From contig CP075366.1 of NCBI GenBank assembly GCA_019454145.1, positions 2,025,564-2,089,563 on the forward strand: a stretch of 64,000 bases of DNA, given 5' to 3'. Below, piece after piece: positions 1 through 64,000 of the stretch. The DNA comes from Fimbriimonadaceae bacterium. Its GTDB lineage: Bacteria; Armatimonadota; Fimbriimonadia; Fimbriimonadales; Fimbriimonadaceae. The notes under the pieces were generated by a model. It made no database searches, was not told the origin of the DNA, and was given only the letters and a program-made list of their open reading frames with translations. The translations under genes and the position numbers were made by a program. Each line of letters starts with the position of its first letter. Position 1 is the stretch's first letter.

Positions 1-57
1 GGTAGCGAGCATCCCCATGCCGCACAAAATCCGGCGACATTGGAGATGGATAAATAA
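1..57 (+). CDS. rplM: 50S ribosomal protein L13, C-terminal end (partial)
   Basis: The window opens inside a gene. The frame reads [18 protein letters not shown] and then TAA, which matches the conserved L13 C-terminus (the EHxHxAQxP stretch). The stop lies 2 bases before the rpsI start, the usual rplM-rpsI order of bacterial ribosomal operons. Only 18 residues are visible; the rest lies upstream of the window. Confidence 0.9.
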
Positions 58-59
58 TC

Positions 60-464
60 ATGCGACGCAAAGCAAACCCGAATCAATCTTACGGCACCGG
101 TCGACGCAAGAGCGCAATCGCTCGTGTTTGGCTTGAACCAGGTGACGGCAGCATCAACATCAACGGTCGAGATTTCAAGGCTTACCTCTGCCGACCAGTT
201 CTCGAAATCTTGGTCAAGAGTCCACTCGTTGCCCTTGATATTGATGGCAGCTACAGCGTTCGCGCTCTCGTTAAGGGTGGTGGCGTTGTTGGTCAAGCTG
301 GTGCAATTAAGCTTGGCATTGCTCGCGCTTTGGTAGAACGCGATGAAAATCTGCGAAAGGGTCTCCGCGCAGGTGGGTTCCTTACCCGCGATGCTCGCGT
401 AAAAGAACGAAAGAAGTACGGTCGAAAGAAAGCACGACGCGGCTTCCAGTTCGTCAAACGCTAA
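60..464 (+). CDS. rpsI: 30S ribosomal protein S9 (uS9)
   Basis: A 134-residue protein of normal S9 length. It has the family's early [12 protein letters not shown] motif, the central GGG(V)xGQAGA loop, and the basic C-terminal tail ending in KR that reaches the ribosomal P site. It follows rplM directly. A GGAG ribosome-binding site lies inside the rplM end about 14 bases upstream. A strong terminator follows the gene, so rplM-rpsI closes its operon here. Confidence 0.98.
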
Positions 465-490
465 GCGTTTATTTTCCTTTCCAATGCAGA

Positions 491-535
491 ACGCAGGTTG
501 ACCATTTAAATGGTCAACCTGCGTCTTATTTTTTT
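491..535 (+). terminator. Rho-independent terminator after rpsI
   Basis: A perfect 17-bp inverted repeat (491-507 and 508-524, centred on TTTAAA) is followed by TTA and a run of seven T (529-535). It ends the ribosomal operon. The U run is on the plus-strand side only. Confidence 0.93.
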
Positions 536-631
536 ATGGATCGGTTTACTCGGCGAACCCTCTGGGTGCTTTTTGCGCTAATGATATTGGGCTATTTTGT
601 TGTCAGAAACAGTTTCGTCACTAACTCTTAG
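536..631 (+). CDS. Possible small membrane peptide (31 aa)
   Basis: ATG to TAG gives 31 residues with a basic N-terminus, one hydrophobic stretch (WVLFALMILGYFVV) and a short polar tail, the look of a single-span small membrane protein. However, it starts immediately after the terminator U run with no Shine-Dalgarno sequence, so it would depend on readthrough or an unseen promoter. It may be chance. No homologue is recognised. Confidence 0.2.
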   Translation: MDRFTRRTLWVLFALMILGYFVVRNSFVTNS

Positions 632-632
632 C

Positions 633-1250
633 TTATTTCTTTCGTCGTTTTGCCAGCCCAAACAAGCTTAAACCAAGAACTCCCAAAGTAAACGGTTCAG
701 GCACAGCTTCCGTATCGAAGGCAACTTCTGCAACGCCCGTATAGGAGTTGTTTGTAGGTTGACCGTTTGCCAGAATAGAAAATTCAACGGTTCTCACTCC
801 GGAAACGGGTACAAATCCAAACGATTGTGCTGTGTGCACATTGGGCAAAGCACTCTGATTCAGCATGGAATAAAGAACATTGTTCCCACTGTCTTTCAGC
901 ACTAAATCAAATCGGGTCACCGCGTAGAGACCATTACTAGCGATGCCGTTGGACAAGTGGTTCCACATATAATAGGTGCCAATGGTGACATCACTGTTGA
1001 ACACGAACGTTGCTTTTGCAGTGCCATTATTAATGGCATTAGAAGCTGTTGTCCAATGGTTTCCTGACGCATAAGTCGCATGAACAGAGCTTGGAGTGAA
1101 GCCTGATGGTAAGCCCGAGCCATCAATCGCGTTTCCAATATCGTATCCACTGCTGAACTGGCTAAGCGCAGTTGCCGAGTCTGGTCGTATCATGATTGCT
1201 TGGGAGGCCGCAGCACAAACAAGCAATGGGAGTAAAGCCAAGAATTTCAT
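633..1250 (-). CDS. PEP-CTERM sorting-signal protein
   Basis: A 205-residue exported protein. It has an N-terminal signal peptide (MKFLALLPLLVCAAASQA). The middle is beta-rich, Asn/Ser/Gly-rich, and could be a discoidin-like fold. The C-terminus has the classic PEP-CTERM tripartite signal: VPEP, a hydrophobic helix, and a basic RRKK end. In this family the signal directs processing by exosortase and surface or exopolysaccharide association. No exosortase gene is in the window. The start has a GAGGA site at 1254-1258. The body's function is unknown. Confidence 0.88.
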   Translation of the reverse strand: MKFLALLPLLVCAAASQAIMIRPDSATALSQFSSGYDIGNAIDGSGLPSGFTPSSVHATYASGNHWTTASNAINNGTAKATFVFNSDVTIGTYYMWNHLSNGIASNGLYAVTRFDLVLKDSGNNVLYSMLNQSALPNVHTAQSFGFVPVSGVRTVEFSILANGQPTNNSYTGVAEVAFDTEAVPEPFTLGVLGLSLFGLAKRRKK

Positions 1251-1261
1251 AAGTCCTCGAA

Positions 1262-1277
1262 GTTGCCCATTGGCAAC
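1262..1277 (-). promoter_or_regulatory. Leader hairpin just upstream of the PEP-CTERM gene
   Basis: A 6-bp inverted repeat GTTGCC / GGCAAC with a 4-base loop sits 4 bases upstream of the GAGGA ribosome-binding site. It could stabilise the mRNA 5' end or be a small operator. Function is inferred only. Confidence 0.3.
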
Positions 1278-1343
1278 CCATTCAAAAATTTTATCAAAGG
1301 CTCCATTACACGAGCATTACACCAGTTCACTAAAACATATTTT

Positions 1344-2651
1344 CTAGCTCGGCTTTCGCCCTTTCCGCCGATCCACTATTTTTGCCTCGTAACCATGAGT
1401 AGAAGGCTCGTAATAAGGAACCGACAAGTCAGCTTCTGGCAGATAGTCCACGTCTACCCATCCGCTTGGATCATCGTGCGGATATAGGTAGCCTTCTCCA
1501 TGCCCGAGTTGTTTCATCCCCGAATGTGGTGCATTTCGCAAATGCATAGGGATCGGTTCAATTAACCCCGCATCAACATCGGCTTGCGCTTTGTTAATGG
1601 CGAGGTAGGAACGATTACTTTTGGGGGCCTCAGCCAGAAATGTGACGCACTGAGCCAGGATAATTCGACTCTCTGGCATTCCTACAATTTCGACCGCCCG
1701 CAAAGTTGAACTGGCAATCACAAGAGCTTGAGGTTCTGCGTTTCCAACATCCTCACTAGCCAGGATCACCAACCGACGAGCGATAAATCGAGGATCTTCG
1801 CCAGCTTTGATCATGCGCGCAAGATAGTGGAGGGCCGCATCGCTGTTCGAGCCGCGGATGGACTTGATAAACGCGCTGATCGTATCGTAATGGTTGTCGC
1901 CTTTTTTGTCGTAGCGGATTTGGTTCTTTTGAAGAATTTGCTCCAAGAGTCCAACTTGGATTTCCGACCCAGCCGGTGACATCAAAACTGCGGTTTCAAG
2001 GGCGTTCAACAATAGACGGGCATCGCCATTCGCCATCGTTAATAGAAACGTTTCGGCTTCCGTCGAAATGGTGCATTTTTGCTTACCAACTCCGCGTTCT
2101 TCGTCGACGAGGGCGCGATGGAGAAGCTCAGTCAAGCTCTCTGGAGTCAAAGGTTGAAGAGGCAAAACCCTGGCCCGAGAGAGCAATGCGTTGTTCAATG
2201 CGAAGAACGGGTTTTCAGTAGTTGCCCCAATAAACTGAAACGTGCCGTCTTCTAGAAAACCTAGAAGTGAATCCTGTTGTGATTTGTTGAAGTGATGAAT
2301 TTCGTCGACCAGCAACAAAGTCGGAATTTTATGAAATTGGTAGCGAGATTTAGCTTCTCCGGCGGCCTTGCGGATGTCGGCAACTCCCGCCGTTACCGCG
2401 CTTAATGCAACCAACTGCGAATTTGAATAGTGGGCGATGATATTCGCCAATGTGGTTTTACCGCATCCCGGAGGTGCCCATAAAACAACGCTACCTAGCT
2501 TGCCAGCTTTGATTGCTTGGGTGGTAGGAGAATCTGGCCCGAGTAAGTGCTCTTGCCCGACATATTCGTCCAATGTCGTTGGGCGCATTCTGGATGCTAA
2601 AGGCAGAAGTTCGGTGGGTTGCTGCGGTGCTCCAGATTCAAAAAGGCTCAT
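1344..2651 (-). CDS. rarA: Replication-associated recombination protein A (RarA/MgsA), AAA+ ATPase
   Basis: A 435-residue clamp-loader-like AAA+ ATPase that acts at stalled replication forks. It shows Walker A (APPGCGKTT), Walker B with the DEIHH box (LLVDEIHHFNKSQQD), sensor 1 (GATTENP) and the arginine-finger region (LLSRARV). The RarA C-terminal region follows, including RGSNSDAALHYLARM and RRLVILASEDVGNA. Length matches the family. It is the last gene of the accB-like to nusB cluster, 11 bases after nusB, with a GAGG site before the ATG. Confidence 0.95.
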   Translation of the reverse strand: MSLFESGAPQQPTELLPLASRMRPTTLDEYVGQEHLLGPDSPTTQAIKAGKLGSVVLWAPPGCGKTTLANIIAHYSNSQLVALSAVTAGVADIRKAAGEAKSRYQFHKIPTLLLVDEIHHFNKSQQDSLLGFLEDGTFQFIGATTENPFFALNNALLSRARVLPLQPLTPESLTELLHRALVDEERGVGKQKCTISTEAETFLLTMANGDARLLLNALETAVLMSPAGSEIQVGLLEQILQKNQIRYDKKGDNHYDTISAFIKSIRGSNSDAALHYLARMIKAGEDPRFIARRLVILASEDVGNAEPQALVIASSTLRAVEIVGMPESRIILAQCVTFLAEAPKSNRSYLAINKAQADVDAGLIEPIPMHLRNAPHSGMKQLGHGEGYLYPHDDPSGWVDVDYLPEADLSVPYYEPSTHGYEAKIVDRRKGRKPS

Positions 2652-2662
2652 GATTGCCTCGA

Positions 2663-3268
2663 TTATTCAGAAGCAGTTGGTTCTTCCGAATCTCGTTTAA
2701 TCACCCAGCTTCCCGCTTTAACTCCTTCTTCAACTGGTTCGGCTTGATCGTCGTCTTCATCTTGATCAGCGAGTTCCAAGAATTCAGGCTCGGGCGGGTC
2801 TGGGTCAACTACTATCGGAGACTCCCATTCGGCTTTATCTGTTTCTTTGAGGAGTGAACCAAGCACGCCGTTGATAAAGCTTGCGCTATCTTTAGTGCCG
2901 AACCGCTTAGCTAAATCCACGGCCTGTGAAATTGTCACTTTCGGCGGCATATCCGGGAGCCGCAACAACTCAAATGTTGCAAGCCGTAAAGTAACTAAAT
3001 CGCTGATTGCCAACCGATCAATCGTCCAACTGGTGGCTAGGCAGGGAGAAAATGCGTCGTCAAGTTCCTGAACATTGGCGCGAACCCCCGTAACGAGCTC
3101 GTGAACAAAGCTTTCTGCATCTTCGGCAAGCGTGTGTCGGCTGAGGGCGACTTCTAATGCACGTTCAATTTCAACTCCGCCGACCATGCTCATGTAGATG
3201 GCCTGGAAGGCGACTTCGCGAGCAAGGCGACGGGAATGGCTCGGCGCAGGCCCAGCCACTTCAGGCAC
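2663..3268 (-). CDS. nusB: Transcription antitermination factor NusB with acidic C-terminal extension
   Basis: An all-helical NusB protein. RRLAREVAFQAIY is the family's N-terminal RNA-binding helix, and AISQAVDLAKRFG plus SFINGVLGSL form the C-terminal signature. NusB binds boxA RNA with S10 (NusE) during rRNA antitermination. I take the GTG at 3268 as the start because AGGAGG lies 9 bases upstream; this gives 201 residues and overlaps the accC end by 8 bases, implying coupling. The last 50 or so residues form an acidic Asp/Glu/Pro-rich tail beyond the usual NusB fold. Confidence 0.93.
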   Translation of the reverse strand: MPEVAGPAPSHSRRLAREVAFQAIYMSMVGGVEIERALEVALSRHTLAEDAESFVHELVTGVRANVQELDDAFSPCLATSWTIDRLAISDLVTLRLATFELLRLPDMPPKVTISQAVDLAKRFGTKDSASFINGVLGSLLKETDKAEWESPIVVDPDPPEPEFLELADQDEDDDQAEPVEEGVKAGSWVIKRDSEEPTASE

Positions 3269-4622
3269 TAGTGGGTGCCTCCTGCAAGAACCGACCAACA
3301 AACGCCGTGCTGACTTCTCCCTTGATGTAATCAGGGTGACGCACCATTCGGCGAAGGAATGGAATATTGGTTTGAATTCCTTCGACATTGAATTCATCAA
3401 GTGCAACTTGTAGCCGTCGAACCGCGGTTGCGCGGTCTTCAGCCGTGACAATAAGTTTTGCGATCATCGGATCGTAGTAGGGCGAAACCTCGAATCCTGC
3501 ATAGGCGTGGGTGTCGAGTCGTACACCTCGGAAACCTGGCGCATCCCACCTGGTGATTTTACCGGTGCAGGGAGCAAAATCCTTGTCCGGATCTTGAGCG
3601 GTGATTCGGGCTTCGATCGCGTGGCCCCTTAGTTGAATATGCTCCTGCGAAAATGGAAGAGGTTCGCCCGACGCAATCCGTATTTGCCATTGAACAAGAT
3701 CAAGTCCGCTTACTTGCTCGGTTACTGGGTGTTCGACTTGAATCCGAGTATTCATTTCAAGGAAATAGAAGTCACCGCTAGAATCAAGTAAGAATTCAAC
3801 TGTTCCTGCGTTCGTGTAACCCACTTCGCTGGCAACTCGAACCGCCGCAGAGCCCATCTTTTCGCGAAGTTCTTGGGTGAGAATCGCGCAAGGAGCTTCT
3901 TCAACAATCTTTTGATGTCGGAGGTTTTGAACCGAACATTCGCGTTCACCGATGTGCAGAACCTTTCCATGTTCGTCGGCAAGAATTTGGATTTCAACGT
4001 GTCGGGGTTCCACGACACATTTTTCGACGAGCATATCGCCGTTACCAAAACTAGCTTGTGCCTCGGCTTGAGCAGTTTTAAATTGGTGTACGAGTTCGTC
4101 GGCGGAATCTACACGGCGGATTCCTCGCCCACCGCCACCAGCTACGGCCTTGAGCAGAACCGGGTAACCGATTTTCTCCGCCCATTTGAGAGCATCTTGA
4201 TCGGTCGGAACCGCACCAGTCGAACCTGGAACGACAGGGCACTCGGCTTTGATCGCAGCTTCTTTGGCTTTGGCTTTATCCCCCATTGCTTCGATGGCGG
4301 CGATTGATGGGCCAATAAAGGTGATCCCCATGGATTCCAATGCGGCGGCGAAGCTTGGACGTTCGCTGAAGTAGCCAAATCCGGGGTGGACAGCCTCAGC
4401 GCCAGTTATTTCGCAAGCCATCAAAACGTTGGGCAGGTTTAAATAACTTTCGGTGTTTGTGCCCGCGCCAATACAGATTGCTCGATCAGCCATTGCAACA
4501 TGACGGCTACCTTTATCAGCTTCGCTATAAACGGCAATAGCTTCAATTCCAAGCTCATGGCAAGCGCGAATCACGCGGCAGGCAATTTCGCCTCGGTTAG
4601 CGATGAGAATTCGTTTGAACAT
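3261..4622 (-). CDS. accC: Acetyl-CoA carboxylase, biotin carboxylase subunit
   Basis: A 453-residue ATP-grasp enzyme that carboxylates biotin on BCCP, the first step of malonyl-CoA synthesis. It starts MFKRILIANRGEIA and contains HPGFGYFSE, the glycine-rich loop AVAGGGGRGIR, the EMNTRIQVEHPVTE catalytic stretch and the C-terminal GHAIEARI region. The upstream ATG 10 codons earlier is unlikely, because family members start at MFKK/R and the chosen ATG shares its A with the TAA of the preceding gene (TAATG coupling). It has all the usual active-site segments, unlike the adjacent BCCP-like protein. Confidence 0.97.
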   Translation of the reverse strand: MFKRILIANRGEIACRVIRACHELGIEAIAVYSEADKGSRHVAMADRAICIGAGTNTESYLNLPNVLMACEITGAEAVHPGFGYFSERPSFAAALESMGITFIGPSIAAIEAMGDKAKAKEAAIKAECPVVPGSTGAVPTDQDALKWAEKIGYPVLLKAVAGGGGRGIRRVDSADELVHQFKTAQAEAQASFGNGDMLVEKCVVEPRHVEIQILADEHGKVLHIGERECSVQNLRHQKIVEEAPCAILTQELREKMGSAAVRVASEVGYTNAGTVEFLLDSSGDFYFLEMNTRIQVEHPVTEQVSGLDLVQWQIRIASGEPLPFSQEHIQLRGHAIEARITAQDPDKDFAPCTGKITRWDAPGFRGVRLDTHAYAGFEVSPYYDPMIAKLIVTAEDRATAVRRLQVALDEFNVEGIQTNIPFLRRMVRHPDYIKGEVSTAFVGRFLQEAPTSA

Positions 4623-4999
4623 TAGTATTTCTCGTGCCCCTTGTGAACGCATCGAACTTTGCCAGTGGTGGGATCGTATTCGTACGGCTCACCACCTACA
4701 GGGCATTTGTAGAAATCTTGCCCTAATCTCGTTTCTTCGATAGATTGCGGGTAGGTGTTTTCGACTGGATCGCTGTTGATACTTATAGATGAACGAACCT
4801 GACCGATGTTGCTAATGCACTTGGCATCTTTGCCTCGGTACATAGATTGACCAATAATGGTCTCGCCCTTTCCGTCGGCCCGAGCGGTGCTTTGACCACC
4901 CATGAATTTTCCGCCAGTCACAAAGAACACGGTTGCAAGAATTAGGATCGCCACCGCCACCAGCATCCCAACCAGGCTGTTGCCTTGAGTTCGTCTCAT
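4622..4999 (-). CDS. Pseudopilin-like single-span protein inside the acc cluster
   Basis: A 125-residue protein. The N-terminus MRRTQGNSLVGMLVAVAIL resembles a prepilin: a short basic leader, Gly6, then a hydrophobic helix of about 20 residues. The +5 glutamate of true type IV pilins is replaced by Gly, so processing by a prepilin peptidase is uncertain. The periplasmic part has three cysteines (about 61, 99, 117). It overlaps the accB-like gene by 4 bases (ATGA) and accC by 1 base (TAATG), so it is translated with the biotin carboxylase. Its role in this operon is unknown. Confidence 0.72.
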   Translation of the reverse strand: MRRTQGNSLVGMLVAVAILILATVFFVTGGKFMGGQSTARADGKGETIIGQSMYRGKDAKCISNIGQVRSSISINSDPVENTYPQSIEETRLGQDFYKCPVGGEPYEYDPTTGKVRCVHKGHEKY

Positions 5000-5394
5000 T
5001 TTTGTTCAATCTCCAAAATCGTTTGACCGTATTCCACAGGCTCGCCATCGTTGACGTGAACCGCAGTAATTTTGCCCGAGCAAGTTGCTAGGAATTCGTT
5101 GGCAATCCCGAGCGCAATAATGTCGCCGATTTGGTCGCCCTCCGAAATTGTCTCGCCGACCTTAGCTTTGTCGGCTATGAGCTTGAGATAGCCGACTACT
5201 GGCGCATTGATCGGTCTTGAAACCGGGCCGCTTGCCTGAGCGTCATCTTCCCACTCGTCGCCCCATGTCAAGGCTTCTTCGCTGAGCACGCCTTGAAACG
5301 ACGACGTTCCCGCGCTAAGCTTAATGCTCCGGAATCCAGAATCTCTTGCCGTAGAGATCGCTTTTCTAATGGTTTCGGTATTGAGCTGATCCAT
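4996..5394 (-). CDS. Biotin carboxyl carrier-like protein lacking the biotin-acceptor lysine
   Basis: A 132-residue protein with the BCCP layout: an N-terminal helical segment, an acidic linker, and a C-terminal biotinyl/lipoyl beta-barrel from about residue 62 to 131 (APVVGYLK; GETISEGDQIGDIIAL; SGKITAVHVNDGEPVEYGQ). At the hairpin where BCCP carries A-M-K-M, this protein reads A94-L95-G96-I97, so the acceptor lysine is Gly. The following N-E-F and SGKI keep the alignment unambiguous. It therefore should not be biotinylated. Plant BADC proteins are BCCP paralogues without this lysine that restrain ACCase; a similar regulatory or structural role is my inference. It heads the cluster with accC. 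Confidence 0.85.
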   Translation of the reverse strand: MDQLNTETIRKAISTARDSGFRSIKLSAGTSSFQGVLSEEALTWGDEWEDDAQASGPVSRPINAPVVGYLKLIADKAKVGETISEGDQIGDIIALGIANEFLATCSGKITAVHVNDGEPVEYGQTILEIEQK

Positions 5395-5462
5395 GAGTTG
5401 CCAACCTTCATTTTACCGCTGGTTCTAGCTTAGACCTTTGACAGCTAAAAATGGTGATACAG

Positions 5463-5520
5463 AAATAAAAAAGTGGGACACAACTGGAGAGGAGCAACGT
5501 TGCGTCCCAAATTTTGGGAG
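5463..5520 (-). terminator. Terminator/attenuator candidate in the leader of the accB-like operon
   Basis: Read on the minus strand, TGGGACGCAAC (5509-5499) pairs over 11 bp with GTTGTGTCCCA (5484-5474), with one G-U pair, and is followed by CTTTTTTATTT. The G-U pair becomes an A-C mismatch on the plus strand, so the element acts on the minus strand. It lies about 70 bases before the accB-like ATG. The overlapping segment TCCCAAAATTTGGGA (5519-5505) could form a competing hairpin, as in attenuators. Confidence 0.68.
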
Positions 5521-5695
5521 AAGTCTTTCTAGGCATGTCCTGATGCACATCCGGCACCTGTCATGACCCTTGACTTACCCTCGTAGTTTAACCATGTTTT
5601 AATCAAAAAGTGTAAAAAGTTTTTAGAGCAACGAACTTTCTGCGGCTGAATTCAGTCGTCGAACTCAAATTCTCATATTTGTTGGCTGATTCGTG

Positions 5696-5723
5696 TAAGG
5701 GATAACCCCTTTCTTGCCGACAA
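5696..5723 (+). promoter_or_regulatory. Sigma28 (FliA/WhiG)-like promoter upstream of cheD
   Basis: TAAG (5696-5699), 16 bases, then GCCGACAA (5716-5723). This compares with the sigma28 consensus TAAA-N15-GCCGATAA. A second copy of GCCGACAA precedes pilC, and the window encodes a FliA/WhiG-type sigma factor at 37810-38595. Recognition by that factor is inferred. Confidence 0.5.
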
Positions 5724-5836
5724 TTTGTACTGGTGCCATGAGATTTTCTGTGCCTGGACTTAGTCGCGACCCTCAGAATTCACAACTGAGAGCAGGGTCA
5801 TTGCGCCGCTCATTCCATAAGGAGAGCGTTTAGTCA

Positions 5837-6364
5837 GTGTCGAACTCAACTCAAATCCTTGTGTCAACAGCACGAATTCGCGTTTCAAGCCACCCTGCAA
5901 CCATGATTTGCCCTGGCATCGGCTCATCTATTGGACTCGTAGCGATGGACGAGGTTGCTGGAGTTACAGGACTAGCCCACATGATGCTCCCCAAGGTGCT
6001 GAACAAATCTTCGCTGGATAAACCGGGCCGTTATGTGAGCACGGGAGTTGCAGAACTCGTGAGAAAAATGGAAGAGCAAGGTGCCTCAGCATCAAGATTG
6101 GTAATTGCCTATGTGGGCGGAGCAGAAGTTTTTACCTTTGGTGCCGAAAGGAATCAGCAATTCAATATCGGGACTCGAAATGTCGCGGCGGTTTCTGACC
6201 AACTTCACGAATTGGGACTCCGCACTCTTGCCGCTGACCTTGGCGGCAATAACGGCAGAACCCTCATCGTGGAAAGCACGTCCGGGGAAGTCCGAGTCCG
6301 CACAACAAATGGCGGCGAAAGAACCCTTTGCATCTTAAAACGAACTCAACTGGAGGCAGCATGA
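5837..6364 (+). CDS. cheD: CheD-like protein with the catalytic cysteine replaced by serine
   Basis: A 175-residue protein aligned along its whole length with CheD, the chemoreceptor glutamine deamidase and CheC partner: TGLAHMMLP, DKPGRY, GGAEVF, NIGTRNV and a final G-rich strand region. In the active-site motif G-(L/I)-G-S-C the cysteine is Ser31 (GIGSS); the histidine of the AHxMLP motif (His48) is kept. Deamidation is therefore doubtful, while binding of a CheC/CheX-type partner could remain. The GTG start follows an in-frame TAG and an AAGGAG site 12 bases away. It overlaps the HDOD gene (ATGA). Confidence 0.85.
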   Translation: MSNSTQILVSTARIRVSSHPATMICPGIGSSIGLVAMDEVAGVTGLAHMMLPKVLNKSSLDKPGRYVSTGVAELVRKMEEQGASASRLVIAYVGGAEVFTFGAERNQQFNIGTRNVAAVSDQLHELGLRTLAADLGGNNGRTLIVESTSGEVRVRTTNGGERTLCILKRTQLEAA

Positions 6365-7224
6365 GCCACACCGTATCCATCGAACAGATTGTTCAAAAAA
6401 CATCCGATCTTCCCACCATTCCCGCCGCCGCGATCAAGGTCATGCGCGAAACTCAGTCTTCTAAGGCAAGCGCAGCGACAGTCGCCCGAATCTTGGTGAC
6501 AGACCAAGCACTCAGCGCAAAAGTTTTACGGCTGGCCAACAGCGCGTTTTATGGCCTTTCGCGAAAGATCACCGATCTTGGTGAGGCAGTTGTTGTTCTC
6601 GGGATGAAATCGGTGAAAAACCTTGCCCTCGTGGCAGGAACCTATCCGTGGATGCAACGACCACTCACTGGCTACTGCCTTGGGCCTGAAGAAATGTGGC
6701 GTCATGCGTTTGGAACTGCAGTCGCAAGCCAATTGGTTGCACGAGCGACACGTAAAGCATCTGAAGACGTAGCGTTTACAGCAGGGCTTCTCCACGATTT
6801 AGGCAAAGTTGCTCTCAGCGTTTGGCTTGAAAACAAGATGGGCGCGATTCTGCTTTATGCGGGCCGGGAAGGAATTTCTTATGATGAAGCCGAGCGCAGA
6901 GTTCTGGGATACGATCACTGCCAAGTCGGATATCACCTTGCTACCAACTGGAACCTTCCGGAAGAGATCTGTACGTGCAATTTGTACCACCACAAGCCGA
7001 GCAACGCAACTGAGTTCCAAGAATTGGTTGACTGCGTTCATGTAGGTGACTACATCTGCTCGTCAATGGGCTACGGGCTAGGCGGAGATGGCCTACTTTA
7101 CCGATTTGATGAAGAGAGTTTGGTTCGGCTGAACATCAAACCAGAGGATATTGAAGCGCTCACCGACGAATTTGTCTCGCAGTACGAAGAGTACGAATCT
7201 CTATTCAAGGAACTCGCCGCATAA
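6361..7224 (+). CDS. HDOD-domain signalling protein
   Basis: 287 residues, mostly one HDOD domain, a non-enzymatic relative of HD phosphohydrolases found in signalling outputs. It shows LPTIPAAAIKVM, VARILVTDQALSAKVLRLANSA and VLGMKSVKNLAL; the GLLHDLGKVAL segment even keeps an HD pair. I chose the internal ATG at 6361 because GGAGG lies 6 bases upstream and it forms an ATGA overlap with cheD. An upstream ATG at 6328 would sit inside cheD with no ribosome-binding site. It likely works with the flanking CheD- and CheX-like proteins. Confidence 0.9.
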   Translation: MSHTVSIEQIVQKTSDLPTIPAAAIKVMRETQSSKASAATVARILVTDQALSAKVLRLANSAFYGLSRKITDLGEAVVVLGMKSVKNLALVAGTYPWMQRPLTGYCLGPEEMWRHAFGTAVASQLVARATRKASEDVAFTAGLLHDLGKVALSVWLENKMGAILLYAGREGISYDEAERRVLGYDHCQVGYHLATNWNLPEEICTCNLYHHKPSNATEFQELVDCVHVGDYICSSMGYGLGGDGLLYRFDEESLVRLNIKPEDIEALTDEFVSQYEEYESLFKELAA

Positions 7225-7248
7225 ACCAACGGCGAGTGATGATTCACT

Positions 7249-7728
7249 ATGAAAGTTGAGTACATCACACCATTCGTTACCGGTTCGATCTTTGTGATTG
7301 AAGAAATCCTCGGCCTCACGCCTGAGCGTGGGCAACTTACAGCACGACCTGAATTGTTCACATCTCAGCAAATCAATATCTTGTGCGCCATTTCGGGTGA
7401 GATTGAAGGGCAGGTCATTTATGGGATGAATTCTGGAACAGCTCGCAAGCTCGCAGGAAAACTGAGAGGCAAGCAGTTCTCGGATATCACTGCCGAAGCC
7501 GATGTTGCGATCGCCGAAGTAGGCCAACGACTGAGTGATAGTTCTCTCAAACTCCTAGCCGCCGAAGGTTTTCCGACCGAAATGTCTTCTCAAACCATTA
7601 TCAAGGGTGCAAATATTCGGATGTCGAAAATTGAAACTCCAACGTTAGTGATCCCAATTCTCATTGATGGCATTGGCGAAATCGAAATCTACGTTAGCTT
7701 GCGGGTTGCAAAAGATTCGGCTGCTTGA
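7249..7728 (+). CDS. cheX: CheX/CheC-like protein (putative CheY-P phosphatase family)
   Basis: 159 residues with the CheX fold: the N-terminal INPF-like start (ITPFVTGSIFVIEEILG), LCAISGEIEGQVIYGM, and the helix holding the phosphatase motif. The canonical E-x2-N reads E90-V-G-Q93, so Asn is replaced by Gln; the second half ends with IPILIDGIGEIEIYVSL. It lies 24 bases after the HDOD gene and is the third gene of the cassette. Activity may be altered by the substitution. No CheA, CheY or receptor gene is nearby. Confidence 0.8.
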   Translation: MKVEYITPFVTGSIFVIEEILGLTPERGQLTARPELFTSQQINILCAISGEIEGQVIYGMNSGTARKLAGKLRGKQFSDITAEADVAIAEVGQRLSDSSLKLLAAEGFPTEMSSQTIIKGANIRMSKIETPTLVIPILIDGIGEIEIYVSLRVAKDSAA

Positions 7729-7735
7729 TGGAAAT

Positions 7736-8530
7736 TCAATCAGGAATGTTGATAGAGCCTTCCACCAAGAGGTTAGATTTCCCTCGAATTTGAACTCGAT
7801 CACCCGATAAAGTCGATTCAAAGGCTCCTTTTCTATTCGAGAGTTGGAGCGAAGAGAGTTGGTTCTTTCCAAGAACGTCCGCCCAATAAGGCACGAGGTA
7901 AGTTTGAGCCGAACCAGTTGCATGGTCTTCGTCTACGCCAGATTGAGGTGCGAAAAATCGGTAGCAAAAGTCGGTTTGCGAGCCCCGAGCCGTGATACTC
8001 AGCCCTCGTAATCCACAGGTCGCGATTTTGGCGAAATCTGGTTGAAAAGCAATGACCTCTGCCTCCGATTTCAATTCTACGAACCAATCATCGCCCTTGG
8101 CGTGGATCGCTGGAGCATCAGGAAATACCTCGCGCAAATAGCCAGGTGCAACCATATCTGGAATTTGCTCAGCCACAGGGAAATTCAATTCGCCGACCCG
8201 GTTTTCGATTCGGCAACTGAGCTTTCCTGACAAAGTGGAGAATTGAAAGTTATTCAAAGCTGGATTCAGCTTATTAAGGTAGGTCGCGGTTGCTAATGTT
8301 GCATGCCCGCACAAACGAACCTCGACTCCCGGCGTAAACCAGCGAAGATCATAACCATCTCTTTTTGCAACAACGTATGCGGTTTCGGCTTGGTTAATTG
8401 TGGATGCTAACCCTTGCAACACCTCGTCACTTGGCCATGAATCAAGAATGACCACTCCTGCCGGGTTGCCGGAATGAGGTTGATCGGTACAAAACGCTTC
8501 CACAAGCGCGAATGGTGCGAGTTTTGCCAT
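7736..8530 (-). CDS. PhzF-family isomerase
   Basis: 264 residues with the duplicated PhzF/diaminopimelate-epimerase-like fold. It shows FCTDQPHSGNPAGVV near the start, the NQAETA motif with catalytic Glu49, RLCGHATLA, and DEDHATGSA in the second half. PhzF relatives are isomerases of small metabolites, but the substrate here is unknown and phenazine genes are absent. It converges with the cheX-like gene 7 bases away. Confidence 0.9.
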   Translation of the reverse strand: MAKLAPFALVEAFCTDQPHSGNPAGVVILDSWPSDEVLQGLASTINQAETAYVVAKRDGYDLRWFTPGVEVRLCGHATLATATYLNKLNPALNNFQFSTLSGKLSCRIENRVGELNFPVAEQIPDMVAPGYLREVFPDAPAIHAKGDDWFVELKSEAEVIAFQPDFAKIATCGLRGLSITARGSQTDFCYRFFAPQSGVDEDHATGSAQTYLVPYWADVLGKNQLSSLQLSNRKGAFESTLSGDRVQIRGKSNLLVEGSINIPD

Positions 8531-8588
8531 AGTCAGATCCAGGGATAAAGCAACTCAATTGCCGAATCTCCGTAATGAAGATTAGCCC

Positions 8589-9458
8589 ATGGCACGCAAA
8601 CAAGCAACCACGACCCAGCGCAAGCAGTTTCCGGATATCTCAGTTGATGCATTTTTAGCGGATACCGACCGCAAAGCGTTGGAAGCTCTAAAGAAAGTGC
8701 CGCTTCTGCCAATGGTGATTCGCAAATTCCACGAATCTGGGTTGGATCGCTGGATTTACTGCTGGAACATGGCGATGAGCGTGCGATGCGGGCCTAAGCA
8801 GTACGGCTCGCTCCATAAAATTCTAAAAGAATGCTGCGCTATTCTGGATATGCCCGAACCAGAACTTTATCTTTCTAGCAACCCGTTTCCCAATGCCCAC
8901 GCAGGCGGGGTTGAACGACCTTACATCACACTCCGCAGTGCAATCGTGGAAACGTTGGACGACGAGCAGCTGTACCACCTCATCGGTCATGAACTCGGGC
9001 ACATTAAAGCTGGGCATATTCTTTACCAAGAAGTCGCGACTTTGCTCATGCCGCTCATGGAGATGCTCGCTCGCCGAACTCTTGGTTTGGGCGATGCGGC
9101 TCAACTCGCGCTCGTTGCGGCATTTTTTGAATGGTCACGACAAGCAGAAATCACCGCCGACCGAGCTGGACTGCTCTGTTCGCAGAATTTCCGTACTTCG
9201 GCGAGTGCTAATTTGATGCTAACCGGTGGCCCGAACCGCCTTTCTCATGAAGCGAGCACCGATGAGTTTCTGGATCAAGCGAGGACCTATCAGGATATGA
9301 ACTTCTTTGACAGCATCGGAAAAATGTTAATCTTCATGACTTACGGCATGGGTTCAACTCACCCGATGCCAGTTCACCGGGTTCAGCACCTGGAACATTG
9401 GTACGAAAGCGGCAACTACGGTCGGATTCTCAGTGGCAATTATCCAAAAGTAAAATAG
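8589..9458 (+). CDS. M48-family zinc metallopeptidase
   Basis: 289 residues. HELGH (His134, Glu135, His138) and the downstream Glu in EITADRAG (about 187) form an M48/HtpX-type zinc site. The segment 147-182 is hydrophobic and may be membrane-associated. The beginning is basic with no signal peptide. M48 peptidases of this compact type are often quality-control proteases; the substrate is unknown. The next gene follows after 6 bases. Confidence 0.88.
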   Translation: MARKQATTTQRKQFPDISVDAFLADTDRKALEALKKVPLLPMVIRKFHESGLDRWIYCWNMAMSVRCGPKQYGSLHKILKECCAILDMPEPELYLSSNPFPNAHAGGVERPYITLRSAIVETLDDEQLYHLIGHELGHIKAGHILYQEVATLLMPLMEMLARRTLGLGDAAQLALVAAFFEWSRQAEITADRAGLLCSQNFRTSASANLMLTGGPNRLSHEASTDEFLDQARTYQDMNFFDSIGKMLIFMTYGMGSTHPMPVHRVQHLEHWYESGNYGRILSGNYPKVK

Positions 9459-9464
9459 GCTTAG

Positions 9465-10376
9465 ATGCTGAAGATCGGGAATACACCGTTACTCAAACTA
9501 GAACGGCTTACCTCGCCTGGTTGTGCCGATATCTATGTTAAATACGAAGGCGCGAATCCGACTGGGAGCATGAAGGATCGCATGGCTCTGGCAATGATTG
9601 AAGGAGCCGAAGAACGTGGTGAGCTTCAGCCTGGCGGGGCGGTTGTGGATTACACTGGCGGCAGTACGGGTAGCTCACTTGCCATGGTTTGCGCAGTCAA
9701 AGGCTACAAAGCTAGATTTGCTTCATCAAACGCATTCAGCGAAGAAAAACTTCAAACTATGCGTGCATTTGGGGCCGAGCTTGATCTTATTAATACCGAA
9801 GATGGAAAGATCACCGCTCAACTGATTGCCGACCTCATCGAAAGAGTAAGAGAGGTCAGCACGCATCCAAACACTTTCTGGACCGACCAGTTCAATAACA
9901 TTGACAATCGCCGGGCTTATCACGCCATGGCGCACGAAATCATGGATGAACTGGGCTTTGAAATAGATGAATTCATCATGGGTGTTGGCACAGGCGGAAG
10001 TTTTTCAGGCAATGCTGAGGTTTTTAAGGAGCGAAACCCGCGCATCCGGTGCATTGCCATTGAGCCGGACGAAGTCCGTGCCTTGTCCGGTGGAAATATT
10101 AAAGGCAAACACAAGTTGGAAGGCATTGGGGCGGGATTTGTGCCCTCTATTTTCCGATCGGATTTAGTGGATGAGATTGTTGCCGTGGCCGATCAAAACG
10201 CCGCAGATGCCGCCCGAGAACTAGCGAGAGTTGAGGGGATTTTCAGCGGATATACGGCTGGCGCAAATATCTGGACTGCTATTGAAAGGTCAAAACAACT
10301 CGCGGCAGGCAAAAAAATTGTAACGATCATCCCCGACTCTGGTTTAAAGTATCTGAGCGGCGATTTGTATAAATAA
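9465..10376 (+). CDS. Cysteine synthase-family PLP enzyme
   Basis: 303 residues of fold-type II PLP enzyme. It shows the N-terminal IGNTPLL, the PLP lysine in NPTGSMKDRMA (Lys37), the asparagine-loop equivalent GGSTGSSLA, the phosphate-binding GTGGSFSG and the C-terminal PDSG. In CysK the substrate loop reads TSGNTG; here it is TGGSTG, so the exact substrate (O-acetylserine, O-phosphoserine or another) is open. It appears co-transcribed with the M48 peptidase and converges with the prenyl synthase. Confidence 0.9.
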   Translation: MLKIGNTPLLKLERLTSPGCADIYVKYEGANPTGSMKDRMALAMIEGAEERGELQPGGAVVDYTGGSTGSSLAMVCAVKGYKARFASSNAFSEEKLQTMRAFGAELDLINTEDGKITAQLIADLIERVREVSTHPNTFWTDQFNNIDNRRAYHAMAHEIMDELGFEIDEFIMGVGTGGSFSGNAEVFKERNPRIRCIAIEPDEVRALSGGNIKGKHKLEGIGAGFVPSIFRSDLVDEIVAVADQNAADAARELARVEGIFSGYTAGANIWTAIERSKQLAAGKKIVTIIPDSGLKYLSGDLYK

Positions 10377-10377
10377 T

Positions 10378-11298
10378 TTACCAATCACGAATGACCGCGT
10401 ATTCGGCAAGCCCCTTCAACTCGCTTGCATCTCCGGGTAATCCTTCGATCAACTTTAAGGCTTCCGTAACCAATTCAGAAGCAAGGTTCTTAGAGTTGTC
10501 CAATCCAATGAGGCTCGGGTAGGTGAGCTTCGCCATTGCGTAGTCACTGCCTACCGCCTTTCCAAGCTGTTCGGGCGTAGACGTTTCGTTCAGGACATCA
10601 TCAGCAACCTGGAAGGCCAAGCCGATTTGCTCGCCGAACTGTTTTAGGTTGGCTTGATGTTCAGCTGTAGCTCCCGCAATGATTGCACCGATTTCGCAGC
10701 AGGCTCCAAGCAGTGCCCCAGTTTTGCGAGCGTGAATGGTTTGCAGTAACGCCATATCGCCGGATTGACCTTCTGCCTGAATATCCAGCACTTCACCTCC
10801 TACCAGACCTTGTGAGCCGCTTGCCCGGGCGAGGCAGAGAAGAGATTTCTGTGCCTTTGCTGGATCGGCGATAGAGTGCGCTAGAATTTCAAAGGCGAGG
10901 GCAAATAGAGCGTCTCCTGCCAAGATCGCGATTGCTTCACCGTAAGCTTTGTGACAAGTCGGTTGTCCACGGCGGAGATCGTCGTTATCAATAGCGGGTA
11001 GATCGTCGTGAATCAGCGAAAAACAGTGAACCAACTCGGTGGCGCACCCCGCGTCAAGAGCGAGTAGCGGGTCAGCCCCACAGGCCTTAGCCGCCGCCAT
11101 CGTGATGGCAGGACGGAGTCGTTTTCCCGTTCCTAGCGCAGAGTAACGAATTGCTTGATGGAGTTCGGTCGGAAGAGTCTCCTCACTCGGTAATAAAGTA
11201 ACCAATCGAGCATCGACTTTTTCCCTATATTGGTCGATGATTGATTCGCTGGACACGAATTCGAGTCTACCAGTGGCAATAACGTCACCATAGTTCAC
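10378..11298 (-). CDS. ispA: Farnesyl/geranylgeranyl diphosphate synthase
   Basis: About 306 residues of trans-prenyltransferase. It shows GKRLRP for IPP binding, the first aspartate-rich motif HDDLPAIDNDD (98-104), GLVGGEVLDI, ARKTG, and the second motif FQVADDVLNE. The second motif reads DDVLN where most family members have DDxxD, a conservative change at the last metal-side residue. It makes C15-C20 isoprenoid diphosphates for quinones and undecaprenol. The GTG at 11256 is an alternative start closer to family length. Confidence 0.9.
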   Translation of the reverse strand: MNYGDVIATGRLEFVSSESIIDQYREKVDARLVTLLPSEETLPTELHQAIRYSALGTGKRLRPAITMAAAKACGADPLLALDAGCATELVHCFSLIHDDLPAIDNDDLRRGQPTCHKAYGEAIAILAGDALFALAFEILAHSIADPAKAQKSLLCLARASGSQGLVGGEVLDIQAEGQSGDMALLQTIHARKTGALLGACCEIGAIIAGATAEHQANLKQFGEQIGLAFQVADDVLNETSTPEQLGKAVGSDYAMAKLTYPSLIGLDNSKNLASELVTEALKLIEGLPGDASELKGLAEYAVIRDW

Positions 11299-11369
11299 GG
11301 CGAACGGCGGATTTGTGTAAGGTCCCGCCCATTGGTCAATAACTTTGGTGCGGTAACTTCGCTCGACTT

Positions 11370-12656
11370 ATGGCAACGATTCGACCCTTCCGAGGTCTGC
11401 GGTTCAACGTAGAACCAAGCCGCTTGGCAAACATCGTCGCACCTCCTTACGACGTGATTTCTCCAGCCGAACGAGAAGCTTTGGCGGCCCAGGATGCAAA
11501 CAACGTTGTTCGCTTGACCCTGCCCGAATCTGAACCCGACGATCGCAGTAAATACATTAAATATGCCCGCAGTGCCAGCCGCCTCGAAGAATGGCGACGC
11601 GATGGCCTGATCCAACTTGAAGATCGCCCTGCTTATTATCGTTATTCGCAAAAGTTTGCCGTGCCAGGCACAAATCAAATGTTCGAGCGCACCAAACTTG
11701 TGGCGACGATCAAGGTTGAACCGTATTCTAAGAAAATTGTTCTGCCCCACGAGCAGACCTTCCCTAAACACAAAGAAGATCGTTTGCGCGTGTTAGAAGC
11801 AACTCGAAGCCACCTGGAGTGCATTTTTGGACTTTATGAAGACCAAGGCTCGGCTTTGCACAATTTAGTCACCGGCAGTCCAGGAGAATTAATTGCCGAT
11901 ATTCAGACCAGTGATGACGGCATTGAGCACAAATTCGAGCGAATTGTAGACCCGTCCGCACTGGCTGAAATCAGCGCGGGCATGGATCCCAAAACTGTTT
12001 GGATCGCAGACGGTCATCACCGGTACGAAACCGCACTTGGATTTCGTGAAGCTCTTGGCGACAAGCAAGGCCTAATTGCCGAAGACTTTATGATGATGGC
12101 CCTTTGCAGCATCAGTGACCCTGGTCTTGTGCTGTTGCCTACCCACCGAATTCTCAAATCCATGCCAATTGATGCAGATAGGCTGAAAACCCTGCTCAGC
12201 GAACAATTTGATGTCCGTGGAGTTTCTAACAACCACATCATGGGAGAATTGCAGCGAATTGAATCTAACGGCGGACGCGCCCTTGGCGTAGCTTTGCCTG
12301 GCGGCGAAGGATTAGTCGCCGAGATTCGCAATATTGATGCGCTTGTGGCAGAAATCGCTGGCCCAGGCGGAGATGATCTCAAACGACTTGATGTAAGCAT
12401 TCTTCATAGCTATGTATTCGCCAAGCTGCTCGGTTTGACAGGTCACGACTTCTTTACATACACGCGGCTGGAACACGAAGCGTTAGATGCAGTTAATGAA
12501 GGCTCTCCTGCCGCATTCCTCATGAATCCACCAACCGTGGACGATATGCGCAACATCGCGCTAGGCGGCGATTTTATGCCGCAAAAAAGCACCTATTACT
12601 ATCCCAAGCTCCTGAGCGGGATGGTGATGTGGTCGCTCAAGGATTTTGAAGTATGA
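11370..12656 (+). CDS. DUF1015 family protein
   Basis: 428 residues matching the DUF1015 family. It has ATIRPFRGLRF at the start, IVAPPYDVIS, YYRYSQ, the HEQTFPKHKEDRL motif, WIADGHHRYETAL in the middle, and FLMNPPTVDDM near the end. Some relatives act as free-serine kinases (SerK/SbnI); the HHRYE motif is shared, but function here is not proven. The stop overlaps the next gene by 4 bases. Confidence 0.92.
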   Translation: MATIRPFRGLRFNVEPSRLANIVAPPYDVISPAEREALAAQDANNVVRLTLPESEPDDRSKYIKYARSASRLEEWRRDGLIQLEDRPAYYRYSQKFAVPGTNQMFERTKLVATIKVEPYSKKIVLPHEQTFPKHKEDRLRVLEATRSHLECIFGLYEDQGSALHNLVTGSPGELIADIQTSDDGIEHKFERIVDPSALAEISAGMDPKTVWIADGHHRYETALGFREALGDKQGLIAEDFMMMALCSISDPGLVLLPTHRILKSMPIDADRLKTLLSEQFDVRGVSNNHIMGELQRIESNGGRALGVALPGGEGLVAEIRNIDALVAEIAGPGGDDLKRLDVSILHSYVFAKLLGLTGHDFFTYTRLEHEALDAVNEGSPAAFLMNPPTVDDMRNIALGGDFMPQKSTYYYPKLLSGMVMWSLKDFEV

Positions 12657-13459
12657 AAATCCGCCTGATGGGCACGGGCGGCGCGGACGGCGTTCCCGCT
12701 TTTTACAGCGATAGCCGGGTGAGCGTTTATGCTCGAAAACACGGTGGTAAGGATATTCGTTCTCGCAGTGCGGCTCTGGTTGATGACTCGATCAAGATTG
12801 ACCTCGGCCCAGATTCGTGGATGCAAATTGTTCGGGATGGACTAGATGCACGGGATTGGACAGCGCTGATGTTCACGCACTCAGATGCCGATCACTTCGC
12901 GCCTGATGAGCTGATGTACGCGCTTTATCCATTCAACGACTGTGAGTTTGTGGGGTTTGTAATATACGCAAATATGGCGATCTGTCGCCGGATTTTAGAT
13001 AAGTTCCCGGATTGGCCGTTTGAAATGCATACAACCAAGAGTTTTGAGACTTTCAAACACGCTGGTTACGATATCCTGCCCGTTCGGGCTCACCACTTGG
13101 AGTCTGAAGATGCACACAACTACGTGATTTCCGATGGTGACCGCAAACTCCTGTACGGGACAGATACAGGTATTTGGGATCAGCCAACTTGGGAAGCATT
13201 ACAAGATCACAAACTAGACTGCTTGATTCTGGAATGCTCAGAAGGCTTTGCGAGCACGAACTACGATGGTCACTTGGATGCAAACGAGTTTATGTCCGTC
13301 ATCGAGCGCTTAAATAAGCAGGGATCAATCCACGCTGGGACGCAAATCTGGACTACTCACCACAGCCATCAAGGTGAAGCTACCCATGACGAACTACTGA
13401 AGTTCTTTACTCCCCACGGAATCAATGTCGGATACGACGGCGTTGTCATTGAATTCTAA
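12653..13459 (+). CDS. Metallo-beta-lactamase-fold hydrolase (PhnP-like)
   Basis: 268 residues. It has an N-terminal MGTGGADGVPAF strand and THSDADHFAPD, the HxHxDH-type metal site with Ser in place of the second histidine; later metal ligands fall in GTDTGIW and HHSHQG. This arrangement is typical of PhnP/ElaC-like phosphodiesterases. It is coupled to the DUF1015 gene by an ATGA overlap, which suggests a shared pathway. The substrate is unknown. Confidence 0.85.
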   Translation: MKIRLMGTGGADGVPAFYSDSRVSVYARKHGGKDIRSRSAALVDDSIKIDLGPDSWMQIVRDGLDARDWTALMFTHSDADHFAPDELMYALYPFNDCEFVGFVIYANMAICRRILDKFPDWPFEMHTTKSFETFKHAGYDILPVRAHHLESEDAHNYVISDGDRKLLYGTDTGIWDQPTWEALQDHKLDCLILECSEGFASTNYDGHLDANEFMSVIERLNKQGSIHAGTQIWTTHHSHQGEATHDELLKFFTPHGINVGYDGVVIEF

Positions 13460-14298
13460 GAAAACGGTGTAAACCTTTCTGGCTGGCCCGATGGATCGCG
13501 AAATATCCAGTAGAGCACTCCGCCAAGAATAAGCAATCCGACGAATATTCCCATAAACAATCCTGGCCCGCCTGCAATTGTGCCCCAAAACGCAGCAAGC
13601 GGGATAATTGCCGAAATAAGAGCCCAGCCGATCACAAGCTTTGTGAACGCTCTGCTTCGCGTTCCGATCTTGCGGCTGAGTAAAAGAAGGTATGGAATTC
13701 CGCATTTGACACAGTTAATCGTGCCTGGCTGATTCATAGCTCCGCATTTAGGACAAGCTACTGGCTTGTGCCGCTTCGGGTCACGGCTATCCACCCGCCA
13801 TTGTTTGATCATTCGCTCCTCACTCAAATACATATCACGCAAGGAAACATTCTTGAACGGATCGCGTTCAACAGGCAAACGGTTGATTGTTTGTTCGCCC
13901 AGTGCGATTGCGTGGCCATGATAGCCAGCCTGAAATAAGCTGTCGCACAGCTTAAACCAGGCGGGGAAGTTATCAGGATGGAGTGAGAGTTCCAAAAATG
14001 CGCGATCAATGTGTTCGGCGTTGATTTCCCTAAGATCGTGACGATCAAGATAATTACTCGCAAAAGGGAACATCACCATGAGGGAAAGGGTTGCAATTAT
14101 CGTCGCTCCTTGACCAACTGGATTCTTTGTTCCTGCGGCAAATGCAAACGCCACGATGATCATGATCATAGCGAGGATGCCGGGTGCGACGTCAATGTCT
14201 CCGGCGACTGTCCACCACAGCACACGAACTAAACACACCATAAAAATGGGGAACAGAAAGGCCAATGTAATGACCATTTCAAGGGTTTCACCGATCAT
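13456..14298 (-). CDS. Membrane protein with TPR-like region and zinc ribbon
   Basis: 280 residues. Two N-terminal hydrophobic helices (about 8-30 and 38-57), a third near 64-80, a helical repeat-like middle, then a zinc ribbon CPKCG-x(11)-CVKCG near 180-200, and two further membrane helices near the C-terminus. It is the last gene of the DedA-fabZ-lpxA cluster and overlaps the MBL gene end by 4 bases on the opposite strand. The family is not recognised. Confidence 0.75.
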   Translation of the reverse strand: MIGETLEMVITLAFLFPIFMVCLVRVLWWTVAGDIDVAPGILAMIMIIVAFAFAAGTKNPVGQGATIIATLSLMVMFPFASNYLDRHDLREINAEHIDRAFLELSLHPDNFPAWFKLCDSLFQAGYHGHAIALGEQTINRLPVERDPFKNVSLRDMYLSEERMIKQWRVDSRDPKRHKPVACPKCGAMNQPGTINCVKCGIPYLLLLSRKIGTRSRAFTKLVIGWALISAIIPLAAFWGTIAGGPGLFMGIFVGLLILGGVLYWIFRDPSGQPERFTPFS

Positions 14299-14335
14299 CT
14301 ATCGAAATTATACGATGCTGATTAGGGTTTCAAAA

Positions 14336-14668
14336 TCAGATTTTCTTGAGATCTTGTTCTCGCACCAAAAGTACATAGTGCGGCGTAAAGTTGAGTTCGT
14401 CTTTTTCGAGTAGTTTCTTCAACTCTTCACTGACATTTTCGTTAAATCGCTCGCGAACTCGTTCCGTGGCGATTTTATGAACATCTTTTGGGACATCGGT
14501 AAGGCAGTCAAGGTCAATATTAACCGCGACTTCATCTTTGTTATAGTAGTTGGAAACGATCCCAGTTAAGCCTTGCATGTGCTCGTAGAATTTGTGAACC
14601 GAGCGATCTTCTTCCGTAACAGTTCGAGTCACGATTTCAACTCGATCGCCTTCTGCGAGCTTTGCCAT
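14336..14668 (-). CDS. Conserved small protein with SH3/KOW-like start
   Basis: 110 residues. The N-terminal half (EGDRVEIVTR ... GLTGIVSNYY ... VAVNIDLD) resembles the KOW/SH3-like barrels of ribosome- or RNA-binding proteins. The C-terminal half is charged and helical. It follows lpxA by 9 bases and is probably co-transcribed with it. Function is unknown. Confidence 0.7.
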   Translation of the reverse strand: MAKLAEGDRVEIVTRTVTEEDRSVHKFYEHMQGLTGIVSNYYNKDEVAVNIDLDCLTDVPKDVHKIATERVRERFNENVSEELKKLLEKDELNFTPHYVLLVREQDLKKI

Positions 14669-14677
14669 TTGCCTATT

Positions 14678-15466
14678 TTACCTCTGGTCTCCACGACCGT
14701 TCTTACCCTTGTAGAGCCTTTCCATGAAGGCCAACAGGTACTCGACCTCTTCCGTCATTGTGACTTCGCGGCGAACCACTTCCATCGCATTAGAAAGCGA
14801 CAACTTAGATTTAAAAATGAGTTTTGTAGCTTTGTGCAGAGCCATGCGAGCTTCGGGCTTGATTCCAATTCTCCTGAGACCGACCGCATTGATATCGTAA
14901 ACCGTTTGATCACGTCCTTCAACGATCATAAATGGAGGAACATCGCGTACGATTCGAGACATTCCGCCAACCATCGCCATTTTCCCAACGCGAACGAACT
15001 GGTGGATTCCCACCATGCCGCCGATTACGGCCATTTCTTCAATCGTGGCATGTCCAGATATTCCAACGTTGTTGGTGATCGTGACATCGTTGGTGATGTG
15101 GCAGTTATGCCCGATATGCACAAATGCCATCAGATAGTTACGGTTGCCAACGATGGTTTTCAACCCTGCCCCTGTGGCGCGGTGTACGGTTACGTATTCG
15201 CCAAAAAAGTTATCGTCGCCAATTTCAAGAAAAGTTTCTTCGCCTTGGTATTTTTTGTCTTGCGGATTACCGCCGATAATCGCGCCCTGACAAACACGGT
15301 TGCGCTCACCCATCACTACGTTGCCGTGCACTGTGGCATGGCTTTCCAAAATGCACCCAGCACCGATCACCGCCTTAGCGTCGACAATAGAATACGGCCC
15401 AATCTCAACATTTTCAGCAATGTGAGATTGCGGGCTGACAAGTGCGGTCGGGTGGATATTCGCCAA
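14678..15466 (-). CDS. lpxA: UDP-N-acetylglucosamine O-acyltransferase LpxA
   Basis: 262 residues, the normal LpxA length. Left-handed beta-helix hexapeptide repeats run from IHPTALVSP to about residue 190, with the catalytic histidine in FVHIGHNCH (His120). The helical C-terminal domain includes NAVGLRRIG. It transfers a 3-hydroxyacyl chain from ACP to UDP-GlcNAc, the first lipid A step. It follows fabZ directly, the classic fabZ-lpxA order. Confidence 0.96.
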   Translation of the reverse strand: MANIHPTALVSPQSHIAENVEIGPYSIVDAKAVIGAGCILESHATVHGNVVMGERNRVCQGAIIGGNPQDKKYQGEETFLEIGDDNFFGEYVTVHRATGAGLKTIVGNRNYLMAFVHIGHNCHITNDVTITNNVGISGHATIEEMAVIGGMVGIHQFVRVGKMAMVGGMSRIVRDVPPFMIVEGRDQTVYDINAVGLRRIGIKPEARMALHKATKLIFKSKLSLSNAMEVVRREVTMTEEVEYLLAFMERLYKGKNGRGDQR

Positions 15467-15478
15467 TGATTTTCCTAA

Positions 15479-15916
15479 TTACCCTTTCGGGAGGAGTTTG
15501 AACATCATGTCCATCTCCGCGGCTACATCTCCATCAACTGATGCAGTTCCGTGTATTTTTCCGACGGTTCCTTTCAGCTTCAAAAGTTCAACCTCAAGCT
15601 TGAGAACGTCGCCAGGAATCACCTGGCGGCGAAACTTCACAGCATCAATAGAACCAATAACTGGAACTAAGCCTTCAAATTGCGGATCGCTGAGCAGAAT
15701 CACGGCTCCAGCTTGCGCCATAGATTCGACGATTAAAACGCCGGGCATGATCGGCATACCGGGATAATGGCCCTGGAAATGCGGTTCGTTGACGGTGACG
15801 TTTTTTATGCCAACGCAACTTTTGCCTGGAACCACCTCAATAATTCGGTCAACCATTAATATGGGATACCGATGAGGCAGATACTTCAGGATGTCGTGAA
15901 TCTGCATTTGTGTCAA
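15479..15916 (-). CDS. fabZ: 3-hydroxyacyl-ACP dehydratase FabZ
   Basis: 145 residues with the hot-dog fold: ILKYLPHRYPILMVDRI, the catalytic HFQGHYPGMPIMPGV (His50) and ESMAQAG (Glu64). It dehydrates 3-hydroxyacyl-ACP in fatty acid elongation and competes with LpxA for the same acyl-ACPs. Twelve bases separate it from lpxA. No LpxC domain is fused to it, unlike in some Bacteroidetes and Fimbriimonas relatives of the region. Confidence 0.96.
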   Translation of the reverse strand: MTQMQIHDILKYLPHRYPILMVDRIIEVVPGKSCVGIKNVTVNEPHFQGHYPGMPIMPGVLIVESMAQAGAVILLSDPQFEGLVPVIGSIDAVKFRRQVIPGDVLKLEVELLKLKGTVGKIHGTASVDGDVAAEMDMMFKLLPKG

Positions 15917-15936
15917 AACTGTTTGATTATGTCAGC

Positions 15937-16623
15937 TTATTCACCGGATACGGGGTCCGCAACAACATCTTCTGTTTTTGCAGGTTTGGGGTTGCGCTTG
16001 TGAGAGGTTTTCTCTCGATACAGTTCCAGAGCAATTCCGATCACGCTGAGTATTACAACGCCGAGAATGACCAGCTCGAAATTCTCTCTTACCCAGGGGA
16101 TTTCACCTAGCAAATATCCCGCTCCAACGCAAACCCACACCCAGATAAAGCTTCCTAAGATACAGCGGGGGAGATATTTTGAGAACGGCATGGCATCCAT
16201 TCCCGCTACGAATGGAGCAACCGTTCGTACGATGGGTACAAATCGACCCAAGATAATAGTTTTTGTCCCATGCTTTTCGTAAAAGTGCCGAGTTTTATCT
16301 AGCCACTGCGGCTTAAAAAACTTTGCCTTGAATAAAAATCGCGTCCCTAACCATTTCCCAATATGGAAATTAACCGTATCGCCGAGTACAGAGGCAAAAG
16401 GAAGCCCGAACAACAGGAGAGGGAGGCTCAAGCCCTTTCCTGGGTGGGCAAATAATCCCGCCGCAAATAAGAGTGAATCACCGGGCAGAAAAGGCATGAT
16501 CACTAAACCCGTTTCCAAAAACAGGACGAGGAATAAAAATCCATGGACAACCGTGCCGTACTGATTAATCAGATCTTGAAGGTATTTATCCAGGTGGAGA
16601 ATGATGTCGAGAAAGCCGCCCAT
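15937..16623 (-). CDS. DedA-family inner membrane protein
   Basis: 228 residues, about five membrane helices. It has the DedA hallmarks: FLETGLVIMPFLPGDSLL, a VLGDTVNFHIGKWLG segment, and GRFVPIVRTVAPFVAGM. Family members are lipid scramblase or transport proteins, including polyprenyl-phosphate recyclers. The C-terminus is basic and cytoplasmic. It lies upstream of fabZ-lpxA, consistent with an envelope cluster. Confidence 0.92.
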   Translation of the reverse strand: MGGFLDIILHLDKYLQDLINQYGTVVHGFLFLVLFLETGLVIMPFLPGDSLLFAAGLFAHPGKGLSLPLLLFGLPFASVLGDTVNFHIGKWLGTRFLFKAKFFKPQWLDKTRHFYEKHGTKTIILGRFVPIVRTVAPFVAGMDAMPFSKYLPRCILGSFIWVWVCVGAGYLLGEIPWVRENFELVILGVVILSVIGIALELYREKTSHKRNPKPAKTEDVVADPVSGE

Positions 16624-16690
16624 GGGGTGTGTTCAATCCGCTTTTGATATTGAACGTTATGCTGTTGTTGATCGTTGCAAAGGACCTGAA

Positions 16691-17593
16691 TTAAGCGAAA
16701 TATTCCTTAGATTTTCGCCGAGTTGCGATTTGTCGGAGCTTCTTAATTGCTTGGATTTCGATTTGGCGAACCCGCTCACGGGTGATATGTAGTTCTTCAC
16801 TGAGGTCGTCGCGGAAATTGGTGGTTCCGTCGTCGTTGCGAAGCCGATAAGTCACGATGCGTCGCTCTCGATCTGTTAGCAGCAACAGAACTTCCTGTAG
16901 TTCTTCAATGATTTCGCTTTGAAGTACGAGCGCCTCTGGATCGTGAGCACCGGAATCGTGAATCAATGCGCCGAGAGTCGTGTTTTCACCATCTCCAACG
17001 CGGACATCTAAGCTGATGAGTTCTTGAGATGCTTGAAGAAGAGAGTTCAACTTTCGCAGGCTCATTCCCATTTCACGGGCAAGTTGTTCAGGAGTTGGTT
17101 CTGCACCTGTGCTGTGGGTGAGGTCGCTCCGGGTTTTTTCGACTTTTCGCAGGGTTTGGCTGATGTGGGCCGGGAGTCGGATGGTTTTCGCTTTGCAATC
17201 CACCGCACGGCCAATGGCTTGCTTAACCCAGTGAGTTGCGTAGGTAGAGAATCGGAATCCTTTGGTGGGGTCAAACCGTTCGATTGCCGTAATCAATCCG
17301 ATCACGCCTTCTTGTATCAAATCTTCAAGGGGAATAGCTCGGGATTGATAGGATTTGGCGATATTGATAACTAGGCGTATATTTGATTCGACAAGTCGCT
17401 CTTTTGCTTCCGCACAACCTTTTTGAGCTTCAATGGTAAGAACCTTCTCTTCTTCAGCCGTAAGAAGGGGAGCCTGAGTCAGGCGACTCAAGTAACTTGA
17501 AGAGCTAGTATCGTGGCGGGCGGATTCTCGGTGCATTGACCCCTGTTTTTGGAACACGGAGGAACAGTTGGAGGTTTCACTCCTATAGGCCAT
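16691..17593 (-). CDS. Group-2 sigma-70 family RNA polymerase sigma factor
   Basis: Up to 300 residues. It has sigma region 1.2 (SYLSRLTQAPLLTAEEE), region 2 (ESNIRLVINIAK; EDLIQEGVIGLITAIERFDP; FSTYATHWVKQAI), region 3 and region 4.2 (ITRERVRQIEIQAIKKLRQ). It lacks the long 1.1/non-conserved parts of a housekeeping RpoD, so it is an alternative group-2 factor. The Met at residue 20 is a possible later start. Its leader contains an 8-bp inverted repeat (17608-17629). Confidence 0.93.
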   Translation of the reverse strand: MAYRSETSNCSSVFQKQGSMHRESARHDTSSSSYLSRLTQAPLLTAEEEKVLTIEAQKGCAEAKERLVESNIRLVINIAKSYQSRAIPLEDLIQEGVIGLITAIERFDPTKGFRFSTYATHWVKQAIGRAVDCKAKTIRLPAHISQTLRKVEKTRSDLTHSTGAEPTPEQLAREMGMSLRKLNSLLQASQELISLDVRVGDGENTTLGALIHDSGAHDPEALVLQSEIIEELQEVLLLLTDRERRIVTYRLRNDDGTTNFRDDLSEELHITRERVRQIEIQAIKKLRQIATRRKSKEYFA

Positions 17594-17607
17594 CCTGGCA
17601 ATCCCTA

Positions 17608-17629
17608 TGCCAATTTGCTTGAATTGGCA
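17608..17629. promoter_or_regulatory. Inverted repeat upstream of the group-2 sigma gene
   Basis: A perfect repeat TGCCAATT-N6-AATTGGCA, 15 bases upstream of the sigma gene start. The spacing suits a dimeric repressor operator or a leader hairpin. No regulator can be assigned. Confidence 0.4.
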
Positions 17630-17744
17630 AGAGTTGTTAACTTCTCTCTATATTCTGACGCCTTGAGAAGCGTGATGTTCTCGCTTCTATCCACATAGCA
17701 ACCCAACTTTCTAATTTGGGGTAGCTTACTCTTGAGGTGCGAGC

Positions 17745-18761
17745 ATGATTGTTAATGAAGAAAAATACTTGGCTCAGAGAATCAATGGCTGGCACCGCCT
17801 CGCCGCCCTTTGCGCAAAGGCAGATCGAACATTTCGCGATCTCACAGGCGCAGAGATAGTCGAATATGTGCGGCTTTATCGGCAGGCATCCGGTGACTTG
17901 GCGTACCTCGTTACGCACTCTTCAAACCAAGATGTTGTAACTTATCTCAACGCTTTGGTGAGCCAGGCGTACGGTCAGCTTTACCGATCCCGCACCAGCA
18001 AGCTGCAACAGGTGATTAAGCAAGGGCTTTACTTAAGTGCCACAACGTTCCGGCGTCAAATCAAGTGGTTTTTGTTATCAGCAGCTTTGTTTTTTATTGC
18101 TGCGTTCTATGCCGCTGGGATGATGACCGCCTATCCGCAAACGCGGGCGTACTTCATCCAACCAGGCTGGGAAGAAACTTTTGAGCATTGGAAAACTGGG
18201 CAACATGAAGGACGGACATCTGACGAAGGGTTGATGGCAACCGGAATGTACGCCACGAACAATCCCCGAGTCGGAATCATGACGATCGGCATCGCGGCCG
18301 GCACGGCGGGAATCGGTTCTACGATGATGGTTTGGCAAAACGGAAGCCTGATCGGCGCTTTAGGCTACGAAATGAACACGGTCGGCAAGCTAGGCTTCCT
18401 ATTGAGTTCAGTTGCGCCACACGGAGTCAGCGAAATCGGGGGGATATTTGTCGCGGCCGCGGCTGGATATGTGATTGTGGCCGGACTGCTTTTTCCTGGG
18501 CGCAGAAGATGGGGTGATTCGCTGAAGCACGCAGGAAAAGATGCCTTCGTTTTGACGGTATTAGCCCTGGTTTTGATTTTTGCGGCGGCTCCAATAGAAG
18601 GATTTTTTAGCTTCAATCCGGCTGTTCCACAGATAGCGAAAACAGTTTTTGCTTTGGTGGCCTTCGCTGGCTGGACGGCCTTCCTGATGGGTTACGGACG
18701 CAATATTGATCCCGTCACTCTTGGATTGCCGCCCGAATCAGAGGAGCTTTTGGAAGACTGA
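17745..18761 (+). CDS. SpoIIM-family (stage II sporulation protein M-like) membrane protein
   Basis: 338 residues. An N-terminal soluble helical part holds WHRLAALCAKA and YRQASGDLAYL. The SpoIIM membrane domain follows, with helices near 109-128, 175-200, the GALGYEMNTVG loop, and three more to about residue 320. Outside sporulators these proteins are general membrane proteins often found near RDD or MoxR genes, so sporulation is not implied. The end overlaps the convergent glycosyltransferase gene by 24 bases. Confidence 0.88.
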   Translation: MIVNEEKYLAQRINGWHRLAALCAKADRTFRDLTGAEIVEYVRLYRQASGDLAYLVTHSSNQDVVTYLNALVSQAYGQLYRSRTSKLQQVIKQGLYLSATTFRRQIKWFLLSAALFFIAAFYAAGMMTAYPQTRAYFIQPGWEETFEHWKTGQHEGRTSDEGLMATGMYATNNPRVGIMTIGIAAGTAGIGSTMMVWQNGSLIGALGYEMNTVGKLGFLLSSVAPHGVSEIGGIFVAAAAGYVIVAGLLFPGRRRWGDSLKHAGKDAFVLTVLALVLIFAAAPIEGFFSFNPAVPQIAKTVFALVAFAGWTAFLMGYGRNIDPVTLGLPPESEELLED

Positions 18762-19652
18762 TTTCGGAAGGTAGCTCGCTAGAATTCTTGCCCGGCTTTG
18801 CCAGCGGCCTGGGTTCAGAGTGAGAGACCTTTTGTAGTAATCGCGTCCGGCGGCGGGTTGGTTGTTGAGAACTTTCACAGTGCCCAGGCAAGCGAAATTA
18901 TGCGCTTCGGCGGCAACGAGTTCTTGTTCTGGGAATCTGCCATGATATGATGCGATTCGCGGTTCAATCCACTCCCGGAGCTTTTCGTCGTCTCGCCAGA
19001 TACGCTCCAATTTATGGCTGGCGTTCGCTCCATGTACTCGGTACATGGTCAGCGGATCACTGAGGTAACCGACATCGTGCTTTTCCGCAATCCGGTACCA
19101 CATCTCCCAGTCGCCTGAGCCGAAGTAGTCGGGGTTAAATCCGCCAAGCTCATCGAAGCACGATTTTCGCGCCATGACCGCGCTGGCAATAATGGAGTTC
19201 GCATAGATCAGCGCGAGCAAAATATCGCCCGTTTCAGTGCGTGGAAAGTCAAACCCAAGGGGAGAATCTTGCCGCTCTTTTCCTTCCCCGTCAATAAAGT
19301 AGCCGTCTGTGTGTACTAGCCCAATCTTAGGGTTTGCGTCGAGCATCGCAACCTGCTGCTCTAATTTCGTTGGTGCCCAGAGATCGTCGTCGTTAAAGAC
19401 AGCTATGTATTCCCCACTTGCATGCTCCAGTCCAACATTGAGAGTCGCATATGTACCTAAATTCTTCTCATTAAAAATAATTTTTGCTTGGTCGGAATGT
19501 TCGCTTAGCCATTCTCGTGAACCGTCTGTTGACCCGTCATCCAGAGCAATAATTTCGTAATCTTGGAACGTTTGGTCAAGAATACTTTGCCACGCGATTG
19601 GAAGGTATTTGAGGTGGTTATAACAAGTAAACAGAATCGAAACACGTGGCAT
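18738..19652 (-). CDS. Family 2 glycosyltransferase
   Basis: 304 residues. The GT-A fold starts PRVSILFTCYNHLKYL, with ALDDGSTDGS and the metal-binding FNDDDLW (DXD type), then GSGDWEMWYRIAE as the acceptor/base region. The C-terminal 80 residues look like a short TPR helical region. It probably transfers a sugar to an envelope polysaccharide or protein; the substrate is unknown. It ends the yebC-led run. Confidence 0.92.
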   Translation of the reverse strand: MPRVSILFTCYNHLKYLPIAWQSILDQTFQDYEIIALDDGSTDGSREWLSEHSDQAKIIFNEKNLGTYATLNVGLEHASGEYIAVFNDDDLWAPTKLEQQVAMLDANPKIGLVHTDGYFIDGEGKERQDSPLGFDFPRTETGDILLALIYANSIIASAVMARKSCFDELGGFNPDYFGSGDWEMWYRIAEKHDVGYLSDPLTMYRVHGANASHKLERIWRDDEKLREWIEPRIASYHGRFPEQELVAAEAHNFACLGTVKVLNNQPAAGRDYYKRSLTLNPGRWQSRARILASYLPKSVFQKLL

Positions 19653-19657
19653 GAGGA

Positions 19658-20359
19658 TTACTGAATTCTTACTTCGACCGACCAGTCTACAATATCCAAA
19701 TCCGGGTCAACGGTATCGCCTTGCGGCTCGGTAATAATTTGGTTTTGGTTATTGTAAATCTGGCTGGAATTCAAACGAACCGTCAGCGGTGAGTTGACCT
19801 GTGAAGGAATATTGGCATTCCCCAGCGCATCCCAAATTCGCCCGCCCCCCGATGTGTTCGTGTTGTTCATTGTCAAAAAATTGACTTGCACGGATCGCTG
19901 GTTGGGAACATCAGCCAACGCAACTAATTGCGATAGATCAATTTCAAAGGTGAACTCACGGTCACCTTCGTTAGTTGGCGTGTAGTTCACCGGAATTCCA
20001 GTTTGAAACCACTCGTTGAGCGTTGCATCACGGAATTTGTAAATCTGAAATTGAGGCGAAGCAAGTGGATTCCAAAGGATAAAATGGGTGACCGTTCCAT
20101 CCACCATTCCGTTCCCGCCTGGAACCACAATCGGAATTGGCCCGGTGGTTGTGGGCGTGTCTTCGGTGGATACATTCAGCGCGATAATGTAAACGTAGGG
20201 CAATCCCGATTGTCCAGATCCCTGACCAGTTCGCAGTTGCCCGTCAACCCTCATTCTGAACACAAGGCGTTTCGTGTCACCAATCACTCCGCCAGTCGGG
20301 AATTTAGCGCATCCAGCAACACAGAGAATAATCAGGCCAACTAAACCAGCACGGATCAT
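19658..20359 (-). CDS. Predicted lipoprotein of unknown function
   Basis: 233 residues with a lipoprotein signal: MIRAGLVGLIILCVAGC with lipobox Val-Ala-Gly-Cys17. The mature part is beta-rich and Asn/Gly/Pro/Thr-rich, like a secreted beta-sandwich. The start overlaps the zinc-ribbon gene by 4 bases. No family recognised. Confidence 0.8.
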   Translation of the reverse strand: MIRAGLVGLIILCVAGCAKFPTGGVIGDTKRLVFRMRVDGQLRTGQGSGQSGLPYVYIIALNVSTEDTPTTTGPIPIVVPGGNGMVDGTVTHFILWNPLASPQFQIYKFRDATLNEWFQTGIPVNYTPTNEGDREFTFEIDLSQLVALADVPNQRSVQVNFLTMNNTNTSGGGRIWDALGNANIPSQVNSPLTVRLNSSQIYNNQNQIITEPQGDTVDPDLDIVDWSVEVRIQ

Positions 20360-21078
20360 TCTTCCGCCTCTTTATGAATGAATAATATTCGGCGACAGCT
20401 TTCGCATTGCTGGGTGCGACCAGATTGAATCGCATCCCGCACTTTTTCTGGAATATCTATCCCGCAAGCGGCGCACCGTTTTGCTTCAGTTACAAGTGCC
20501 ATGCCTGTGCCCCCGGTTTTTTTGCGAACTTGGTTGTAGACCGTTATCAATTCTGGTTCGACTTCGGACTCAAGCGGGCCACGTTGCGCTCCAGTTTCTT
20601 TGAACGCCGCCTGAAGCTCCTTGTGAAGTACCTCGGCATCCGCACGCTTTTTCACGATTCGCTTTTTGAGTTCCTCCACCTGGGCCATTACTGTTTTGAC
20701 GCTTTGAGAAAGGGGAGCGAGTTCGTTTTCAAGTTCTTCTATGCGCAGAGCGTTGCTAATCGCAAGGTCTTCCAGCATTGCGATTTCTTTTTGAAGGTTC
20801 TCGACCTCTTTTGCGCTGACGATCGTGCCGTCGTACAAATCCTTATTAAACTTCGCGATCTTGCCTTCGGTTTGTTCGTTTTTGACCTTGAGTTCTTCAA
20901 TTTCCGATTTCAAGTCTTTGTGCCGAGCCAAGGCATCTGCGTTCTCTTCTTGCAATTTTTTCGCAAAAGCGGCTTCCTTTTTGCCTAAGTCAAGGTGCTC
21001 AGCCCTATTCTTAATATCGATCAGGCGAGCGTCTACTTTGTGGAGTTTGTAAAGGCGGAATAGTCGCTCGTCCTTCAT
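20356..21078 (-). CDS. Coiled-coil protein with C-terminal C4 zinc ribbon (CT398/DUF164 type)
   Basis: 240 residues: a long antiparallel coiled coil (about 20-165, Glu/Lys-rich heptads) then CAACGIDIP-x(n)-CESCRRI, a four-cysteine zinc ribbon (zf-RING_7). This layout matches the chlamydial CT398-like / DUF164 family, which interacts with sigma54 and secretion components in Chlamydia. The role here is unknown. It is tightly packed between the acyltransferase and lipoprotein genes. Confidence 0.9.
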   Translation of the reverse strand: MKDERLFRLYKLHKVDARLIDIKNRAEHLDLGKKEAAFAKKLQEENADALARHKDLKSEIEELKVKNEQTEGKIAKFNKDLYDGTIVSAKEVENLQKEIAMLEDLAISNALRIEELENELAPLSQSVKTVMAQVEELKKRIVKKRADAEVLHKELQAAFKETGAQRGPLESEVEPELITVYNQVRKKTGGTGMALVTEAKRCAACGIDIPEKVRDAIQSGRTQQCESCRRILFIHKEAEE

Positions 21079-21087
21079 GGATATTTA

Positions 21088-21780
21088 TTATGGATTGGTT
21101 TTCGCTTCCGGTGCGTGCCAGTTCGGTTTTGGGTGATTGAAATGGGCTTCCGCTTCGGTTTCTAACCGATGAAGCTCAGACTCAAAGTGTTGGCGGATTT
21201 CTTCTAGCTGATCGTCGGATGAGTCAGCCGGAACCTCAATCGGGTCGCCAAAAATCATGATCCCTTTGCTGAACGGTTTTGGAATTAGATACCGATCCCA
21301 ACTTTTGAATAGCCACCGACGGTTAGCTGAAACCCCAACTGGTACAAGCATGGCGCCAGTTTTTTTTGCCATTTGCATAATGCCGGGCTGGACAACCCCG
21401 CTCGGCCCTCGCGGGCCATCGGGCGGAAAAGTCATGCTTTCGCCTGCTTTTAATACTTTGATGCTTTCAATCAGCGCTTTTGCTCCACCTCGACCTGTGG
21501 AACCACGAATGGTGTTGAATCCGAATCGAGTGAAGATGCGGTTCTGCATTTCACCATCGCGTGAATGGCTGATTAGAGTCCACAAGCCTTTTCCGCGGAA
21601 GAACTTAGCGCCGAATACTACTCGACCGTGGAATCCGGCAAAGATGTACGCCTTGTCTAGCTTTTTATATTGATCCCATCCGCGCACCTCTAACCTAAGC
21701 GTGGAGAGTAGTGAACTCACAATTCCATAAACCAGCGGCGCAAGAATGTAAGGCCGAACATCACGCCACTTTTGCTTCAT
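21088..21780 (-). CDS. DUF374-type lysophospholipid acyltransferase-like protein
   Basis: 230 residues. It shows an N-terminal membrane-associated helix, the acyltransferase motif region ISHSRDGE (in place of HX4D), GSTGRGGAKAL and the FPPDGPRGP motif characteristic of DUF374. It probably acylates a lipid, perhaps a lipid A or phospholipid precursor; that is inference. It overlaps the rhomboid gene by 4 bases. Confidence 0.88.
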   Translation of the reverse strand: MKQKWRDVRPYILAPLVYGIVSSLLSTLRLEVRGWDQYKKLDKAYIFAGFHGRVVFGAKFFRGKGLWTLISHSRDGEMQNRIFTRFGFNTIRGSTGRGGAKALIESIKVLKAGESMTFPPDGPRGPSGVVQPGIMQMAKKTGAMLVPVGVSANRRWLFKSWDRYLIPKPFSKGIMIFGDPIEVPADSSDDQLEEIRQHFESELHRLETEAEAHFNHPKPNWHAPEAKTNP

Positions 21781-22871
21781 GCAAGGAGCCCTTTTTGTTT
21801 AGCAAGTTCTGTCGCGGGATGAAGAGGGAATTCTTCGTTTAAGATTTTTGCAAGTGTCTCAGACTGCACCGGATCGGTTGGTTGCAATAAGTCGCAGAGT
21901 GATAACAAAGCATCCGGCCGACGGGGGTCATTTTTTGAATCAACAATAGATCGTAAAATACTCGCGGTGAGTGCTTGGTGTGATTCGCCCAGCTTATCGG
22001 CATATTTCAAGCGTTGAACCGCTGGAATCACTTCTAACCGCTTGATGGAAACCAGTATCTTGAGCCCGGAAATAGTTTCTTCGTCATTTGCCCCTTCCAA
22101 AAATTGCACAGTTGCTGTTGCGCATTTTTCAGGCTCAGCAAGATCATGAAGGGCCTCAATTTTCTGCCAGAGGGCAGTACGACTTTTTGGTTGCTGGGTG
22201 AGGATTGCTTCGGCCGCGGCCAAAGTTGCGGCTGGGCCACGATCATTCATGCGTTCTAAAACTTCGTGACCATATTGGAAACGAGCTTCTTTCAACCCTC
22301 CAAAAATAAACGCGAAGATTAAGCCAGCGAAGAATCCGCCCAGATGCGCCCAGAACGCCACTCCACCCCGAGTTTCTTCACCAATCCGAACGATCATTCC
22401 AGCGGCTTGAACAAGCACCCAAATCAAGGCGATTGCGCCAACCCGTACGCCGAAATTTGGAGCGAGGGGAACCTTGGTTCGGGCAAATCGGATGCTGCAG
22501 TAACCGACGCATGCGGCAATGGCTCCGCTTGCCCCGAGCAACAGTGATCCAGGCGGAGCTTGCTTGGAAACCAACCAGTGAGCCAGAACTCCAAGTAAGC
22601 CTCCCACAATATAGATAGTTAAATATCGCCACCACCCGCGAGTAAATTCGATGAGGGGGCCAACTGCGGCAAGGAAAACCATGTTTGCCAGCAAGTGCAA
22701 TAGGTTTTTGTGAGCAAAAAGGCATCCGATAACTCCAAGCGCGGTTGGCCGCGCAGGATCAAAGGAAAGCTTTTCCAAAACGGATGGAGCAAATAGATTA
22801 ACGAACGCAACCACCAAGTTTGCGGCGATCAGCGCAACGGTCACGCCAGGGATTTTGCGTTCGTCTTTCAC
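21777..22871 (-). CDS. Rhomboid-family intramembrane serine protease with TPR-like tail
   Basis: 364 residues. It has six membrane helices; HLLANMVFL with the conserved HxxxN region; GASGA with the catalytic serine (about 115); and the catalytic histidine in AHLGGF. A soluble C-terminal half of about 150 residues follows, made of helical repeats (TPR-like). The rhomboid cleaves membrane-protein substrates within the bilayer. It sits 2 bases after yebC. Confidence 0.9.
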   Translation of the reverse strand: MKDERKIPGVTVALIAANLVVAFVNLFAPSVLEKLSFDPARPTALGVIGCLFAHKNLLHLLANMVFLAAVGPLIEFTRGWWRYLTIYIVGGLLGVLAHWLVSKQAPPGSLLLGASGAIAACVGYCSIRFARTKVPLAPNFGVRVGAIALIWVLVQAAGMIVRIGEETRGGVAFWAHLGGFFAGLIFAFIFGGLKEARFQYGHEVLERMNDRGPAATLAAAEAILTQQPKSRTALWQKIEALHDLAEPEKCATATVQFLEGANDEETISGLKILVSIKRLEVIPAVQRLKYADKLGESHQALTASILRSIVDSKNDPRRPDALLSLCDLLQPTDPVQSETLAKILNEEFPLHPATELAKQKGLLA

Positions 22872-22873
22872 TT

Positions 22874-23617
22874 TTACTCGTCGTCGAATAAATCGTCCGG
22901 AATGACGACGTTGATGTAGGTTTCCTTCACGTCGTCTAGGTCATCAAGGGCATCTATTAGCTTGACCACTTTTTTGAGGTCTTCACGGTCAAGTTCAGCT
23001 ACGTTAGTTGGCATATAAACCAGAGATTGATCAGTGGTTTTAATTCCCGCCGCATTGAGCGCATCGTTGCAAGCATGAAGGCTGGCGATTGGGGTGATCA
23101 CGGTAAAGCTGTCGCCCTCATCCACAACATCGTCGGCCCCGCCATCAATCGCAGTCATGGTCACTGTCTCTTCATCGGCGATATCTTTGCTCACAGAAAT
23201 ATTGCCGCAGTGATTGAACTGCCATGAGACGGAGCCGTTCTCACCTAGCGCACCGCCATTTTTGACAAAAGCGTGGCGAAGTTCGCCTACTGTACGGTTG
23301 CGGTTTTCGCTATAAACCTCGACCAAAACACCGACTCCTCCCGGGCCTTTGCCTTCGTACAACAGTTCTTCGTAGTTTTCGCCCTCCAATCCACCAGTGC
23401 CTTTTGCGATGGCCCGGTCTATGTTTTCCTTAGGGACAGAATTTTCTTTCGCTTTGTCAATCGCGACTCTTAGGCGGGCATTGGTTGCTGGGTCGCCCCC
23501 GCCCATTTTTGCGGCGACAATAATTTCCCGCCCAAGTTTGGTAAAAATCTTCCCACGGATTGCATCTTGCTTGCCTTTCCGAATCCGAATGTTTTTCCAT
23601 TTACTGTGCCCAGCCAT
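22874..23617 (-). CDS. yebC: YebC/PmpR-family transcription/translation factor
   Basis: 247 residues, family length. It starts MAGHSKWKNIRIRKGKQD and has GGDPATNARLR, VPKENIDRAIAKG, YEGKGPGGVGVLVE and GGALGENGSVSW. YebC proteins were described as DNA-binding regulators, and more recent work links them to translation of polyproline stretches. First gene of a minus-strand run ending with the glycosyltransferase. Confidence 0.97.
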   Translation of the reverse strand: MAGHSKWKNIRIRKGKQDAIRGKIFTKLGREIIVAAKMGGGDPATNARLRVAIDKAKENSVPKENIDRAIAKGTGGLEGENYEELLYEGKGPGGVGVLVEVYSENRNRTVGELRHAFVKNGGALGENGSVSWQFNHCGNISVSKDIADEETVTMTAIDGGADDVVDEGDSFTVITPIASLHACNDALNAAGIKTTDQSLVYMPTNVAELDREDLKKVVKLIDALDDLDDVKETYINVVIPDDLFDDE

Positions 23618-23776
23618 ATTGCTCTATTGTGACATGGCGGAGAAATTCTGACGAAACGGGTGGGAAAAACGGAGATACCCACTGGCAAACTTGAGAGTCC
23701 ACTTTAAGTTTGAGTTTAGGTTCGGGCCGAGTTACCAGTTTTTCTTGATTTTCCAACTATTTTTACGAGTTTTCAC

Positions 23777-23805
23777 TAATGGCGGGCATGCTGGCTTGCC
23801 GACAA
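23777..23805 (+). promoter_or_regulatory. Sigma28-like promoter element upstream of pilC
   Basis: TAAT (23777-23780), 17 bases, then GCCGACAA (23798-23805), 52 bases before the pilC ATG. The TTGCCGACAAT core is shared with the element upstream of cheD. The -35 part is weak. Confidence 0.42.
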
Positions 23806-23857
23806 TCTTCCTTGGGTCGGAGTGCTGATATCAGCAGCTTCGAGGAGAACCGGCAGA

Positions 23858-25060
23858 ATGCCTTATTTCGCATACACAGCAATGGATTCGACTGGCCGAC
23901 AGGTCAAGGCGGTCATGGAGGCAGAACATGAAGCTCTTGTTCTGGGGCGCCTTCGTGAGCAGCAATTACAAGTCGTAGATATCAAAGAGCTCAAGAAGAA
24001 GAAAGCCGTAACGGTTGGTAAGCACAAGCTCAAGATGAAATCTTTGGTTGTGTTTAGCCGGCAGTTCGCCACGATGATCGATGCAGGTATCCCTATTCTC
24101 CGCTGCCTCGAAATCCTCACATCTCAATGCAAAGACCAGGCTTTGAAGCCAGCACTTGAAGCCATCACATCAGATGTTAAAGGTGGTTTGAGCTTGAACG
24201 AAGCATTGGCGAAACACCCAACGATTTTCAGCAAGCTGTACGTCAACATGATCCGAGCAGCCGAAATCGGTGGGATTTTGGATACGATCCTTGACCGCCT
24301 TTCCGGATTCTTGGAATATGAAGCCGAAGTCAAAGGCAAGATCAAGAGTGCAATGATGTATCCGATCTTGGTTTTGGGATTCTCCCAGATCATGCTGTTT
24401 GTACTGTTCAGTTTTGTTTTGCCTAAATTCAAAGAGATTTTCGATGGCATGGATGTTGAACTTCCGGCCGTCACCGCCGCTCTGTTTGCAATGGGCGACT
24501 TCATGCAGAAGTCTTGGTGGATGATCCTGGTGGCACTCGGCGCAATGCTGTTTGGTCTCAAGAGCTATTCCAAGACTCCAAAAGGTCGCTATCAAATGGA
24601 CTGGCTAAAGCTCAAATTCCCGATCATGGGTGAGTTGAGCCTCAAGATGAGCGTCGCGCGGTTCTGCCGAACCTTGGGAACCTTGATCAACTCAGGTGTT
24701 CCGATGATGCGCAGTTTGGAAATCGTGAGCGAAACCTTGGGCAACCAAGTTCTTTGCCAGGCGGTTGATCAAACTCGACTCAGCATCCGCGAAGGAAACA
24801 AGCTCAGTATGCCGTTGGCTAACTCAGGCCTCTTCCCGGCGATGGTTACTCAAATGATCGACATCGGTGAAGAATCCGGTCGTTTGAGCGATATGCTCGT
24901 CAAAGTTGGAGATTTTTACGATAGTGAAGTCGAACAAACCGTTAAAGGTTTGACCTCAATGATTGAGCCTCTGCTCATTATCTTCCTCGGTGTGATTGTT
25001 GGTTTCATCGCCATCTCGGTTATGACCCCAATCTTCAAACTGGTCAACAGCGTTAAGTAA
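23858..25060 (+). CDS. pilC: Type IV pilus inner-membrane platform protein PilC (GspF family)
   Basis: 400 residues. It starts MPYFAYTAMDSTGRQV, has two T2SSF domains (about 65-190 and 265-390) with FSRQFATMIDAGIPILRCLEI and its repeat ARFCRTLGTLINSGVPMMRSLE, and three membrane helices near 165-190, 215-240 and 370-395. It is the platform for pilus assembly. I use the ATG at 23858 because GAGGAG lies 10 bases upstream; a GTG at 23822 has no such site. No pilB/pilT is adjacent. Confidence 0.95.
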   Translation: MPYFAYTAMDSTGRQVKAVMEAEHEALVLGRLREQQLQVVDIKELKKKKAVTVGKHKLKMKSLVVFSRQFATMIDAGIPILRCLEILTSQCKDQALKPALEAITSDVKGGLSLNEALAKHPTIFSKLYVNMIRAAEIGGILDTILDRLSGFLEYEAEVKGKIKSAMMYPILVLGFSQIMLFVLFSFVLPKFKEIFDGMDVELPAVTAALFAMGDFMQKSWWMILVALGAMLFGLKSYSKTPKGRYQMDWLKLKFPIMGELSLKMSVARFCRTLGTLINSGVPMMRSLEIVSETLGNQVLCQAVDQTRLSIREGNKLSMPLANSGLFPAMVTQMIDIGEESGRLSDMLVKVGDFYDSEVEQTVKGLTSMIEPLLIIFLGVIVGFIAISVMTPIFKLVNSVK

Positions 25061-25064
25061 ACCT

Positions 25065-25080
25065 GGCGGCCGCGGCCGCC
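25065..25080. repeat. GC-only 16-bp palindrome after pilC
   Basis: GGCGGCCGCGGCCGCC is a perfect palindrome of only G and C, 5 bases after the pilC stop. It has no T run, so it is not a standard terminator. It may form a strong hairpin that protects the pilC mRNA end. Confidence 0.5.
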
Positions 25081-25155
25081 CCAGACTACAACTGAATATC
25101 GCGTATTTGGGAAGCACGATCAGGATGATCACGCAACCCGTCCCTCCGCCCATAA

Positions 25156-25196
25156 AACGGCTGAGGGTGAGAGAAAGGATTTCTCTCAAAACCGTT
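25156..25196 (+). promoter_or_regulatory. Leader hairpin before the sigma-GGDEF gene
   Basis: GAGAGAAA (25169-25176), loop GGA, TTTCTCTC (25180-25187), with outer arms AACGG and CCGTT. It lies directly upstream of the GGAG ribosome-binding site (25201-25204), so it could affect translation start. Confidence 0.4.
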
Positions 25197-25209
25197 CAAT
25201 GGAGTGAAA

Positions 25210-26484
25210 ATGTCGGAAGCATTAGCTAAAAATCAGGGTGACGCAGAAGCACTGGTACTACGGTATCTCGCGGATCCTCGTCCTGACTTAAAAGACCTGG
25301 TAATCGTTCATTACTCAGGCATGGTAGAGAGGATTGCTCGTCGGTACAGTGGAACTGAACCGCTTGATGATCTCACCCAAGTCGGGTTTATTGGGCTGCT
25401 GAATGCGCTCAGTAAGTTCGATGCAACGGTGGGCGTACAATTTAATACTTACGCAACGCACCTGATCGCAGGTGAAATCAAACACTATCTGCGAGATCGG
25501 GCGCAAACGATTCGCCACCCAGCCTGGCTGCAGGAACTGCGACACAAGGTGAACAAAGCGACTCAAGCTCTGCAAGGTGAACTTGCACGCGTTCCAACCA
25601 CCCGGGAAATTGCGGAACGATGCGGCATCAGCGAAACTGCGGTTGCCGAAGTTCAAGCAAGCCAAGAAACCGTTAAGATCGCATCTTTGGATACAACTCC
25701 TGGTGACGACGGCGAAGGCGGAGACAGAGATATTGACCGACTCGACGCAGCTCTTTCGAGCGTTGAGCAAGTCAGTGTAGAAGACCGTGTTCTGCTTGAA
25801 TCTGCAATGGAGCAACTCCGCGACCTTGAACGAGAAGTGCTTTGCTTATTCCACTTCGATGCGTTGAATCAAACCGAAATTGCCAACCGACTCGGAATTT
25901 CCTGCAATTATGTTTCGCACATTCTCCGACAGTCGCTCAGCAAACTTCGCAAGATTCTTTCGCAAGATGTTCGGGAAGAAATCGCTCTTCGAAGCGAAAG
26001 CCCCGAGGAACGATCGGTCATTGATTCAGAAACTGGCATCTACGATGAAGATTACTTCCGCGCTCGCTTGAGCGAAGAAGCTCATCGAGCCGTTTCGACT
26101 GAAGGCACTTGCAGCGTGATTCTTGTTGACGTGGAAGGCTTGAGCGGGCTTCGTGGATTCTATGGCGACGAAACAGTACGCGACTTTCTTGTGGACGTTT
26201 CTGCTTTCCTCAAGAACAGCGTTCGTGCGCTCGATATCGTTTGCCGCAACGGTTCAACCGGGTTCGGAGTGATTCTGCCTGGAACTGGCCCGAATGCAAA
26301 TATGGTCTGCGCTCGCCTGCAAGCTAAAGTTGATAAGTGGCTCGTCACCCGCATGTCGGGTTCCGGATCGGTTCGACTCAAGTTTGGCTACGCAACCACT
26401 CCCGACGAAGCTCGCGGTGGCGCGGACTTGATCAAGATCGCGATGAACCGCATGAACGAAGCGGGTCAAAGCGAAGCGGCATAG
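25210..26484 (+). CDS. Sigma-70 family sigma factor fused to a degenerate GGDEF domain
   Basis: 424 residues. Residues 1-255 form a SigB/SigF/FliA-type sigma factor: region 2 (PLDDLTQVGFIGLLNALSKFD; FNTYATHLIAGEIKHYLRDR), region 3 (VPTTREIAERCGISETAV) and region 4 (LNQTEIANRLGISCNYVSHILRQSL). Residues 270-420 align with a diguanylate cyclase domain: a D-x-E-T-G-IYDEDYF start, VILVDVEGLSGL, ALDIVCRNG, ILPGTG and FGYAT. The GGDEF signature reads G-S-T-G-F (348-352) after R346, so cyclase activity is not expected; a ligand-sensing role is inferred. GGAG lies 5 bases before the ATG at 25210. A terminator follows. Confidence 0.9.
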   Translation: MSEALAKNQGDAEALVLRYLADPRPDLKDLVIVHYSGMVERIARRYSGTEPLDDLTQVGFIGLLNALSKFDATVGVQFNTYATHLIAGEIKHYLRDRAQTIRHPAWLQELRHKVNKATQALQGELARVPTTREIAERCGISETAVAEVQASQETVKIASLDTTPGDDGEGGDRDIDRLDAALSSVEQVSVEDRVLLESAMEQLRDLEREVLCLFHFDALNQTEIANRLGISCNYVSHILRQSLSKLRKILSQDVREEIALRSESPEERSVIDSETGIYDEDYFRARLSEEAHRAVSTEGTCSVILVDVEGLSGLRGFYGDETVRDFLVDVSAFLKNSVRALDIVCRNGSTGFGVILPGTGPNANMVCARLQAKVDKWLVTRMSGSGSVRLKFGYATTPDEARGGADLIKIAMNRMNEAGQSEAA

Positions 26485-26508
26485 AATTCCGAAACCATTG
26501 AACAACTG

Positions 26509-26540
26509 GCCCGGGCACCGTGAGGTGTTCGGGCTTTTTT
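26509..26540 (+). terminator. Rho-independent terminator after the sigma-GGDEF gene
   Basis: GCCCGGGCACC, loop GTGA, GGTGTTCGGGC, then TTTTTT. The two central mismatched positions pair as G-U in RNA. It marks the end of the pilC/sigma region and the left edge of the accessory block. Confidence 0.9.
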
Positions 26541-26602
26541 GTTACGAACACTTCAATCAAACTAAAGAGTGTGGGACCTGGAACAAGTAGACGTATGATC
26601 AC

Positions 26603-26626
26603 GTTTCTACAGAAACATGGTAAAAT
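26603..26626 (+). promoter_or_regulatory. Palindromic operator and -10 box of the ImmA-type module
   Basis: GTTTCTACAGAAAC (26603-26616) is a perfect 14-base palindrome with a 2-base centre. It lies 4 bases before a TAAAAT -10-like box (26621-26626), in the spacer position typical for a repressor operator. The -35 is unclear. No repressor gene is next to it. Confidence 0.5.
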
Positions 26627-26644
26627 TAATACGGAGGTTGATGA

Positions 26645-27136
26645 ATGCCAGCTAAATTGAAGCCCAATTATGATGAAGCTAAGAAAATCGCAAAGAAAGT
26701 TCTTGAAGATAATTTTGTCTTAGAGCCTGCTGTACCAGTATTTGATATTGCTAGAAATTATGTCGCAAACATATATTTGGCCGATTTTGGAGATCGAGAC
26801 GATGTCTGTGGATTCATCGATTTTGAAGATGATTCAATAGTCGTGAATCAGGATCATAGTGAGAGCCGAATGGCATTTACTGTGGCGCACGAGTTGGGTC
26901 ACAAATTATTACATAGTGAGTGGCTTAAAGAAGATCCTAACAGATCAATAATGTTGCGACGTCCTTTAGGGGGAGAAATTGATCCAAGAGAGCAGGAGGC
27001 AAATGCATTTGCCGCTGAGCTGTTAGTTCCATTGAAGATGCTGGAAAAATACAGACATTTGGCAATATCTAGGTTAGCTCAACTTTTTGGCGTGTCAGAA
27101 GAAGTTATCGGTTATCGATTGAAAGCAATCAAATGA
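26645..27136 (+). CDS. ImmA/IrrE-family metallopeptidase (no HTH domain)
   Basis: 163 residues. FTVAHELGHKLLHSE carries the HExxH zinc motif, and EQEANAFAAELLVPL gives the downstream glutamate, the hallmark of ImmA/IrrE (COG2856) peptidases. ImmA proteins cleave repressors to switch on mobile elements or stress genes. Unlike many relatives this one has no N-terminal HTH. Codons are AT-rich compared with neighbours, suggesting transfer. GGAGG lies 8 bases before the ATG; an ATGA overlap couples it to the membrane protein. Confidence 0.9.
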   Translation: MPAKLKPNYDEAKKIAKKVLEDNFVLEPAVPVFDIARNYVANIYLADFGDRDDVCGFIDFEDDSIVVNQDHSESRMAFTVAHELGHKLLHSEWLKEDPNRSIMLRRPLGGEIDPREQEANAFAAELLVPLKMLEKYRHLAISRLAQLFGVSEEVIGYRLKAIK

Positions 27137-27555
27137 GACTGAATCCGCCTGCCGAACAACCTCCAGTAACAATTCAGTCGCTGAACGCAAAGAAGGGAAA
27201 TCCTCTTGCGATTGAAACGCGAGCACAAGTTAGAAGAGCAAATGCGGAAGCCAGACTACAAGAGGCGCATGCGGACGGGGTAAGAGATTATTATAAGCTA
27301 CGCCGAGAGTGGTCGCCCTACTTAAAATGGTTAATCAGTCTTGCCACTTTATTTCAAGCATCATTTATTTGGTGTGTTGGCTTGGGTTGGCTTCCTTTTC
27401 CTAACCACGATACTTTTCTAAATATTGTTTCGGGAGAATTGTTCATTCAGGTACTCGGACTTGGATATATTGCCGCAAGATGTCTATATCCGAGCAAGCA
27501 TGAGACCGCTTCCATGAGTAAGATTGCTGCTGATATCAAAAGCGATCAAGTTTAA
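27133..27555 (+). CDS. Two-span membrane protein coupled to the ImmA-type peptidase
   Basis: 140 residues. A polar, charged N-terminal 65 residues (with a helical RRANAEARLQEAHADG stretch), then two hydrophobic helices (about 69-90 and 100-118) and a polar tail. The start overlaps the peptidase stop (ATGA). AT-rich codon use matches the peptidase. No family recognised; it may be the target or partner of the peptidase. Confidence 0.7.
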   Translation: MRLNPPAEQPPVTIQSLNAKKGNPLAIETRAQVRRANAEARLQEAHADGVRDYYKLRREWSPYLKWLISLATLFQASFIWCVGLGWLPFPNHDTFLNIVSGELFIQVLGLGYIAARCLYPSKHETASMSKIAADIKSDQV

Positions 27556-27610
27556 TACTATTTGCTCTTACATGCAATATTGCCACCCTTTACCCCGTCA
27601 GAATTGATCA

Positions 27611-28207
27611 GTGATTATTGAAGTTGCCCACGACTACAACTGCCCTTGGTGCTGGATTGGCATCCACCAAGCCGATTATTTGGAAAAGGAATTCGGAGTG
27701 CAGTTTGAGTTCTTGGGTTATGAATTGATGCCAGAAGAACTTCCTTGGGGCGAGGCCACCGCCGTACCTGAAGTCACAACCAACCGCCCAAAAACACCGA
27801 GCCGGATGGACTTGGCGTACCTCGCTTCCAACGTAGAACGACCACCCAAGGGTATCCAACCCAAACGAATGCGAACCCACAACGCTTTGCTGGCAACCGA
27901 ATATGCGAAGAGCGTTGGCAAGCAAAGCGAATTCGTCCGGCGACTGTACGATGCCTATTGGCTAGAAGGGATCGAAATCAATGCATTAGAGAATCTAAAG
28001 CTGTTGGCAGAAGGAATTATTGATGATCCTGACGCACTGCTTGATTCCGTGTTATCAAAGGAATTTGAATCTAAAGTTGTAAAGTTTGATAACGACGCTT
28101 ACGCAGCGGGTGTTTACAACGTGCCGACTTTCTTTATCGGTGGAGAGCGGTACGCTGAACAGCCAACGGCAGTTTTGCGCGAAGCGGTTTACGAAGCATT
28201 AAAATGA
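27611..28207 (+). CDS. DsbA-family oxidoreductase (FrnE-like)
   Basis: 198 residues. The thioredoxin-fold active site CPWC (Cys11-Cys14) lies near the N-terminus. The helical insert has the FrnE/polyketide-isomerase type, with YELMPE and YAKSVGKQSEFVRRLYDAYW. The cis-proline loop is NVPTFFIGG. There is no signal peptide, so it is cytoplasmic. GTG start. The product overlaps the next gene by 4 bases. Confidence 0.9.
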   Translation: MIIEVAHDYNCPWCWIGIHQADYLEKEFGVQFEFLGYELMPEELPWGEATAVPEVTTNRPKTPSRMDLAYLASNVERPPKGIQPKRMRTHNALLATEYAKSVGKQSEFVRRLYDAYWLEGIEINALENLKLLAEGIIDDPDALLDSVLSKEFESKVVKFDNDAYAAGVYNVPTFFIGGERYAEQPTAVLREAVYEALK

Positions 28208-28872
28208 ACGGCGTTTATCCTGAGCTAGAATTTCCCACCGCTCCTGCCGATCGTCCCCATATTTTCATTAATATGGTCAGCACGATAGACGGCAAGATTA
28301 TTTCTGGTGAGCGTGATGAAGGAGTGGGTGATCTAGGATCGGAATTAGATCACGCAACGATGCGGCAAATCGAATCAGCGGCGGATGGAATCATGGTTGG
28401 CGCGGCGACACTGCGAGCCACCCCGCGAATGCATTATCCCGCTCATGTGCCCAGGTTTTTGGTTTCGGTGAGCGGTGACTTTCCGGTTTTCACTCGATTC
28501 TTTCAAGATGCGCCGGACATAGCCTATGTGATTAGCACTGTAGAGGGAGCGCAATCTATGACCGACGAAGTACAGACCATCGGTGTCGGCAACGGGGAGA
28601 TTGATTGGCGTGAACTTCTGCGAATCATGCGGCAGGATATGGGGATAGAAAAGCTCCTTTGCGAAGGCGGAAGCAAACTCAACGCATCGCTATTTGAACT
28701 CGGATTGATTGATGAAATCTTTTTAACGTTCGCCGCCAAGATCAAATTGGGAGCGGAAACGCCGACGTTGGCGGATGGAAACCCCTTATCGAGAGAGGCA
28801 ATCCAGAATTTTGAGTTGCTGAGCATCAAACAAGAGGCAAACGAACTGTTTTTACGCTATCGCCGCACTTGA
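28204..28872 (+). CDS. RibD C-terminal / dihydrofolate-reductase-like reductase
   Basis: 222 residues. PHIFINMVSTIDGKI at the start, the NADPH-binding DGIMVGAATLRA, and LLCEGGSKLNASLFELGLIDE match the RibD_C family, which reduces the ribosyl side chain in riboflavin synthesis. As it stands alone without the deaminase domain, the substrate may differ. It is coupled to the DsbA-like gene (ATGA). Confidence 0.87.
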   Translation: MNGVYPELEFPTAPADRPHIFINMVSTIDGKIISGERDEGVGDLGSELDHATMRQIESAADGIMVGAATLRATPRMHYPAHVPRFLVSVSGDFPVFTRFFQDAPDIAYVISTVEGAQSMTDEVQTIGVGNGEIDWRELLRIMRQDMGIEKLLCEGGSKLNASLFELGLIDEIFLTFAAKIKLGAETPTLADGNPLSREAIQNFELLSIKQEANELFLRYRRT

Positions 28873-28894
28873 CCGCGTAGCATGAGAGCCAAGT

Positions 28895-30055
28895 ATGGGG
28901 GGAGCAAACAAAGTTAAAAACAAGCTCGGGGCGACGGTATATCTGCGCCGCAACCTTGGCAAAACGATGCCCCTCATCGGGGTGATCATCCTCGCTGTGA
29001 TGCTGATCGCAGGCATTGTTTCGCTGATCAACTCGATTCCTCTTTCGATTAAAACCATCTATTCGTACAGCCGAAATTACGTAGCCGTCACTCCTCGCGG
29101 AAACGCTTTATTGACTCCCCTATTGCGTAAATCTATTGAACAAGGTTCGCCTGTCGAAATTGACCGATTGATGGTGATTCGCGGGACTGATATCGAAGTC
29201 AAAAGCATTGTCGGTAATTGGCCGTTCGTTGTTTTGGGCTTGGAACAGTCCGATATGGATTACTACCTCAAGCGAATGAAGGCTAAGGTTTTAGATGGGC
29301 GAAAACCGGCGGTCGGTGAACCTGAAGTGATGATCAGCGAGAAACTTGCTCGCAATTTGAATCTAAAACTGGGTTCTGTCATCCAAAAACCAACGGATTC
29401 GGATAACTATTCTCCGCAAGAAGTTAAAGTTGTTGGCATCGCCGAGAGTGAGTTTTGGTTTGCATTTGGGTCAGTAGAGTATCAGCGCGAAAACCATTTC
29501 CCCCCGATAGACGCCCTTCTGGTTTTTGCAAAAAATCCGACTGATCAAAAAAGGCTTGACGATTGGACAACGGCGACCTTGAAAGGCGAAAACGCGCGGG
29601 TCTTCACTTATAAGGAACTCGAAATCCAAGCCGATACGATGTTCAACATTTTGTATCAGATTCTGAATGTTGTCATCGGCACCCTGGTCGTTGTCATTAC
29701 GCTGATGATGGGCATGCTCATGAATATCTTTCTGAGCCAGAGAGTTCAAGAGTTTGGCCTTCTTCAGGCACTCGGATACACAAAACGAAGCCTCATCATG
29801 CGAGTTTTTTGGGAAACAACCGTGTTTGTCATTGGCGGCTGGGTGTTAGGCGTATTGGTTGCCTGGGGGCTCCTTAACGTTGTGAAGGTTACGCTCATGG
29901 ATCCCCGCTCATTCGCGCTGGATACACTCGATAAGTGGGCGTATCTGTACAGTTTGCCTGTGCCGATAGCGATTTTTGCAGTTTCTATTCTCACTGTGTT
30001 CGCTAAATTCAAGAACTTCGACCCGGTTGGAGTGGTGGAAAGGAGGCTGGTTTGA
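28895..30055 (+). CDS. ABC transporter permease, FtsX/MacB type
   Basis: 386 residues. One N-terminal membrane helix (about 26-48), a large extracytoplasmic domain (50-245), then three helices in the FtsX domain (about 255-285, 310-335, 355-378) with VQEFGLLQALGYTKR. This is the topology of LolC/MacB-type mechanotransmission permeases. It pairs with the following ATPase through a 4-base TTGA overlap. Confidence 0.92.
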   Translation: MGGANKVKNKLGATVYLRRNLGKTMPLIGVIILAVMLIAGIVSLINSIPLSIKTIYSYSRNYVAVTPRGNALLTPLLRKSIEQGSPVEIDRLMVIRGTDIEVKSIVGNWPFVVLGLEQSDMDYYLKRMKAKVLDGRKPAVGEPEVMISEKLARNLNLKLGSVIQKPTDSDNYSPQEVKVVGIAESEFWFAFGSVEYQRENHFPPIDALLVFAKNPTDQKRLDDWTTATLKGENARVFTYKELEIQADTMFNILYQILNVVIGTLVVVITLMMGMLMNIFLSQRVQEFGLLQALGYTKRSLIMRVFWETTVFVIGGWVLGVLVAWGLLNVVKVTLMDPRSFALDTLDKWAYLYSLPVPIAIFAVSILTVFAKFKNFDPVGVVERRLV

Positions 30056-30705
30056 TTGATCTTAAATCGGTTTCGTTGATCTACCAGGATCATGGCAAAG
30101 AGGTATTTGCTTGTAAAGATATTGATTTAGGTGTTCAACCGGGTGAGTTTTTGGGGATTCTTGGGCCGAGCGGTTCGGGCAAAAGCAGTCTCCTCTACGT
30201 GATGAGTGGACTTAAAGTGCCAACAAAAGGATCGGTGGAGTGGCTAAGCCGTGAACTGGGCAAGATGGGGGACCAAGAACGGGCAGAGATCAGATTGCGA
30301 GAATTTGGCTTCGTGTTTCAGTATCCGTTTTTGATCGGCTATTTAACTGCTTTGGAAAACGTATTACTCGCTTTCCCGGCGGAGGATCGCAGAGCAGATG
30401 CAGAGAAATTCTTAATTGAGCTTGGATTACAGGATCAGATGCACCGCTACCCTTACCAAATGAGTGGTGGACAGAAGCAAAGAGTCTGCGTTGCTCGAGC
30501 ACTTTTAGGTTCGCCGAAGGTTGTTTTCGCCGACGAGCCAACCGCCTCGCTCGATCATAAGTCCGGCCGGGCAGTGATGGATTTGTTGATTCAAAACCGG
30601 GGCGACGGAGCTTTGGTAGTGGTCACTCACGACCCGGTGATGCTCGAAGGGGCAGACAGGATTATCCGCATGGAAGATGGCGAGATAGCACCCAAAAATG
30701 CGTGA
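30052..30705 (+). CDS. ABC transporter ATP-binding protein (LolD/MacB type)
   Basis: 217 residues with all ATPase motifs: Walker A GPSGSGKSS (38-46), Q-loop VFQYPFLIGYLT, signature MSGGQKQRV, Walker B VVFADEPTASLD and the H-loop VVTHDP. TTG start at 30052 with AGGAGG 5 bases upstream, overlapping the permease stop. Together they likely export or extract a lipoprotein, peptide or lipid. A restriction-modification block follows. Confidence 0.93.
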   Translation: MIDLKSVSLIYQDHGKEVFACKDIDLGVQPGEFLGILGPSGSGKSSLLYVMSGLKVPTKGSVEWLSRELGKMGDQERAEIRLREFGFVFQYPFLIGYLTALENVLLAFPAEDRRADAEKFLIELGLQDQMHRYPYQMSGGQKQRVCVARALLGSPKVVFADEPTASLDHKSGRAVMDLLIQNRGDGALVVVTHDPVMLEGADRIIRMEDGEIAPKNA

Positions 30706-30740
30706 CAAGCGTCTGTATTGTCTAGGTAGGATTGAGAAGG

Positions 30741-31718
30741 ATGAGCGAATTGAAGTTTATTGATTTGTTTTGCGGAATAGGTGGCTTCCATATCGCCATG
30801 GAGAACGCTAGCGAAAAAGCTGGCATAAGGTCAAGTTGCGTTTTTGCGAGCGATATTGATATAGCGTGCCAGGAGATGTATGAAGCCAACTTTGGACTAA
30901 AGCCTGTCGGCGATATTACGAAAATTGATGCTTTGGACATTCCTGATCACGATGTGTTATTCGCTGGCTTTCCGTGTCAGCCGTTCAGTATTATGGGTTC
31001 CCTTCGCGGATTCGAAGATACGCGAGGAACACTATTTTTCGACATCGCTCGAATTTTAAAGGAAAAAAGACCACGGGCATTTATTCTCGAAAATGTGAAA
31101 CAACTGGTAGGACATAGGCAAGGACAAACATTAGGTCGGATACTTGAATCACTCCGTGACCTCGACTACTATGTTACATATCGTGTATTGAATGCACTTG
31201 ACTTTGGATTGCCGCAAAAACGTGAACGTGTTTTAATTGTTGGCTTTGATAGACAATGTGACTTCATCTGGCCCCAGGGAGGATATCCCATGAAGCCGCT
31301 CAAGGAAATCTTGGAAACTGAAATTCCAGAAAAATATGTGGCATCGGAAAAAATTCAGAATGCGCGCAGTAAATGGCATTCAGTCGATGCCGAACCAACA
31401 ATCTGGCATGAAAATAAATCTGGGAACATAAGCAAATATCCTTATTCCTGCGCATTGAGGGCAGGTGCAAGCTACAACTACCTGCTTGTCGACGGATTGC
31501 GTAGGCTGACTGAGCGTGAGATGCTTCGACTCCAAGGATTTCCTGATTCGTACAAAATTATTAAAGGCTACTCTGATGTCAGACGACAAGCTGGAAACTC
31601 CATTGCCGTGCCGATGGTGGGCAGCGTGATCTCTCGGGTGCTCGATAGCTTGGAAATTAGCAAAACAAAGTACACCTACTCGCCTGGTCAGGTTGAATTC
31701 GTTTATGAGCGCAAATGA
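30741..31718 (+). CDS. DNA (cytosine-5) methyltransferase of a type II restriction-modification pair
   Basis: 325 residues from the ATG at 30741. Motif I FIDLFCGIGGF, motif IV GFPCQPFS (catalytic Cys79), motif VI ENV, motif VIII QKRERV, motif IX RRLTEREMLRLQGFP and motif X RRQAGNS. The target-recognition region is short (about 200-260). AT-rich codons differ from neighbours. A TTG at 30732 is an alternative start. Its stop overlaps the next gene by 4 bases. Confidence 0.93.
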   Translation: MSELKFIDLFCGIGGFHIAMENASEKAGIRSSCVFASDIDIACQEMYEANFGLKPVGDITKIDALDIPDHDVLFAGFPCQPFSIMGSLRGFEDTRGTLFFDIARILKEKRPRAFILENVKQLVGHRQGQTLGRILESLRDLDYYVTYRVLNALDFGLPQKRERVLIVGFDRQCDFIWPQGGYPMKPLKEILETEIPEKYVASEKIQNARSKWHSVDAEPTIWHENKSGNISKYPYSCALRAGASYNYLLVDGLRRLTEREMLRLQGFPDSYKIIKGYSDVRRQAGNSIAVPMVGSVISRVLDSLEISKTKYTYSPGQVEFVYERK

Positions 31719-32464
31719 GTAGAGAAACTCCAAGAATCAAGCGGGCAGATAAGTACCCTCCACCCTTCAAACTAAAGACCTTTAGTGCGAATACGATTAG
31801 GCGGATTGCCGAAGAGCTTCTCCTGACTCGAATTGTCCGAGAGAATGATGATTTCACGGGTACGGACTGGGAAAGGGCATTTGCTGCGGCCATTGGAGCA
31901 GAATGGAAACCATCAAATGTTGGATTGGACGACGTAGTTCTTGGAACTTGCTGTTGGGGAGCAAAGAGTGTTAAATCAACACGACCATTAACGCAATCAG
32001 CCGTGCGGCTTATATCCGGACGAAACAGCTTAGACTATTCATTTGAAGTGTCTAATGTGCGAGAATTGCCCCCAGAAGAAGTTGGCACGAAGGTCTTGGA
32101 CATATGGAATGAGCGTGTCAGTCAAGTACGAGCAAAGTATCGACATGCTAGGACTGCAGTATTAGTTAAAGGCCCCGGCCTGTTATCAGGTGTCGTTTTT
32201 GAATTTGAAACTGACCTCTTCGATCCAACTCAATACACCTGGCAGTGGAATAGTAATAAAAACTTGGTTGGGTTTGATCTTTCCAACTCCCATAAGTTCA
32301 CTTGGCAACCTCACGGATCACAATTTACAGTTGTAGAAACGATTCCTGCTACTCGGCATGGGTTTACAATTCGCGTTCCAGATGAGTTACCTAAATTGTC
32401 TCGTGAAGCCCTGTTATCGCAAATAGGCTACAAGCCCGAATGGATTGAAATTAAGAATTCATAA
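31715..32464 (+). CDS. Putative type II restriction endonuclease
   Basis: 249 residues, coupled to the methyltransferase by an ATGA overlap and with the same AT-rich codon use. I recognise no family with certainty. Glu53 (TDWERAF), Asp72-Asp73 and Lys84 (LDDVVLGTCCWGAKSVK) could form a divergent PD-(D/E)XK nuclease core. The assignment rests mainly on position next to a lone C5 methyltransferase. Confidence 0.68.
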   Translation: MSRETPRIKRADKYPPPFKLKTFSANTIRRIAEELLLTRIVRENDDFTGTDWERAFAAAIGAEWKPSNVGLDDVVLGTCCWGAKSVKSTRPLTQSAVRLISGRNSLDYSFEVSNVRELPPEEVGTKVLDIWNERVSQVRAKYRHARTAVLVKGPGLLSGVVFEFETDLFDPTQYTWQWNSNKNLVGFDLSNSHKFTWQPHGSQFTVVETIPATRHGFTIRVPDELPKLSREALLSQIGYKPEWIEIKNS

Positions 32465-32810
32465 CGCAATACCTAATTTTCAAAACGGTGGCGCGGTTTA
32501 TGCAGTCATAAGAAATGCAGACGGGACCGGACCCGGAAAGCCGAAAGTTTTCCACAGGTTTGGTATCATCTGCATTGCGCGTTAGCGAACGTAAATTCGG
32601 GAGCTGGCGCCGAAAGGTGGGGGCCATCTTCGCTTATTCGAGTGAAGAGCAGGTTTGAACACTGGCGCGGTTACGTGCGGGGGTGTTGATATCTGTCGGG
32701 TTACACGAACGGCTCGCAGGGCCTCATCTTTATCCGTTCGGTCGGGTTTCTCCCAGGGCCGGCTATTTTAGGCTGGTACAGGAAACGAACAACCCAAAAG
32801 GGAAACTTGA
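32465..32810 (+). ncRNA. Unidentified structured RNA / leader upstream of speD
   Basis: 346 bases without a protein gene but with nested complementary arms. AATGCAGA (32514-32521) pairs with TCTGCATT (32569-32576). ACGTAA (32589-32594) pairs with TTACGT (32671-32676) and encloses the hairpin TCTTCGCT/AGTGAAGA (32627-32648). CGAACGG (32706-32712) pairs with CCGTTCG (32734-32740). I tested by eye for RNase P, tmRNA, SRP, SAM-I, cobalamin and TPP signatures and saw none. It may be a riboswitch-like leader of speD or a separate RNA. Confidence 0.45.
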
Positions 32811-33422
32811 TTGGTTACATTAAATGCGCTCCTGATCTCTGCGCTTGCCGCAGTTGCTATTCCGTTGGCTGATCGCCAGCAACGTTCTTGGTTTTCTCGC
32901 CTCATGGCGAAATTCCGCCGACCTTCCGTTCACCACGCGGCACCCCCTCTCATTGACAATGATGCTGGGTGGGCGTTAATTCACAGCGAAAACGTTCAAG
33001 CGTTTGAGGACTGGATTTCTCGTGATCCTGAAGGCCTCCCTCGCTTAAAAGGCGAAGAACCTTCTCTTGGTAGCCATATCCTCATTGAACTCTTTGATTG
33101 CGATCCTCAAGCATTAGAACTTGAGAATTCAGTTGGCAGTGCTATGAAGGATGCAGCCGTTGCGAGCGAAGCAACCGTTGTCACGGATTCTTTCCATGAG
33201 TTCAAGCCATACGGAGTTTCCGGTGCGGTCATTATTCAAGAATCGCACTACACTATCCACACTTGGCCAGAGCACAAATATGCGGCGGTAGATTTGTTCT
33301 ATTGCGGCGGCACGATTTATGTGGATCGGGCGATTGAAGTTCTGCGAGAGCGGTTTAAGCCGGGTCGCATGAAGTTCTTGGTAGTTCGCCGAGGATTGCA
33401 GGGCGACGTCGAAGGAAAATAG
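32811..33422 (+). CDS. speD: S-adenosylmethionine decarboxylase proenzyme with N-terminal membrane-anchor-like extension
   Basis: 203 residues. The SpeD core begins near residue 87 (GSHILIELFDCD). The self-cleavage site is E144-S145-H146 in QESHYTIHTWPE, where Ser145 becomes the pyruvoyl group; Cys165 is in DLFYCGG. It supplies decarboxylated SAM to SpeE. Bacterial class 1B SpeD proteins usually start at the core; here about 86 residues precede it, with a hydrophobic stretch (NALLISALAAVAIPLA) then basic residues, like a membrane anchor. TTG start with AAGGGA upstream; the Met at residue 32 is an alternative. Confidence 0.92.
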   Translation: MVTLNALLISALAAVAIPLADRQQRSWFSRLMAKFRRPSVHHAAPPLIDNDAGWALIHSENVQAFEDWISRDPEGLPRLKGEEPSLGSHILIELFDCDPQALELENSVGSAMKDAAVASEATVVTDSFHEFKPYGVSGAVIIQESHYTIHTWPEHKYAAVDLFYCGGTIYVDRAIEVLRERFKPGRMKFLVVRRGLQGDVEGK

Positions 33423-33431
33423 AAAGAATGC

Positions 33432-33468
33432 AAAAAACCGGGCACCTATATTAGGTGCCCGGTTTTTT
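33432..33468. terminator. Bidirectional terminator between speD and the convergent gene
   Basis: AAAAAACCGGGCACCTA and TAGGTGCCCGGTTTTTT form a 17-bp stem with a 3-base loop. T runs on both strands make it work for both convergent genes. Confidence 0.93.
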
Positions 33469-33793
33469 ATTTATCGAGTTTGATAAATCCTCGGAGGGTT
33501 AGCTCGTTTAAGACGTCTTTTGTGGTGATGTCTAATCGCAGGGCGATTTCTTCAATCGGCAGCCCTTGCACGTAGAGCGATGAAATCGAAATTTGACTTT
33601 GAATTGCATGATGCCGCTGAACTTCAACCACCAGAGAACCTGCTAATTCTCTGGCCTCAGCAACGCTCAAATGAACAACCAAGTCCTCGCCTTCTTTTGA
33701 GGCTTGACGAATGACGATACCAGTCCCCATAGAGCAGGCTTGCACGGTCATACCACGTGCATTTAATGCTGACCCCAACTTTCCTTTTCCCAT
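33467..33793 (-). CDS. Small protein with C-terminal HTH-like segment
   Basis: 108 residues. The middle (EDLVVHLSVAEARELAGSL) is helical. The end, LPIEEIALRLDITTKDVLNELTLRGF, looks like a helix-turn-helix with the spacing of a resolvase or sigma region 4 HTH. It could be a DNA-binding regulator, but no family is recognised. It is monocistronic, between two terminators. Confidence 0.65.
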   Translation of the reverse strand: MGKGKLGSALNARGMTVQACSMGTGIVIRQASKEGEDLVVHLSVAEARELAGSLVVEVQRHHAIQSQISISSLYVQGLPIEEIALRLDITTKDVLNELTLRGFIKLDK

Positions 33794-33844
33794 TTGCTTA
33801 TATGGTTACTACTGTAACTAAATATCGTAAGGATTCAAAGAAAA

Positions 33845-33886
33845 TGAAAAAAATATGAGATTTTCATTTAAGAAAATCTCATATTT
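33845..33886 (-). terminator. Rho-independent terminator for the 318-residue gene (minus strand)
   Basis: AAATATGAGATTTTC and GAAAATCTCATATTT form a 15-bp stem. On the minus strand it is followed by further T (complement of the A run at 33845-33852). It lies 15 bases past the stop of the minus-strand gene. Confidence 0.85.
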
Positions 33887-33900
33887 TGTGGACTTTGAGA

Positions 33901-34857
33901 TTAGTTAAGGCTAGATTCTTCAGCTACAGCTTCAGTTTCTTCCTTCTTTTCTTTAACAACCTTCTCTTTCTTGGCTTCCCCTTTCGGAAGCTCTTTAGTT
34001 GCTTCAAGAATTGCTGGAAGTCTGCGGGCAGCTTCGGCGATTTGCCACGTTTCTACCTTTGCACTTGGATCCATGTTCCACCAGGGCACATAGAATTGGC
34101 CTTCAGAGAGAGCTCGCACTCGAGCGTTAAATGATCGTTGTTGATCATCGCCAACTTTCAGATCATAATCGCCGAATACACGGTAGAGCCAGGTTTCTAC
34201 TGAAGAAATAGAAATCACCAAGTCGCGGAAAGATTCCTCTTCTGCGTTATTGTTCGCTTCTGCCCAATCCAGTGCTTCTGCAGCAACTGACATGAGTTTA
34301 TAGGCTTCTGCCAATTGCGACCACACCTCTGGCGGGTGCTGCCGTCGCATTGAGAAGCCGTAGAAAGGAACTTCTGGGTTTTCCTCTTCAAACCGTTCCT
34401 TCAGGTCGCGCAGTGCATCAACAATTTCAGCCGAATCAATTTCGAGTTCAATTGCTGTCAGTAGGTAGCCACGCAAATCGCACACTGTGGATTTGCAGAG
34501 GCAAGTGTCGGCGGCCTTCCAATTTTCCAAATTAAACAACTCGTCGGTGATGTTGAGTGCGTCTTCAATGGATTGGCTAACTATGCCGATTCTTTCTTCC
34601 TTCGTCAATGGTGTACTGCTAATATCACTTGGCGCAGTTGCGGCAAGTTTCGCAATTTTATTACGTGTATCCTTAATGGAAAGGATAGCAAGTTCCACTT
34701 CTCGCCATTGATCGGTGAGTTTTTCAACCAACCGTGGATCCTCAGCTTGAAATGCCTGAGCCCCTAATAATTTTAGGTGGTCTCGGTAAGCGGTAAGTTC
34801 GCTCGTGATCTCCTCCCAACCTGAGTGGTTCACAAGCTTAGTCATTGTTTCGTTCAT
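33901..34857 (-). CDS. Helical protein of unknown function with charged tail
   Basis: 318 residues, almost entirely alpha-helical, no signal peptide. It includes a possible CLCKSTVC four-residue-spaced cysteine pair (about 119-125). The last 35 residues are Lys/Glu-rich (KEKVVKEKKEE) and look disordered or coiled-coil. No family recognised. It has its own terminator and is divergent from speE. Confidence 0.7.
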   Translation of the reverse strand: MNETMTKLVNHSGWEEITSELTAYRDHLKLLGAQAFQAEDPRLVEKLTDQWREVELAILSIKDTRNKIAKLAATAPSDISSTPLTKEERIGIVSQSIEDALNITDELFNLENWKAADTCLCKSTVCDLRGYLLTAIELEIDSAEIVDALRDLKERFEEENPEVPFYGFSMRRQHPPEVWSQLAEAYKLMSVAAEALDWAEANNNAEEESFRDLVISISSVETWLYRVFGDYDLKVGDDQQRSFNARVRALSEGQFYVPWWNMDPSAKVETWQIAEAARRLPAILEATKELPKGEAKKEKVVKEKKEETEAVAEESSLN

Positions 34858-35037
34858 TTTAATATCAATTCAAAGGGAATATTTTTAGGGTACTCACTTT
34901 GTAACGCCTCCTGCCGGGATAAGAAACCTATCTTGGGTCCTCAATTGTCCAGAACTCCAGATTTCTACTGAAGGTTCCAGCAAGAATACCGGAAAGGGGA
35001 CTACAAGGCAGAGTGGGTAGCATCCTGGACTGGTTCG

Positions 35038-35979
35038 ATGGCAGATCGTCTTTTTTCCCAAAGCACCGGCATGTTTATTGCCGAAACTCACACAGATGCC
35101 GTGACGTGGCATTTTTCGGTTGACAAGTTCCTTGTCGAAGGCAAGACCGAATACCAGCAATATCAGATCGTAGATATGCCGACTTTCGGTAAGACATTAT
35201 TTTTGGATTATAAAATCCAGTCAAGTTTATTAGATGAGTATGTGTATCACGAGAGCATGGTGCAACCGGCCATGACCTTGCATCCGAATCCTAAGAAGGT
35301 TTTGGTTTGTGGTGGAGGTGAAGGAAGCACTCTATGGCACGCACTTTCCCATAACACTGTCGAATCCGCGACAATGGTTGACCTTGACGAAGAACTCATC
35401 GACATGGTGAAGATTCACATGCCGGAATGGCATCGTGGAGCATTCGATGATTCTCGAACCACACTTATCCACAAAGATGCCCGCAAATGGGTCGAGGATC
35501 ACAAAGGTGAAGGCTACGACATCATCCTGAGCGATCTTCCCGGTCCGATTGAAGGTGGCCCTGCCCTTTATCTGTACACTCAGGAGTATTTTAAGCACGT
35601 AGCCGAGGCTTTGAGTGACGATGGCATCTTTGTTCTTCAATCCGGTGCTTGCAATGAAACCTATCCTTATTGCTTTGCTTGCGTTCACAAGACTCTTGAA
35701 TCACTTAAAGCGGAATTTCCCTATGTTCGTGGCTATTACGGTTTGGTAACCACCTTCCAGATGCCTTGGGGATTCATTTTGGCGAGCAAAAAGCACGATC
35801 CACTGGAACTCACGCCGGAAGAAATCGCCAAACGACTTGCGGCTCGTGGAGTCGAAAATCGTTACTACACACCGCGATTCCACAGTTCTATGTTCACTTT
35901 GCCTGAATACATGCTCAGAGCTATTGAACAACACGGACGAATCTTGACGGATGCCGAACCATTTATTTGGGATGCATAA
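35038..35979 (+). CDS. speE: Aminopropyltransferase, thermospermine/spermidine synthase type
   Basis: 313 residues. The nucleotide-binding motif is GGGEGS (92-97), preceded by LDEYVYHESMVQPAM. The catalytic segment is LSDLPGPIEGGPALYLYT; the GGGEGS and EGGP..LYT forms are those of ACL5-like thermospermine synthases rather than classic spermidine synthases (GGGDGG, DPxGPA). It uses decarboxylated SAM from SpeD. The 180-base leader (34858-35037) has no obvious ribosome-binding site. Confidence 0.9.
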   Translation: MADRLFSQSTGMFIAETHTDAVTWHFSVDKFLVEGKTEYQQYQIVDMPTFGKTLFLDYKIQSSLLDEYVYHESMVQPAMTLHPNPKKVLVCGGGEGSTLWHALSHNTVESATMVDLDEELIDMVKIHMPEWHRGAFDDSRTTLIHKDARKWVEDHKGEGYDIILSDLPGPIEGGPALYLYTQEYFKHVAEALSDDGIFVLQSGACNETYPYCFACVHKTLESLKAEFPYVRGYYGLVTTFQMPWGFILASKKHDPLELTPEEIAKRLAARGVENRYYTPRFHSSMFTLPEYMLRAIEQHGRILTDAEPFIWDA

Positions 35980-36034
35980 GGCTTGGGTACAAAACAATGA
36001 CTGGTAAAATCAGCGAACAATTTAGGTTGGAACA

Positions 36035-36352
36035 ATGAAGTTTCGGAAGTTATATTGGGTTACGGAGCAAATCGACAAAGACGGTTCATCATCGGTGATG
36101 GGGGTTTACACATCCATCTTTGATATTCGAGCGAAAGGCATTAAATGGCTCGAAGGAGAACCGAAGACAAGTGGGTTCCGAGTGTCGCTAGTCAAGCTGG
36201 ACAGTGCTGGCGAACCGCTTGGCCGATGGGTATCTCCTGACTTCGACGGTATGGAAAATGATCTGAATCAATTTGTTGCGACTGGGGAGTTTGATGAACC
36301 TAGTTGCCTTCAGCTTGTTTCCGATCTCCGAAATTTCGTTGGAAATAAATAA
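36035..36352 (+). CDS. Conserved-looking small protein of unknown function
   Basis: 105 residues, compact and mixed alpha/beta (KFRKLYWVTEQIDKDG start; helical end VSDLRNFVGNK). No signal or membrane segment. GGTTGGA lies ahead of the ATG. It follows speE by 55 bases and shares a terminator, so it may be co-transcribed. No family recognised. Confidence 0.7.
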   Translation: MKFRKLYWVTEQIDKDGSSSVMGVYTSIFDIRAKGIKWLEGEPKTSGFRVSLVKLDSAGEPLGRWVSPDFDGMENDLNQFVATGEFDEPSCLQLVSDLRNFVGNK

Positions 36353-36360
36353 GCTTGTTA

Positions 36361-36402
36361 AAATAAAACGCCCGCTGCATTCTTGCAGCGGGCGTTTTAT
36401 TT
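36361..36402. terminator. Strong bidirectional terminator
   Basis: AAATAAAACGCCCGCTGCA and TGCAGCGGGCGTTTTATTT form a 19-bp perfect stem with a TTCT loop. It separates the speE region from the convergent PPIase gene. Confidence 0.95.
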
Positions 36403-36412
36403 TTGGAGGAGA

Positions 36413-37447
36413 TTAATTTCCTGCCGGAGGAGTATTTTCGGACGGCATTTTTGTTTCGTCTGCTGATTTCTTCAGATTCTTTTCAAATGCTTCCCATAGG
36501 CCTTTGAGGTTGCTGTCGCTCACGGTGATTTTCGCATCCTTCAGGCGTTTTTGAATAGATTCTTTGATATCTTTGGTTTCCTGTCCACGTGCAACTTGAA
36601 TTCCTCGCTTGATTAGCTTTTTACGAGCAGCGGTCATTTCAATGTCACGAGCTTCGGTGCGTCGGATCACGTAGAACTTTGCGACCTGACCTGCTTGAGG
36701 CAAACTCACCCAGTCGGTACCTTTACCGATTGGTGCAGCGGAAACTGCATTTCGAATTTTTTCATCAAGCGCGTTGAGTGGAACACCGCCCGGGAATCTA
36801 CTGGCTCCAAATTTTCCACCCGTTGCTTTTGCTTCAGGATCCATACTGGCGCGAGCTGCGACGTCTTGGAACTTAGCACCAGTAGCTAGTTCGGAATCAA
36901 TAGCTGCTTTATTTGCACTCGTTGCAAGAATCCAATACATTTCAACTTTTGCAGGATCTTGGAATTCCGCTTTATTGGCTTTAATATAGTCTTCTACTTC
37001 CTGATCAGAAACTTCAATGCCTTTTGAAACAAGGAGTTGTTGAGCGAGTTCGACTTCAACCTGTGCGCGGATTCCGTTCATTGAAAGTCCGCGAGCTTGA
37101 AGATTTTTGACGTATCCAGGGTTGATTTCGCCACGAAGCGAAATTTCTTCATCAACTTCTTTCTTGGTGGGAGCAACGCCCTCTTCCTTTGCCATTTGCT
37201 GCACTAGCTTGCGCACAACAAGGTCTTGCATTGCTTGGAAGCCAAGAGTGTCTTGAACAGGTACGTCAACGGTTTGCCCTTGAATGACAACTCGTACAGT
37301 TGGTTTAGCTTCAAGATATTCGATAAGTTCAGAATTCGTGATCGCGATTCCGTTCACTTTTGCAATTTCGCCTTTATCTTTGTTGCACCCGACAATGGTA
37401 AATGCAACAAGGGCTGAAGCAAGCAGATACAGTCCTTTGGATTTCAT
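36413..37447 (-). CDS. PpiC/SurA-type peptidyl-prolyl isomerase lipoprotein
   Basis: 344 residues from the ATG at 37447. The signal MKSKGLYLLASALVAFTIVGC has lipobox Ile-Val-Gly-Cys21; an upstream in-frame ATG would bury it. A SurA_N-type helical region follows (VNGIAITNSELIEYL). The parvulin domain spans about 180-280 (ATGAKFQDVAARASMDPEAK; GGKFGASRFPGG), and a charged tail follows. It is likely an exported folding factor like PrsA. GGAAAG lies before the start. Confidence 0.9.
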   Translation of the reverse strand: MKSKGLYLLASALVAFTIVGCNKDKGEIAKVNGIAITNSELIEYLEAKPTVRVVIQGQTVDVPVQDTLGFQAMQDLVVRKLVQQMAKEEGVAPTKKEVDEEISLRGEINPGYVKNLQARGLSMNGIRAQVEVELAQQLLVSKGIEVSDQEVEDYIKANKAEFQDPAKVEMYWILATSANKAAIDSELATGAKFQDVAARASMDPEAKATGGKFGASRFPGGVPLNALDEKIRNAVSAAPIGKGTDWVSLPQAGQVAKFYVIRRTEARDIEMTAARKKLIKRGIQVARGQETKDIKESIQKRLKDAKITVSDSNLKGLWEAFEKNLKKSADETKMPSENTPPAGN

Positions 37448-37473
37448 GGTTCTTTCCGACAGTTCACGCGGGT

Positions 37474-37498
37474 AAACAAAAAGCACCCGCTCCTGAGT
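37474..37498 (-). terminator. Possible terminator between the sigma gene cluster and the PPIase gene
   Basis: On the minus strand CACTC, loop AGGAGC, GGGTG (one G-U pair) is followed by CTTTTTGTTT. The stem is short, so strength is doubtful. Confidence 0.4.
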
Positions 37499-37536
37499 GA
37501 ATACAACACTCTGAATGCACAAAGTGTGCCATAAAC

Positions 37537-37791
37537 TCACGCGGAAATATCGAGACTGCCTTCTTCTGGCCCGATCACTTTACGATCTACGGCTGGTTTT
37601 GGCTTCAATTCGTCAACTTCGTCAGCGTGGTGAATTTCAACCTCATCATGAGGCGTTTGGTGACCTTTTTCGTCACGTTCGGGATGTTCCCGCTTGCGCT
37701 GGTCATCTTTATGGTTGCGTTTGACCAGGTTTTCGAGAGTGGATCTCGTCTCTATTCGATAGCTACGGTTAATTTCACGGATGTCGCCCAT
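37537..37791 (-). CDS. Highly charged small protein downstream of the FliA/WhiG sigma gene
   Basis: 84 residues from the second of two in-frame ATGs (37791). AAGGGGG lies 6 bases before that ATG but touches the first ATG, which decides the start. The protein is His/Glu/Lys/Asp-rich and probably disordered. It lies about 20 bases after the sigma gene stop, so co-expression is likely. A FlgM-like anti-sigma role is possible from position only; no FlgM motif is seen. Confidence 0.5.
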   Translation of the reverse strand: MGDIREINRSYRIETRSTLENLVKRNHKDDQRKREHPERDEKGHQTPHDEVEIHHADEVDELKPKPAVDRKVIGPEEGSLDISA

Positions 37792-37809
37792 GGGCATCCC
37801 CCTTTGGGG

Positions 37810-38595
37810 TTAAGCGACGTGCGGAACTCCCTCATCTTTCAAGAAGTTTCGGAGTCTTCCCATCGCTTGGGTATGAAGCTGATAAACGCGGCTTTCGCTC
37901 ACGGTTAACACCTTGCCGATTTCTTTGAATGTCAAGCCTTCGAAGTAATAAAGCGCGATCACCAGTCGTTCGCGTTCTGGAAGCCGATCTACGCCCGCCG
38001 CCATCGCGCGGCGAAGTTCTTGGCCTTCAATCTGACCATCGGTGTCTGCATCCTCGTCAACGATCATTTCAACGAAGTGGATATTGTCGTCCCCTTCGGA
38101 ACCGCCGCCCCCAACAATGTCGTCGAGCGAATAAACGCTGGTGCGACCTACTCGAACGAGGAGGTCAGAAACTTCTTGTTCGGAATATCCGAGGTAATCG
38201 CTGAGCTCGCGGTGGCTAGGAGGACGACCATATTCTGTTTCCAGCTTTTGGTTCGCTTTGTCGAGTGCTTTGAGTTTTTCGCGGATTGACCGAGGAACCC
38301 AGTCTTCGTCTCGGAGCATTTCCAGAATTGCGCCGCGAACGAGGGCGATGGCATAAGTTTCAAACTTTACGTCCCGGGTTGGATCGTATTGGTCTACGGC
38401 TTTGATGAGGCCAATAACACCAGCACTCACAAGGTCATCTCGATCTAAACCGTTTGGAACGCTGGTGACCAGTCGGCCAGAAGTAATTTTTACAAGGTAG
38501 GAGTAATGATTGATGAGTTCAACTCGGGCATCCTGGCTTTTATAGACTTTGTATTCGATCCAGGTTCTTTGGAGGGTATCGGGTGACAGAGGCAT
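37810..38595 (-). CDS. fliA: FliA/WhiG-type sigma-28 factor
   Basis: 261 residues. Region 2 (INHYSYLVKITSGRL; LDRDDLVSAGVIGLIKAVDQYD; FETYAIALVRGAILEMLRDEDWVPRSIR), region 3 (GRPPSHRELSDYLGYS), the VYSLDDIVG linker and region 4 (LTFKEIGKVLTVSESRVYQLHTQAMGRLR). The DWVPRSIR segment is diagnostic of the FliA/WhiG/SigD branch. It probably reads the two GCCGACAA promoters in this window. Small genes flank it on both sides. Confidence 0.95.
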   Translation of the reverse strand: MPLSPDTLQRTWIEYKVYKSQDARVELINHYSYLVKITSGRLVTSVPNGLDRDDLVSAGVIGLIKAVDQYDPTRDVKFETYAIALVRGAILEMLRDEDWVPRSIREKLKALDKANQKLETEYGRPPSHRELSDYLGYSEQEVSDLLVRVGRTSVYSLDDIVGGGGSEGDDNIHFVEMIVDEDADTDGQIEGQELRRAMAAGVDRLPERERLVIALYYFEGLTFKEIGKVLTVSESRVYQLHTQAMGRLRNFLKDEGVPHVA

Positions 38596-38611
38596 TTCGG
38601 TTTACTCCCAG

Positions 38612-38860
38612 TTAGGCGACTTCTGCCTGCAACGGTTCTTCCGGTTCAGGTTCCGGTTCGTTGACTTCGGCGAGAAGGTCTTCTGCATTCAATTCTTTAC
38701 CGCCGGGTGCGCCGGTGAAACTTTCCCAGATTGCACCCAAAACATGGCCTACGGCAAAAGCAACAATACCCCGGACGGTTGATGTCCAAGGTTCGATTCC
38801 GGCGAGAATGCACACGCCTAATGCGACAACCGCAAAGAGACTGCCTAAGACTTTAGGCAT
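38612..38860 (-). CDS. Small membrane protein upstream of the sigma gene
   Basis: 82 residues from the ATG at 38860, chosen because GGAG lies 9 bases upstream. Two hydrophobic helices (LGSLFAVVALGVCILAG; GIVAFAVGHVLGAI) then an acidic Glu/Pro-rich tail. It ends 16 bases before the sigma gene. It could tether or regulate the sigma factor; this is inferred from position. Its ribosome-binding site is inside an inverted repeat. Confidence 0.7.
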   Translation of the reverse strand: MPKVLGSLFAVVALGVCILAGIEPWTSTVRGIVAFAVGHVLGAIWESFTGAPGGKELNAEDLLAEVNEPEPEPEEPLQAEVA

Positions 38861-38871
38861 CTTTTTGAACT

Positions 38872-38911
38872 CCAGTATCAAGTTTTTGGTTTGTCACAGT
38901 ATTGATACTGG
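38872..38911 (-). promoter_or_regulatory. Inverted repeat covering the ribosome-binding site of the small membrane protein
   Basis: CCAGTATCAA (38902-38911, minus strand) and TTGATACTGG (38872-38881) are perfect 10-bp arms 20 bases apart. The second arm contains the first two bases of the GGAG site. In RNA it would hide the site; in DNA it could be a regulator's operator. Confidence 0.6.
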
Positions 38912-38974
38912 CAGTAATTTTGCGGTTCTTTAGGGGAAGTTAAAAAATTACTTTAAGTTTTTGAACTAAGTTTC

Positions 38975-39751
38975 TTAAAGCGTTATGGGAATTTTCAATC
39001 CGTCGTAGGCAAGCTGAATTCGCGGGGGAAGTTCTGCGTTCACTTTGTCATGGTCGTAATCATCCGAAAGATGAGTGAAATAAGTCATCTCGGCGTTAAG
39101 CGCAGTCGCAATTTCGACCGCTTGTTCGTAGTTGTAATGGTTTGGATGAGGGCGGTAGCGTAAACCATCAAGAATCAACGTTTTTAAGTTGAGGAGCCGT
39201 GACCAAACTTTTTCTGGAATGCGATTAACGTCTGTAACGTAAGCGAAGTCGCCAACTCTTAATGCGAGCACGGGTAGATCGCCGTGCTCCACCCAGAGTG
39301 TTTCAATCTCTAACCCTGCCTCGTGGATGAACTCAGGAACCTCGCGCATATCGTAACGAGGCACCCAGATTCCAGGCTTTTGATCCTGAAACGCATAAGG
39401 GAAAATCCTTTTGATGTCTTCTTGGTACCGTTTAGCCGTGTAGACGGGCATGGGTGGATCATCTCGCTTGCAAAATGCGCGAACATCGTCCATGCCCATG
39501 ATGTGGTCTGCATGGGTGTGAGTGATGATCACAGCCTTGAGTGAGGTGATGTTTTCTCGCAATAACTGAAGGCGCATTTCTGGCCCGCAATCCACCAGCA
39601 CATTGCCAGATGGCCCCTGAAGCAAGCAAGAAGGGCGTGTGCGGTGATTCTTAGGGTTGGCAAGGAATTCGGGCGGGTATTCGACTCCAAGCATCGGAAC
39701 GCCGTTGCTTGTTCCAGAACCGAGAATGATCGCTCGAGCTTTGCCGGCCAT
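38975..39751 (-). CDS. Metallo-beta-lactamase-fold phosphodiesterase (PhnP-like)
   Basis: 258 residues. It starts AIILGSGTSNGVPMLG, has the metal motif THTHADHIMGMDD, DCGPEMR, and later ligands in TDVNRIP and THLSDDYDHD. The GTSxGVP start is typical of PhnP, which cleaves 5-phosphoribosyl 1,2-cyclic phosphate; the real substrate is open, since no C-P lyase genes are present. It is coupled to the upstream gene by TGATG. Confidence 0.9.
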   Translation of the reverse strand: MAGKARAIILGSGTSNGVPMLGVEYPPEFLANPKNHRTRPSCLLQGPSGNVLVDCGPEMRLQLLRENITSLKAVIITHTHADHIMGMDDVRAFCKRDDPPMPVYTAKRYQEDIKRIFPYAFQDQKPGIWVPRYDMREVPEFIHEAGLEIETLWVEHGDLPVLALRVGDFAYVTDVNRIPEKVWSRLLNLKTLILDGLRYRPHPNHYNYEQAVEIATALNAEMTYFTHLSDDYDHDKVNAELPPRIQLAYDGLKIPITL

Positions 39752-40368
39752 CAGCCCTTAAACGACTGATCAAGAACCTTGAGGGCGACGTATGCGCTGG
39801 GAAGTTCGGTGTATTGCGCAATTCGCTCTAAACAGCGGGCAAAATTCCGTTCCGCCAAGTCATCGGTGATCGGTGTTTCTTGCAGAGCGGTGGCGACGAC
39901 TTCAACCGCTTCCAAAAAGTATCGTGCGCGCACTTGTGGCATTGATCGGTTTGGTAGAGAAGCGTAGGTGCGGGTGAGTTGATCGTATACTTGCTCCCAA
40001 CTTTTTCCGGCGAGAATTTCGGCTCTTTGGCGATCCAACGCATGTTGCTGGAGTTTGCGACGTTCTTCTTGACGCTTTTTTTCCGTTGCCCAGTCGGATT
40101 CGGCCGTACCATTGATGACAACAAGATTGATCGTCTCATTGAGCTTTTTGCCCATAAGAGTCTCGACTGCACTGCGGACTTGCGGCAATCGAAGGTGACC
40201 CATCAATTCAGAATCATCCGATGGAAGGCCAAGCACGAGCATATTGTCTTCGTGCGCTACTGGCACCGAAGATTTCAGGGCTGTCCATACGCCAACCCCT
40301 GTCACTCGATCCATGATTTCGGGGAGTGTTTCCTTCCAGGCTTCCGCAATTGCCGCCATATCTTTCAT
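39751..40368 (-). CDS. Protein with a DnaA-N-like N-terminal domain, unknown function
   Basis: 205 residues. The first 90 (WKETLPEIMDRV ... VWTALKSSVPV ... MLVLGLPSDDSELMGHL) resemble the small N-terminal domain of DnaA (helix, then W-x6 strand, LxVxxPS, then helix). The middle is a charged helix (KKRQEERRKLQQHALDRQRAE), the end helical. It lacks AAA+ and DNA-binding domains. It is coupled to the PhnP-like gene. The similarity is weak and is my inference. Confidence 0.65.
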   Translation of the reverse strand: MKDMAAIAEAWKETLPEIMDRVTGVGVWTALKSSVPVAHEDNMLVLGLPSDDSELMGHLRLPQVRSAVETLMGKKLNETINLVVINGTAESDWATEKKRQEERRKLQQHALDRQRAEILAGKSWEQVYDQLTRTYASLPNRSMPQVRARYFLEAVEVVATALQETPITDDLAERNFARCLERIAQYTELPSAYVALKVLDQSFKG

Positions 40369-40413
40369 TATGGTTTGTTTCGTCTTTTTCCGTCTATCTA
40401 GTTGGCGAATGCC

Positions 40414-40920
40414 TTAACGTTTTCGTTCGTGTTTTGCCGTCAAATCTCGTTCGAAGTTCAATAACTTTCGGCCTTGAAAATGAACCTTACCCACCAATCC
40501 TTCACCAAGAGTTGCGAAAACCTCGGGCGAAGTTGTTAGTTCATGCTTGTCGCCATTACGGAACGCGATCTGAACGAGATACGAGATTTCATCCGGTTCA
40601 AACATATCTGGCTCGTAGACTGGTTCATTTTTTTTGTCGACGATAAAGCACGCCACTATGTAAGAGTTCGGTTCAACCGCAATTGGCTGAGAGGAATCCT
40701 TAAAACCTACATTTTTCCACCCGGCGCCCACTGCAACTGCAAAACATAGAACGCCAACGATAAAGATGACGACGGGAATAATAACTCCCATTTCAGGCGG
40801 AAACTGGTTCAACGAACTCAAAACAGTGAAGAAAACGAAAAGGATAGCTGCGCCGATCGTAAGAACAAATCCGCCGATGACAAGTCCGAGAATTAACTTT
40901 TGAGGTCGCTCACCCATCAT
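40414..40920 (-). CDS. Two-span membrane protein of unknown function
   Basis: 168 residues: two N-terminal membrane helices (about 10-33 and 44-66) and a C-terminal beta-rich domain (NSYIVACFIVDKKNEP ... SYLVQIAFRNGDKHELTTSPEVFATLGEG). That domain resembles the exported part of DUF2500-like proteins, in which extracellular material is compared with a threshold; this is a weak guess. No family is assigned. Confidence 0.7.
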   Translation of the reverse strand: MMGERPQKLILGLVIGGFVLTIGAAILFVFFTVLSSLNQFPPEMGVIIPVVIFIVGVLCFAVAVGAGWKNVGFKDSSQPIAVEPNSYIVACFIVDKKNEPVYEPDMFEPDEISYLVQIAFRNGDKHELTTSPEVFATLGEGLVGKVHFQGRKLLNFERDLTAKHERKR

Positions 40921-40949
40921 ATGGCTTCAGGGTACTTGATTCTGCAATG

Positions 40950-41459
40950 TTAGCGGGTGACGATAGCTTGGCAAATCACACCAAGTATTCCGAGAACAAT
41001 CAGTAACGCGATTACCGCTCCGATTGAAGAAACCACTTGCTCGCTTTTTGAAGTGCTGAGCGCGATTTTGTATCTGGTTGACTTGTTGGCGGGCGTCAAA
41101 CGATCAAGAATTGAATTGATTTGCTCAAATCTCACCACGGGAGCTGATGCAGACGGTTTGTGATGCCCTGGCCTCTCTACTCGAAAAGTGGGTTCTTCCA
41201 TTTCCCTCAAACGGGTGGAAATACGCGAAGCAAGGTCTTCACGGCGTAACGTCTCCAGTACGCGCTGTACTTCTTCTGGTCGGTGACCAGTTGCTTCGCA
41301 AATGGCTTCCACGGTTGCCCAGTCATCATAAGGGGATGCTTCCAATGAAGCTTCCTCAAACTGTTCTTCGTGGATGACTTCCAGCACAGAACGAAGCTCC
41401 TCATTTGAAATCAATGGGGAGCCAATCGTTTGTTCTGTGCCATCAAAAGGAGTTTGCAT
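40950..41459 (-). CDS. Tail-anchored protein of unknown function
   Basis: 169 residues from the ATG at 41459 (an ATG 13 codons upstream would overlap lpxB more heavily). The N-terminal part is acidic; WATVEAICEATGHRPEEVQRVLETLRRE looks like a winged-helix or other HTH-like unit. A single membrane helix lies at the very C-terminus (VVSSIGAVIALLIVLGILGVI). It is divergent from lpxB. Function unknown. Confidence 0.65.
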   Translation of the reverse strand: MQTPFDGTEQTIGSPLISNEELRSVLEVIHEEQFEEASLEASPYDDWATVEAICEATGHRPEEVQRVLETLRREDLASRISTRLREMEEPTFRVERPGHHKPSASAPVVRFEQINSILDRLTPANKSTRYKIALSTSKSEQVVSSIGAVIALLIVLGILGVICQAIVTR

Positions 41460-41516
41460 CGCGAGAGGAAAGATTCCCCTAAAAGAATAGCGCGGCAAAG
41501 GGTAATTTGGTTACGA

Positions 41517-42602
41517 ATGCGAGTCTTTTTTTCGACTGGAGAAGCCAGCGGTGATGCTTACGCTGCGGCACTTGCTAATCGTATTAGCGGGTTCGTTGGC
41601 GAAATGGAAGGCGCAATCGGGGCAAAGGGCGATCTCGCTGGCATAAAACGAATTGCGGACAACCGCAACTGGGGTTCGATAGGAATTTATGAGTCGCTGA
41701 AAGTCGCTCCTCTAGTTTTGAGAGGGTATTGGTCGGTTTTAAGGGCATTGCGAAGCGGAACTCCTGGTCTGTGTATTTGTGTTGATTACGGATTTTTTAA
41801 CATCAAGGTAGCCCGACATGCTAAGGCAGCTGGCTGGAAAGTTCTGTACTTTATCCCTCCGGGAAGTTGGCGCAAGGACAAACAGGGAACTGATCTTCCC
41901 CAAATCACCGATCAAATCGTGACTCCGTTTGAATGGAGCGCCAAAATCCTAAATGAAATGGGAGCCAACGCACACTGGTTCGGTCATCCGCTGAAGCAAA
42001 TGGTGGCCGAATCGTCAGCTTTGAGTTCCACTCGGTCTGGAATTGCCGTTTTGCCGGGGAGCCGGCTCCATGAAATTGAAAACAACATTCCCACTATTGC
42101 CCAGGCGCTAAAAAACTATGATGGCGAAATTCTGTTGAGTCAAGCTCCAAATGTGAGCGGAACCGATCTATTGGGCATTTGGCAGAAGCACGGAAAGCAA
42201 GAACCTAAGCTGATTACCGACGTTTATTCTGCACTTAAATCAGCGGAAGCCGCGGTTGTGTGCAGTGGAACCGCCACTCTGGAGTGTGCTCTGTGCGGTT
42301 GCCCCCAGGTTGTTGTTTATCGAGGAAACAAGGTGATGGAGCTTGAAGCAAAAATCCGCAAGCCTAAGTTCGACTTCGTTTCTCTACCGAACATTTTGTT
42401 GGGGCGCGGTTTGCTCACTGAACTCATCCAGTGGGATGCAACTCCTGAGCGGATTTGGAATGAGGTCGATGGGTTGCTTCACGATTCTGCCAAACGGGAA
42501 GAGCAACTTGCTGGATACAAAGAATTAGATACGATTCTTGGCGGGGCAGATTGCCTCAATCAAACAGCAGAAATGATCCGAAAAATGGTTAGTCCTAGCT
42601 AA
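41517..42602 (+). CDS. lpxB: Lipid-A-disaccharide synthase LpxB
   Basis: 361 residues. It starts MRVFFSTGEASGDAYAA, the LpxB signature. It has CVDYGFFNIKVARHAK, YFIPPGSWRKDK, the FGHPL motif, VLPGSRLHEIENN, and CSGTATLECALCGCPQVVVY as the nucleotide-sugar-binding region. It joins UDP-2,3-diacylglucosamine to lipid X. The start at 41517 fits family starts; 29 extra upstream codons have no support. A terminator follows. Confidence 0.93.
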   Translation: MRVFFSTGEASGDAYAAALANRISGFVGEMEGAIGAKGDLAGIKRIADNRNWGSIGIYESLKVAPLVLRGYWSVLRALRSGTPGLCICVDYGFFNIKVARHAKAAGWKVLYFIPPGSWRKDKQGTDLPQITDQIVTPFEWSAKILNEMGANAHWFGHPLKQMVAESSALSSTRSGIAVLPGSRLHEIENNIPTIAQALKNYDGEILLSQAPNVSGTDLLGIWQKHGKQEPKLITDVYSALKSAEAAVVCSGTATLECALCGCPQVVVYRGNKVMELEAKIRKPKFDFVSLPNILLGRGLLTELIQWDATPERIWNEVDGLLHDSAKREEQLAGYKELDTILGGADCLNQTAEMIRKMVSPS

Positions 42603-42720
42603 CAAATAGGCCTGGGAACGGAAGCATTCTTAACGCTGTTGAAATTTGCGTAGCGGAAGAGCGATCAGAACTCCAGCGAAAGATTTTGATCACCACTGCA
42701 ATCAGAGCAAAGCAAGACAT

Positions 42721-42761
42721 TGCGGGGCAGGTCAAGAATGGCACCTTCCCCGCATTTTTTT
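42721..42761 (+). terminator. Rho-independent terminator after lpxB
   Basis: TGCGGGG (42721-42727) pairs with CCCCGCA (42748-42754), extended inside by CAGGT/ACCTT pairing, then seven T. Confidence 0.85.
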
Positions 42762-42774
42762 GTGCTTTTGACCT

Positions 42775-42966
42775 TACAAATACTTGCTTTTGGTTCCTAG
42801 AGCTAATGGAATTTTATTTGCAACCAATAGTTTAACTCGGAAGACGTCCGGGCAGATCACACGACGAATTGGATCGATGTGAGTGACTCGGAAGAAGTAA
42901 ACCACACCAACGCAATTCGCCGGCCGGGATCTGTCCTCTCCTTCCTTGCCGGTGCTTTTTCTTTTT
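42775..42966 (+). ncRNA. Candidate small RNA
   Basis: Between the lpxB terminator and a second terminator (CCGGC 42920-42924 / GCCGG 42948-42952, T run 42955-42966). It has a small hairpin TCACA/TGTGA (42857-42861 and 42878-42882) flanked by two copies of ACTCGGAAGA. The 5' end and promoter are not defined. It could instead be the leader of the acetyltransferase gene. Confidence 0.35.
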
Positions 42967-43018
42967 GAAAGGTTGGTTTTTAACCTAAGACTTATTTTTT
43001 GCTGGGATACACTTAACT

Positions 43019-43582
43019 ATGGCAGTAGGCTGGCAAGGCGATAGAATCCAACTCGCTCCGTTAGATCAGGAGCGTCATTTCGAAAATATTTGTGCTTGGA
43101 TCAACGATCCAGAAGTGACCGATTGGATTATGGTGGGTGACTTCCCGATGGGAGCCCTCGCCGAGCAGGAATGGTTTAACTCTCATCTGAAATTTAACGA
43201 AAAAGATGTTGTTCTTGCAATAGAATTGCTAGACGGAACCCACATTGGGCAAACAGGGATTCACGGAATTGATCTCCGGCACGGATTTGCTAGCACAGGG
43301 AGCTATATCGGCGATCCGAGCCAACGCGGAAAAGGTTATGGAACTGAAGCGAGCAAACTCCGAGCCTGGTACTGCTTTCATGTGTTAGGATTACGGCTTA
43401 TCATGAGCGGCTATCTGGAAGGCAACGAGCGTAGCAAAGCGATGAACGAGAACTGTGGCTACACAGAATATGGACGTGTACCAAAACAGTTTTGGAAACG
43501 TGGTCAATACCGTGATCATATTGAAACCGTACTCACCCGCGAAAGATGGCTGGAACTGAGTGGCGGAAACAAGAACTGGTAG
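43019..43582 (+). CDS. GNAT-family N-acetyltransferase (RimJ/RimL-like)
   Basis: 187 residues. IQLAPLDQERHFENICAWINDPEV at the start, IGQTGIHGID, the acetyl-CoA loop GSYIGDPSQRGKGYGTEA, and GNERSKAMNENCGY match acetyltransferase_3 enzymes that modify N-terminal or side-chain amines. Substrate unknown. A short AT-rich stretch with TAAGAC precedes the start. Confidence 0.9.
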   Translation: MAVGWQGDRIQLAPLDQERHFENICAWINDPEVTDWIMVGDFPMGALAEQEWFNSHLKFNEKDVVLAIELLDGTHIGQTGIHGIDLRHGFASTGSYIGDPSQRGKGYGTEASKLRAWYCFHVLGLRLIMSGYLEGNERSKAMNENCGYTEYGRVPKQFWKRGQYRDHIETVLTRERWLELSGGNKNW

Positions 43583-43645
43583 TAACGGACTACTGGATGT
43601 GGAATAGGTTTCGGGCCTGAACTTTAACGAGTGATAAACTGAACT

Positions 43646-45610
43646 ATGCCCGGCACTTCCACGCGTAATGACCAACTGCTGATTAATGCGCTACGCTGTC
43701 TTTCTATTGACATGGTTCAGGCCGCGAACAGTGGTCACCCTGGTCTCCCACTGGGTGCCGCGCCAATGGCATACACCGTTTTTGCCCGTCATTTGCGGTT
43801 CAACCCTAGCCGACCAGACTGGTTTAACCGCGACCGGTTCATCCTGAGTCCGGGCCACGGCTCCGCCTTGCTTTACAGCTTGTTGCACTTATTTGGCTAT
43901 GACCTGCCGATGAGTGAACTGAAGCAGTTCCGTCAACTCGGCAGTAAAACCCCTGGTCACCCAGAAGTTGGCCTCACCCCTGGTGTTGAATGCACGACTG
44001 GCCCGCTTGGTCAGGGATTCGCCACCGGAGTCGGGATGGCGATTGCGGAGCGATGGTTTAACAACCGCTACGGTAATGATTTAGCGGATTACCATATCTA
44101 TGGCGTTGTGAGCGACGGCGATCTGATGGAAGGCGTTGCTCAGGAAGCGGCGAGTTTAGCTGGGCACATGGGACTTGGCAAAATTGTTTACCTGTACGAT
44201 TCCAACGACATTAGCCTCGACGGGCCATGCCACAAATCGTACAGCGAAGACACCGAAGCGAAATTCGAAGCGATGAACTGGGATGTTCACGTGGTAGAAG
44301 ATGGCAACGACGTTGACGCGATTGATGCAGCGATCAATGCGGCAAAATCCAATGCGGTTCAACCCAGTTTAATTATTGTGAAGACCGAAATCGGTTTTGG
44401 TAGTCCGGTGGCTGGTTCGAGCAAATCGCACGGTGCCCCGCTTGGTGCGGATAACGTAATTACAACCAAAAAAGCACTGGGCTGGGAAAGCGAAGAGCCA
44501 TTTTTTGTTACGGAAGGATTTGGCGACGTCGCTGAGGAAGCGTTAAAGGCTGGCGAGAATTTGACAAATGTTTGGGATGAGCAATTTGAATCTTTGCGAT
44601 CAAGCAACCACGTGCTTTGGCGAGAGCTTGAGTGCATTATCACGGGCGAACTTCCTGAGTGCTGGGATGCAGAAATCAACGATCTTAGCTGGCCTGATGG
44701 TTCGGTAGCAACCCGAGATGCTGGTCAAGCGGCATTGAATGCTGTGGCGAACAAAATTCCTTGGCTTATCGGCGGTGGTGCCGACCTGGCAAGCAGTACG
44801 AAAACAATCATTAAGTCGTCCGGTGATTTTGATGCCGAATCGCAAGCCGATGGGCGAAACATCTGGTTTGGCGTTCGGGAGCATGCCATGGGTGCCATCG
44901 TCAACGGATTGGCCTTGAGTGGGCTTCGGCCATTTGGTTCAACATTCCTCGTATTCAGCGACTATATGCGAGGTGCAATCCGCCTTGCCGCTCTCACTGC
45001 GATTGATAGTATGTTCATCTTCACTCATGACTCCGTATTTGTGGGCGAGGATGGGCCGACTCACCAGCCGATTGAGCACATCTCAGCTTTGCGGCTGATT
45101 CCTAACCTTTTGGTTTATCGCCCGGCGGACGCGCTGGAAACTGCGGCCTGCTATCAGGATGCGATCGCGCGGGGTGGTGCCAGTACCATGGTTCTCACAC
45201 GACAAGGATTGCCAGTTCTGAATGAGTTTGCCGAGAAAATTCGTGAAGGAGTTTCGCACGGTGGATACGTTCTGAGCGGAGTGGAGTCGCCTCAAGTTTG
45301 TTTAGTTGCAACGGGCAGCGAAGTTTCGCTGGCTCTTAAAGCACAAAAGCAACTAGAGGCTGATGGTATCAAATCTAGCGTGATTTCTGTGCCGTGCCGC
45401 GAACTGTTCATGGGAGATTGCTTGCCAGATGGAGTTCCATGCGTGATCATTGAAGCCGGTGTCACCCAGGCTTGGGGTGGATTCGGCAAAGGCAAAACCG
45501 CAAGTGTCGGCATCGACCGATTCGGTGAATCCGGCCCTGGTGACGAGGTTTACGACCATGTCAACATGACGGTTGACCATGTGGTTGAAGTGGCAAAATC
45601 GCTACTCTGA
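43646..45610 (+). CDS. tkt: Transketolase
   Basis: 654 residues, full length. It has the TPP/substrate motifs: [52 protein letters not shown], and the TPP-binding [11 protein letters not shown]. The Pyr domain starts at about 350 and has the catalytic glutamate in [10 protein letters not shown] and the [11 protein letters not shown] loop. It moves two-carbon units in the pentose phosphate pathway. The last 9 bases overlap the convergent HD gene. Confidence 0.97.
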
Positions 45611-46162
45611 GCCTGCTAATCCAAGAAGTTCGGCATCCTCAGTCATCGCTGCAATGCAGTTGGTGATGTGTTGCGGCAATTCTATTCCGAGCAATTCGGC
45701 TCCCCTATGAACATCATCGCGGTTGACCCCAGCCGCAAAATTGGCGGTTTTGAGTTTTTTAATCACGCTTTTGGCTTCGAGCCCTTGAATTGATCTTCCA
45801 GGACGGACGTAACAGCAAGCCGTGATGAATCCGCTTAACTCGTCGCAGGCGAATAAGGCCCGCTCCATTGAAGATTCCGGCTCTACTCCCGTTTTTGGTG
45901 GATAGTGAGCGGCAATCGCGCGGATGATCCCTGGATCAACCCCTTTTGATTCGAGCAGTGACATTCCCCAGATAGGATGCTCCTCAGGGTGAAGTTCGTA
46001 GTCAAAGTCGTGGAGGATGCCCGCAATGCGCCAACTTTGCTCATCATCTCCCTGCGAACGGGCGTACCAAGCCATGCAGCTCTCCACCCCAAGCATATGG
46101 CGTTGTAATGCTTCATTAGGAGTGTGTTCTTGCATTAGTGAAAGAGCTTCGTCGCGGGTCAT
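45602..46162 (-). CDS. HD-domain hydrolase
   Basis: 186 residues. [29 protein letters not shown] (HD pair), AAHYP and CDELSGF give the HD metal site. This short one-domain form is common for predicted phosphohydrolases with unknown nucleotide substrates. It overlaps the AlbA_2 gene by 4 bases, so the two are likely co-translated. Confidence 0.9.
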
Positions 46163-47238
46163 AAAGGGGAGTGTATTCCTTTGACTTGTAAAAAGTCTGC
46201 CGCTTGTTGTTGGTTGAGCCGTAATGTTCGGTTGCCGTCACGGACATAAAGCTCATTATTGAAGTAAATCGGAGTATCTGAATTGCGGCAGCTAATCACT
46301 GCTATGGATTCTGAACCACATGGTCGAATATTGACTTCCACAAGGCCGATTGGAATCGGCTTTAAAGACGTTTTCACCGCTTCGTGCACGATCTGAATAA
46401 AGGCATCAACAGGTGCCTCACAAGAGATAATTGAAAAATCGCCTTTCAGACCAATTACTTGCAAATTATCCGAGACTCCTATGATGAGAGTGCCTCCTCG
46501 CGTGTTTAAAAACCCGGCGATTGATTTAAGGCAAGCCGCTTGCTGATTCGGATTCTTTTGCCCAGATTTAGAATCATATCGAAAAGTCGCTTTGTATTCC
46601 CGAGTTTGACCTTCCGGTGGAAAGCTCAGCGAAAGAAACTCATTTGCAGGTTCAAAACTGACCATTTGTAAGCAATCTCTACATCCAGGTTTAAGTGCAA
46701 AATTGTAAGTTGCGAGGATCGCATCCGTTTTGTAAGCGGTGGCAAATCGCTCTGATAAGTTTGGAATTCTTGAAAGGAGCGGACAGAACTGAAGTAACTC
46801 TGTCAAATGGTAATCAACTTGCAGAAATAAAGAGAAAATTACCGAATCAAAAATGATTCTCTTGGAATTGTGCGACAAGTCTGCCGATATCCATTCAACT
46901 GGCTCTAAGGGTTCGCCCCAATAATGAACTTTGCCTACTAATGGCTCAATCCGGGATCGCGCAGATTGGGCAGGCTCAAATACACCGTTTTCAAGTATCA
47001 AACGGAGAAGTTGGGGGAAGTCGTGCGAAGATTCAGAGTCTAAGGAGCTTTCATAAAGTTCAACGAGCCGCTCTGTTCCGAGGATTGACTTAAGAAAGGC
47101 AATGCGAATCGTCCACCGCACTGCAATATCAAGAGCAGTAGACGGTTCTAATTCCACTGGCGGCAGATTGCGTTTGCCGGATTCCACTCTAAGGGAACAA
47201 GCAAAATCTTCAACTATGGCGGCGATGTTTTTTGCCAT
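46159..47238 (-). CDS. AlbA_2 (Schlafen-like) domain protein
   Basis: 359 residues from the ATG at 47238, 4 bases after the upstream gene stop. The N-terminal 200 residues are helical and unrecognised. The C-terminal part holds an AlbA_2 domain: ETREYKATF-like entry (GQTREYKATFRYD), KSIAGFLNTRGGTLIIGVSDN and the RDGNRTLRLN end. AlbA_2 domains occur in Schlafen-type nucleases and in transcription factors. No ATPase or protease partner follows. Confidence 0.85.
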   Translation of the reverse strand: MAKNIAAIVEDFACSLRVESGKRNLPPVELEPSTALDIAVRWTIRIAFLKSILGTERLVELYESSLDSESSHDFPQLLRLILENGVFEPAQSARSRIEPLVGKVHYWGEPLEPVEWISADLSHNSKRIIFDSVIFSLFLQVDYHLTELLQFCPLLSRIPNLSERFATAYKTDAILATYNFALKPGCRDCLQMVSFEPANEFLSLSFPPEGQTREYKATFRYDSKSGQKNPNQQAACLKSIAGFLNTRGGTLIIGVSDNLQVIGLKGDFSIISCEAPVDAFIQIVHEAVKTSLKPIPIGLVEVNIRPCGSESIAVISCRNSDTPIYFNNELYVRDGNRTLRLNQQQAADFLQVKGIHSPL

Positions 47239-47242
47239 GTGG

Positions 47243-48244
47243 TCACGGTTTGTTCCACCGGGCAAGAGTTCTAAAATTGCCGGCCGAATAAAGCGCCGCC
47301 GCTTTCGGGTTCATTTTTGGCGTCCAAAGCAGAACACCAGCACTAGCCGCTTCCACCCCACAATCGCGTGGAATGACTATTTCTGCCCCAGTTGTGAGGT
47401 TCAAGAACACCTTACGATTGGGTGTTCCGTAGTGGAGGATCGCCGGGGCATAGACTCCATGAATAGCGCCACGAATTTCGGCGACTTGGCGAGAGGTTGC
47501 ACTTTCGCGGTCAATAAGACTAATCACCATCGTTTTAGCCGGGGTTAGCTCAAAGCCCATACCGTTTAGGCTTCCTTCAATTAACTTTGAGTCGGTAAAC
47601 CCACTTCCAAGTGCCTTGCTGGAAAACTTGCCGCTCGCAATGTCATAAGTTTCCAATTGGGCGTTAGAAGCACCTTCTGTCACCACAAACAGCTTTCCAT
47701 TCTCAGCCATGAGTTTGTCGTTCACCCTGCCTTTCGCGGTTGTCATGCCGTTAAACCTTCCCAAGAGGTTTGCGATAGGAGCGTTTCCAGTGAAATCAAG
47801 TTCAACCAACGCTTCCAACCATGGATTCGAGGCCGAATCTTCCCATCGCATAATCAGATAAACACGATTGCCGATTTTTTCCCAGCCAGAAATCGCCGTC
47901 ACGTCGAGAGATTTCTTTTTTGCGGCAACATCGCGCTGGATGGCATCCAACTCTGCTTGAGAAAATAACTTTGGTGAAGTGGAAATTATCGAATATCCAG
48001 AATAGTTAGCCTTATTGTCGCGGCGAAATCCAACGTGGTTCTCGTTAAAAGTCAGAACATATTTATCCACTGGCAACCAGAGTTGCCCCGTGGTTGTGTT
48101 CATCGCTTCAAACTTCGGACGGGTGGATACCTGCGAATCACCTTCTGGACCCTTTAAGGTAAACACTCCGTCTTGAAAGGTGATTTCTCGCAGAGGAGTT
48201 TGTTGAGCCAGAACCGATCCGGCGACTAACATTGCGAGCATCAT
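47243..48244 (-). CDS. Exported protein of unknown function
   Basis: 333 residues. A short hydrophobic signal (LAMLVAGSVLAQQ) is cleaved near residue 14. The mature part is beta-rich with repeated strand-turn units (GKLFVVTEGASNAQLETYD; RKVFLNLTTGAEIVIP) like a beta-propeller. The start codon overlaps that of the divergent 69-residue gene by 2 bases, so one of the two starts may lie downstream. No family recognised. Confidence 0.75.
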   Translation of the reverse strand: MMLAMLVAGSVLAQQTPLREITFQDGVFTLKGPEGDSQVSTRPKFEAMNTTTGQLWLPVDKYVLTFNENHVGFRRDNKANYSGYSIISTSPKLFSQAELDAIQRDVAAKKKSLDVTAISGWEKIGNRVYLIMRWEDSASNPWLEALVELDFTGNAPIANLLGRFNGMTTAKGRVNDKLMAENGKLFVVTEGASNAQLETYDIASGKFSSKALGSGFTDSKLIEGSLNGMGFELTPAKTMVISLIDRESATSRQVAEIRGAIHGVYAPAILHYGTPNRKVFLNLTTGAEIVIPRDCGVEAASAGVLLWTPKMNPKAAALYSAGNFRTLARWNKP

Positions 48245-48452
48245 GGAATCTAGTATGAACTGTCGGGACTGTGGACGGTACGATCAAGAGGCCAGAGTTT
48301 GCAAAGATGGCAAACTCAACCCGCCACGGTACGAGCAGGCCAACGACATAGTGAGGATATTTGGTTTACGGGTGATCTGCCCTTTCAATGACCACCGCGA
48401 AAAGTTGATTTATGTCCGCTCAGGGCCTCTCACTCGCCAGAAGAACCGTTAA
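48243..48452 (+). CDS. Small cysteine-rich protein
   Basis: 69 residues. CRDCGRYDQEARVCKDG has a C-x2-C-x9-C pattern and a fourth Cys (Cys45-region, VICPFN), a likely zinc or iron-sulfur site. A second in-frame ATG (48255) gives 65 residues and would avoid the start overlap with the opposite gene. No ribosome-binding site is clear for either. Function unknown. Confidence 0.6.
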   Translation: MESSMNCRDCGRYDQEARVCKDGKLNPPRYEQANDIVRIFGLRVICPFNDHREKLIYVRSGPLTRQKNR

Positions 48453-49927
48453 TCCGCTTCTACCGCCTCTTGTGCTTTGACTTCCACACGCACCCGCTGA
48501 ATACGGCGGCCGTCGCTATCTTCAATAGTGAAAGTGTGCGTATCATCGGATACAGCTTCACCAACTGCTGGTTGCCGCCCGAATAGTCCAAACACATAGC
48601 CGCCGATCGTGTCGAACTCTTCGCTAGTAAAGCTCGTTTCGATCTCGTCATTGAGGTCGTCAAGGTGAACTTTGCCGCTGACACTATGCCCGAAATCAAC
48701 TTCCGAAATATCAGGCGTTTCCTGGTCGTATTCGTCAATAATTTCGCCGACAAGTTCTTCGACAATGTCTTCGATGGTCACAACGCCAGCAGTGCCGCCA
48801 AATTCGTCGCTGACGATCACCATCTGCGTTTTATTAGTGCGCATTTCTGCGAGCAGGTCATGAAGCTTCTTGCCTTCCGGAACGTGGTAAGCCGGGCGCA
48901 TGATCTGATCAATTGTGATGTTTTTTTGACCTCGAGCAAGAGCGCGTAAAACATCCTTGGCGTGAATAATCCCAACGATTTCATCGTCGTTGTCTTGGAA
49001 AATTGGGAATCGCGAGTGACCAGTTGATTCAACTAATTCGGCGACGTGCTGTAAATCTGATTCCACGGGAACGCTTTCCAAATCCACGCGGGGAGTCATG
49101 ATCTCCCGGGCTATTGTGTCGCCAAATTCAAACACTGAATTCAACAGATCGCGTTCTTCTTCTTCAATATCGTTGGCAAGCTCAACCGACTCAAGGATTT
49201 CCTTGATTTCTTCTTCAACCCGGTTATCAATTACAAATCGAGCAGTTGTGCCGAATCGCTGGGTGATCAAATCGGCAATTTTTACCGAAATCAGCGCTGG
49301 AACGCGGAAAATCGCATTGAAAATCTTAAGAATCCAGCCCAGGCGGAGCAAAGTGTCAATGGGGTGGGTAGCGGCAACGGATTTAGCAACAAGTTCGGCA
49401 AAAATCACGTTCAGCGCCATGACCGGAATGCTGAGCAATATTGCTCCAAACAACGATCCCCAAAAGAAGTGATTGGCATCAGTTGGTAAGGTGATCCAAC
49501 CCAGAGACATAGCTAGGGCAGGCGCAGGCAAAAAGCAGAGAAGGACAAGCCAAGCTCGCATCGTCTGGGCCCCAAGAACGGTAGCGGCCGTGATATTTTC
49601 CTTCTGCTCCAGCAAAGAATCAAGAACTTTGAACGCACGCGACCCTTCATCTTGCGTTTTTACGTGAAGGCTTCGGAGAGTTTCGAGCGCAGCTGTGCCA
49701 GCGACACAAATCGCGTTGACCAACATGATCAGCACGAAAGCGAAAATCAATCCAATTGTGAAAGTTGGATTGCCCAAGAGGGCAATCGCCTCTGGTCGGT
49801 TTGCAGCGGACAGGCCTTGAGCCGCAGCGAGAACGGGAATGACCACCAAAAGTACGGTGAGGGTTCCAACCCATCCTGCGTTAGCTAAGCCAGTTCGCCG
49901 CCTACGTTCTATCGGGTCACTGCTCAT
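48449..49927 (-). CDS. CorC/HlyC-family transporter (DUF21-CBS-CorC)
   Basis: 492 residues. An N-terminal CNNM/DUF21 membrane domain (four helices in 20-215), two CBS domains (IMTPRVDLESVPVESDL ... IMRPAYHVPEGKKLHDLL) about 265-400, and the C-terminal CorC_HlyC domain (DEFDTIGGYVFGLFGRQPAVGE). These proteins are Mg2+/Co2+ efflux or regulators. It is the last member of the rpsU-led envelope run and converges with the cysteine-rich gene. Confidence 0.93.
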   Translation of the reverse strand: MSSDPIERRRRTGLANAGWVGTLTVLLVVIPVLAAAQGLSAANRPEAIALLGNPTFTIGLIFAFVLIMLVNAICVAGTAALETLRSLHVKTQDEGSRAFKVLDSLLEQKENITAATVLGAQTMRAWLVLLCFLPAPALAMSLGWITLPTDANHFFWGSLFGAILLSIPVMALNVIFAELVAKSVAATHPIDTLLRLGWILKIFNAIFRVPALISVKIADLITQRFGTTARFVIDNRVEEEIKEILESVELANDIEEEERDLLNSVFEFGDTIAREIMTPRVDLESVPVESDLQHVAELVESTGHSRFPIFQDNDDEIVGIIHAKDVLRALARGQKNITIDQIMRPAYHVPEGKKLHDLLAEMRTNKTQMVIVSDEFGGTAGVVTIEDIVEELVGEIIDEYDQETPDISEVDFGHSVSGKVHLDDLNDEIETSFTSEEFDTIGGYVFGLFGRQPAVGEAVSDDTHTFTIEDSDGRRIQRVRVEVKAQEAVEAD

Positions 49928-49951
49928 TGATTCGATTTATGTTCCATTTTA

Positions 49952-50662
49952 TCATTTCGGGATAATTCCAAAAAGAACAACCCCTAGGATTACTCCTACG
50001 GCTGCGCCGAGAGTAAGTTCAAAAATTGAGTGGAATTTCGCTTCCCATCGGCTTTGCGCGATGATAGCCGCGAGAATGATGGCTACTCCACCAACTACCA
50101 CGTTATCAGCTAAAAGCAAAGCACTTGTTGCAAGAAAGAATCCAATTGCAGCGTGGCCCGAAACAAGCCCACCTTGCAAAACCCTTCCGCGGGAACCCAG
50201 ACCCTTGCCGATAATGACTACGATCACGGTCAAAAATACTCCCGCTATGATGCGTGAGACCGTATCAAGGCCGATGCTCTCCGAGGCGATGGAGACACGG
50301 ATTCTCTCCCACTGGCCCTCCCCGATCGCGATAAGCGAACCGACAATGATCGCCATGATGGTAGTGATCAAAACCGCGCCAGCGGCAATATCCTTGGCAA
50401 ACTTTGCTAGAGGGTGATAGTTGGGACTGGCAAGATCTACTGTGGCTTCAATAGCACTATTAAACATCTCAGCCACGAGCACAAAGGTGATCATGAATAG
50501 GAGAACGAGAATTTCTCTCAGGCGCAGCCGGAAGAACATAGCCGCGAGAATCGTCGCAAATGTTACGTAGAGGTGGATCCGCATGTGCCGCTGAGTTCGG
50601 AACGTGTGGATAATTCCGCCAAACGCAACGCGGAATGGGCCAACCATGTCTCGTTTAGACAT
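49952..50662 (-). CDS. DgkA-type lipid kinase fused to PAP2-like phosphatase domain
   Basis: 236 residues. Residues 1-110 match the prokaryotic diacylglycerol/undecaprenol kinase DgkA, with the catalytic EMFNSAIEATVDL. Residues 130-235 carry a PAP2-like signature: GLVSGHAAIGF (SGH) and SRWEAKFHSIFE (SR-x5-H). A kinase and a phosphatase in one polypeptide suggests control of undecaprenyl phosphate. It starts 1 base after ybeY with a shared base. Confidence 0.88.
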   Translation of the reverse strand: MSKRDMVGPFRVAFGGIIHTFRTQRHMRIHLYVTFATILAAMFFRLRLREILVLLFMITFVLVAEMFNSAIEATVDLASPNYHPLAKFAKDIAAGAVLITTIMAIIVGSLIAIGEGQWERIRVSIASESIGLDTVSRIIAGVFLTVIVVIIGKGLGSRGRVLQGGLVSGHAAIGFFLATSALLLADNVVVGGVAIILAAIIAQSRWEAKFHSIFELTLGAAVGVILGVVLFGIIPK

Positions 50663-51144
50663 CAGTTCTTGGCTCCTGGCTCGTGGAGGAGTGAGTGCCA
50701 GTCATGATCTTCTGGCAAGCCACATTCGCGCATTACTTTATTCATTGCGCTTATCATCGCTTCACGATCCTCATCCTTGTGGTCGTCGAACCCAAGCAGA
50801 TGCAGAGTTCCATGAACCGCAAGCATCGCTGCTTCTTCTACTGGTTTGACTTTTCGACGCGCCGCCTGAATTTCCGCCATTTCCCAATTGAGAATGACGT
50901 CTCCCAGAACCATAGTGAATCGGTGGTCAGCGGGGAAAGTGAGAACATCGGTGGAACAGTCCATCTCTCTGTAAGCCCGATTGAGTTCATGTAGCTCTGC
51001 CGAATGAGCCAGGGTGACAACCACTTCACCAGCCGGAGCTTTAAATAGTTGGAGAGCGGTTTTCACGGCGGTTGAGATGGGTTTGTGAACCTTACGCTTG
51101 GTGAGATGATTCACTATCGTGATCTTGTGGATCGGTGGCTTCAT
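50662..51144 (-). CDS. ybeY: Endoribonuclease YbeY
   Basis: 160 residues from the ATG at 51144 (GGGGGAG lies 8 bases upstream; an in-frame TTG at 51171 is unlikely). NRAYREMDCSTDVLTFP, GDVILN and the zinc motif HGTLHLLGFDDHKDED identify YbeY, the rRNA-maturation nuclease. It overlaps the 7TM-HD gene by 53 bases, which fits the usual phoH/7TM-HD/ybeY/dgkA operon. Confidence 0.96.
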   Translation of the reverse strand: MKPPIHKITIVNHLTKRKVHKPISTAVKTALQLFKAPAGEVVVTLAHSAELHELNRAYREMDCSTDVLTFPADHRFTMVLGDVILNWEMAEIQAARRKVKPVEEAAMLAVHGTLHLLGFDDHKDEDREAMISAMNKVMRECGLPEDHDWHSLLHEPGAKN

Positions 51145-52633
51145 CGGCGGCTCCCCCTTGATTAATTTCAAATTTTGCGCCTACGGGAGAGGCCATTGAT
51201 TCACCTTCTGGATAGCTGATTCGCTCGTGTCGAACTGCTCGTAAGGTTCGGCAGAACGATTCGGCAATGATGCCCAAGTCTTTGAAAGTGAGTTCAGATT
51301 CGTCAAGTTGACCATCCGCGCGGGAATTTTCTATGAGCTTGGCGACTAAGAGTTCTAGGCTTTCATCACGGGCAACAACTCGGCTCGCTGCTTCGGTGAT
51401 GTCCGCCAAATGCAGGATCGCTGATTCTCGGCTTTGAGGCTTCGGCCCAGGATAACGGAACCGCTTTTCTAATTCCTGGCCTGGCTCGGCTCCACGCTCT
51501 TCCACTGCGCGGTGATAGAAATAAGTGATTAGGCTAGTGCCATGATGCTGCTCAATTCCATCAATGAGAATTTGTGGCAACTTGTGCTTTTTTGCGAGGT
51601 CAACTCCATCAGATACATGTGCCGCGATAATTTGTGCACTCAGGCTGGGTGAAAGATCATCGTGAATGTTCGGGCCAATCTGGTTTTCGATGAAGTAGTT
51701 GGGTCGTGCAGTTTTGCCGATGTCGTGATAGTAGGCCATCGTCCGACAAAGGAGCGGATTGGCCCCTACGGCCCGCGCTGCCTCCTCTGCGAGGTTTCCA
51801 ACGCCAACGCTATGGGCGTAGGTGCCAGGAGCACGAAGAACGAGTTCTCGGATAAGCGGTTGCTCAGGTGAACAGAGTTCTAATAGAGTCCAGTCGCTGA
51901 CAATATGGAAAAGCTTTTCTAGAACAGCAACGCCAAGCCAGAAAATCGCGGTTGCGATGACGGCGGCAATCATCCCCCACACGGCGGCTTCCCATGCGGG
52001 AGCCACCATTTGGGGCAATACAAGCACCATAGAAGCGCAGATCACCGCTTGCGCCACAACCTGGATGCTCATAGCGCGAATCAAGTCGCTGCGCTGCTTG
52101 AGCGGATTCACAACATGGACAGCAACTGCACCTGCAAGCCATGTTCCAGCGGCGAGTTCCATGGGCAAAGCCCCGGTAATTCCGAGCAAGAGCACACTCA
52201 TGCTCATACCGACTATGCCTATTCCAGGCGTGACCAGGGCGGCGGTCAGCATGGATTGAGCGACAATCGGCGCCATCAGCAGGAAGCCAACACGGCTAAA
52301 CGAAGTCGGATCAATGCTCAAATTGGCAATTTGAGTTCCGCCAACCGCTAAAAACGAGGTGAACCAGACCAATCGCTCGGTGGTGCGGCGAGATTCGTCG
52401 CATGTTTGGTTGGATTTAAGGTGAGCACGGAGCATCAGCCCCGCAATTAATGCAAGGAAGACAGATCCGATATTAGCGGAAACAGATACGGGCCAAGTAC
52501 GGTGCAGAAGTAGGAGCCCTGCCATTGCGCAAGCTCCCACCAATCGAAACGCACCGCGGCTTGCGAGTGCGAAAAAGGACACTTTCCGTTCGCCGGAGAG
52601 TCGTGTCCAATTCTTAATGCTGAAATCAGCCAT
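51092..52633 (-). CDS. 7TM-HD protein, cyclic-di-AMP phosphodiesterase type (PgpH-like), without the extracellular domain
   Basis: 513 residues. Seven membrane helices span about 30-260. The HD domain spans 280-460: RAPGTYAHSVGVGNLAEEAA, YYHDIGKTARPNYFIEN, AAHVSDGVDLAKKHKLP, IEQHHGT and HLADITEAAS. PgpH normally has a large extracellular 7TMR-HDED domain before the helices; here only about 30 residues precede them. It likely degrades c-di-AMP. Its ribosome-binding site is inside a hairpin. Confidence 0.9.
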   Translation of the reverse strand: MADFSIKNWTRLSGERKVSFFALASRGAFRLVGACAMAGLLLLHRTWPVSVSANIGSVFLALIAGLMLRAHLKSNQTCDESRRTTERLVWFTSFLAVGGTQIANLSIDPTSFSRVGFLLMAPIVAQSMLTAALVTPGIGIVGMSMSVLLLGITGALPMELAAGTWLAGAVAVHVVNPLKQRSDLIRAMSIQVVAQAVICASMVLVLPQMVAPAWEAAVWGMIAAVIATAIFWLGVAVLEKLFHIVSDWTLLELCSPEQPLIRELVLRAPGTYAHSVGVGNLAEEAARAVGANPLLCRTMAYYHDIGKTARPNYFIENQIGPNIHDDLSPSLSAQIIAAHVSDGVDLAKKHKLPQILIDGIEQHHGTSLITYFYHRAVEERGAEPGQELEKRFRYPGPKPQSRESAILHLADITEAASRVVARDESLELLVAKLIENSRADGQLDESELTFKDLGIIAESFCRTLRAVRHERISYPEGESMASPVGAKFEINQGGAADEATDPQDHDSESSHQA

Positions 52634-52638
52634 AGGGT

Positions 52639-52656
52639 GCTCCCGTAAGTGGGAGC
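52639..52656 (-). promoter_or_regulatory. Hairpin hiding the ribosome-binding site of the 7TM-HD gene
   Basis: On the minus strand GCTCCC, loop ACTTAC, GGGAGC. The second arm is the Shine-Dalgarno sequence (GGGAG, 6 bases before the ATG at 52633). It lies just after the rpsU stop, so translation of the HD gene may depend on opening this hairpin. Confidence 0.6.
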
Positions 52657-52664
52657 GTACTCAA

Positions 52665-52835
52665 TTAACCGCGTTGTGGGCGACGGCGAGATGCCCGTCG
52701 TCGTTTTTCAGACGGCTTTTCGTAGTGGCTGTGCTCTTTTAATTCTCGGAGCAATCCACTTTGTTGGATTTTCAGATTGAAGCGCTTGAGCGCTTGGTCA
52801 ATCGATTCATTATTGTGAACGCTAACGTAAATCAC
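52665..52835 (-). CDS. rpsU: 30S ribosomal protein S21
   Basis: 56 residues, normal S21 length. GTG start with AAGGA 7 bases upstream. The sequence has IYVSVHNNESIDQALKRFN, LRELKEHSHYEKPSEKRRR and an Arg-rich end, the S21 signature. It heads the 7TM-HD/ybeY/dgkA/corC run. Confidence 0.95.
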   Translation of the reverse strand: MIYVSVHNNESIDQALKRFNLKIQQSGLLRELKEHSHYEKPSEKRRRASRRRPQRG

Positions 52836-52875
52836 GGCAATTCCTTAGAGCGACAAAGATACCGCACTCGGGCAT

Positions 52876-53760
52876 TTATTTGTCGGGTCCAGGTTCTCCC
52901 ATGAATACATAGTCGGCAATTCCTCGGCTAACCATATATCCAGGCTCTGCGGAAATACAAACGACCGACTTACTTTTCATGCCAGCAAGTTGTTGGAGCC
53001 GGTAGTTAATTGCCTGCCCGTACATCACATGTCCAGAACCAGCCGCGATGACCATAATCCACTTGTCGCTCGTCCAATCGTTCGACCAGTCAATAGCTGA
53101 TTTCGCCATTCCTGTATCCCAAGTAACTTGTCCAGCGTAGATGTTGATTCCCCCCATATCGGGTGGATGTCCCCCCATCAAAGCGTTGAAAACTTGCTTG
53201 TGGTTTTCGTTCGAGAGGTCTAGCGAAGGCACCCATTTGCGTTGCATGGCATCGAACGAATCGAATCCTTGTCGAGAAGCTTGGCGCACCCAATCGCGCG
53301 GAACGTTGAGGGCTACGATACGCAGTCGGTTATCCCGAATAACTTCTAAGAGTGGTCGGTAAGCGGCGTAAGAATGGCCCCATTGGGTTTTCCAGTCACT
53401 CGCGGTTTCAAACTCTTCAATTGTCTGGCGACCAGATGAAAGGCCGTAGACCTTCATTTGGTTATCACGGGTGAACATCTCCATACCAACCACAACGTGG
53501 CGGCCACGCTTAACCAAAGCCTGGACTAAATCTGCTTGCGCCCGGTGATGAGTGGGCGTCGCATGAGATTCGCCAACGAGTAGGAACCGGACGTCATCGC
53601 AAGCAGCGGCAATTTCGTCTGGATTCGCTGGTTTGCCGCTTGTCGTGGAGGTGTAGCCTAGATTCGCCGCAACTTGCCCCGGAGTTCCGATATTCAGTTG
53701 ATACGGATCGGGCGGAGTTTGATTTTGCGCGGCGAGAGTCAGGGCTAGAAATGGAACCAT
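52876..53760 (-). CDS. ChaN-like (haem-binding uptake, Tiki-superfamily) exported protein
   Basis: 294 residues. A short hydrophobic N-terminus (MVPFLALTLAAQ) may be a signal. RFLLVGESHATPTHHRAQADLV and VVVGMEMF are the ChaN motifs with the conserved E-S-H and H-H; the C-terminal half ends with AAGSGHVMYGQAI and RG. In Campylobacter ChaN binds haem; other relatives resemble EreA/Tiki proteases. The exact role is open. Confidence 0.85.
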   Translation of the reverse strand: MVPFLALTLAAQNQTPPDPYQLNIGTPGQVAANLGYTSTTSGKPANPDEIAAACDDVRFLLVGESHATPTHHRAQADLVQALVKRGRHVVVGMEMFTRDNQMKVYGLSSGRQTIEEFETASDWKTQWGHSYAAYRPLLEVIRDNRLRIVALNVPRDWVRQASRQGFDSFDAMQRKWVPSLDLSNENHKQVFNALMGGHPPDMGGINIYAGQVTWDTGMAKSAIDWSNDWTSDKWIMVIAAGSGHVMYGQAINYRLQQLAGMKSKSVVCISAEPGYMVSRGIADYVFMGEPGPDK

Positions 53761-53789
53761 GTACTGAGATTACTCAATCAAGCGAATCA

Positions 53790-54788
53790 TTAAGATGGGT
53801 GGGTCAGCATCCGATTTCTCAAAACCTTGCAAATGTCGGCGGCGAAACTTGGCCCGTGATAAACCCAGCCACTATAAACCTGAATCAAATTTGCACCAGA
53901 ATCTAGCCGTTCAACCGCATCTTGGGGAGTCATGATTCCGCCTACGCCAATAAGAGTCATGTCTGTTGGCATGTTGGCCCGTAGATATTTTTGAACCTCA
54001 ACTGCCTTGTTTTTAAGGGGCAATCCACTCAGACCACCGGTTTCTCCTGGATCGGAGCGAAGCATAGAGCGATCAATCGTTGTATTGGTTGCGATGATTC
54101 CGGTCAGTTGCATGTCAACTGCCACTTGAATCACCTCATCAATGGCTTCGTGCTCCAAATCGGGAGCGATTTTTACAAATAGCGGCTTGTTGGAATTGAC
54201 CGCCTTCATTTCCGAAAAGATCTGGGTGAGAGAATCTTTGTCTTGCAGGCTTCGCAATCCTTCTGTATTTGGCGAGCTCACATTGACCACAAAGTAATCT
54301 CCAAATCGGTGCAAAGCCTTGAATGAATAGGCGTAATCAAAATGGGCGTTTTCAAGCGGCGTGATTTTGCTTTTACCGAGATTTATGCCGAGTGGAATTA
54401 CGGGATTGGCTGACTCTAGCCGCTGGGCTAATGCATCTGCCCCCTGGTTATTGAACCCAAACCTATTAATTACTGCTTTTTGATCGGGCAATCTAAATAG
54501 TCGCGGTTTTGGGTTGCCTAGCTGTGCGTGACGGGTTACTGTGCCGATTTCAGCGAAGCCAAACCCGAGATTCCTCCATTGATTGATGCAAAGTCCATCC
54601 TTGTCGAACCCCGCCGCAAGACCGATGGGGTTAGGGAAGCTCACACCAAAAACCGTGCGGGGAACTGAAATCTGGGGTGCCCTAAAAACTCCGCTCGAAA
54701 TCATTCGCAAGCCCAAATGGTGGATTTTCTCGGGATCCATTCGGAAAATGGCAGGTTTGAAAAGCTGATAAAGAGATTGTGAAATCAA
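53790..54788 (-). CDS. pyrD: Dihydroorotate dehydrogenase, quinone-dependent (class 2)
   Basis: 332 residues. The N-terminal helical membrane-binding segment (SLYQLFKPAIFRMDPEKIHH) marks class 2. FMN and substrate motifs: GLAAGFDKDG, EIGTVTRHAQLGNPKPRLFRL, NVSSPNTEGLR (catalytic Ser), TNTT and GVGGIMTPQDA. It oxidises dihydroorotate to orotate in pyrimidine synthesis. A small membrane protein gene overlaps its start by 4 bases. Confidence 0.96.
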   Translation of the reverse strand: MISQSLYQLFKPAIFRMDPEKIHHLGLRMISSGVFRAPQISVPRTVFGVSFPNPIGLAAGFDKDGLCINQWRNLGFGFAEIGTVTRHAQLGNPKPRLFRLPDQKAVINRFGFNNQGADALAQRLESANPVIPLGINLGKSKITPLENAHFDYAYSFKALHRFGDYFVVNVSSPNTEGLRSLQDKDSLTQIFSEMKAVNSNKPLFVKIAPDLEHEAIDEVIQVAVDMQLTGIIATNTTIDRSMLRSDPGETGGLSGLPLKNKAVEVQKYLRANMPTDMTLIGVGGIMTPQDAVERLDSGANLIQVYSGWVYHGPSFAADICKVLRNRMLTHPS

Positions 54789-54931
54789 CGCGATTCTTTT
54801 GTTGGAAGGGCAGGTTTAGCGGTCAGCGTGGGGTTTTGTTCCATAAACGGCAATCCCCAAAACAGGGCGATTCCTGCAATCAAGATTACAATCGGGAGCC
54901 AAGGGATTGAAGGTTTGGTCGGGCTCGTCAT
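54785..54931 (-). CDS. Small single-span membrane protein upstream of pyrD
   Basis: 48 residues from the ATG at 54931. One hydrophobic helix (WLPIVILIAGIALFWGL) between Pro/Thr-rich ends. The stop overlaps the pyrD ATG (ATGA), so it is co-translated. No good ribosome-binding site is seen before it. Function unknown. Confidence 0.55.
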   Translation of the reverse strand: MTSPTKPSIPWLPIVILIAGIALFWGLPFMEQNPTLTAKPALPTKESR

Positions 54932-54963
54932 GTTGCCAAGCGTAAGTATATCCGCCGAATTCA

Positions 54964-55806
54964 ATGGCGTCCGGTAAGATTGCGAGTATGGCGGATGGCT
55001 CGGCGGTTTCAAGTTCAGCAGATACCAGCGGTAGCCGCTTGATTGACTCTCCGCCGTGGAGTTGGATTTACGAGGCTCTCACCTTTATTGGCGAAATCGC
55101 TATTCTGTTTTGGCAAACTCTTAGCCGCTTGCTGACCAAGCCATTTGAATCTAAAGAATTATTCAATCAGATGTCGTTTATCGGTGTTGCCTCTGTGCCG
55201 ATTATCGCCTTGACGACATTTAGTTCAGGTGCCGTTATCGCGCTCTACACTTCACAGATTCTGGTGAAATATGGCGCAAGCAGCTTAGCCGGAGGAACCA
55301 TTGCCTTAAGCGTCACCCGCGAAATCGCTCCTGTTCTGGCAGGAATTATGGTTGCAGCGAGATGCGGTTCAGCCATGGCGGCGCAGATCGGAACCATGAC
55401 GGTTACCGAGCAGATCGACGCCCTACGCGCTTTGCGAGTTCCACCAGTGAACTATCTGGTCATTCCCCGAGTAATCGCCGCTGTGACGATGCTTCCGATT
55501 CTCGCGGTAGTCGGAATGTATTCCGGCATCTTCGGCGGTTACCTTGTAGCCGTGCCATTGAGCGGAATCCCGAGTGGTGCATTTATGCGGTCGCTGGAGC
55601 AGTTCATGACAATGCACGATGTGTGGGCTGGAATGCTGAAAACCGCCGTTTTCGGGCTGATCGTGGCTTTGGTGGCGTGTCAGCAGGGCCTCAGAACATC
55701 AGGTGGAGCCGTGGGCGTGGGTCATGCCACTACAAGAACCGTTGTTATCACGATGGTTCTGATTTATGTAGCGAACTACTTCCTCACCGCTGCTTTGTTT
55801 ACTTAA
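54964..55806 (+). CDS. mlaE: MlaE-family ABC transporter permease
   Basis: 280 residues (272 if the ATG at 54988 is used; neither start has a clear ribosome-binding site). FIGVASVPIIALTTFSSGAVIAL, GGTIALSVTREIAPVLAGIMVAARCGSAMAAQIGTMTVTEQIDAL is the MlaE core, followed by four more helices. It is the membrane part of the phospholipid/ABC transport system of the Mla type. No mlaF or mlaD gene is adjacent, so the system is split. Confidence 0.92.
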   Translation: MASGKIASMADGSAVSSSADTSGSRLIDSPPWSWIYEALTFIGEIAILFWQTLSRLLTKPFESKELFNQMSFIGVASVPIIALTTFSSGAVIALYTSQILVKYGASSLAGGTIALSVTREIAPVLAGIMVAARCGSAMAAQIGTMTVTEQIDALRALRVPPVNYLVIPRVIAAVTMLPILAVVGMYSGIFGGYLVAVPLSGIPSGAFMRSLEQFMTMHDVWAGMLKTAVFGLIVALVACQQGLRTSGGAVGVGHATTRTVVITMVLIYVANYFLTAALFT

Positions 55807-56777
55807 ACTGCAACGGGCTGACCATGGTTTGCTACGGATTCGTAAGCGGCGATCGCAATTCGTGAAGCCCAGAGCCCATCTGCAAGCGTGGATTTTGGCG
55901 CGTGTCCGTTTTCAATCGCACTGATAAAGTCCGCCATCATCAGCGCATCGAGATTAGTTCCTGAACCAGCGAATCCGGCGCCATTCGGCCCGACCATATT
56001 GACGCCTTGGCTAAATAAGTCAAGTTCGACAACACCTTTTTCACCAACAATGTTCAGCTTGACGTTGCCCCACATCGGGTAGTTGGCGGGTTTGCTCCAA
56101 CTGGAATCAATAGTCGCAAACACACCTGAGGCGAACTGCACGGTCACCATCGCTATATCGTCAACAGTCAGGCTGTTCATTTTATTGCCAGTTTGCGCCT
56201 GGACGTTGACCGGGTTTTCATTAAGGAGCCGTCGAAGCAAGTCAGCAACATGAACCACGTGGTCAATCATCGCACCGCCCCCGCTTTGAGCCGGGTCAAC
56301 AAACCAGGAATGAGGGCATCGGCCTTGGTTGGTGGTTGCAAATGCGAGAAGCTTGCCGAGATCACCGTTGAGGATTCTTGATTCGGCATTGAGATAGTTC
56401 GGTGAAAACGGGCAGGGAAACGCAGTTGCAAGAGTGAGTTTTGAACCGGAAATCAGCTTTTCGATTTCATCGGCGTGAGCTGCGTTTGGTGCTATCGGCT
56501 TTTCACAAAGAACGTGTTTGCCAGAGGATATTCCGGCGGCGATATGATCTTTGTGATTCATATTTTCGCTGGCGATCACAACCGCATCCACTTTGCTGAG
56601 GAGTTCGTTTTGGTCGGCAAAAAACGGAATTTCGAATCTATCGGAAAATTCCGAGCCACGGTCTGCCTGGTTGTCAGTGATTCCGACAAGCTCCGCCGTC
56701 GGGTGATTTTTGAGACAACTCGCGAAAGAAGGAGCGTGAACGTGGGCTGCACTGATAATGCCGACTCGAACTGACAT
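55803..56777 (-). CDS. Gfo/Idh/MocA-family oxidoreductase
   Basis: 324 residues. An N-terminal Rossmann part begins VRVGIISAAHVHAPSF, with VLCEKPIAPNAA (the conserved EKP). The C-terminal alpha/beta domain has GGGAMIDHVVHVADLLRRL, matching the family's GGGxxxDxxxHxxD. It is an NAD(P)-dependent dehydrogenase, probably sugar-related; the substrate is unknown. Confidence 0.92.
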   Translation of the reverse strand: MSVRVGIISAAHVHAPSFASCLKNHPTAELVGITDNQADRGSEFSDRFEIPFFADQNELLSKVDAVVIASENMNHKDHIAAGISSGKHVLCEKPIAPNAAHADEIEKLISGSKLTLATAFPCPFSPNYLNAESRILNGDLGKLLAFATTNQGRCPHSWFVDPAQSGGGAMIDHVVHVADLLRRLLNENPVNVQAQTGNKMNSLTVDDIAMVTVQFASGVFATIDSSWSKPANYPMWGNVKLNIVGEKGVVELDLFSQGVNMVGPNGAGFAGSGTNLDALMMADFISAIENGHAPKSTLADGLWASRIAIAAYESVANHGQPVAV

Positions 56778-56812
56778 GGTTTTAGTATGCCCCAGCGGTA
56801 GACTGCAAACCT

Positions 56813-59413
56813 ATGCCCGATAAGAGAATGGTGATCATAGATGGCTACAGCCTGCTGTTTCGGGCGTTTTATGGCACCCGTTTTTTGAGTACAAGCGACG
56901 GACGGCCGACAAACGCATTGTTTGGTTTTGTTTCGATGCTGTTTCAGCTACTAGAAAATATCAAACCCGATTCCATGGTTGTAGCTTTGGATGCTCCAGG
57001 CAAAACATTCCGCCACGCTGAGTATGCGGAATACAAGGGCACGCGCCGCGATACTCCGCAAGAGCTCATCAGCCAGCTAGATTTCTCCCGCGACTTTATC
57101 AATGCCCTTCACATTCCGGTTCTCGAAATGACGGGTTACGAAGCGGATGATATTGTCGGAACCCTGAGTCGCCTCGGAGAAGAAAATGGATACGACACAT
57201 ACATCGTAACGGGCGATTTGGATTCTCTTCAATTAGTAGATAAGTGCGTACACGTGATGACTACTTTGCGTGGGGTCACCGATGTAAAGATTTATGATGA
57301 GGACGCGGTCATGGAGCGGTATGGATTCGGGCCTGATCGAGTCACCGATTACAAAGCTCTTGTCGGCGACACGAGCGATAACATCCCGGGCGTGCCTGGC
57401 ATAGGCGATAAAACTGCGACACTGCTGATCAAGGAATTCGGCACGATTGAACAGATTCTTGAACGGATAGAAGAGGTTCCTGAGAAGTTTCGTAAGAAAA
57501 TTGTTGGGAATGAAGACCAAATGGTCAAAAGTAAATGGCTGGCGACGATTATTCGCGATGTACCTATTGAATACGGGTTTGAGCCGTACCGATTGTCGGC
57601 TGAACAAATTGAAGATGCTCGGAACATGCTCACCAGCCTTGAGTTCCGAAATCCTGCGAAGAAGTTTGAAACCATCATCGCGCCATATCGGGCCGATGGA
57701 GCCCAGTCGGCACCAGTAGAAGTCCAGTCGGTTAGTATTGAAGTTGATTACGAAGATCGTTTGCTCGACCATACGGAACTCACTAAATGGCTCGGTGATG
57801 ATCGCTTCGCGGTGATGACGGCTCAAATCGCCGCTCAGGGCTCACTGCTTGACGATAACGAGCAAATGGCGTTCATTGCCAAAGGTTCGCAAGTTCGGCG
57901 AACCACGCCAGAAGCGGCAAGGGCCGCGTTCCTCTCTGACCCAGGTCGGGCGATTGGTCACGACACAAAAATGTTTTACCGAGGCCAAAGTGAGGTTGAT
58001 GTTCAGCCTGGTTTCGACGCGACTTTAGCCGCCTACGTTCTTCAGACTGGTCGGTCAAATTATGCACTTGCCGAACTTGCCCAAGGTTATCTTGAACTTG
58101 ACCACCAGCCAGTAAAGCCCGAAGACCAAGTCGCCTGTCTCTTCGCGCTCGAAGGGGTTATGCGAGACCGTTTGGAGCGGGAAAAGCAAACGAACGTTCT
58201 TGATAAGATCGAACTACCGCTTGTGCCGATTCTCGCCAGGATGGAAGATTTCGGCATAGAACTCAATTCAGGAACCCTGCGCGAGTTCAGCCGAGACTTG
58301 GAAACGGAAATGATTGCCAGCCAGTCTCAAGCCTGGCAACTCGCAGGGGAAGAGTTCAACCTGCTTTCCCCAAAACAAGTGGGAGAAGTGCTTTTTGAGA
58401 AGATGCAGATACCGGGGGGCAAGAAAACCAAAACGGGTTATTCCACAGGTGCAGACATTCTGCAGGAGCTTGAAGTTGAGCACGAAATCGCATCAGTGAT
58501 TCTGCATTACCGCGAACTTGCCAAGCTAAAGGGAACTTATTCCGATGCTCTGCCGAAATCAATTGGTTCAGATGGGCGAATCCACACCAGCTTCAACCAA
58601 GCCGTTGCCGTAACCGGGCGATTGAGTTCTAACGAGCCAAACCTTCAAAATATTCCGAACCGAACACCGCTTGGCAGAAAAATCCGTCAAGCGTTTGTGG
58701 CGGCTGATGGCTTTACGCTTGGCAGTTACGACTACTCTCAAATCGAACTCAGAATTCTGGCGCACATGTGCCGGGACGAAGCATTAGTGCAGGCATTCAA
58801 CGACCGTGTAGATGTTCACACGGTAACTGCAGCGCTCATGTACGACATTGACCAGTCGGCGGTGACGAAAGAACAGCGTGGATACGCAAAGTTACTCAAC
58901 TACGCGGTTTTGTACGGCGTGACTGGTTATGGCCTCGCTGCGCAGTTGGGGCGCGGATTTAGCGTCGAAGCGGCCAACGGCTTAATTAAGCAGTACAACG
59001 AAAGATTCCCTAAGGTAAAGGCGTTTACCGAAAGCATGGTGGAAGAAGCGCGGAGTAAAGGCTTTACCGTAACTGCCTGCGGGCGTCGCCGTAACTTTCC
59101 GGATATCCATGCCGGCAATCGAAACACGCGCAGCTACGCTGAGCGACAGGCGATGAACGCTCCGATTCAGGGCACCGCCGCGGACATGATCAAGTTGGCG
59201 ATGATTGATGTGCACAAAACCATGAAAAGCTCAGATTCTCGAATGTTGCTACAGGTTCACGACGAGCTTGTCTTTGAATGTGCTGATGACTTCAAGCAAC
59301 TTAAAGAAACCATTCGGTCAAAAATGGAAAACGCCTTGCCGCTTTCAGTTCCCATCGAGGTCGATTTCAAGTTTGGCAAAAACTGGCTTGAAATGACTCC
59401 CGACGGGCTGTGA
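56813..59413 (+). CDS. polA: DNA polymerase I
   Basis: 866 residues. The 5'-3' exonuclease is at 1-290 (VIIDGYSLLFRAFYG; TGYEADDIVGTLSR; GDTSDNIPGVPGIGDKTA). The middle 3'-5' exonuclease-like domain lacks the DxE and other metal carboxylates, so proofreading is absent. The polymerase domain has motif A SYDYSQIELRILAH, motif B RGYAKLLNYAVLYGVTGYG and motif C LQVHDELVFE. It acts in repair and Okazaki fragment processing. Confidence 0.97.
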   Translation: MPDKRMVIIDGYSLLFRAFYGTRFLSTSDGRPTNALFGFVSMLFQLLENIKPDSMVVALDAPGKTFRHAEYAEYKGTRRDTPQELISQLDFSRDFINALHIPVLEMTGYEADDIVGTLSRLGEENGYDTYIVTGDLDSLQLVDKCVHVMTTLRGVTDVKIYDEDAVMERYGFGPDRVTDYKALVGDTSDNIPGVPGIGDKTATLLIKEFGTIEQILERIEEVPEKFRKKIVGNEDQMVKSKWLATIIRDVPIEYGFEPYRLSAEQIEDARNMLTSLEFRNPAKKFETIIAPYRADGAQSAPVEVQSVSIEVDYEDRLLDHTELTKWLGDDRFAVMTAQIAAQGSLLDDNEQMAFIAKGSQVRRTTPEAARAAFLSDPGRAIGHDTKMFYRGQSEVDVQPGFDATLAAYVLQTGRSNYALAELAQGYLELDHQPVKPEDQVACLFALEGVMRDRLEREKQTNVLDKIELPLVPILARMEDFGIELNSGTLREFSRDLETEMIASQSQAWQLAGEEFNLLSPKQVGEVLFEKMQIPGGKKTKTGYSTGADILQELEVEHEIASVILHYRELAKLKGTYSDALPKSIGSDGRIHTSFNQAVAVTGRLSSNEPNLQNIPNRTPLGRKIRQAFVAADGFTLGSYDYSQIELRILAHMCRDEALVQAFNDRVDVHTVTAALMYDIDQSAVTKEQRGYAKLLNYAVLYGVTGYGLAAQLGRGFSVEAANGLIKQYNERFPKVKAFTESMVEEARSKGFTVTACGRRRNFPDIHAGNRNTRSYAERQAMNAPIQGTAADMIKLAMIDVHKTMKSSDSRMLLQVHDELVFECADDFKQLKETIRSKMENALPLSVPIEVDFKFGKNWLEMTPDGL

Positions 59414-59416
59414 GAA

Positions 59417-61708
59417 TTATTCGCCGGATCGTACGGGCCGGATCACTAATCCGCTCAGTGCAACCTTGGTTTTGCTTTTGCTCACAATCCGGAGGTAGCG
59501 GCCCTGGCGTGCGAGTCCGCTAATCGGAATTCGCAAACCAGATTTCATTTCGCCGCCCCAAACTCGGCCGATGTAGTTGCCTTCGTTAATACTCGCCCAA
59601 CGGAACGCACTCGAAGCCGTTTGCGATGTTCCATACACCAAGATATCAAATTGATCAAAGTCACCTGAAGCAACTTCAATTTCAACCTGACCAAATGTAC
59701 GGTCGCGACCCATGTCCACCTCAATCCATTGACCGGGGAACAAATCCACTGATGTTTCTGGATTTCCATCAACAAGTGCATTGAGCTGGGCCGGGAAGCG
59801 ATCTGCTTCGTCAATCACTAGCTTGCCTGCCGCTAAGTCTTGGGTTTTGTCAATCGCCTTATTTGGCATTAAGAACCGCATTTCAAAGTTAGAAATGCTT
59901 GTATTTCCTCGCGAATACCAATCAAGCACCTGCCAGGCGGGTAACCATGCCGAAGCTGATTCGTAGCCGTTGGTCGCTTCAATTCGATACCAAGCATTTT
60001 CGGCTGAGTTTGCAACATCTTTGAAGAGGCCCTCTTTGAACTGATTCGCTGAGAAATACACAAATCCGCTTCGACCAGAGTTGCTGATTACGAGAGGCTT
60101 CGTATCTCCTGGTTTGAAAATCCCAATCACCATTTCGGTCAGCGGTTCTCCAGTTAAACCAGTTGTCCGAATAAGCAATCCTTGATCCAAAGGAACCCAA
60201 GGGAACTTGCGGTCTTTGCCCCGCCTGCCAACCAAACTCTGCAAAGCCCAAGCTTCTTGGCGACTGATCAGTCCATTACTAAATAGAGGCGGGCCTTGGG
60301 GATCGACAGCAAAACCGTTGGAAGGTAATTCAAGCCCAGGAATCCGCATACCGTCATCTCGCGTATCGGGAAGCCAGCTATAGCTGGTCGTCGCTTTATC
60401 CCACGGCACAGCTGTACTAGATGGTGGGGTCACATACGCGTCGCTCAGAGGAATAAGTGCCTTGGTGATGGCACTCTGCAATCCGTCTTCCGTAAGGTCA
60501 TTGTCAGTCAATGTCACGCGGATATCAGCTTCAGCAGGGTTCAGAGCAATGTTGATTCGCTCAAATACGCCTTCCGGGTTGCGGATGAACCGACTATACG
60601 GAAGAATGTAATTGTTCATCCTTGCCGCCGCCCATTGGTACAGCAGGGTTGCATCACCCGCCGGGCTGATTGCACGCAGTGTCTCAAGCTGGGCCGGCGT
60701 GGCTTCAATAGCTACGTTCAAGCCGGTCGAGTAGTGATTCAGGTGGTTATTGCCTTGGTTCACATCAGTGTCGCAAATTACTTGACCGTGTATAAAGTAT
60801 TTGCGAGGATCACTGGTTTCGCCCCGGAAGTTAGCCTGAAACTTCACAACCTTAGTTGAATTCGCGGCAATCGGGCCGGGAATGTCCACCGAATTACGGG
60901 AACCTGTGGGATCCGTCCACTCCAACCGAGCCGATGGTACATCCGCACTTCCAACATTTTTGACAATGGCGTTGTATGTAGTCAGTTCGCCGTTGCGTGG
61001 AGACTTGCCAGCTTCAACCTGAGGCATCAACGTAATTAATGCCAAATCTGGCCCGGCAACTGGGGAATCTTCCCAAACGATTTCTAATCTTGGACGTTGC
61101 TCCGTGTATTCGCCGCTAAAAAACGCCACATCCGCCGCAGATTCAATGCGAATTCCAAATGATTGGTTGGGTCGGTCAATCATGTTCTGGACGACCCCCG
61201 CTAAACCAGTGAGCGTCAGCTTCTCCGAGCTTGAAATTACGTCGGCACCTGAGATTGGAGCAATATCACTTGGCCCCAGTGCTCCGTCGGTTTGCCACTT
61301 GGTGCCATCGCGACCTTGCCGTGAATTGCGCCAGGTGGCTCCGCCATACGGAACGGCTTTCGGATCAGGCTTATCAAATCTCAGGCTTCTACCTTCACCT
61401 TCACCCCAAGGCGTTCGAATTTCCGAAATTGTGAACGGCATATTCGCCGAACCTCGGGAGAATGCAAAAACAAGCTGAGCGGATTTCACTTTTTTGCCCG
61501 CGTAGCCTTCCCACGAAAGCTGAGGGAATGCCATGAGAATTGCGCGGCGGTTCCCAAGAACCAGGGCCGGCTCGCGACCGAAATTCACATCCGGTGCGCT
61601 AGGGTCAATAAATGTATCGGCAACGGGATTTAGGTAAGCCCGCTCCGGCAGATTTATCATAGAATTCGTTTGGGTCATGCCCAGCAATACCACGAGGGGA
61701 AGCATCAT
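59417..61708 (-). CDS. Large secreted DNRLRE/CARDB-type protein
   Basis: 763 residues. A short N-terminal signal (MMLPLVVLLGMTQTNS) precedes a DNRLRE-like beta domain (ADTFIDPSAPDVNFG ... about 30-215). A CARDB-like adhesion domain spans 215-330 (PDLALITLMPQVEAGKSP ... VNQGNNHL). The middle is unassigned, and a discoidin-like domain ends it (VDMGRDRTFGQVEIEV, 650-763). It is probably a surface carbohydrate- or protein-binding factor. It ends 3 bases after polA, convergently. Confidence 0.75.
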   Translation of the reverse strand: MMLPLVVLLGMTQTNSMINLPERAYLNPVADTFIDPSAPDVNFGREPALVLGNRRAILMAFPQLSWEGYAGKKVKSAQLVFAFSRGSANMPFTISEIRTPWGEGEGRSLRFDKPDPKAVPYGGATWRNSRQGRDGTKWQTDGALGPSDIAPISGADVISSSEKLTLTGLAGVVQNMIDRPNQSFGIRIESAADVAFFSGEYTEQRPRLEIVWEDSPVAGPDLALITLMPQVEAGKSPRNGELTTYNAIVKNVGSADVPSARLEWTDPTGSRNSVDIPGPIAANSTKVVKFQANFRGETSDPRKYFIHGQVICDTDVNQGNNHLNHYSTGLNVAIEATPAQLETLRAISPAGDATLLYQWAAARMNNYILPYSRFIRNPEGVFERINIALNPAEADIRVTLTDNDLTEDGLQSAITKALIPLSDAYVTPPSSTAVPWDKATTSYSWLPDTRDDGMRIPGLELPSNGFAVDPQGPPLFSNGLISRQEAWALQSLVGRRGKDRKFPWVPLDQGLLIRTTGLTGEPLTEMVIGIFKPGDTKPLVISNSGRSGFVYFSANQFKEGLFKDVANSAENAWYRIEATNGYESASAWLPAWQVLDWYSRGNTSISNFEMRFLMPNKAIDKTQDLAAGKLVIDEADRFPAQLNALVDGNPETSVDLFPGQWIEVDMGRDRTFGQVEIEVASGDFDQFDILVYGTSQTASSAFRWASINEGNYIGRVWGGEMKSGLRIPISGLARQGRYLRIVSKSKTKVALSGLVIRPVRSGE

Positions 61709-61742
61709 CTGATTTTATCCGACGTTTCAAGTTGCTTATGAG

Positions 61743-62477
61743 TTATCCCGGAATGAGAGCGACGTAGTGCACTCGGTCGCTGCGTTTGCGTGGTCGGTCA
61801 AGCGTGTAGCTATCATAGGCGACACAGCTTGAAAATCCTGCCATTCGCAGGGCATCGCGAATTTCATCGTCACTGTGGGCACGCTGGACGTGAACTTCTT
61901 GAAACGTTTCGCCGTTGCGTTCAAAGTTCATTTCGACTCTGATAATCCGAGTTTCTGGGTTGTACTCGCCTGTCCAGACGTACTTAATGAGGGCACGCTT
62001 ACGCTGGTCTTCTTGGTTGAACATTTGCGCTTCAAACGCATAGGCGGTGTTGACGTCAAAAATAAAACTGCCTCCTGGTTCCAAGTGGCGAGCGACACTG
62101 GCGATGGATTGTTGTAGCCCTTCCAAGGTGGTGATGTAGTTGAGGCTATCGAAAAACGAATACGCGCCTTCAAACTTTTCGCCGAGATCAAGGGTGCAAG
62201 CATCAGCGACATGATAGGTGATAGGCAGATCTTGCCGAACCGCTTTTGCTTTGGCTTCGGCGATCATAGCCTCGCTGAGATCAAATCCAGTGACTTGATA
62301 TCCTTGCTCGGTTAATATTTCTGCAACTGTGCCTGTTCCACAAGCAACGTCAAGCAATGTGTCAGGGTCTAGCCCTTGCTGGGTGAGCAAAAGACGATAA
62401 TAACCAGCCCACATGTCGTAGGGGACATTGGCCATGAGAAGATCGTAGTGCGCGGCAATCGGGCCGAAGCTCGGCAT
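61743..62477 (-). CDS. SAM-dependent methyltransferase, class I
   Basis: 244 residues. Motif I TLLDVACGTGTVAEIL, post-I GYQVTGFDLSEAMIA, and SFFDSLNYI motif II-like segments. LEPGGSFIFDVNT is typical of small-molecule methyltransferases. A C-terminal Tyr/Arg-rich domain may define the substrate, which is unknown. It follows pstA in the run. Confidence 0.9.
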   Translation of the reverse strand: MPSFGPIAAHYDLLMANVPYDMWAGYYRLLLTQQGLDPDTLLDVACGTGTVAEILTEQGYQVTGFDLSEAMIAEAKAKAVRQDLPITYHVADACTLDLGEKFEGAYSFFDSLNYITTLEGLQQSIASVARHLEPGGSFIFDVNTAYAFEAQMFNQEDQRKRALIKYVWTGEYNPETRIIRVEMNFERNGETFQEVHVQRAHSDDEIRDALRMAGFSSCVAYDSYTLDRPRKRSDRVHYVALIPG

Positions 62478-62486
62478 TGGCGAAGA

Positions 62487-63371
62487 TTAAACCTTTTTCT
62501 GCGCGCGGGCCCGAATGATAATCGCTGCTGAGTTAAGAATAATCAACAACGCCATCAGCACAAGAATTGCTGCCGCGGCAGCGGTTCGGAACTCGGCGCG
62601 AGGCTGACCAATCCAGTCGAGAATTTGCAACGGCAACACGGTGTAGCGGTCGTCCAGTGAATCGGGAAGGAAAGTAACCAATCCAACCGCGCCAACCACG
62701 ATAAGCGGAGCGGTTTCACCAATTGCGCGGCTAGCCGCGAGGATGATCCCAGTGAGGATTCCTGGCAGTGCACTTGGAAGTACGGCTCGTCGGATGGTTT
62801 GCCACTGCGTCGTTCCTAATGCGAGCGATGCTTCGCGGTAGTGCTTGGGCACGGCTTTTAGTGCTTCTTGTGTGACCAGGATAACCATCGGCAGCACGAG
62901 GATGCTCATGGTGAGTGCCCCTGTGAGAACGCTTTTTCCGAGACCCATAATTACCACGAATACCGTGAGGCCAAGCATTCCAAATACGATAGATGGCACA
63001 CCTGCAAGATTGCTAATGTTGACTTGAATAAATCGTACGAGCCGTGTTTTCTGCGCAGTGAACTCTTCCAAATAAATCGCGGCAGCAACTCCAACCGGCA
63101 CTACAAAAAGCACCGTGAGGAGCATTACGAAAATACTTCCGAGCAACGGGCTCAAAATACCTGCTTTGCCAGGAAACATCTGTGAGGGCATCGAAGTGAT
63201 GAACTTCGGGCTGACTCGCCCCATGCCGTCCATTACAACCTTTCCAACGAGGATAAACAAAATCGAAACCGCTAACAACGCCGCTAATGTACAGATGGAT
63301 TGGAAAATGAAATTCTTTCGACGGCGTTTGATGGTCGAAGCACTGGGAGAAAGAAAAGCGGGCGAACTCAC
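62487..63371 (-). CDS. pstA: Phosphate ABC transporter permease PstA
   Basis: 294 residues, six membrane helices. MPGKAGILSPLLGSI, FIQVNISNLAGVPSIVFGMLG, and the EAA-type loop REASLALGTTQWQTIRRAVLPSALPGILTG match PstA. It forms the channel with PstC. It starts 4 bases into the pstC end (overlap). Confidence 0.93.
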   Translation of the reverse strand: MSSPAFLSPSASTIKRRRKNFIFQSICTLAALLAVSILFILVGKVVMDGMGRVSPKFITSMPSQMFPGKAGILSPLLGSIFVMLLTVLFVVPVGVAAAIYLEEFTAQKTRLVRFIQVNISNLAGVPSIVFGMLGLTVFVVIMGLGKSVLTGALTMSILVLPMVILVTQEALKAVPKHYREASLALGTTQWQTIRRAVLPSALPGILTGIILAASRAIGETAPLIVVGAVGLVTFLPDSLDDRYTVLPLQILDWIGQPRAEFRTAAAAAILVLMALLIILNSAAIIIRARAQKKV

Positions 63372-64000
63372 GATCCTGTTCTCCCCATTTTTCTTACAAA
63401 CCGCTGAGCAAGGATATTGAGCGCAAATGTGATGAGGAATAGAGTTAAACCAATCGCGAAGATGCTCTGGTAGCGCATATCTCCGCGAGAAACGTCGCCC
63501 TTGCTGACGTTAACAATCTGCGCGGTCATGGTCATTACCTCGTTCCCCGGGTTGAACGTCAGTTGAGGTGTCGCACCAGCGGCAATCGTAACCGCCATCG
63601 TTTCCCCGACTGCGCGAGAAAGAGCGAGGATAAAACTCGCGATAATCCCGCTGAGTGCACTGGGAATGACGATCTTTGCAATAACCTCTGCTTTCGTGCA
63701 CCCCAAGCCGTAGGCGGCTTCGCGTAGAGATTTAGGAACGGCGGTCAGGGCATCCTCGCAAAGACTGCAGACCAAGGGCAGAGTCATGAATCCGACCACA
63801 ATCGCACCCGCCGCCGCGTTTGCCGGACGGAATTCTGGGAGCAGAGGGTTGAGGGTGGGCAAGATTTCACCAATCCAACTGGTGCCTCCACGCAAAGCGG
63901 GAGTGACTAGAGAAAGTGCGAAATAACCGAAGACGACCGAAGGAACACCAGCGAGGAGTTCAAGAATTGGTTTAAGAACTTTGCGTACCTTGCTCGGCGC
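63368..64000 (-). CDS. pstC: Phosphate ABC transporter permease PstC (partial, cut by window end)
   Basis: The frame stays open to base 64000, giving 210 residues of the C-terminal part. It reads KPILELLAGVPSVVFGYFALSL, then REAAYGLGCTKAEVIAKIVIPSALSGI (EAA loop) and ALSRAVGETMAVTIAAG, all typical of PstC. The N-terminus lies beyond the window, as presumably does pstS. Confidence 0.93.
   Translation of the reverse strand, partial: APSKVRKVLKPILELLAGVPSVVFGYFALSLVTPALRGGTSWIGEILPTLNPLLPEFRPANAAAGAIVVGFMTLPLVCSLCEDALTAVPKSLREAAYGLGCTKAEVIAKIVIPSALSGIIASFILALSRAVGETMAVTIAAGATPQLTFNPGNEVMTMTAQIVNVSKGDVSRGDMRYQSIFAIGLTLFLITFALNILAQRFVRKMGRTGS

Follow-up and report, generated by a model that had tools for sequence, protein, structure and literature searches.

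A single gene of this Fimbriimonadaceae bacterium encodes both an alternative sigma factor and a GGDEF domain, which raises the question of whether a sigma factor can act as its own receptor for c-di-GMP. The gene lies in a window of 64,000 nucleotides, the whole stretch of DNA that we analyzed, within a complete chromosome of 2.76 Mb, and the features discussed here are collected in Table 1. Pfam analysis of the 424-residue protein placed Sigma70_r2 at residues 33 to 98, Sigma70_r3 at residues 109 to 172, and Sigma70_r4 at residues 199 to 248, which bears out an initial annotation of one frame joining sigma regions 2 to 4 to a GGDEF domain. The ATG start of this frame (MSEALAK...) is common to its relatives. 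As argued below from conserved residues, the protein is probably an alternative sigma factor of the SigB/SigF/SigG kind that serves as its own c-di-GMP receptor through the I-site of a catalytically dead GGDEF domain.

Table 1. Positions of features in and around the sigma-GGDEF fusion gene, numbered within the window
Feature	Position	Strand	Basis or remark
pilC (type IV pilus inner-membrane protein, T2SSF)	23822..25060	+	PF00482, 209.5 bits
5' leader hairpin TGAGAGAAAGGATTTCTCTCA, GGA in loop, probable CsrA site	25168..25188	+	class conservation; CsrA gene in genome
Shine-Dalgarno GGAG, possible second GGA site	25201..25204	+	24 nt downstream of hairpin GGA; kept in most relatives
sigma-GGDEF fusion gene	25210..26484	+	424 aa plus stop; orthologues in 184 genomes
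SigB/F/G-type sigma part, regions 2, 3, 4 (aa 1-255)	25210..25974	+	Pfam, TIGR02980
degenerate GGDEF domain (aa 270-421)	26017..26472	+	PF00990, AlphaFold2, Foldseek
R293 = PleD R313, I-site residue from neighboring molecule	26086..26088	+	76/77, 68/68 orthologues
R339-A-L-D342 = RxxD of c-di-GMP I-site (PleD R359, D362)	26224..26235	+	77/77, 68/68 orthologues
lost catalytic A-site signature G-S-T-G-F (aa 348-352), replacing GG(D/E)EF	26251..26265	+	ortholog columns
R369 = PleD R390, third residue of primary I-site	26314..26316	+	73/77, 67/68 orthologues
intrinsic terminator after fusion gene	26508..26535	+	12-pair stem, then T run

The sigma part contains regions 2, 3, and 4 and lacks region 1 in both Pfam and NCBIfam, a make-up that fits SigB, SigF, and SigG. 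Its nearest NCBIfam subfamily is SigBFG (TIGR02980), at 185 bits against a curated cut-off of 234, so that by sequence it appears to be a divergent relative of SigB/SigF/SigG and not a filed member, and its best solved relative is SigB of S. aureus (8x6g). The family signature GISCNYVSHILR is found in region 4.2, where the fusion has SCNYVSHILR and sigma-only relatives have QMHVSRLQ. The partner-switch anti-sigma regulation that is usual in the SigB/SigF/SigG family is not evident for the fusion: no anti-sigma gene was found among its neighbors in the window, nor was a separate RsiG-like gene with ExxxSxxRxxxQxxxD repeats found among the adjacent genes in the window and the class loci. A second alternative sigma factor, sigma-only and with a very long branch in the sigma tree, is encoded about 12 kb downstream (37831 to 38535, minus strand), and several members of the genus have a sigma-only paralogue about 10 kb downstream of the fusion.

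Both of the checks that had been proposed for the C-terminal domain, a PF00990 profile search and a structural comparison, returned GGDEF. The profile match at residues 270 to 421 spans profile positions 2 to 157 of 161 and scores 62.9 bits (Pfam cut-off, 23.8). AlphaFold2 modeled the isolated domain with a pLDDT of 89.4 and a pTM of 0.84, and the top Foldseek matches of this model are T. maritima GGDEF and complexes of PleD with c-di-GMP. PleD numbering was taken from an alignment; in this numbering, the A-site comprises D327, N335, D344, and GGEEF 368 to 372 and the I-site comprises R359, D362, and R390 plus R313 from a neighboring molecule (PMC7288161, PMC12943098). Conservation was read from two orthologue sets, one of 77 fusion proteins and a second collection of 68 sequences whose species are partly shared with the first. 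The signature GSTGF, already noted in the initial annotation, was confirmed at residues 348 to 352, and in both sets the columns of the GG(D/E)EF motif are highly variable except for the first G and the F. The metal and guanine positions D327, N335, D344, and E370, as well as E371, are likewise scrambled across the orthologues examined in both sets. The sequence D-V-E-G-L had also been read as the region of the first metal aspartate; an Asp is indeed kept at the position of D327 in the window copy (D307), but this column is near random in relatives. The domain therefore has the fold of a diguanylate cyclase and lacks the GG(D/E)EF motif and the metal and guanine residues of an active one, and the loss of the A-site across the 77 and 68 orthologues leads us to reject an active cyclase.

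The I-site residues are nearly invariant in both sets (Table 1), and in the 68-sequence set the six positions of the domain with the highest conservation are E290, R293, R339, D342, R286, and R369. As a control from the same genome, we compared its nine other GGDEF domains: these keep the acidic residues of the A-site, two have RxxD together with R390, and none has the I-site quartet. Because the A-site is scrambled, the quartet is nearly invariant, and the paralogue control shows the opposite, the studied domain appears to have given up catalysis while keeping its ligand site, whereas most of its paralogues show the converse. Active cyclases also commonly have RxxD, and keeping it would by itself prove little; the case lies in its invariance within an otherwise eroding domain. 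The pairing of a lost A-site with a complete I-site (RxxD, R390, and R313) is that of a PopA-like receptor, and the putative assignment as a c-di-GMP receptor was made by such residue criteria. These data support the earlier proposal that a dead GGDEF domain would give a nucleotide direct control of the sigma factor, and they narrow the candidate nucleotide to c-di-GMP, since the quartet is kept while the A-site is lost, the quartet is absent from the paralogues, and the fusion is lost together with cyclases. GTP, which the initial annotation had allowed, is an unlikely ligand, as the guanine- and metal-binding residues of the A-site are not conserved.

We found the same fusion, whose presence in related genomes had been suggested as a further check, in 184 genomes, a number that rules out a sequencing error or a chance fusion. 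Within the class, 98 of 113 genomes have it at the search threshold, one of the 98 being a partial copy cut by the end of a contig. In the search of the phylum, where matches were sorted by strength and span, the 291 genomes divide into the 184 with the fusion, 97 without it, and 10 that are ambiguous; families f39 to f43 and f45 gave sigma-length matches or none. In a maximum-likelihood tree built from the sigma part, the fusions form one clade (100/99) from which the sigma-only relatives are excluded, and this single clade spanning the phylum rules out a recent local fusion. Thus, the fusion is ancient and phylum-wide in Armatimonadota. A contig scan returned at least 154 relatives, and the best 80 of the 154 are titled as Armatimonadota groups or as an unnamed "bacterium"; the distribution outside Armatimonadota was judged from these 80.

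Two rows within the fusion clade have no complete domain. One (G113) is truncated by a contig end, and the other (L134, from genome G174 of family f17) is a sigma orthologue that has a basic tail at its end and no GGDEF domain, a natural domain amputation. On the sequence of this one f17 member, the absence looks like a real loss, in a lineage that has kept the sigma factor, has lost the domain, and whose genomes have one or two GGDEFs. Within the genus, one copy alone (that of G006) is broken, by a frameshift that is probably a sequencing error, because the adjacent ribD reading frame is also split in that assembly. Between the window and its nearest relative (G004), dN/dS is about 0.006 in both the sigma and the GGDEF parts, showing that both domains are under purifying selection.

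The distribution of the fusion follows that of c-di-GMP synthesis. GGDEF matches were counted in the same 291 genomes, with counts near 12 being lower bounds, and every one of the 184 fusion genomes has at least two matches. In the fusion-bearing families, the fusion is present in 178 of the 196 genomes with four or more GGDEF matches and in none of the 25 genomes with one match or none, a comparison that is fair because a fusion genome could have landed in the lower bin. The Fisher P value for this lower class is 8e-18; it ignores phylogeny, and the ten families that the 25 genomes span are a better measure of independence. In ten families, therefore, the loss of the fusion went along with that of diguanylate cyclases. 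Two GGDEF matches, including at least one strong cyclase match, were counted in each of the two smallest genomes (1.5 Mb), and both keep the fusion. c-di-GMP synthesis accompanies the fusion in the same genome, as would be expected of a receptor. The exceptions are 18 of the 196 genomes with at least four GGDEFs, such as G063 with 11, that have no fusion; a subclade of genus g20 has no fusion, yet 4 to 11 GGDEF domains, and some fragmented assemblies are also without it. Because some multi-GGDEF genomes do without it, the fusion is dispensable. Seven near-complete genomes (G064, G065, G072, G140, G141, G142, and G236) have zero GGDEF matches, and three of these (G064, G065, and G072) are also without PilZ matches; c-di-GMP signaling has been lost repeatedly within the phylum.

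The conserved arginines and aspartate might instead serve protein contact, with the GGDEF domain acting as a docking module that binds no c-di-GMP and whose partner would be a cyclase, a phosphodiesterase, some unknown regulator, or the protein's own sigma part, onto which it would fold back. Such a role has a parallel in Streptomyces, where RmdB uses an inactive GGDEF domain to bind sigma-WhiG in trans (PMC13232838), and co-loss with cyclases fits cyclase docking too. In addition, E290 and R286, which are not canonical for the ligand, equal the I-site in conservation. We nevertheless consider docking unlikely, as it does not predict the joint conservation of four c-di-GMP ligand residues that lie far apart in sequence while most other columns vary. 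We give little credence to binding of another nucleotide (GTP, ppGpp, or cGAMP) in a remodeled pocket. The A-site region is remodeled and not deleted, and the PDB contains structures of PleD with both c-di-GMP and (p)ppGpp (9g85, 9g86), but the columns of the A-site are close to random, which leaves no conserved alternative pocket in that region, and the site that is conserved is the c-di-GMP I-site.

The GGDEF domain evolves faster than the sigma part (dN of 0.26 versus 0.11, window versus G005) and one lineage has lost it (L134), as would be expected of a functionless relic of an accidental fusion; this seems highly improbable for a domain with invariant residues that purifying selection has maintained and that numerous families and classes retain. 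We attach almost no probability to the idea that some members still make c-di-GMP, as a cyclase tethered to RNA polymerase, for which the Asp of the window copy at the D327 position could be cited, since the positions of GG(D/E)EF, N335, D344, and E370/E371 are lost across the orthologues examined.

If the fusion is a c-di-GMP receptor, as we favor, an intercalated c-di-GMP dimer would be held by R339, D342, and R369 of one molecule and R293 of another. Binding would change how the molecules oligomerize or where the domain sits relative to sigma region 4, and this change would decide whether the sigma factor joins RNA polymerase, a model that would require no anti-sigma factor. The full-length AlphaFold model of the fusion has a pTM of 0.43 and predicts no firm docking between the sigma and GGDEF parts; RmdB and sigma-WhiG provide a precedent, in trans, for contact between a GGDEF domain and a sigma factor. 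On the direction of the switch, we lean very slightly, in what is close to a coin toss, toward high c-di-GMP turning the sigma factor off by cross-linking GGDEF domains, by analogy with product-inhibited PleD; loss of the whole gene along with c-di-GMP synthesis fits activation or inhibition alike.

The gene was initially described as following pilC, and this linkage is conserved: in 36 of the 38 loci from the class and 62 of the 104 from the phylum, the next gene upstream, in the same orientation, is pilC; some of the phylum loci are too short to tell. In the window, 149 bp separate the two genes. From this gene neighborhood alone, the targets of the sigma factor are probably genes for surface life, including those for type IV pili. 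A perfect 16-bp palindrome, GGCGGCCGCGGCCGCC, lies just past the pilC stop codon (25065 to 25080) and is not conserved in relatives. Farther downstream (30732 to 32464), a gene for a C5-cytosine DNA methyltransferase (PF00145) is followed, with a 4-bp overlap, by a 249-codon reading frame without a Pfam match, possibly forming a restriction-modification pair.

The leader of the fusion gene contains a hairpin that ends about 20 to 21 nt before the ATG, and its loop, AAGGAT, matches the ANGGAN hexaloop consensus of CsrA/RsmE sites (PMC7652899). A GGA-loop hairpin at positions -50 to -22 is found in 28 of 53 class leaders, compared to 0.4 expected from shuffles, and the hairpin covaries in the class, most stem positions showing each of the four Watson-Crick pairs. 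Among control genes, 5 of 356 scored; four of these were fusion genes that the filter had failed to remove, and the fifth was a pilC, leaving about 1 in 352. Outside the class, the hairpin was seen in 2 of 30 leaders, so this layer is largely specific to Fimbriimonadia. The window leader folded alone has a z of -1.6, and the case for the leader therefore rests on conservation and not on folding energy. CsrA is encoded in all 10 genomes tested, including that of the window, and in Fimbriimonadia the fusion mRNA is probably under CsrA control. A search of the leader against Rfam gave no match, and a scan for -35 and -10 elements near the gene start found nothing; the upstream alignment of relatives recovered the hairpin and no clear sigma-type promoter. 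On the sequence evidence as a whole, we think it reasonably likely that the locus encodes a phylum-wide one-component switch, in which c-di-GMP at the I-site sets promoter choice without an anti-sigma factor, with CsrA gating through the GGA hairpin added in Fimbriimonadia.

The predicted receptor resembles several known systems in part. PopA of Caulobacter has, like the fusion, a dead A-site and an intact I-site RxxD and acts as a receptor (PMC12564702); unlike the fusion, it is a response-regulator paralogue of PleD, functions in the targeted proteolysis of CtrA, and has no sigma factor fused to it. In Streptomyces, c-di-GMP governs a sigma factor of the FliA/WhiG/SigB group through RsiG and sigma-WhiG (PMC7288161, PMC13232838), as we predict for the fusion. 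In that system, c-di-GMP is bound chiefly by an anti-sigma factor that is a separate coiled-coil protein with ExxxSxxRxxxQxxxD motifs, whereas the fusion has a GGDEF domain inside the sigma polypeptide. ECF sigma factors with ligand-sensing or regulatory C-terminal extensions offer a parallel both in these extensions and in having no separate anti-sigma factor, as is predicted for the fusion (PMC8999054, which makes no mention of GGDEF or c-di-GMP), and OrbS is reported to be a further sigma factor with a C-terminal extension (PMC9023288). These extension-bearing ECF proteins are two-domain sigma factors with other extra domains, in contrast to the SigB/SigF/SigG type with regions 2 to 4. By analogy, the fusion may be viewed as a PopA-like degenerate receptor combined with the sensory-extension logic of ECF sigma factors, responding by a different route to the signal that also acts on RsiG-sigma-WhiG.

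To our knowledge, no earlier sigma factor carries its own c-di-GMP receptor domain, and the fusion would be the first; the known routes from c-di-GMP to transcription run via transcription factors, riboswitches, or, in the case of sigma factors, an anti-sigma partner. Our literature search of open-access papers found no report of a sigma-GGDEF fusion, and in reviews of c-di-GMP receptors (PMC7288161, PMC12564702, PMC10333796), we found no sigma factor with its own receptor domain. With the I-site retained, the idea can be tested directly with point mutants, and the leader hairpin makes a census of CsrA sites in Fimbriimonadia genomes worthwhile. If the proposal is correct, direct sensing by a sigma factor would be a new way of connecting c-di-GMP and gene choice, a poorly studied phylum would gain a defined c-di-GMP output, and a global lifestyle signal would be tied to promoter choice within one protein.
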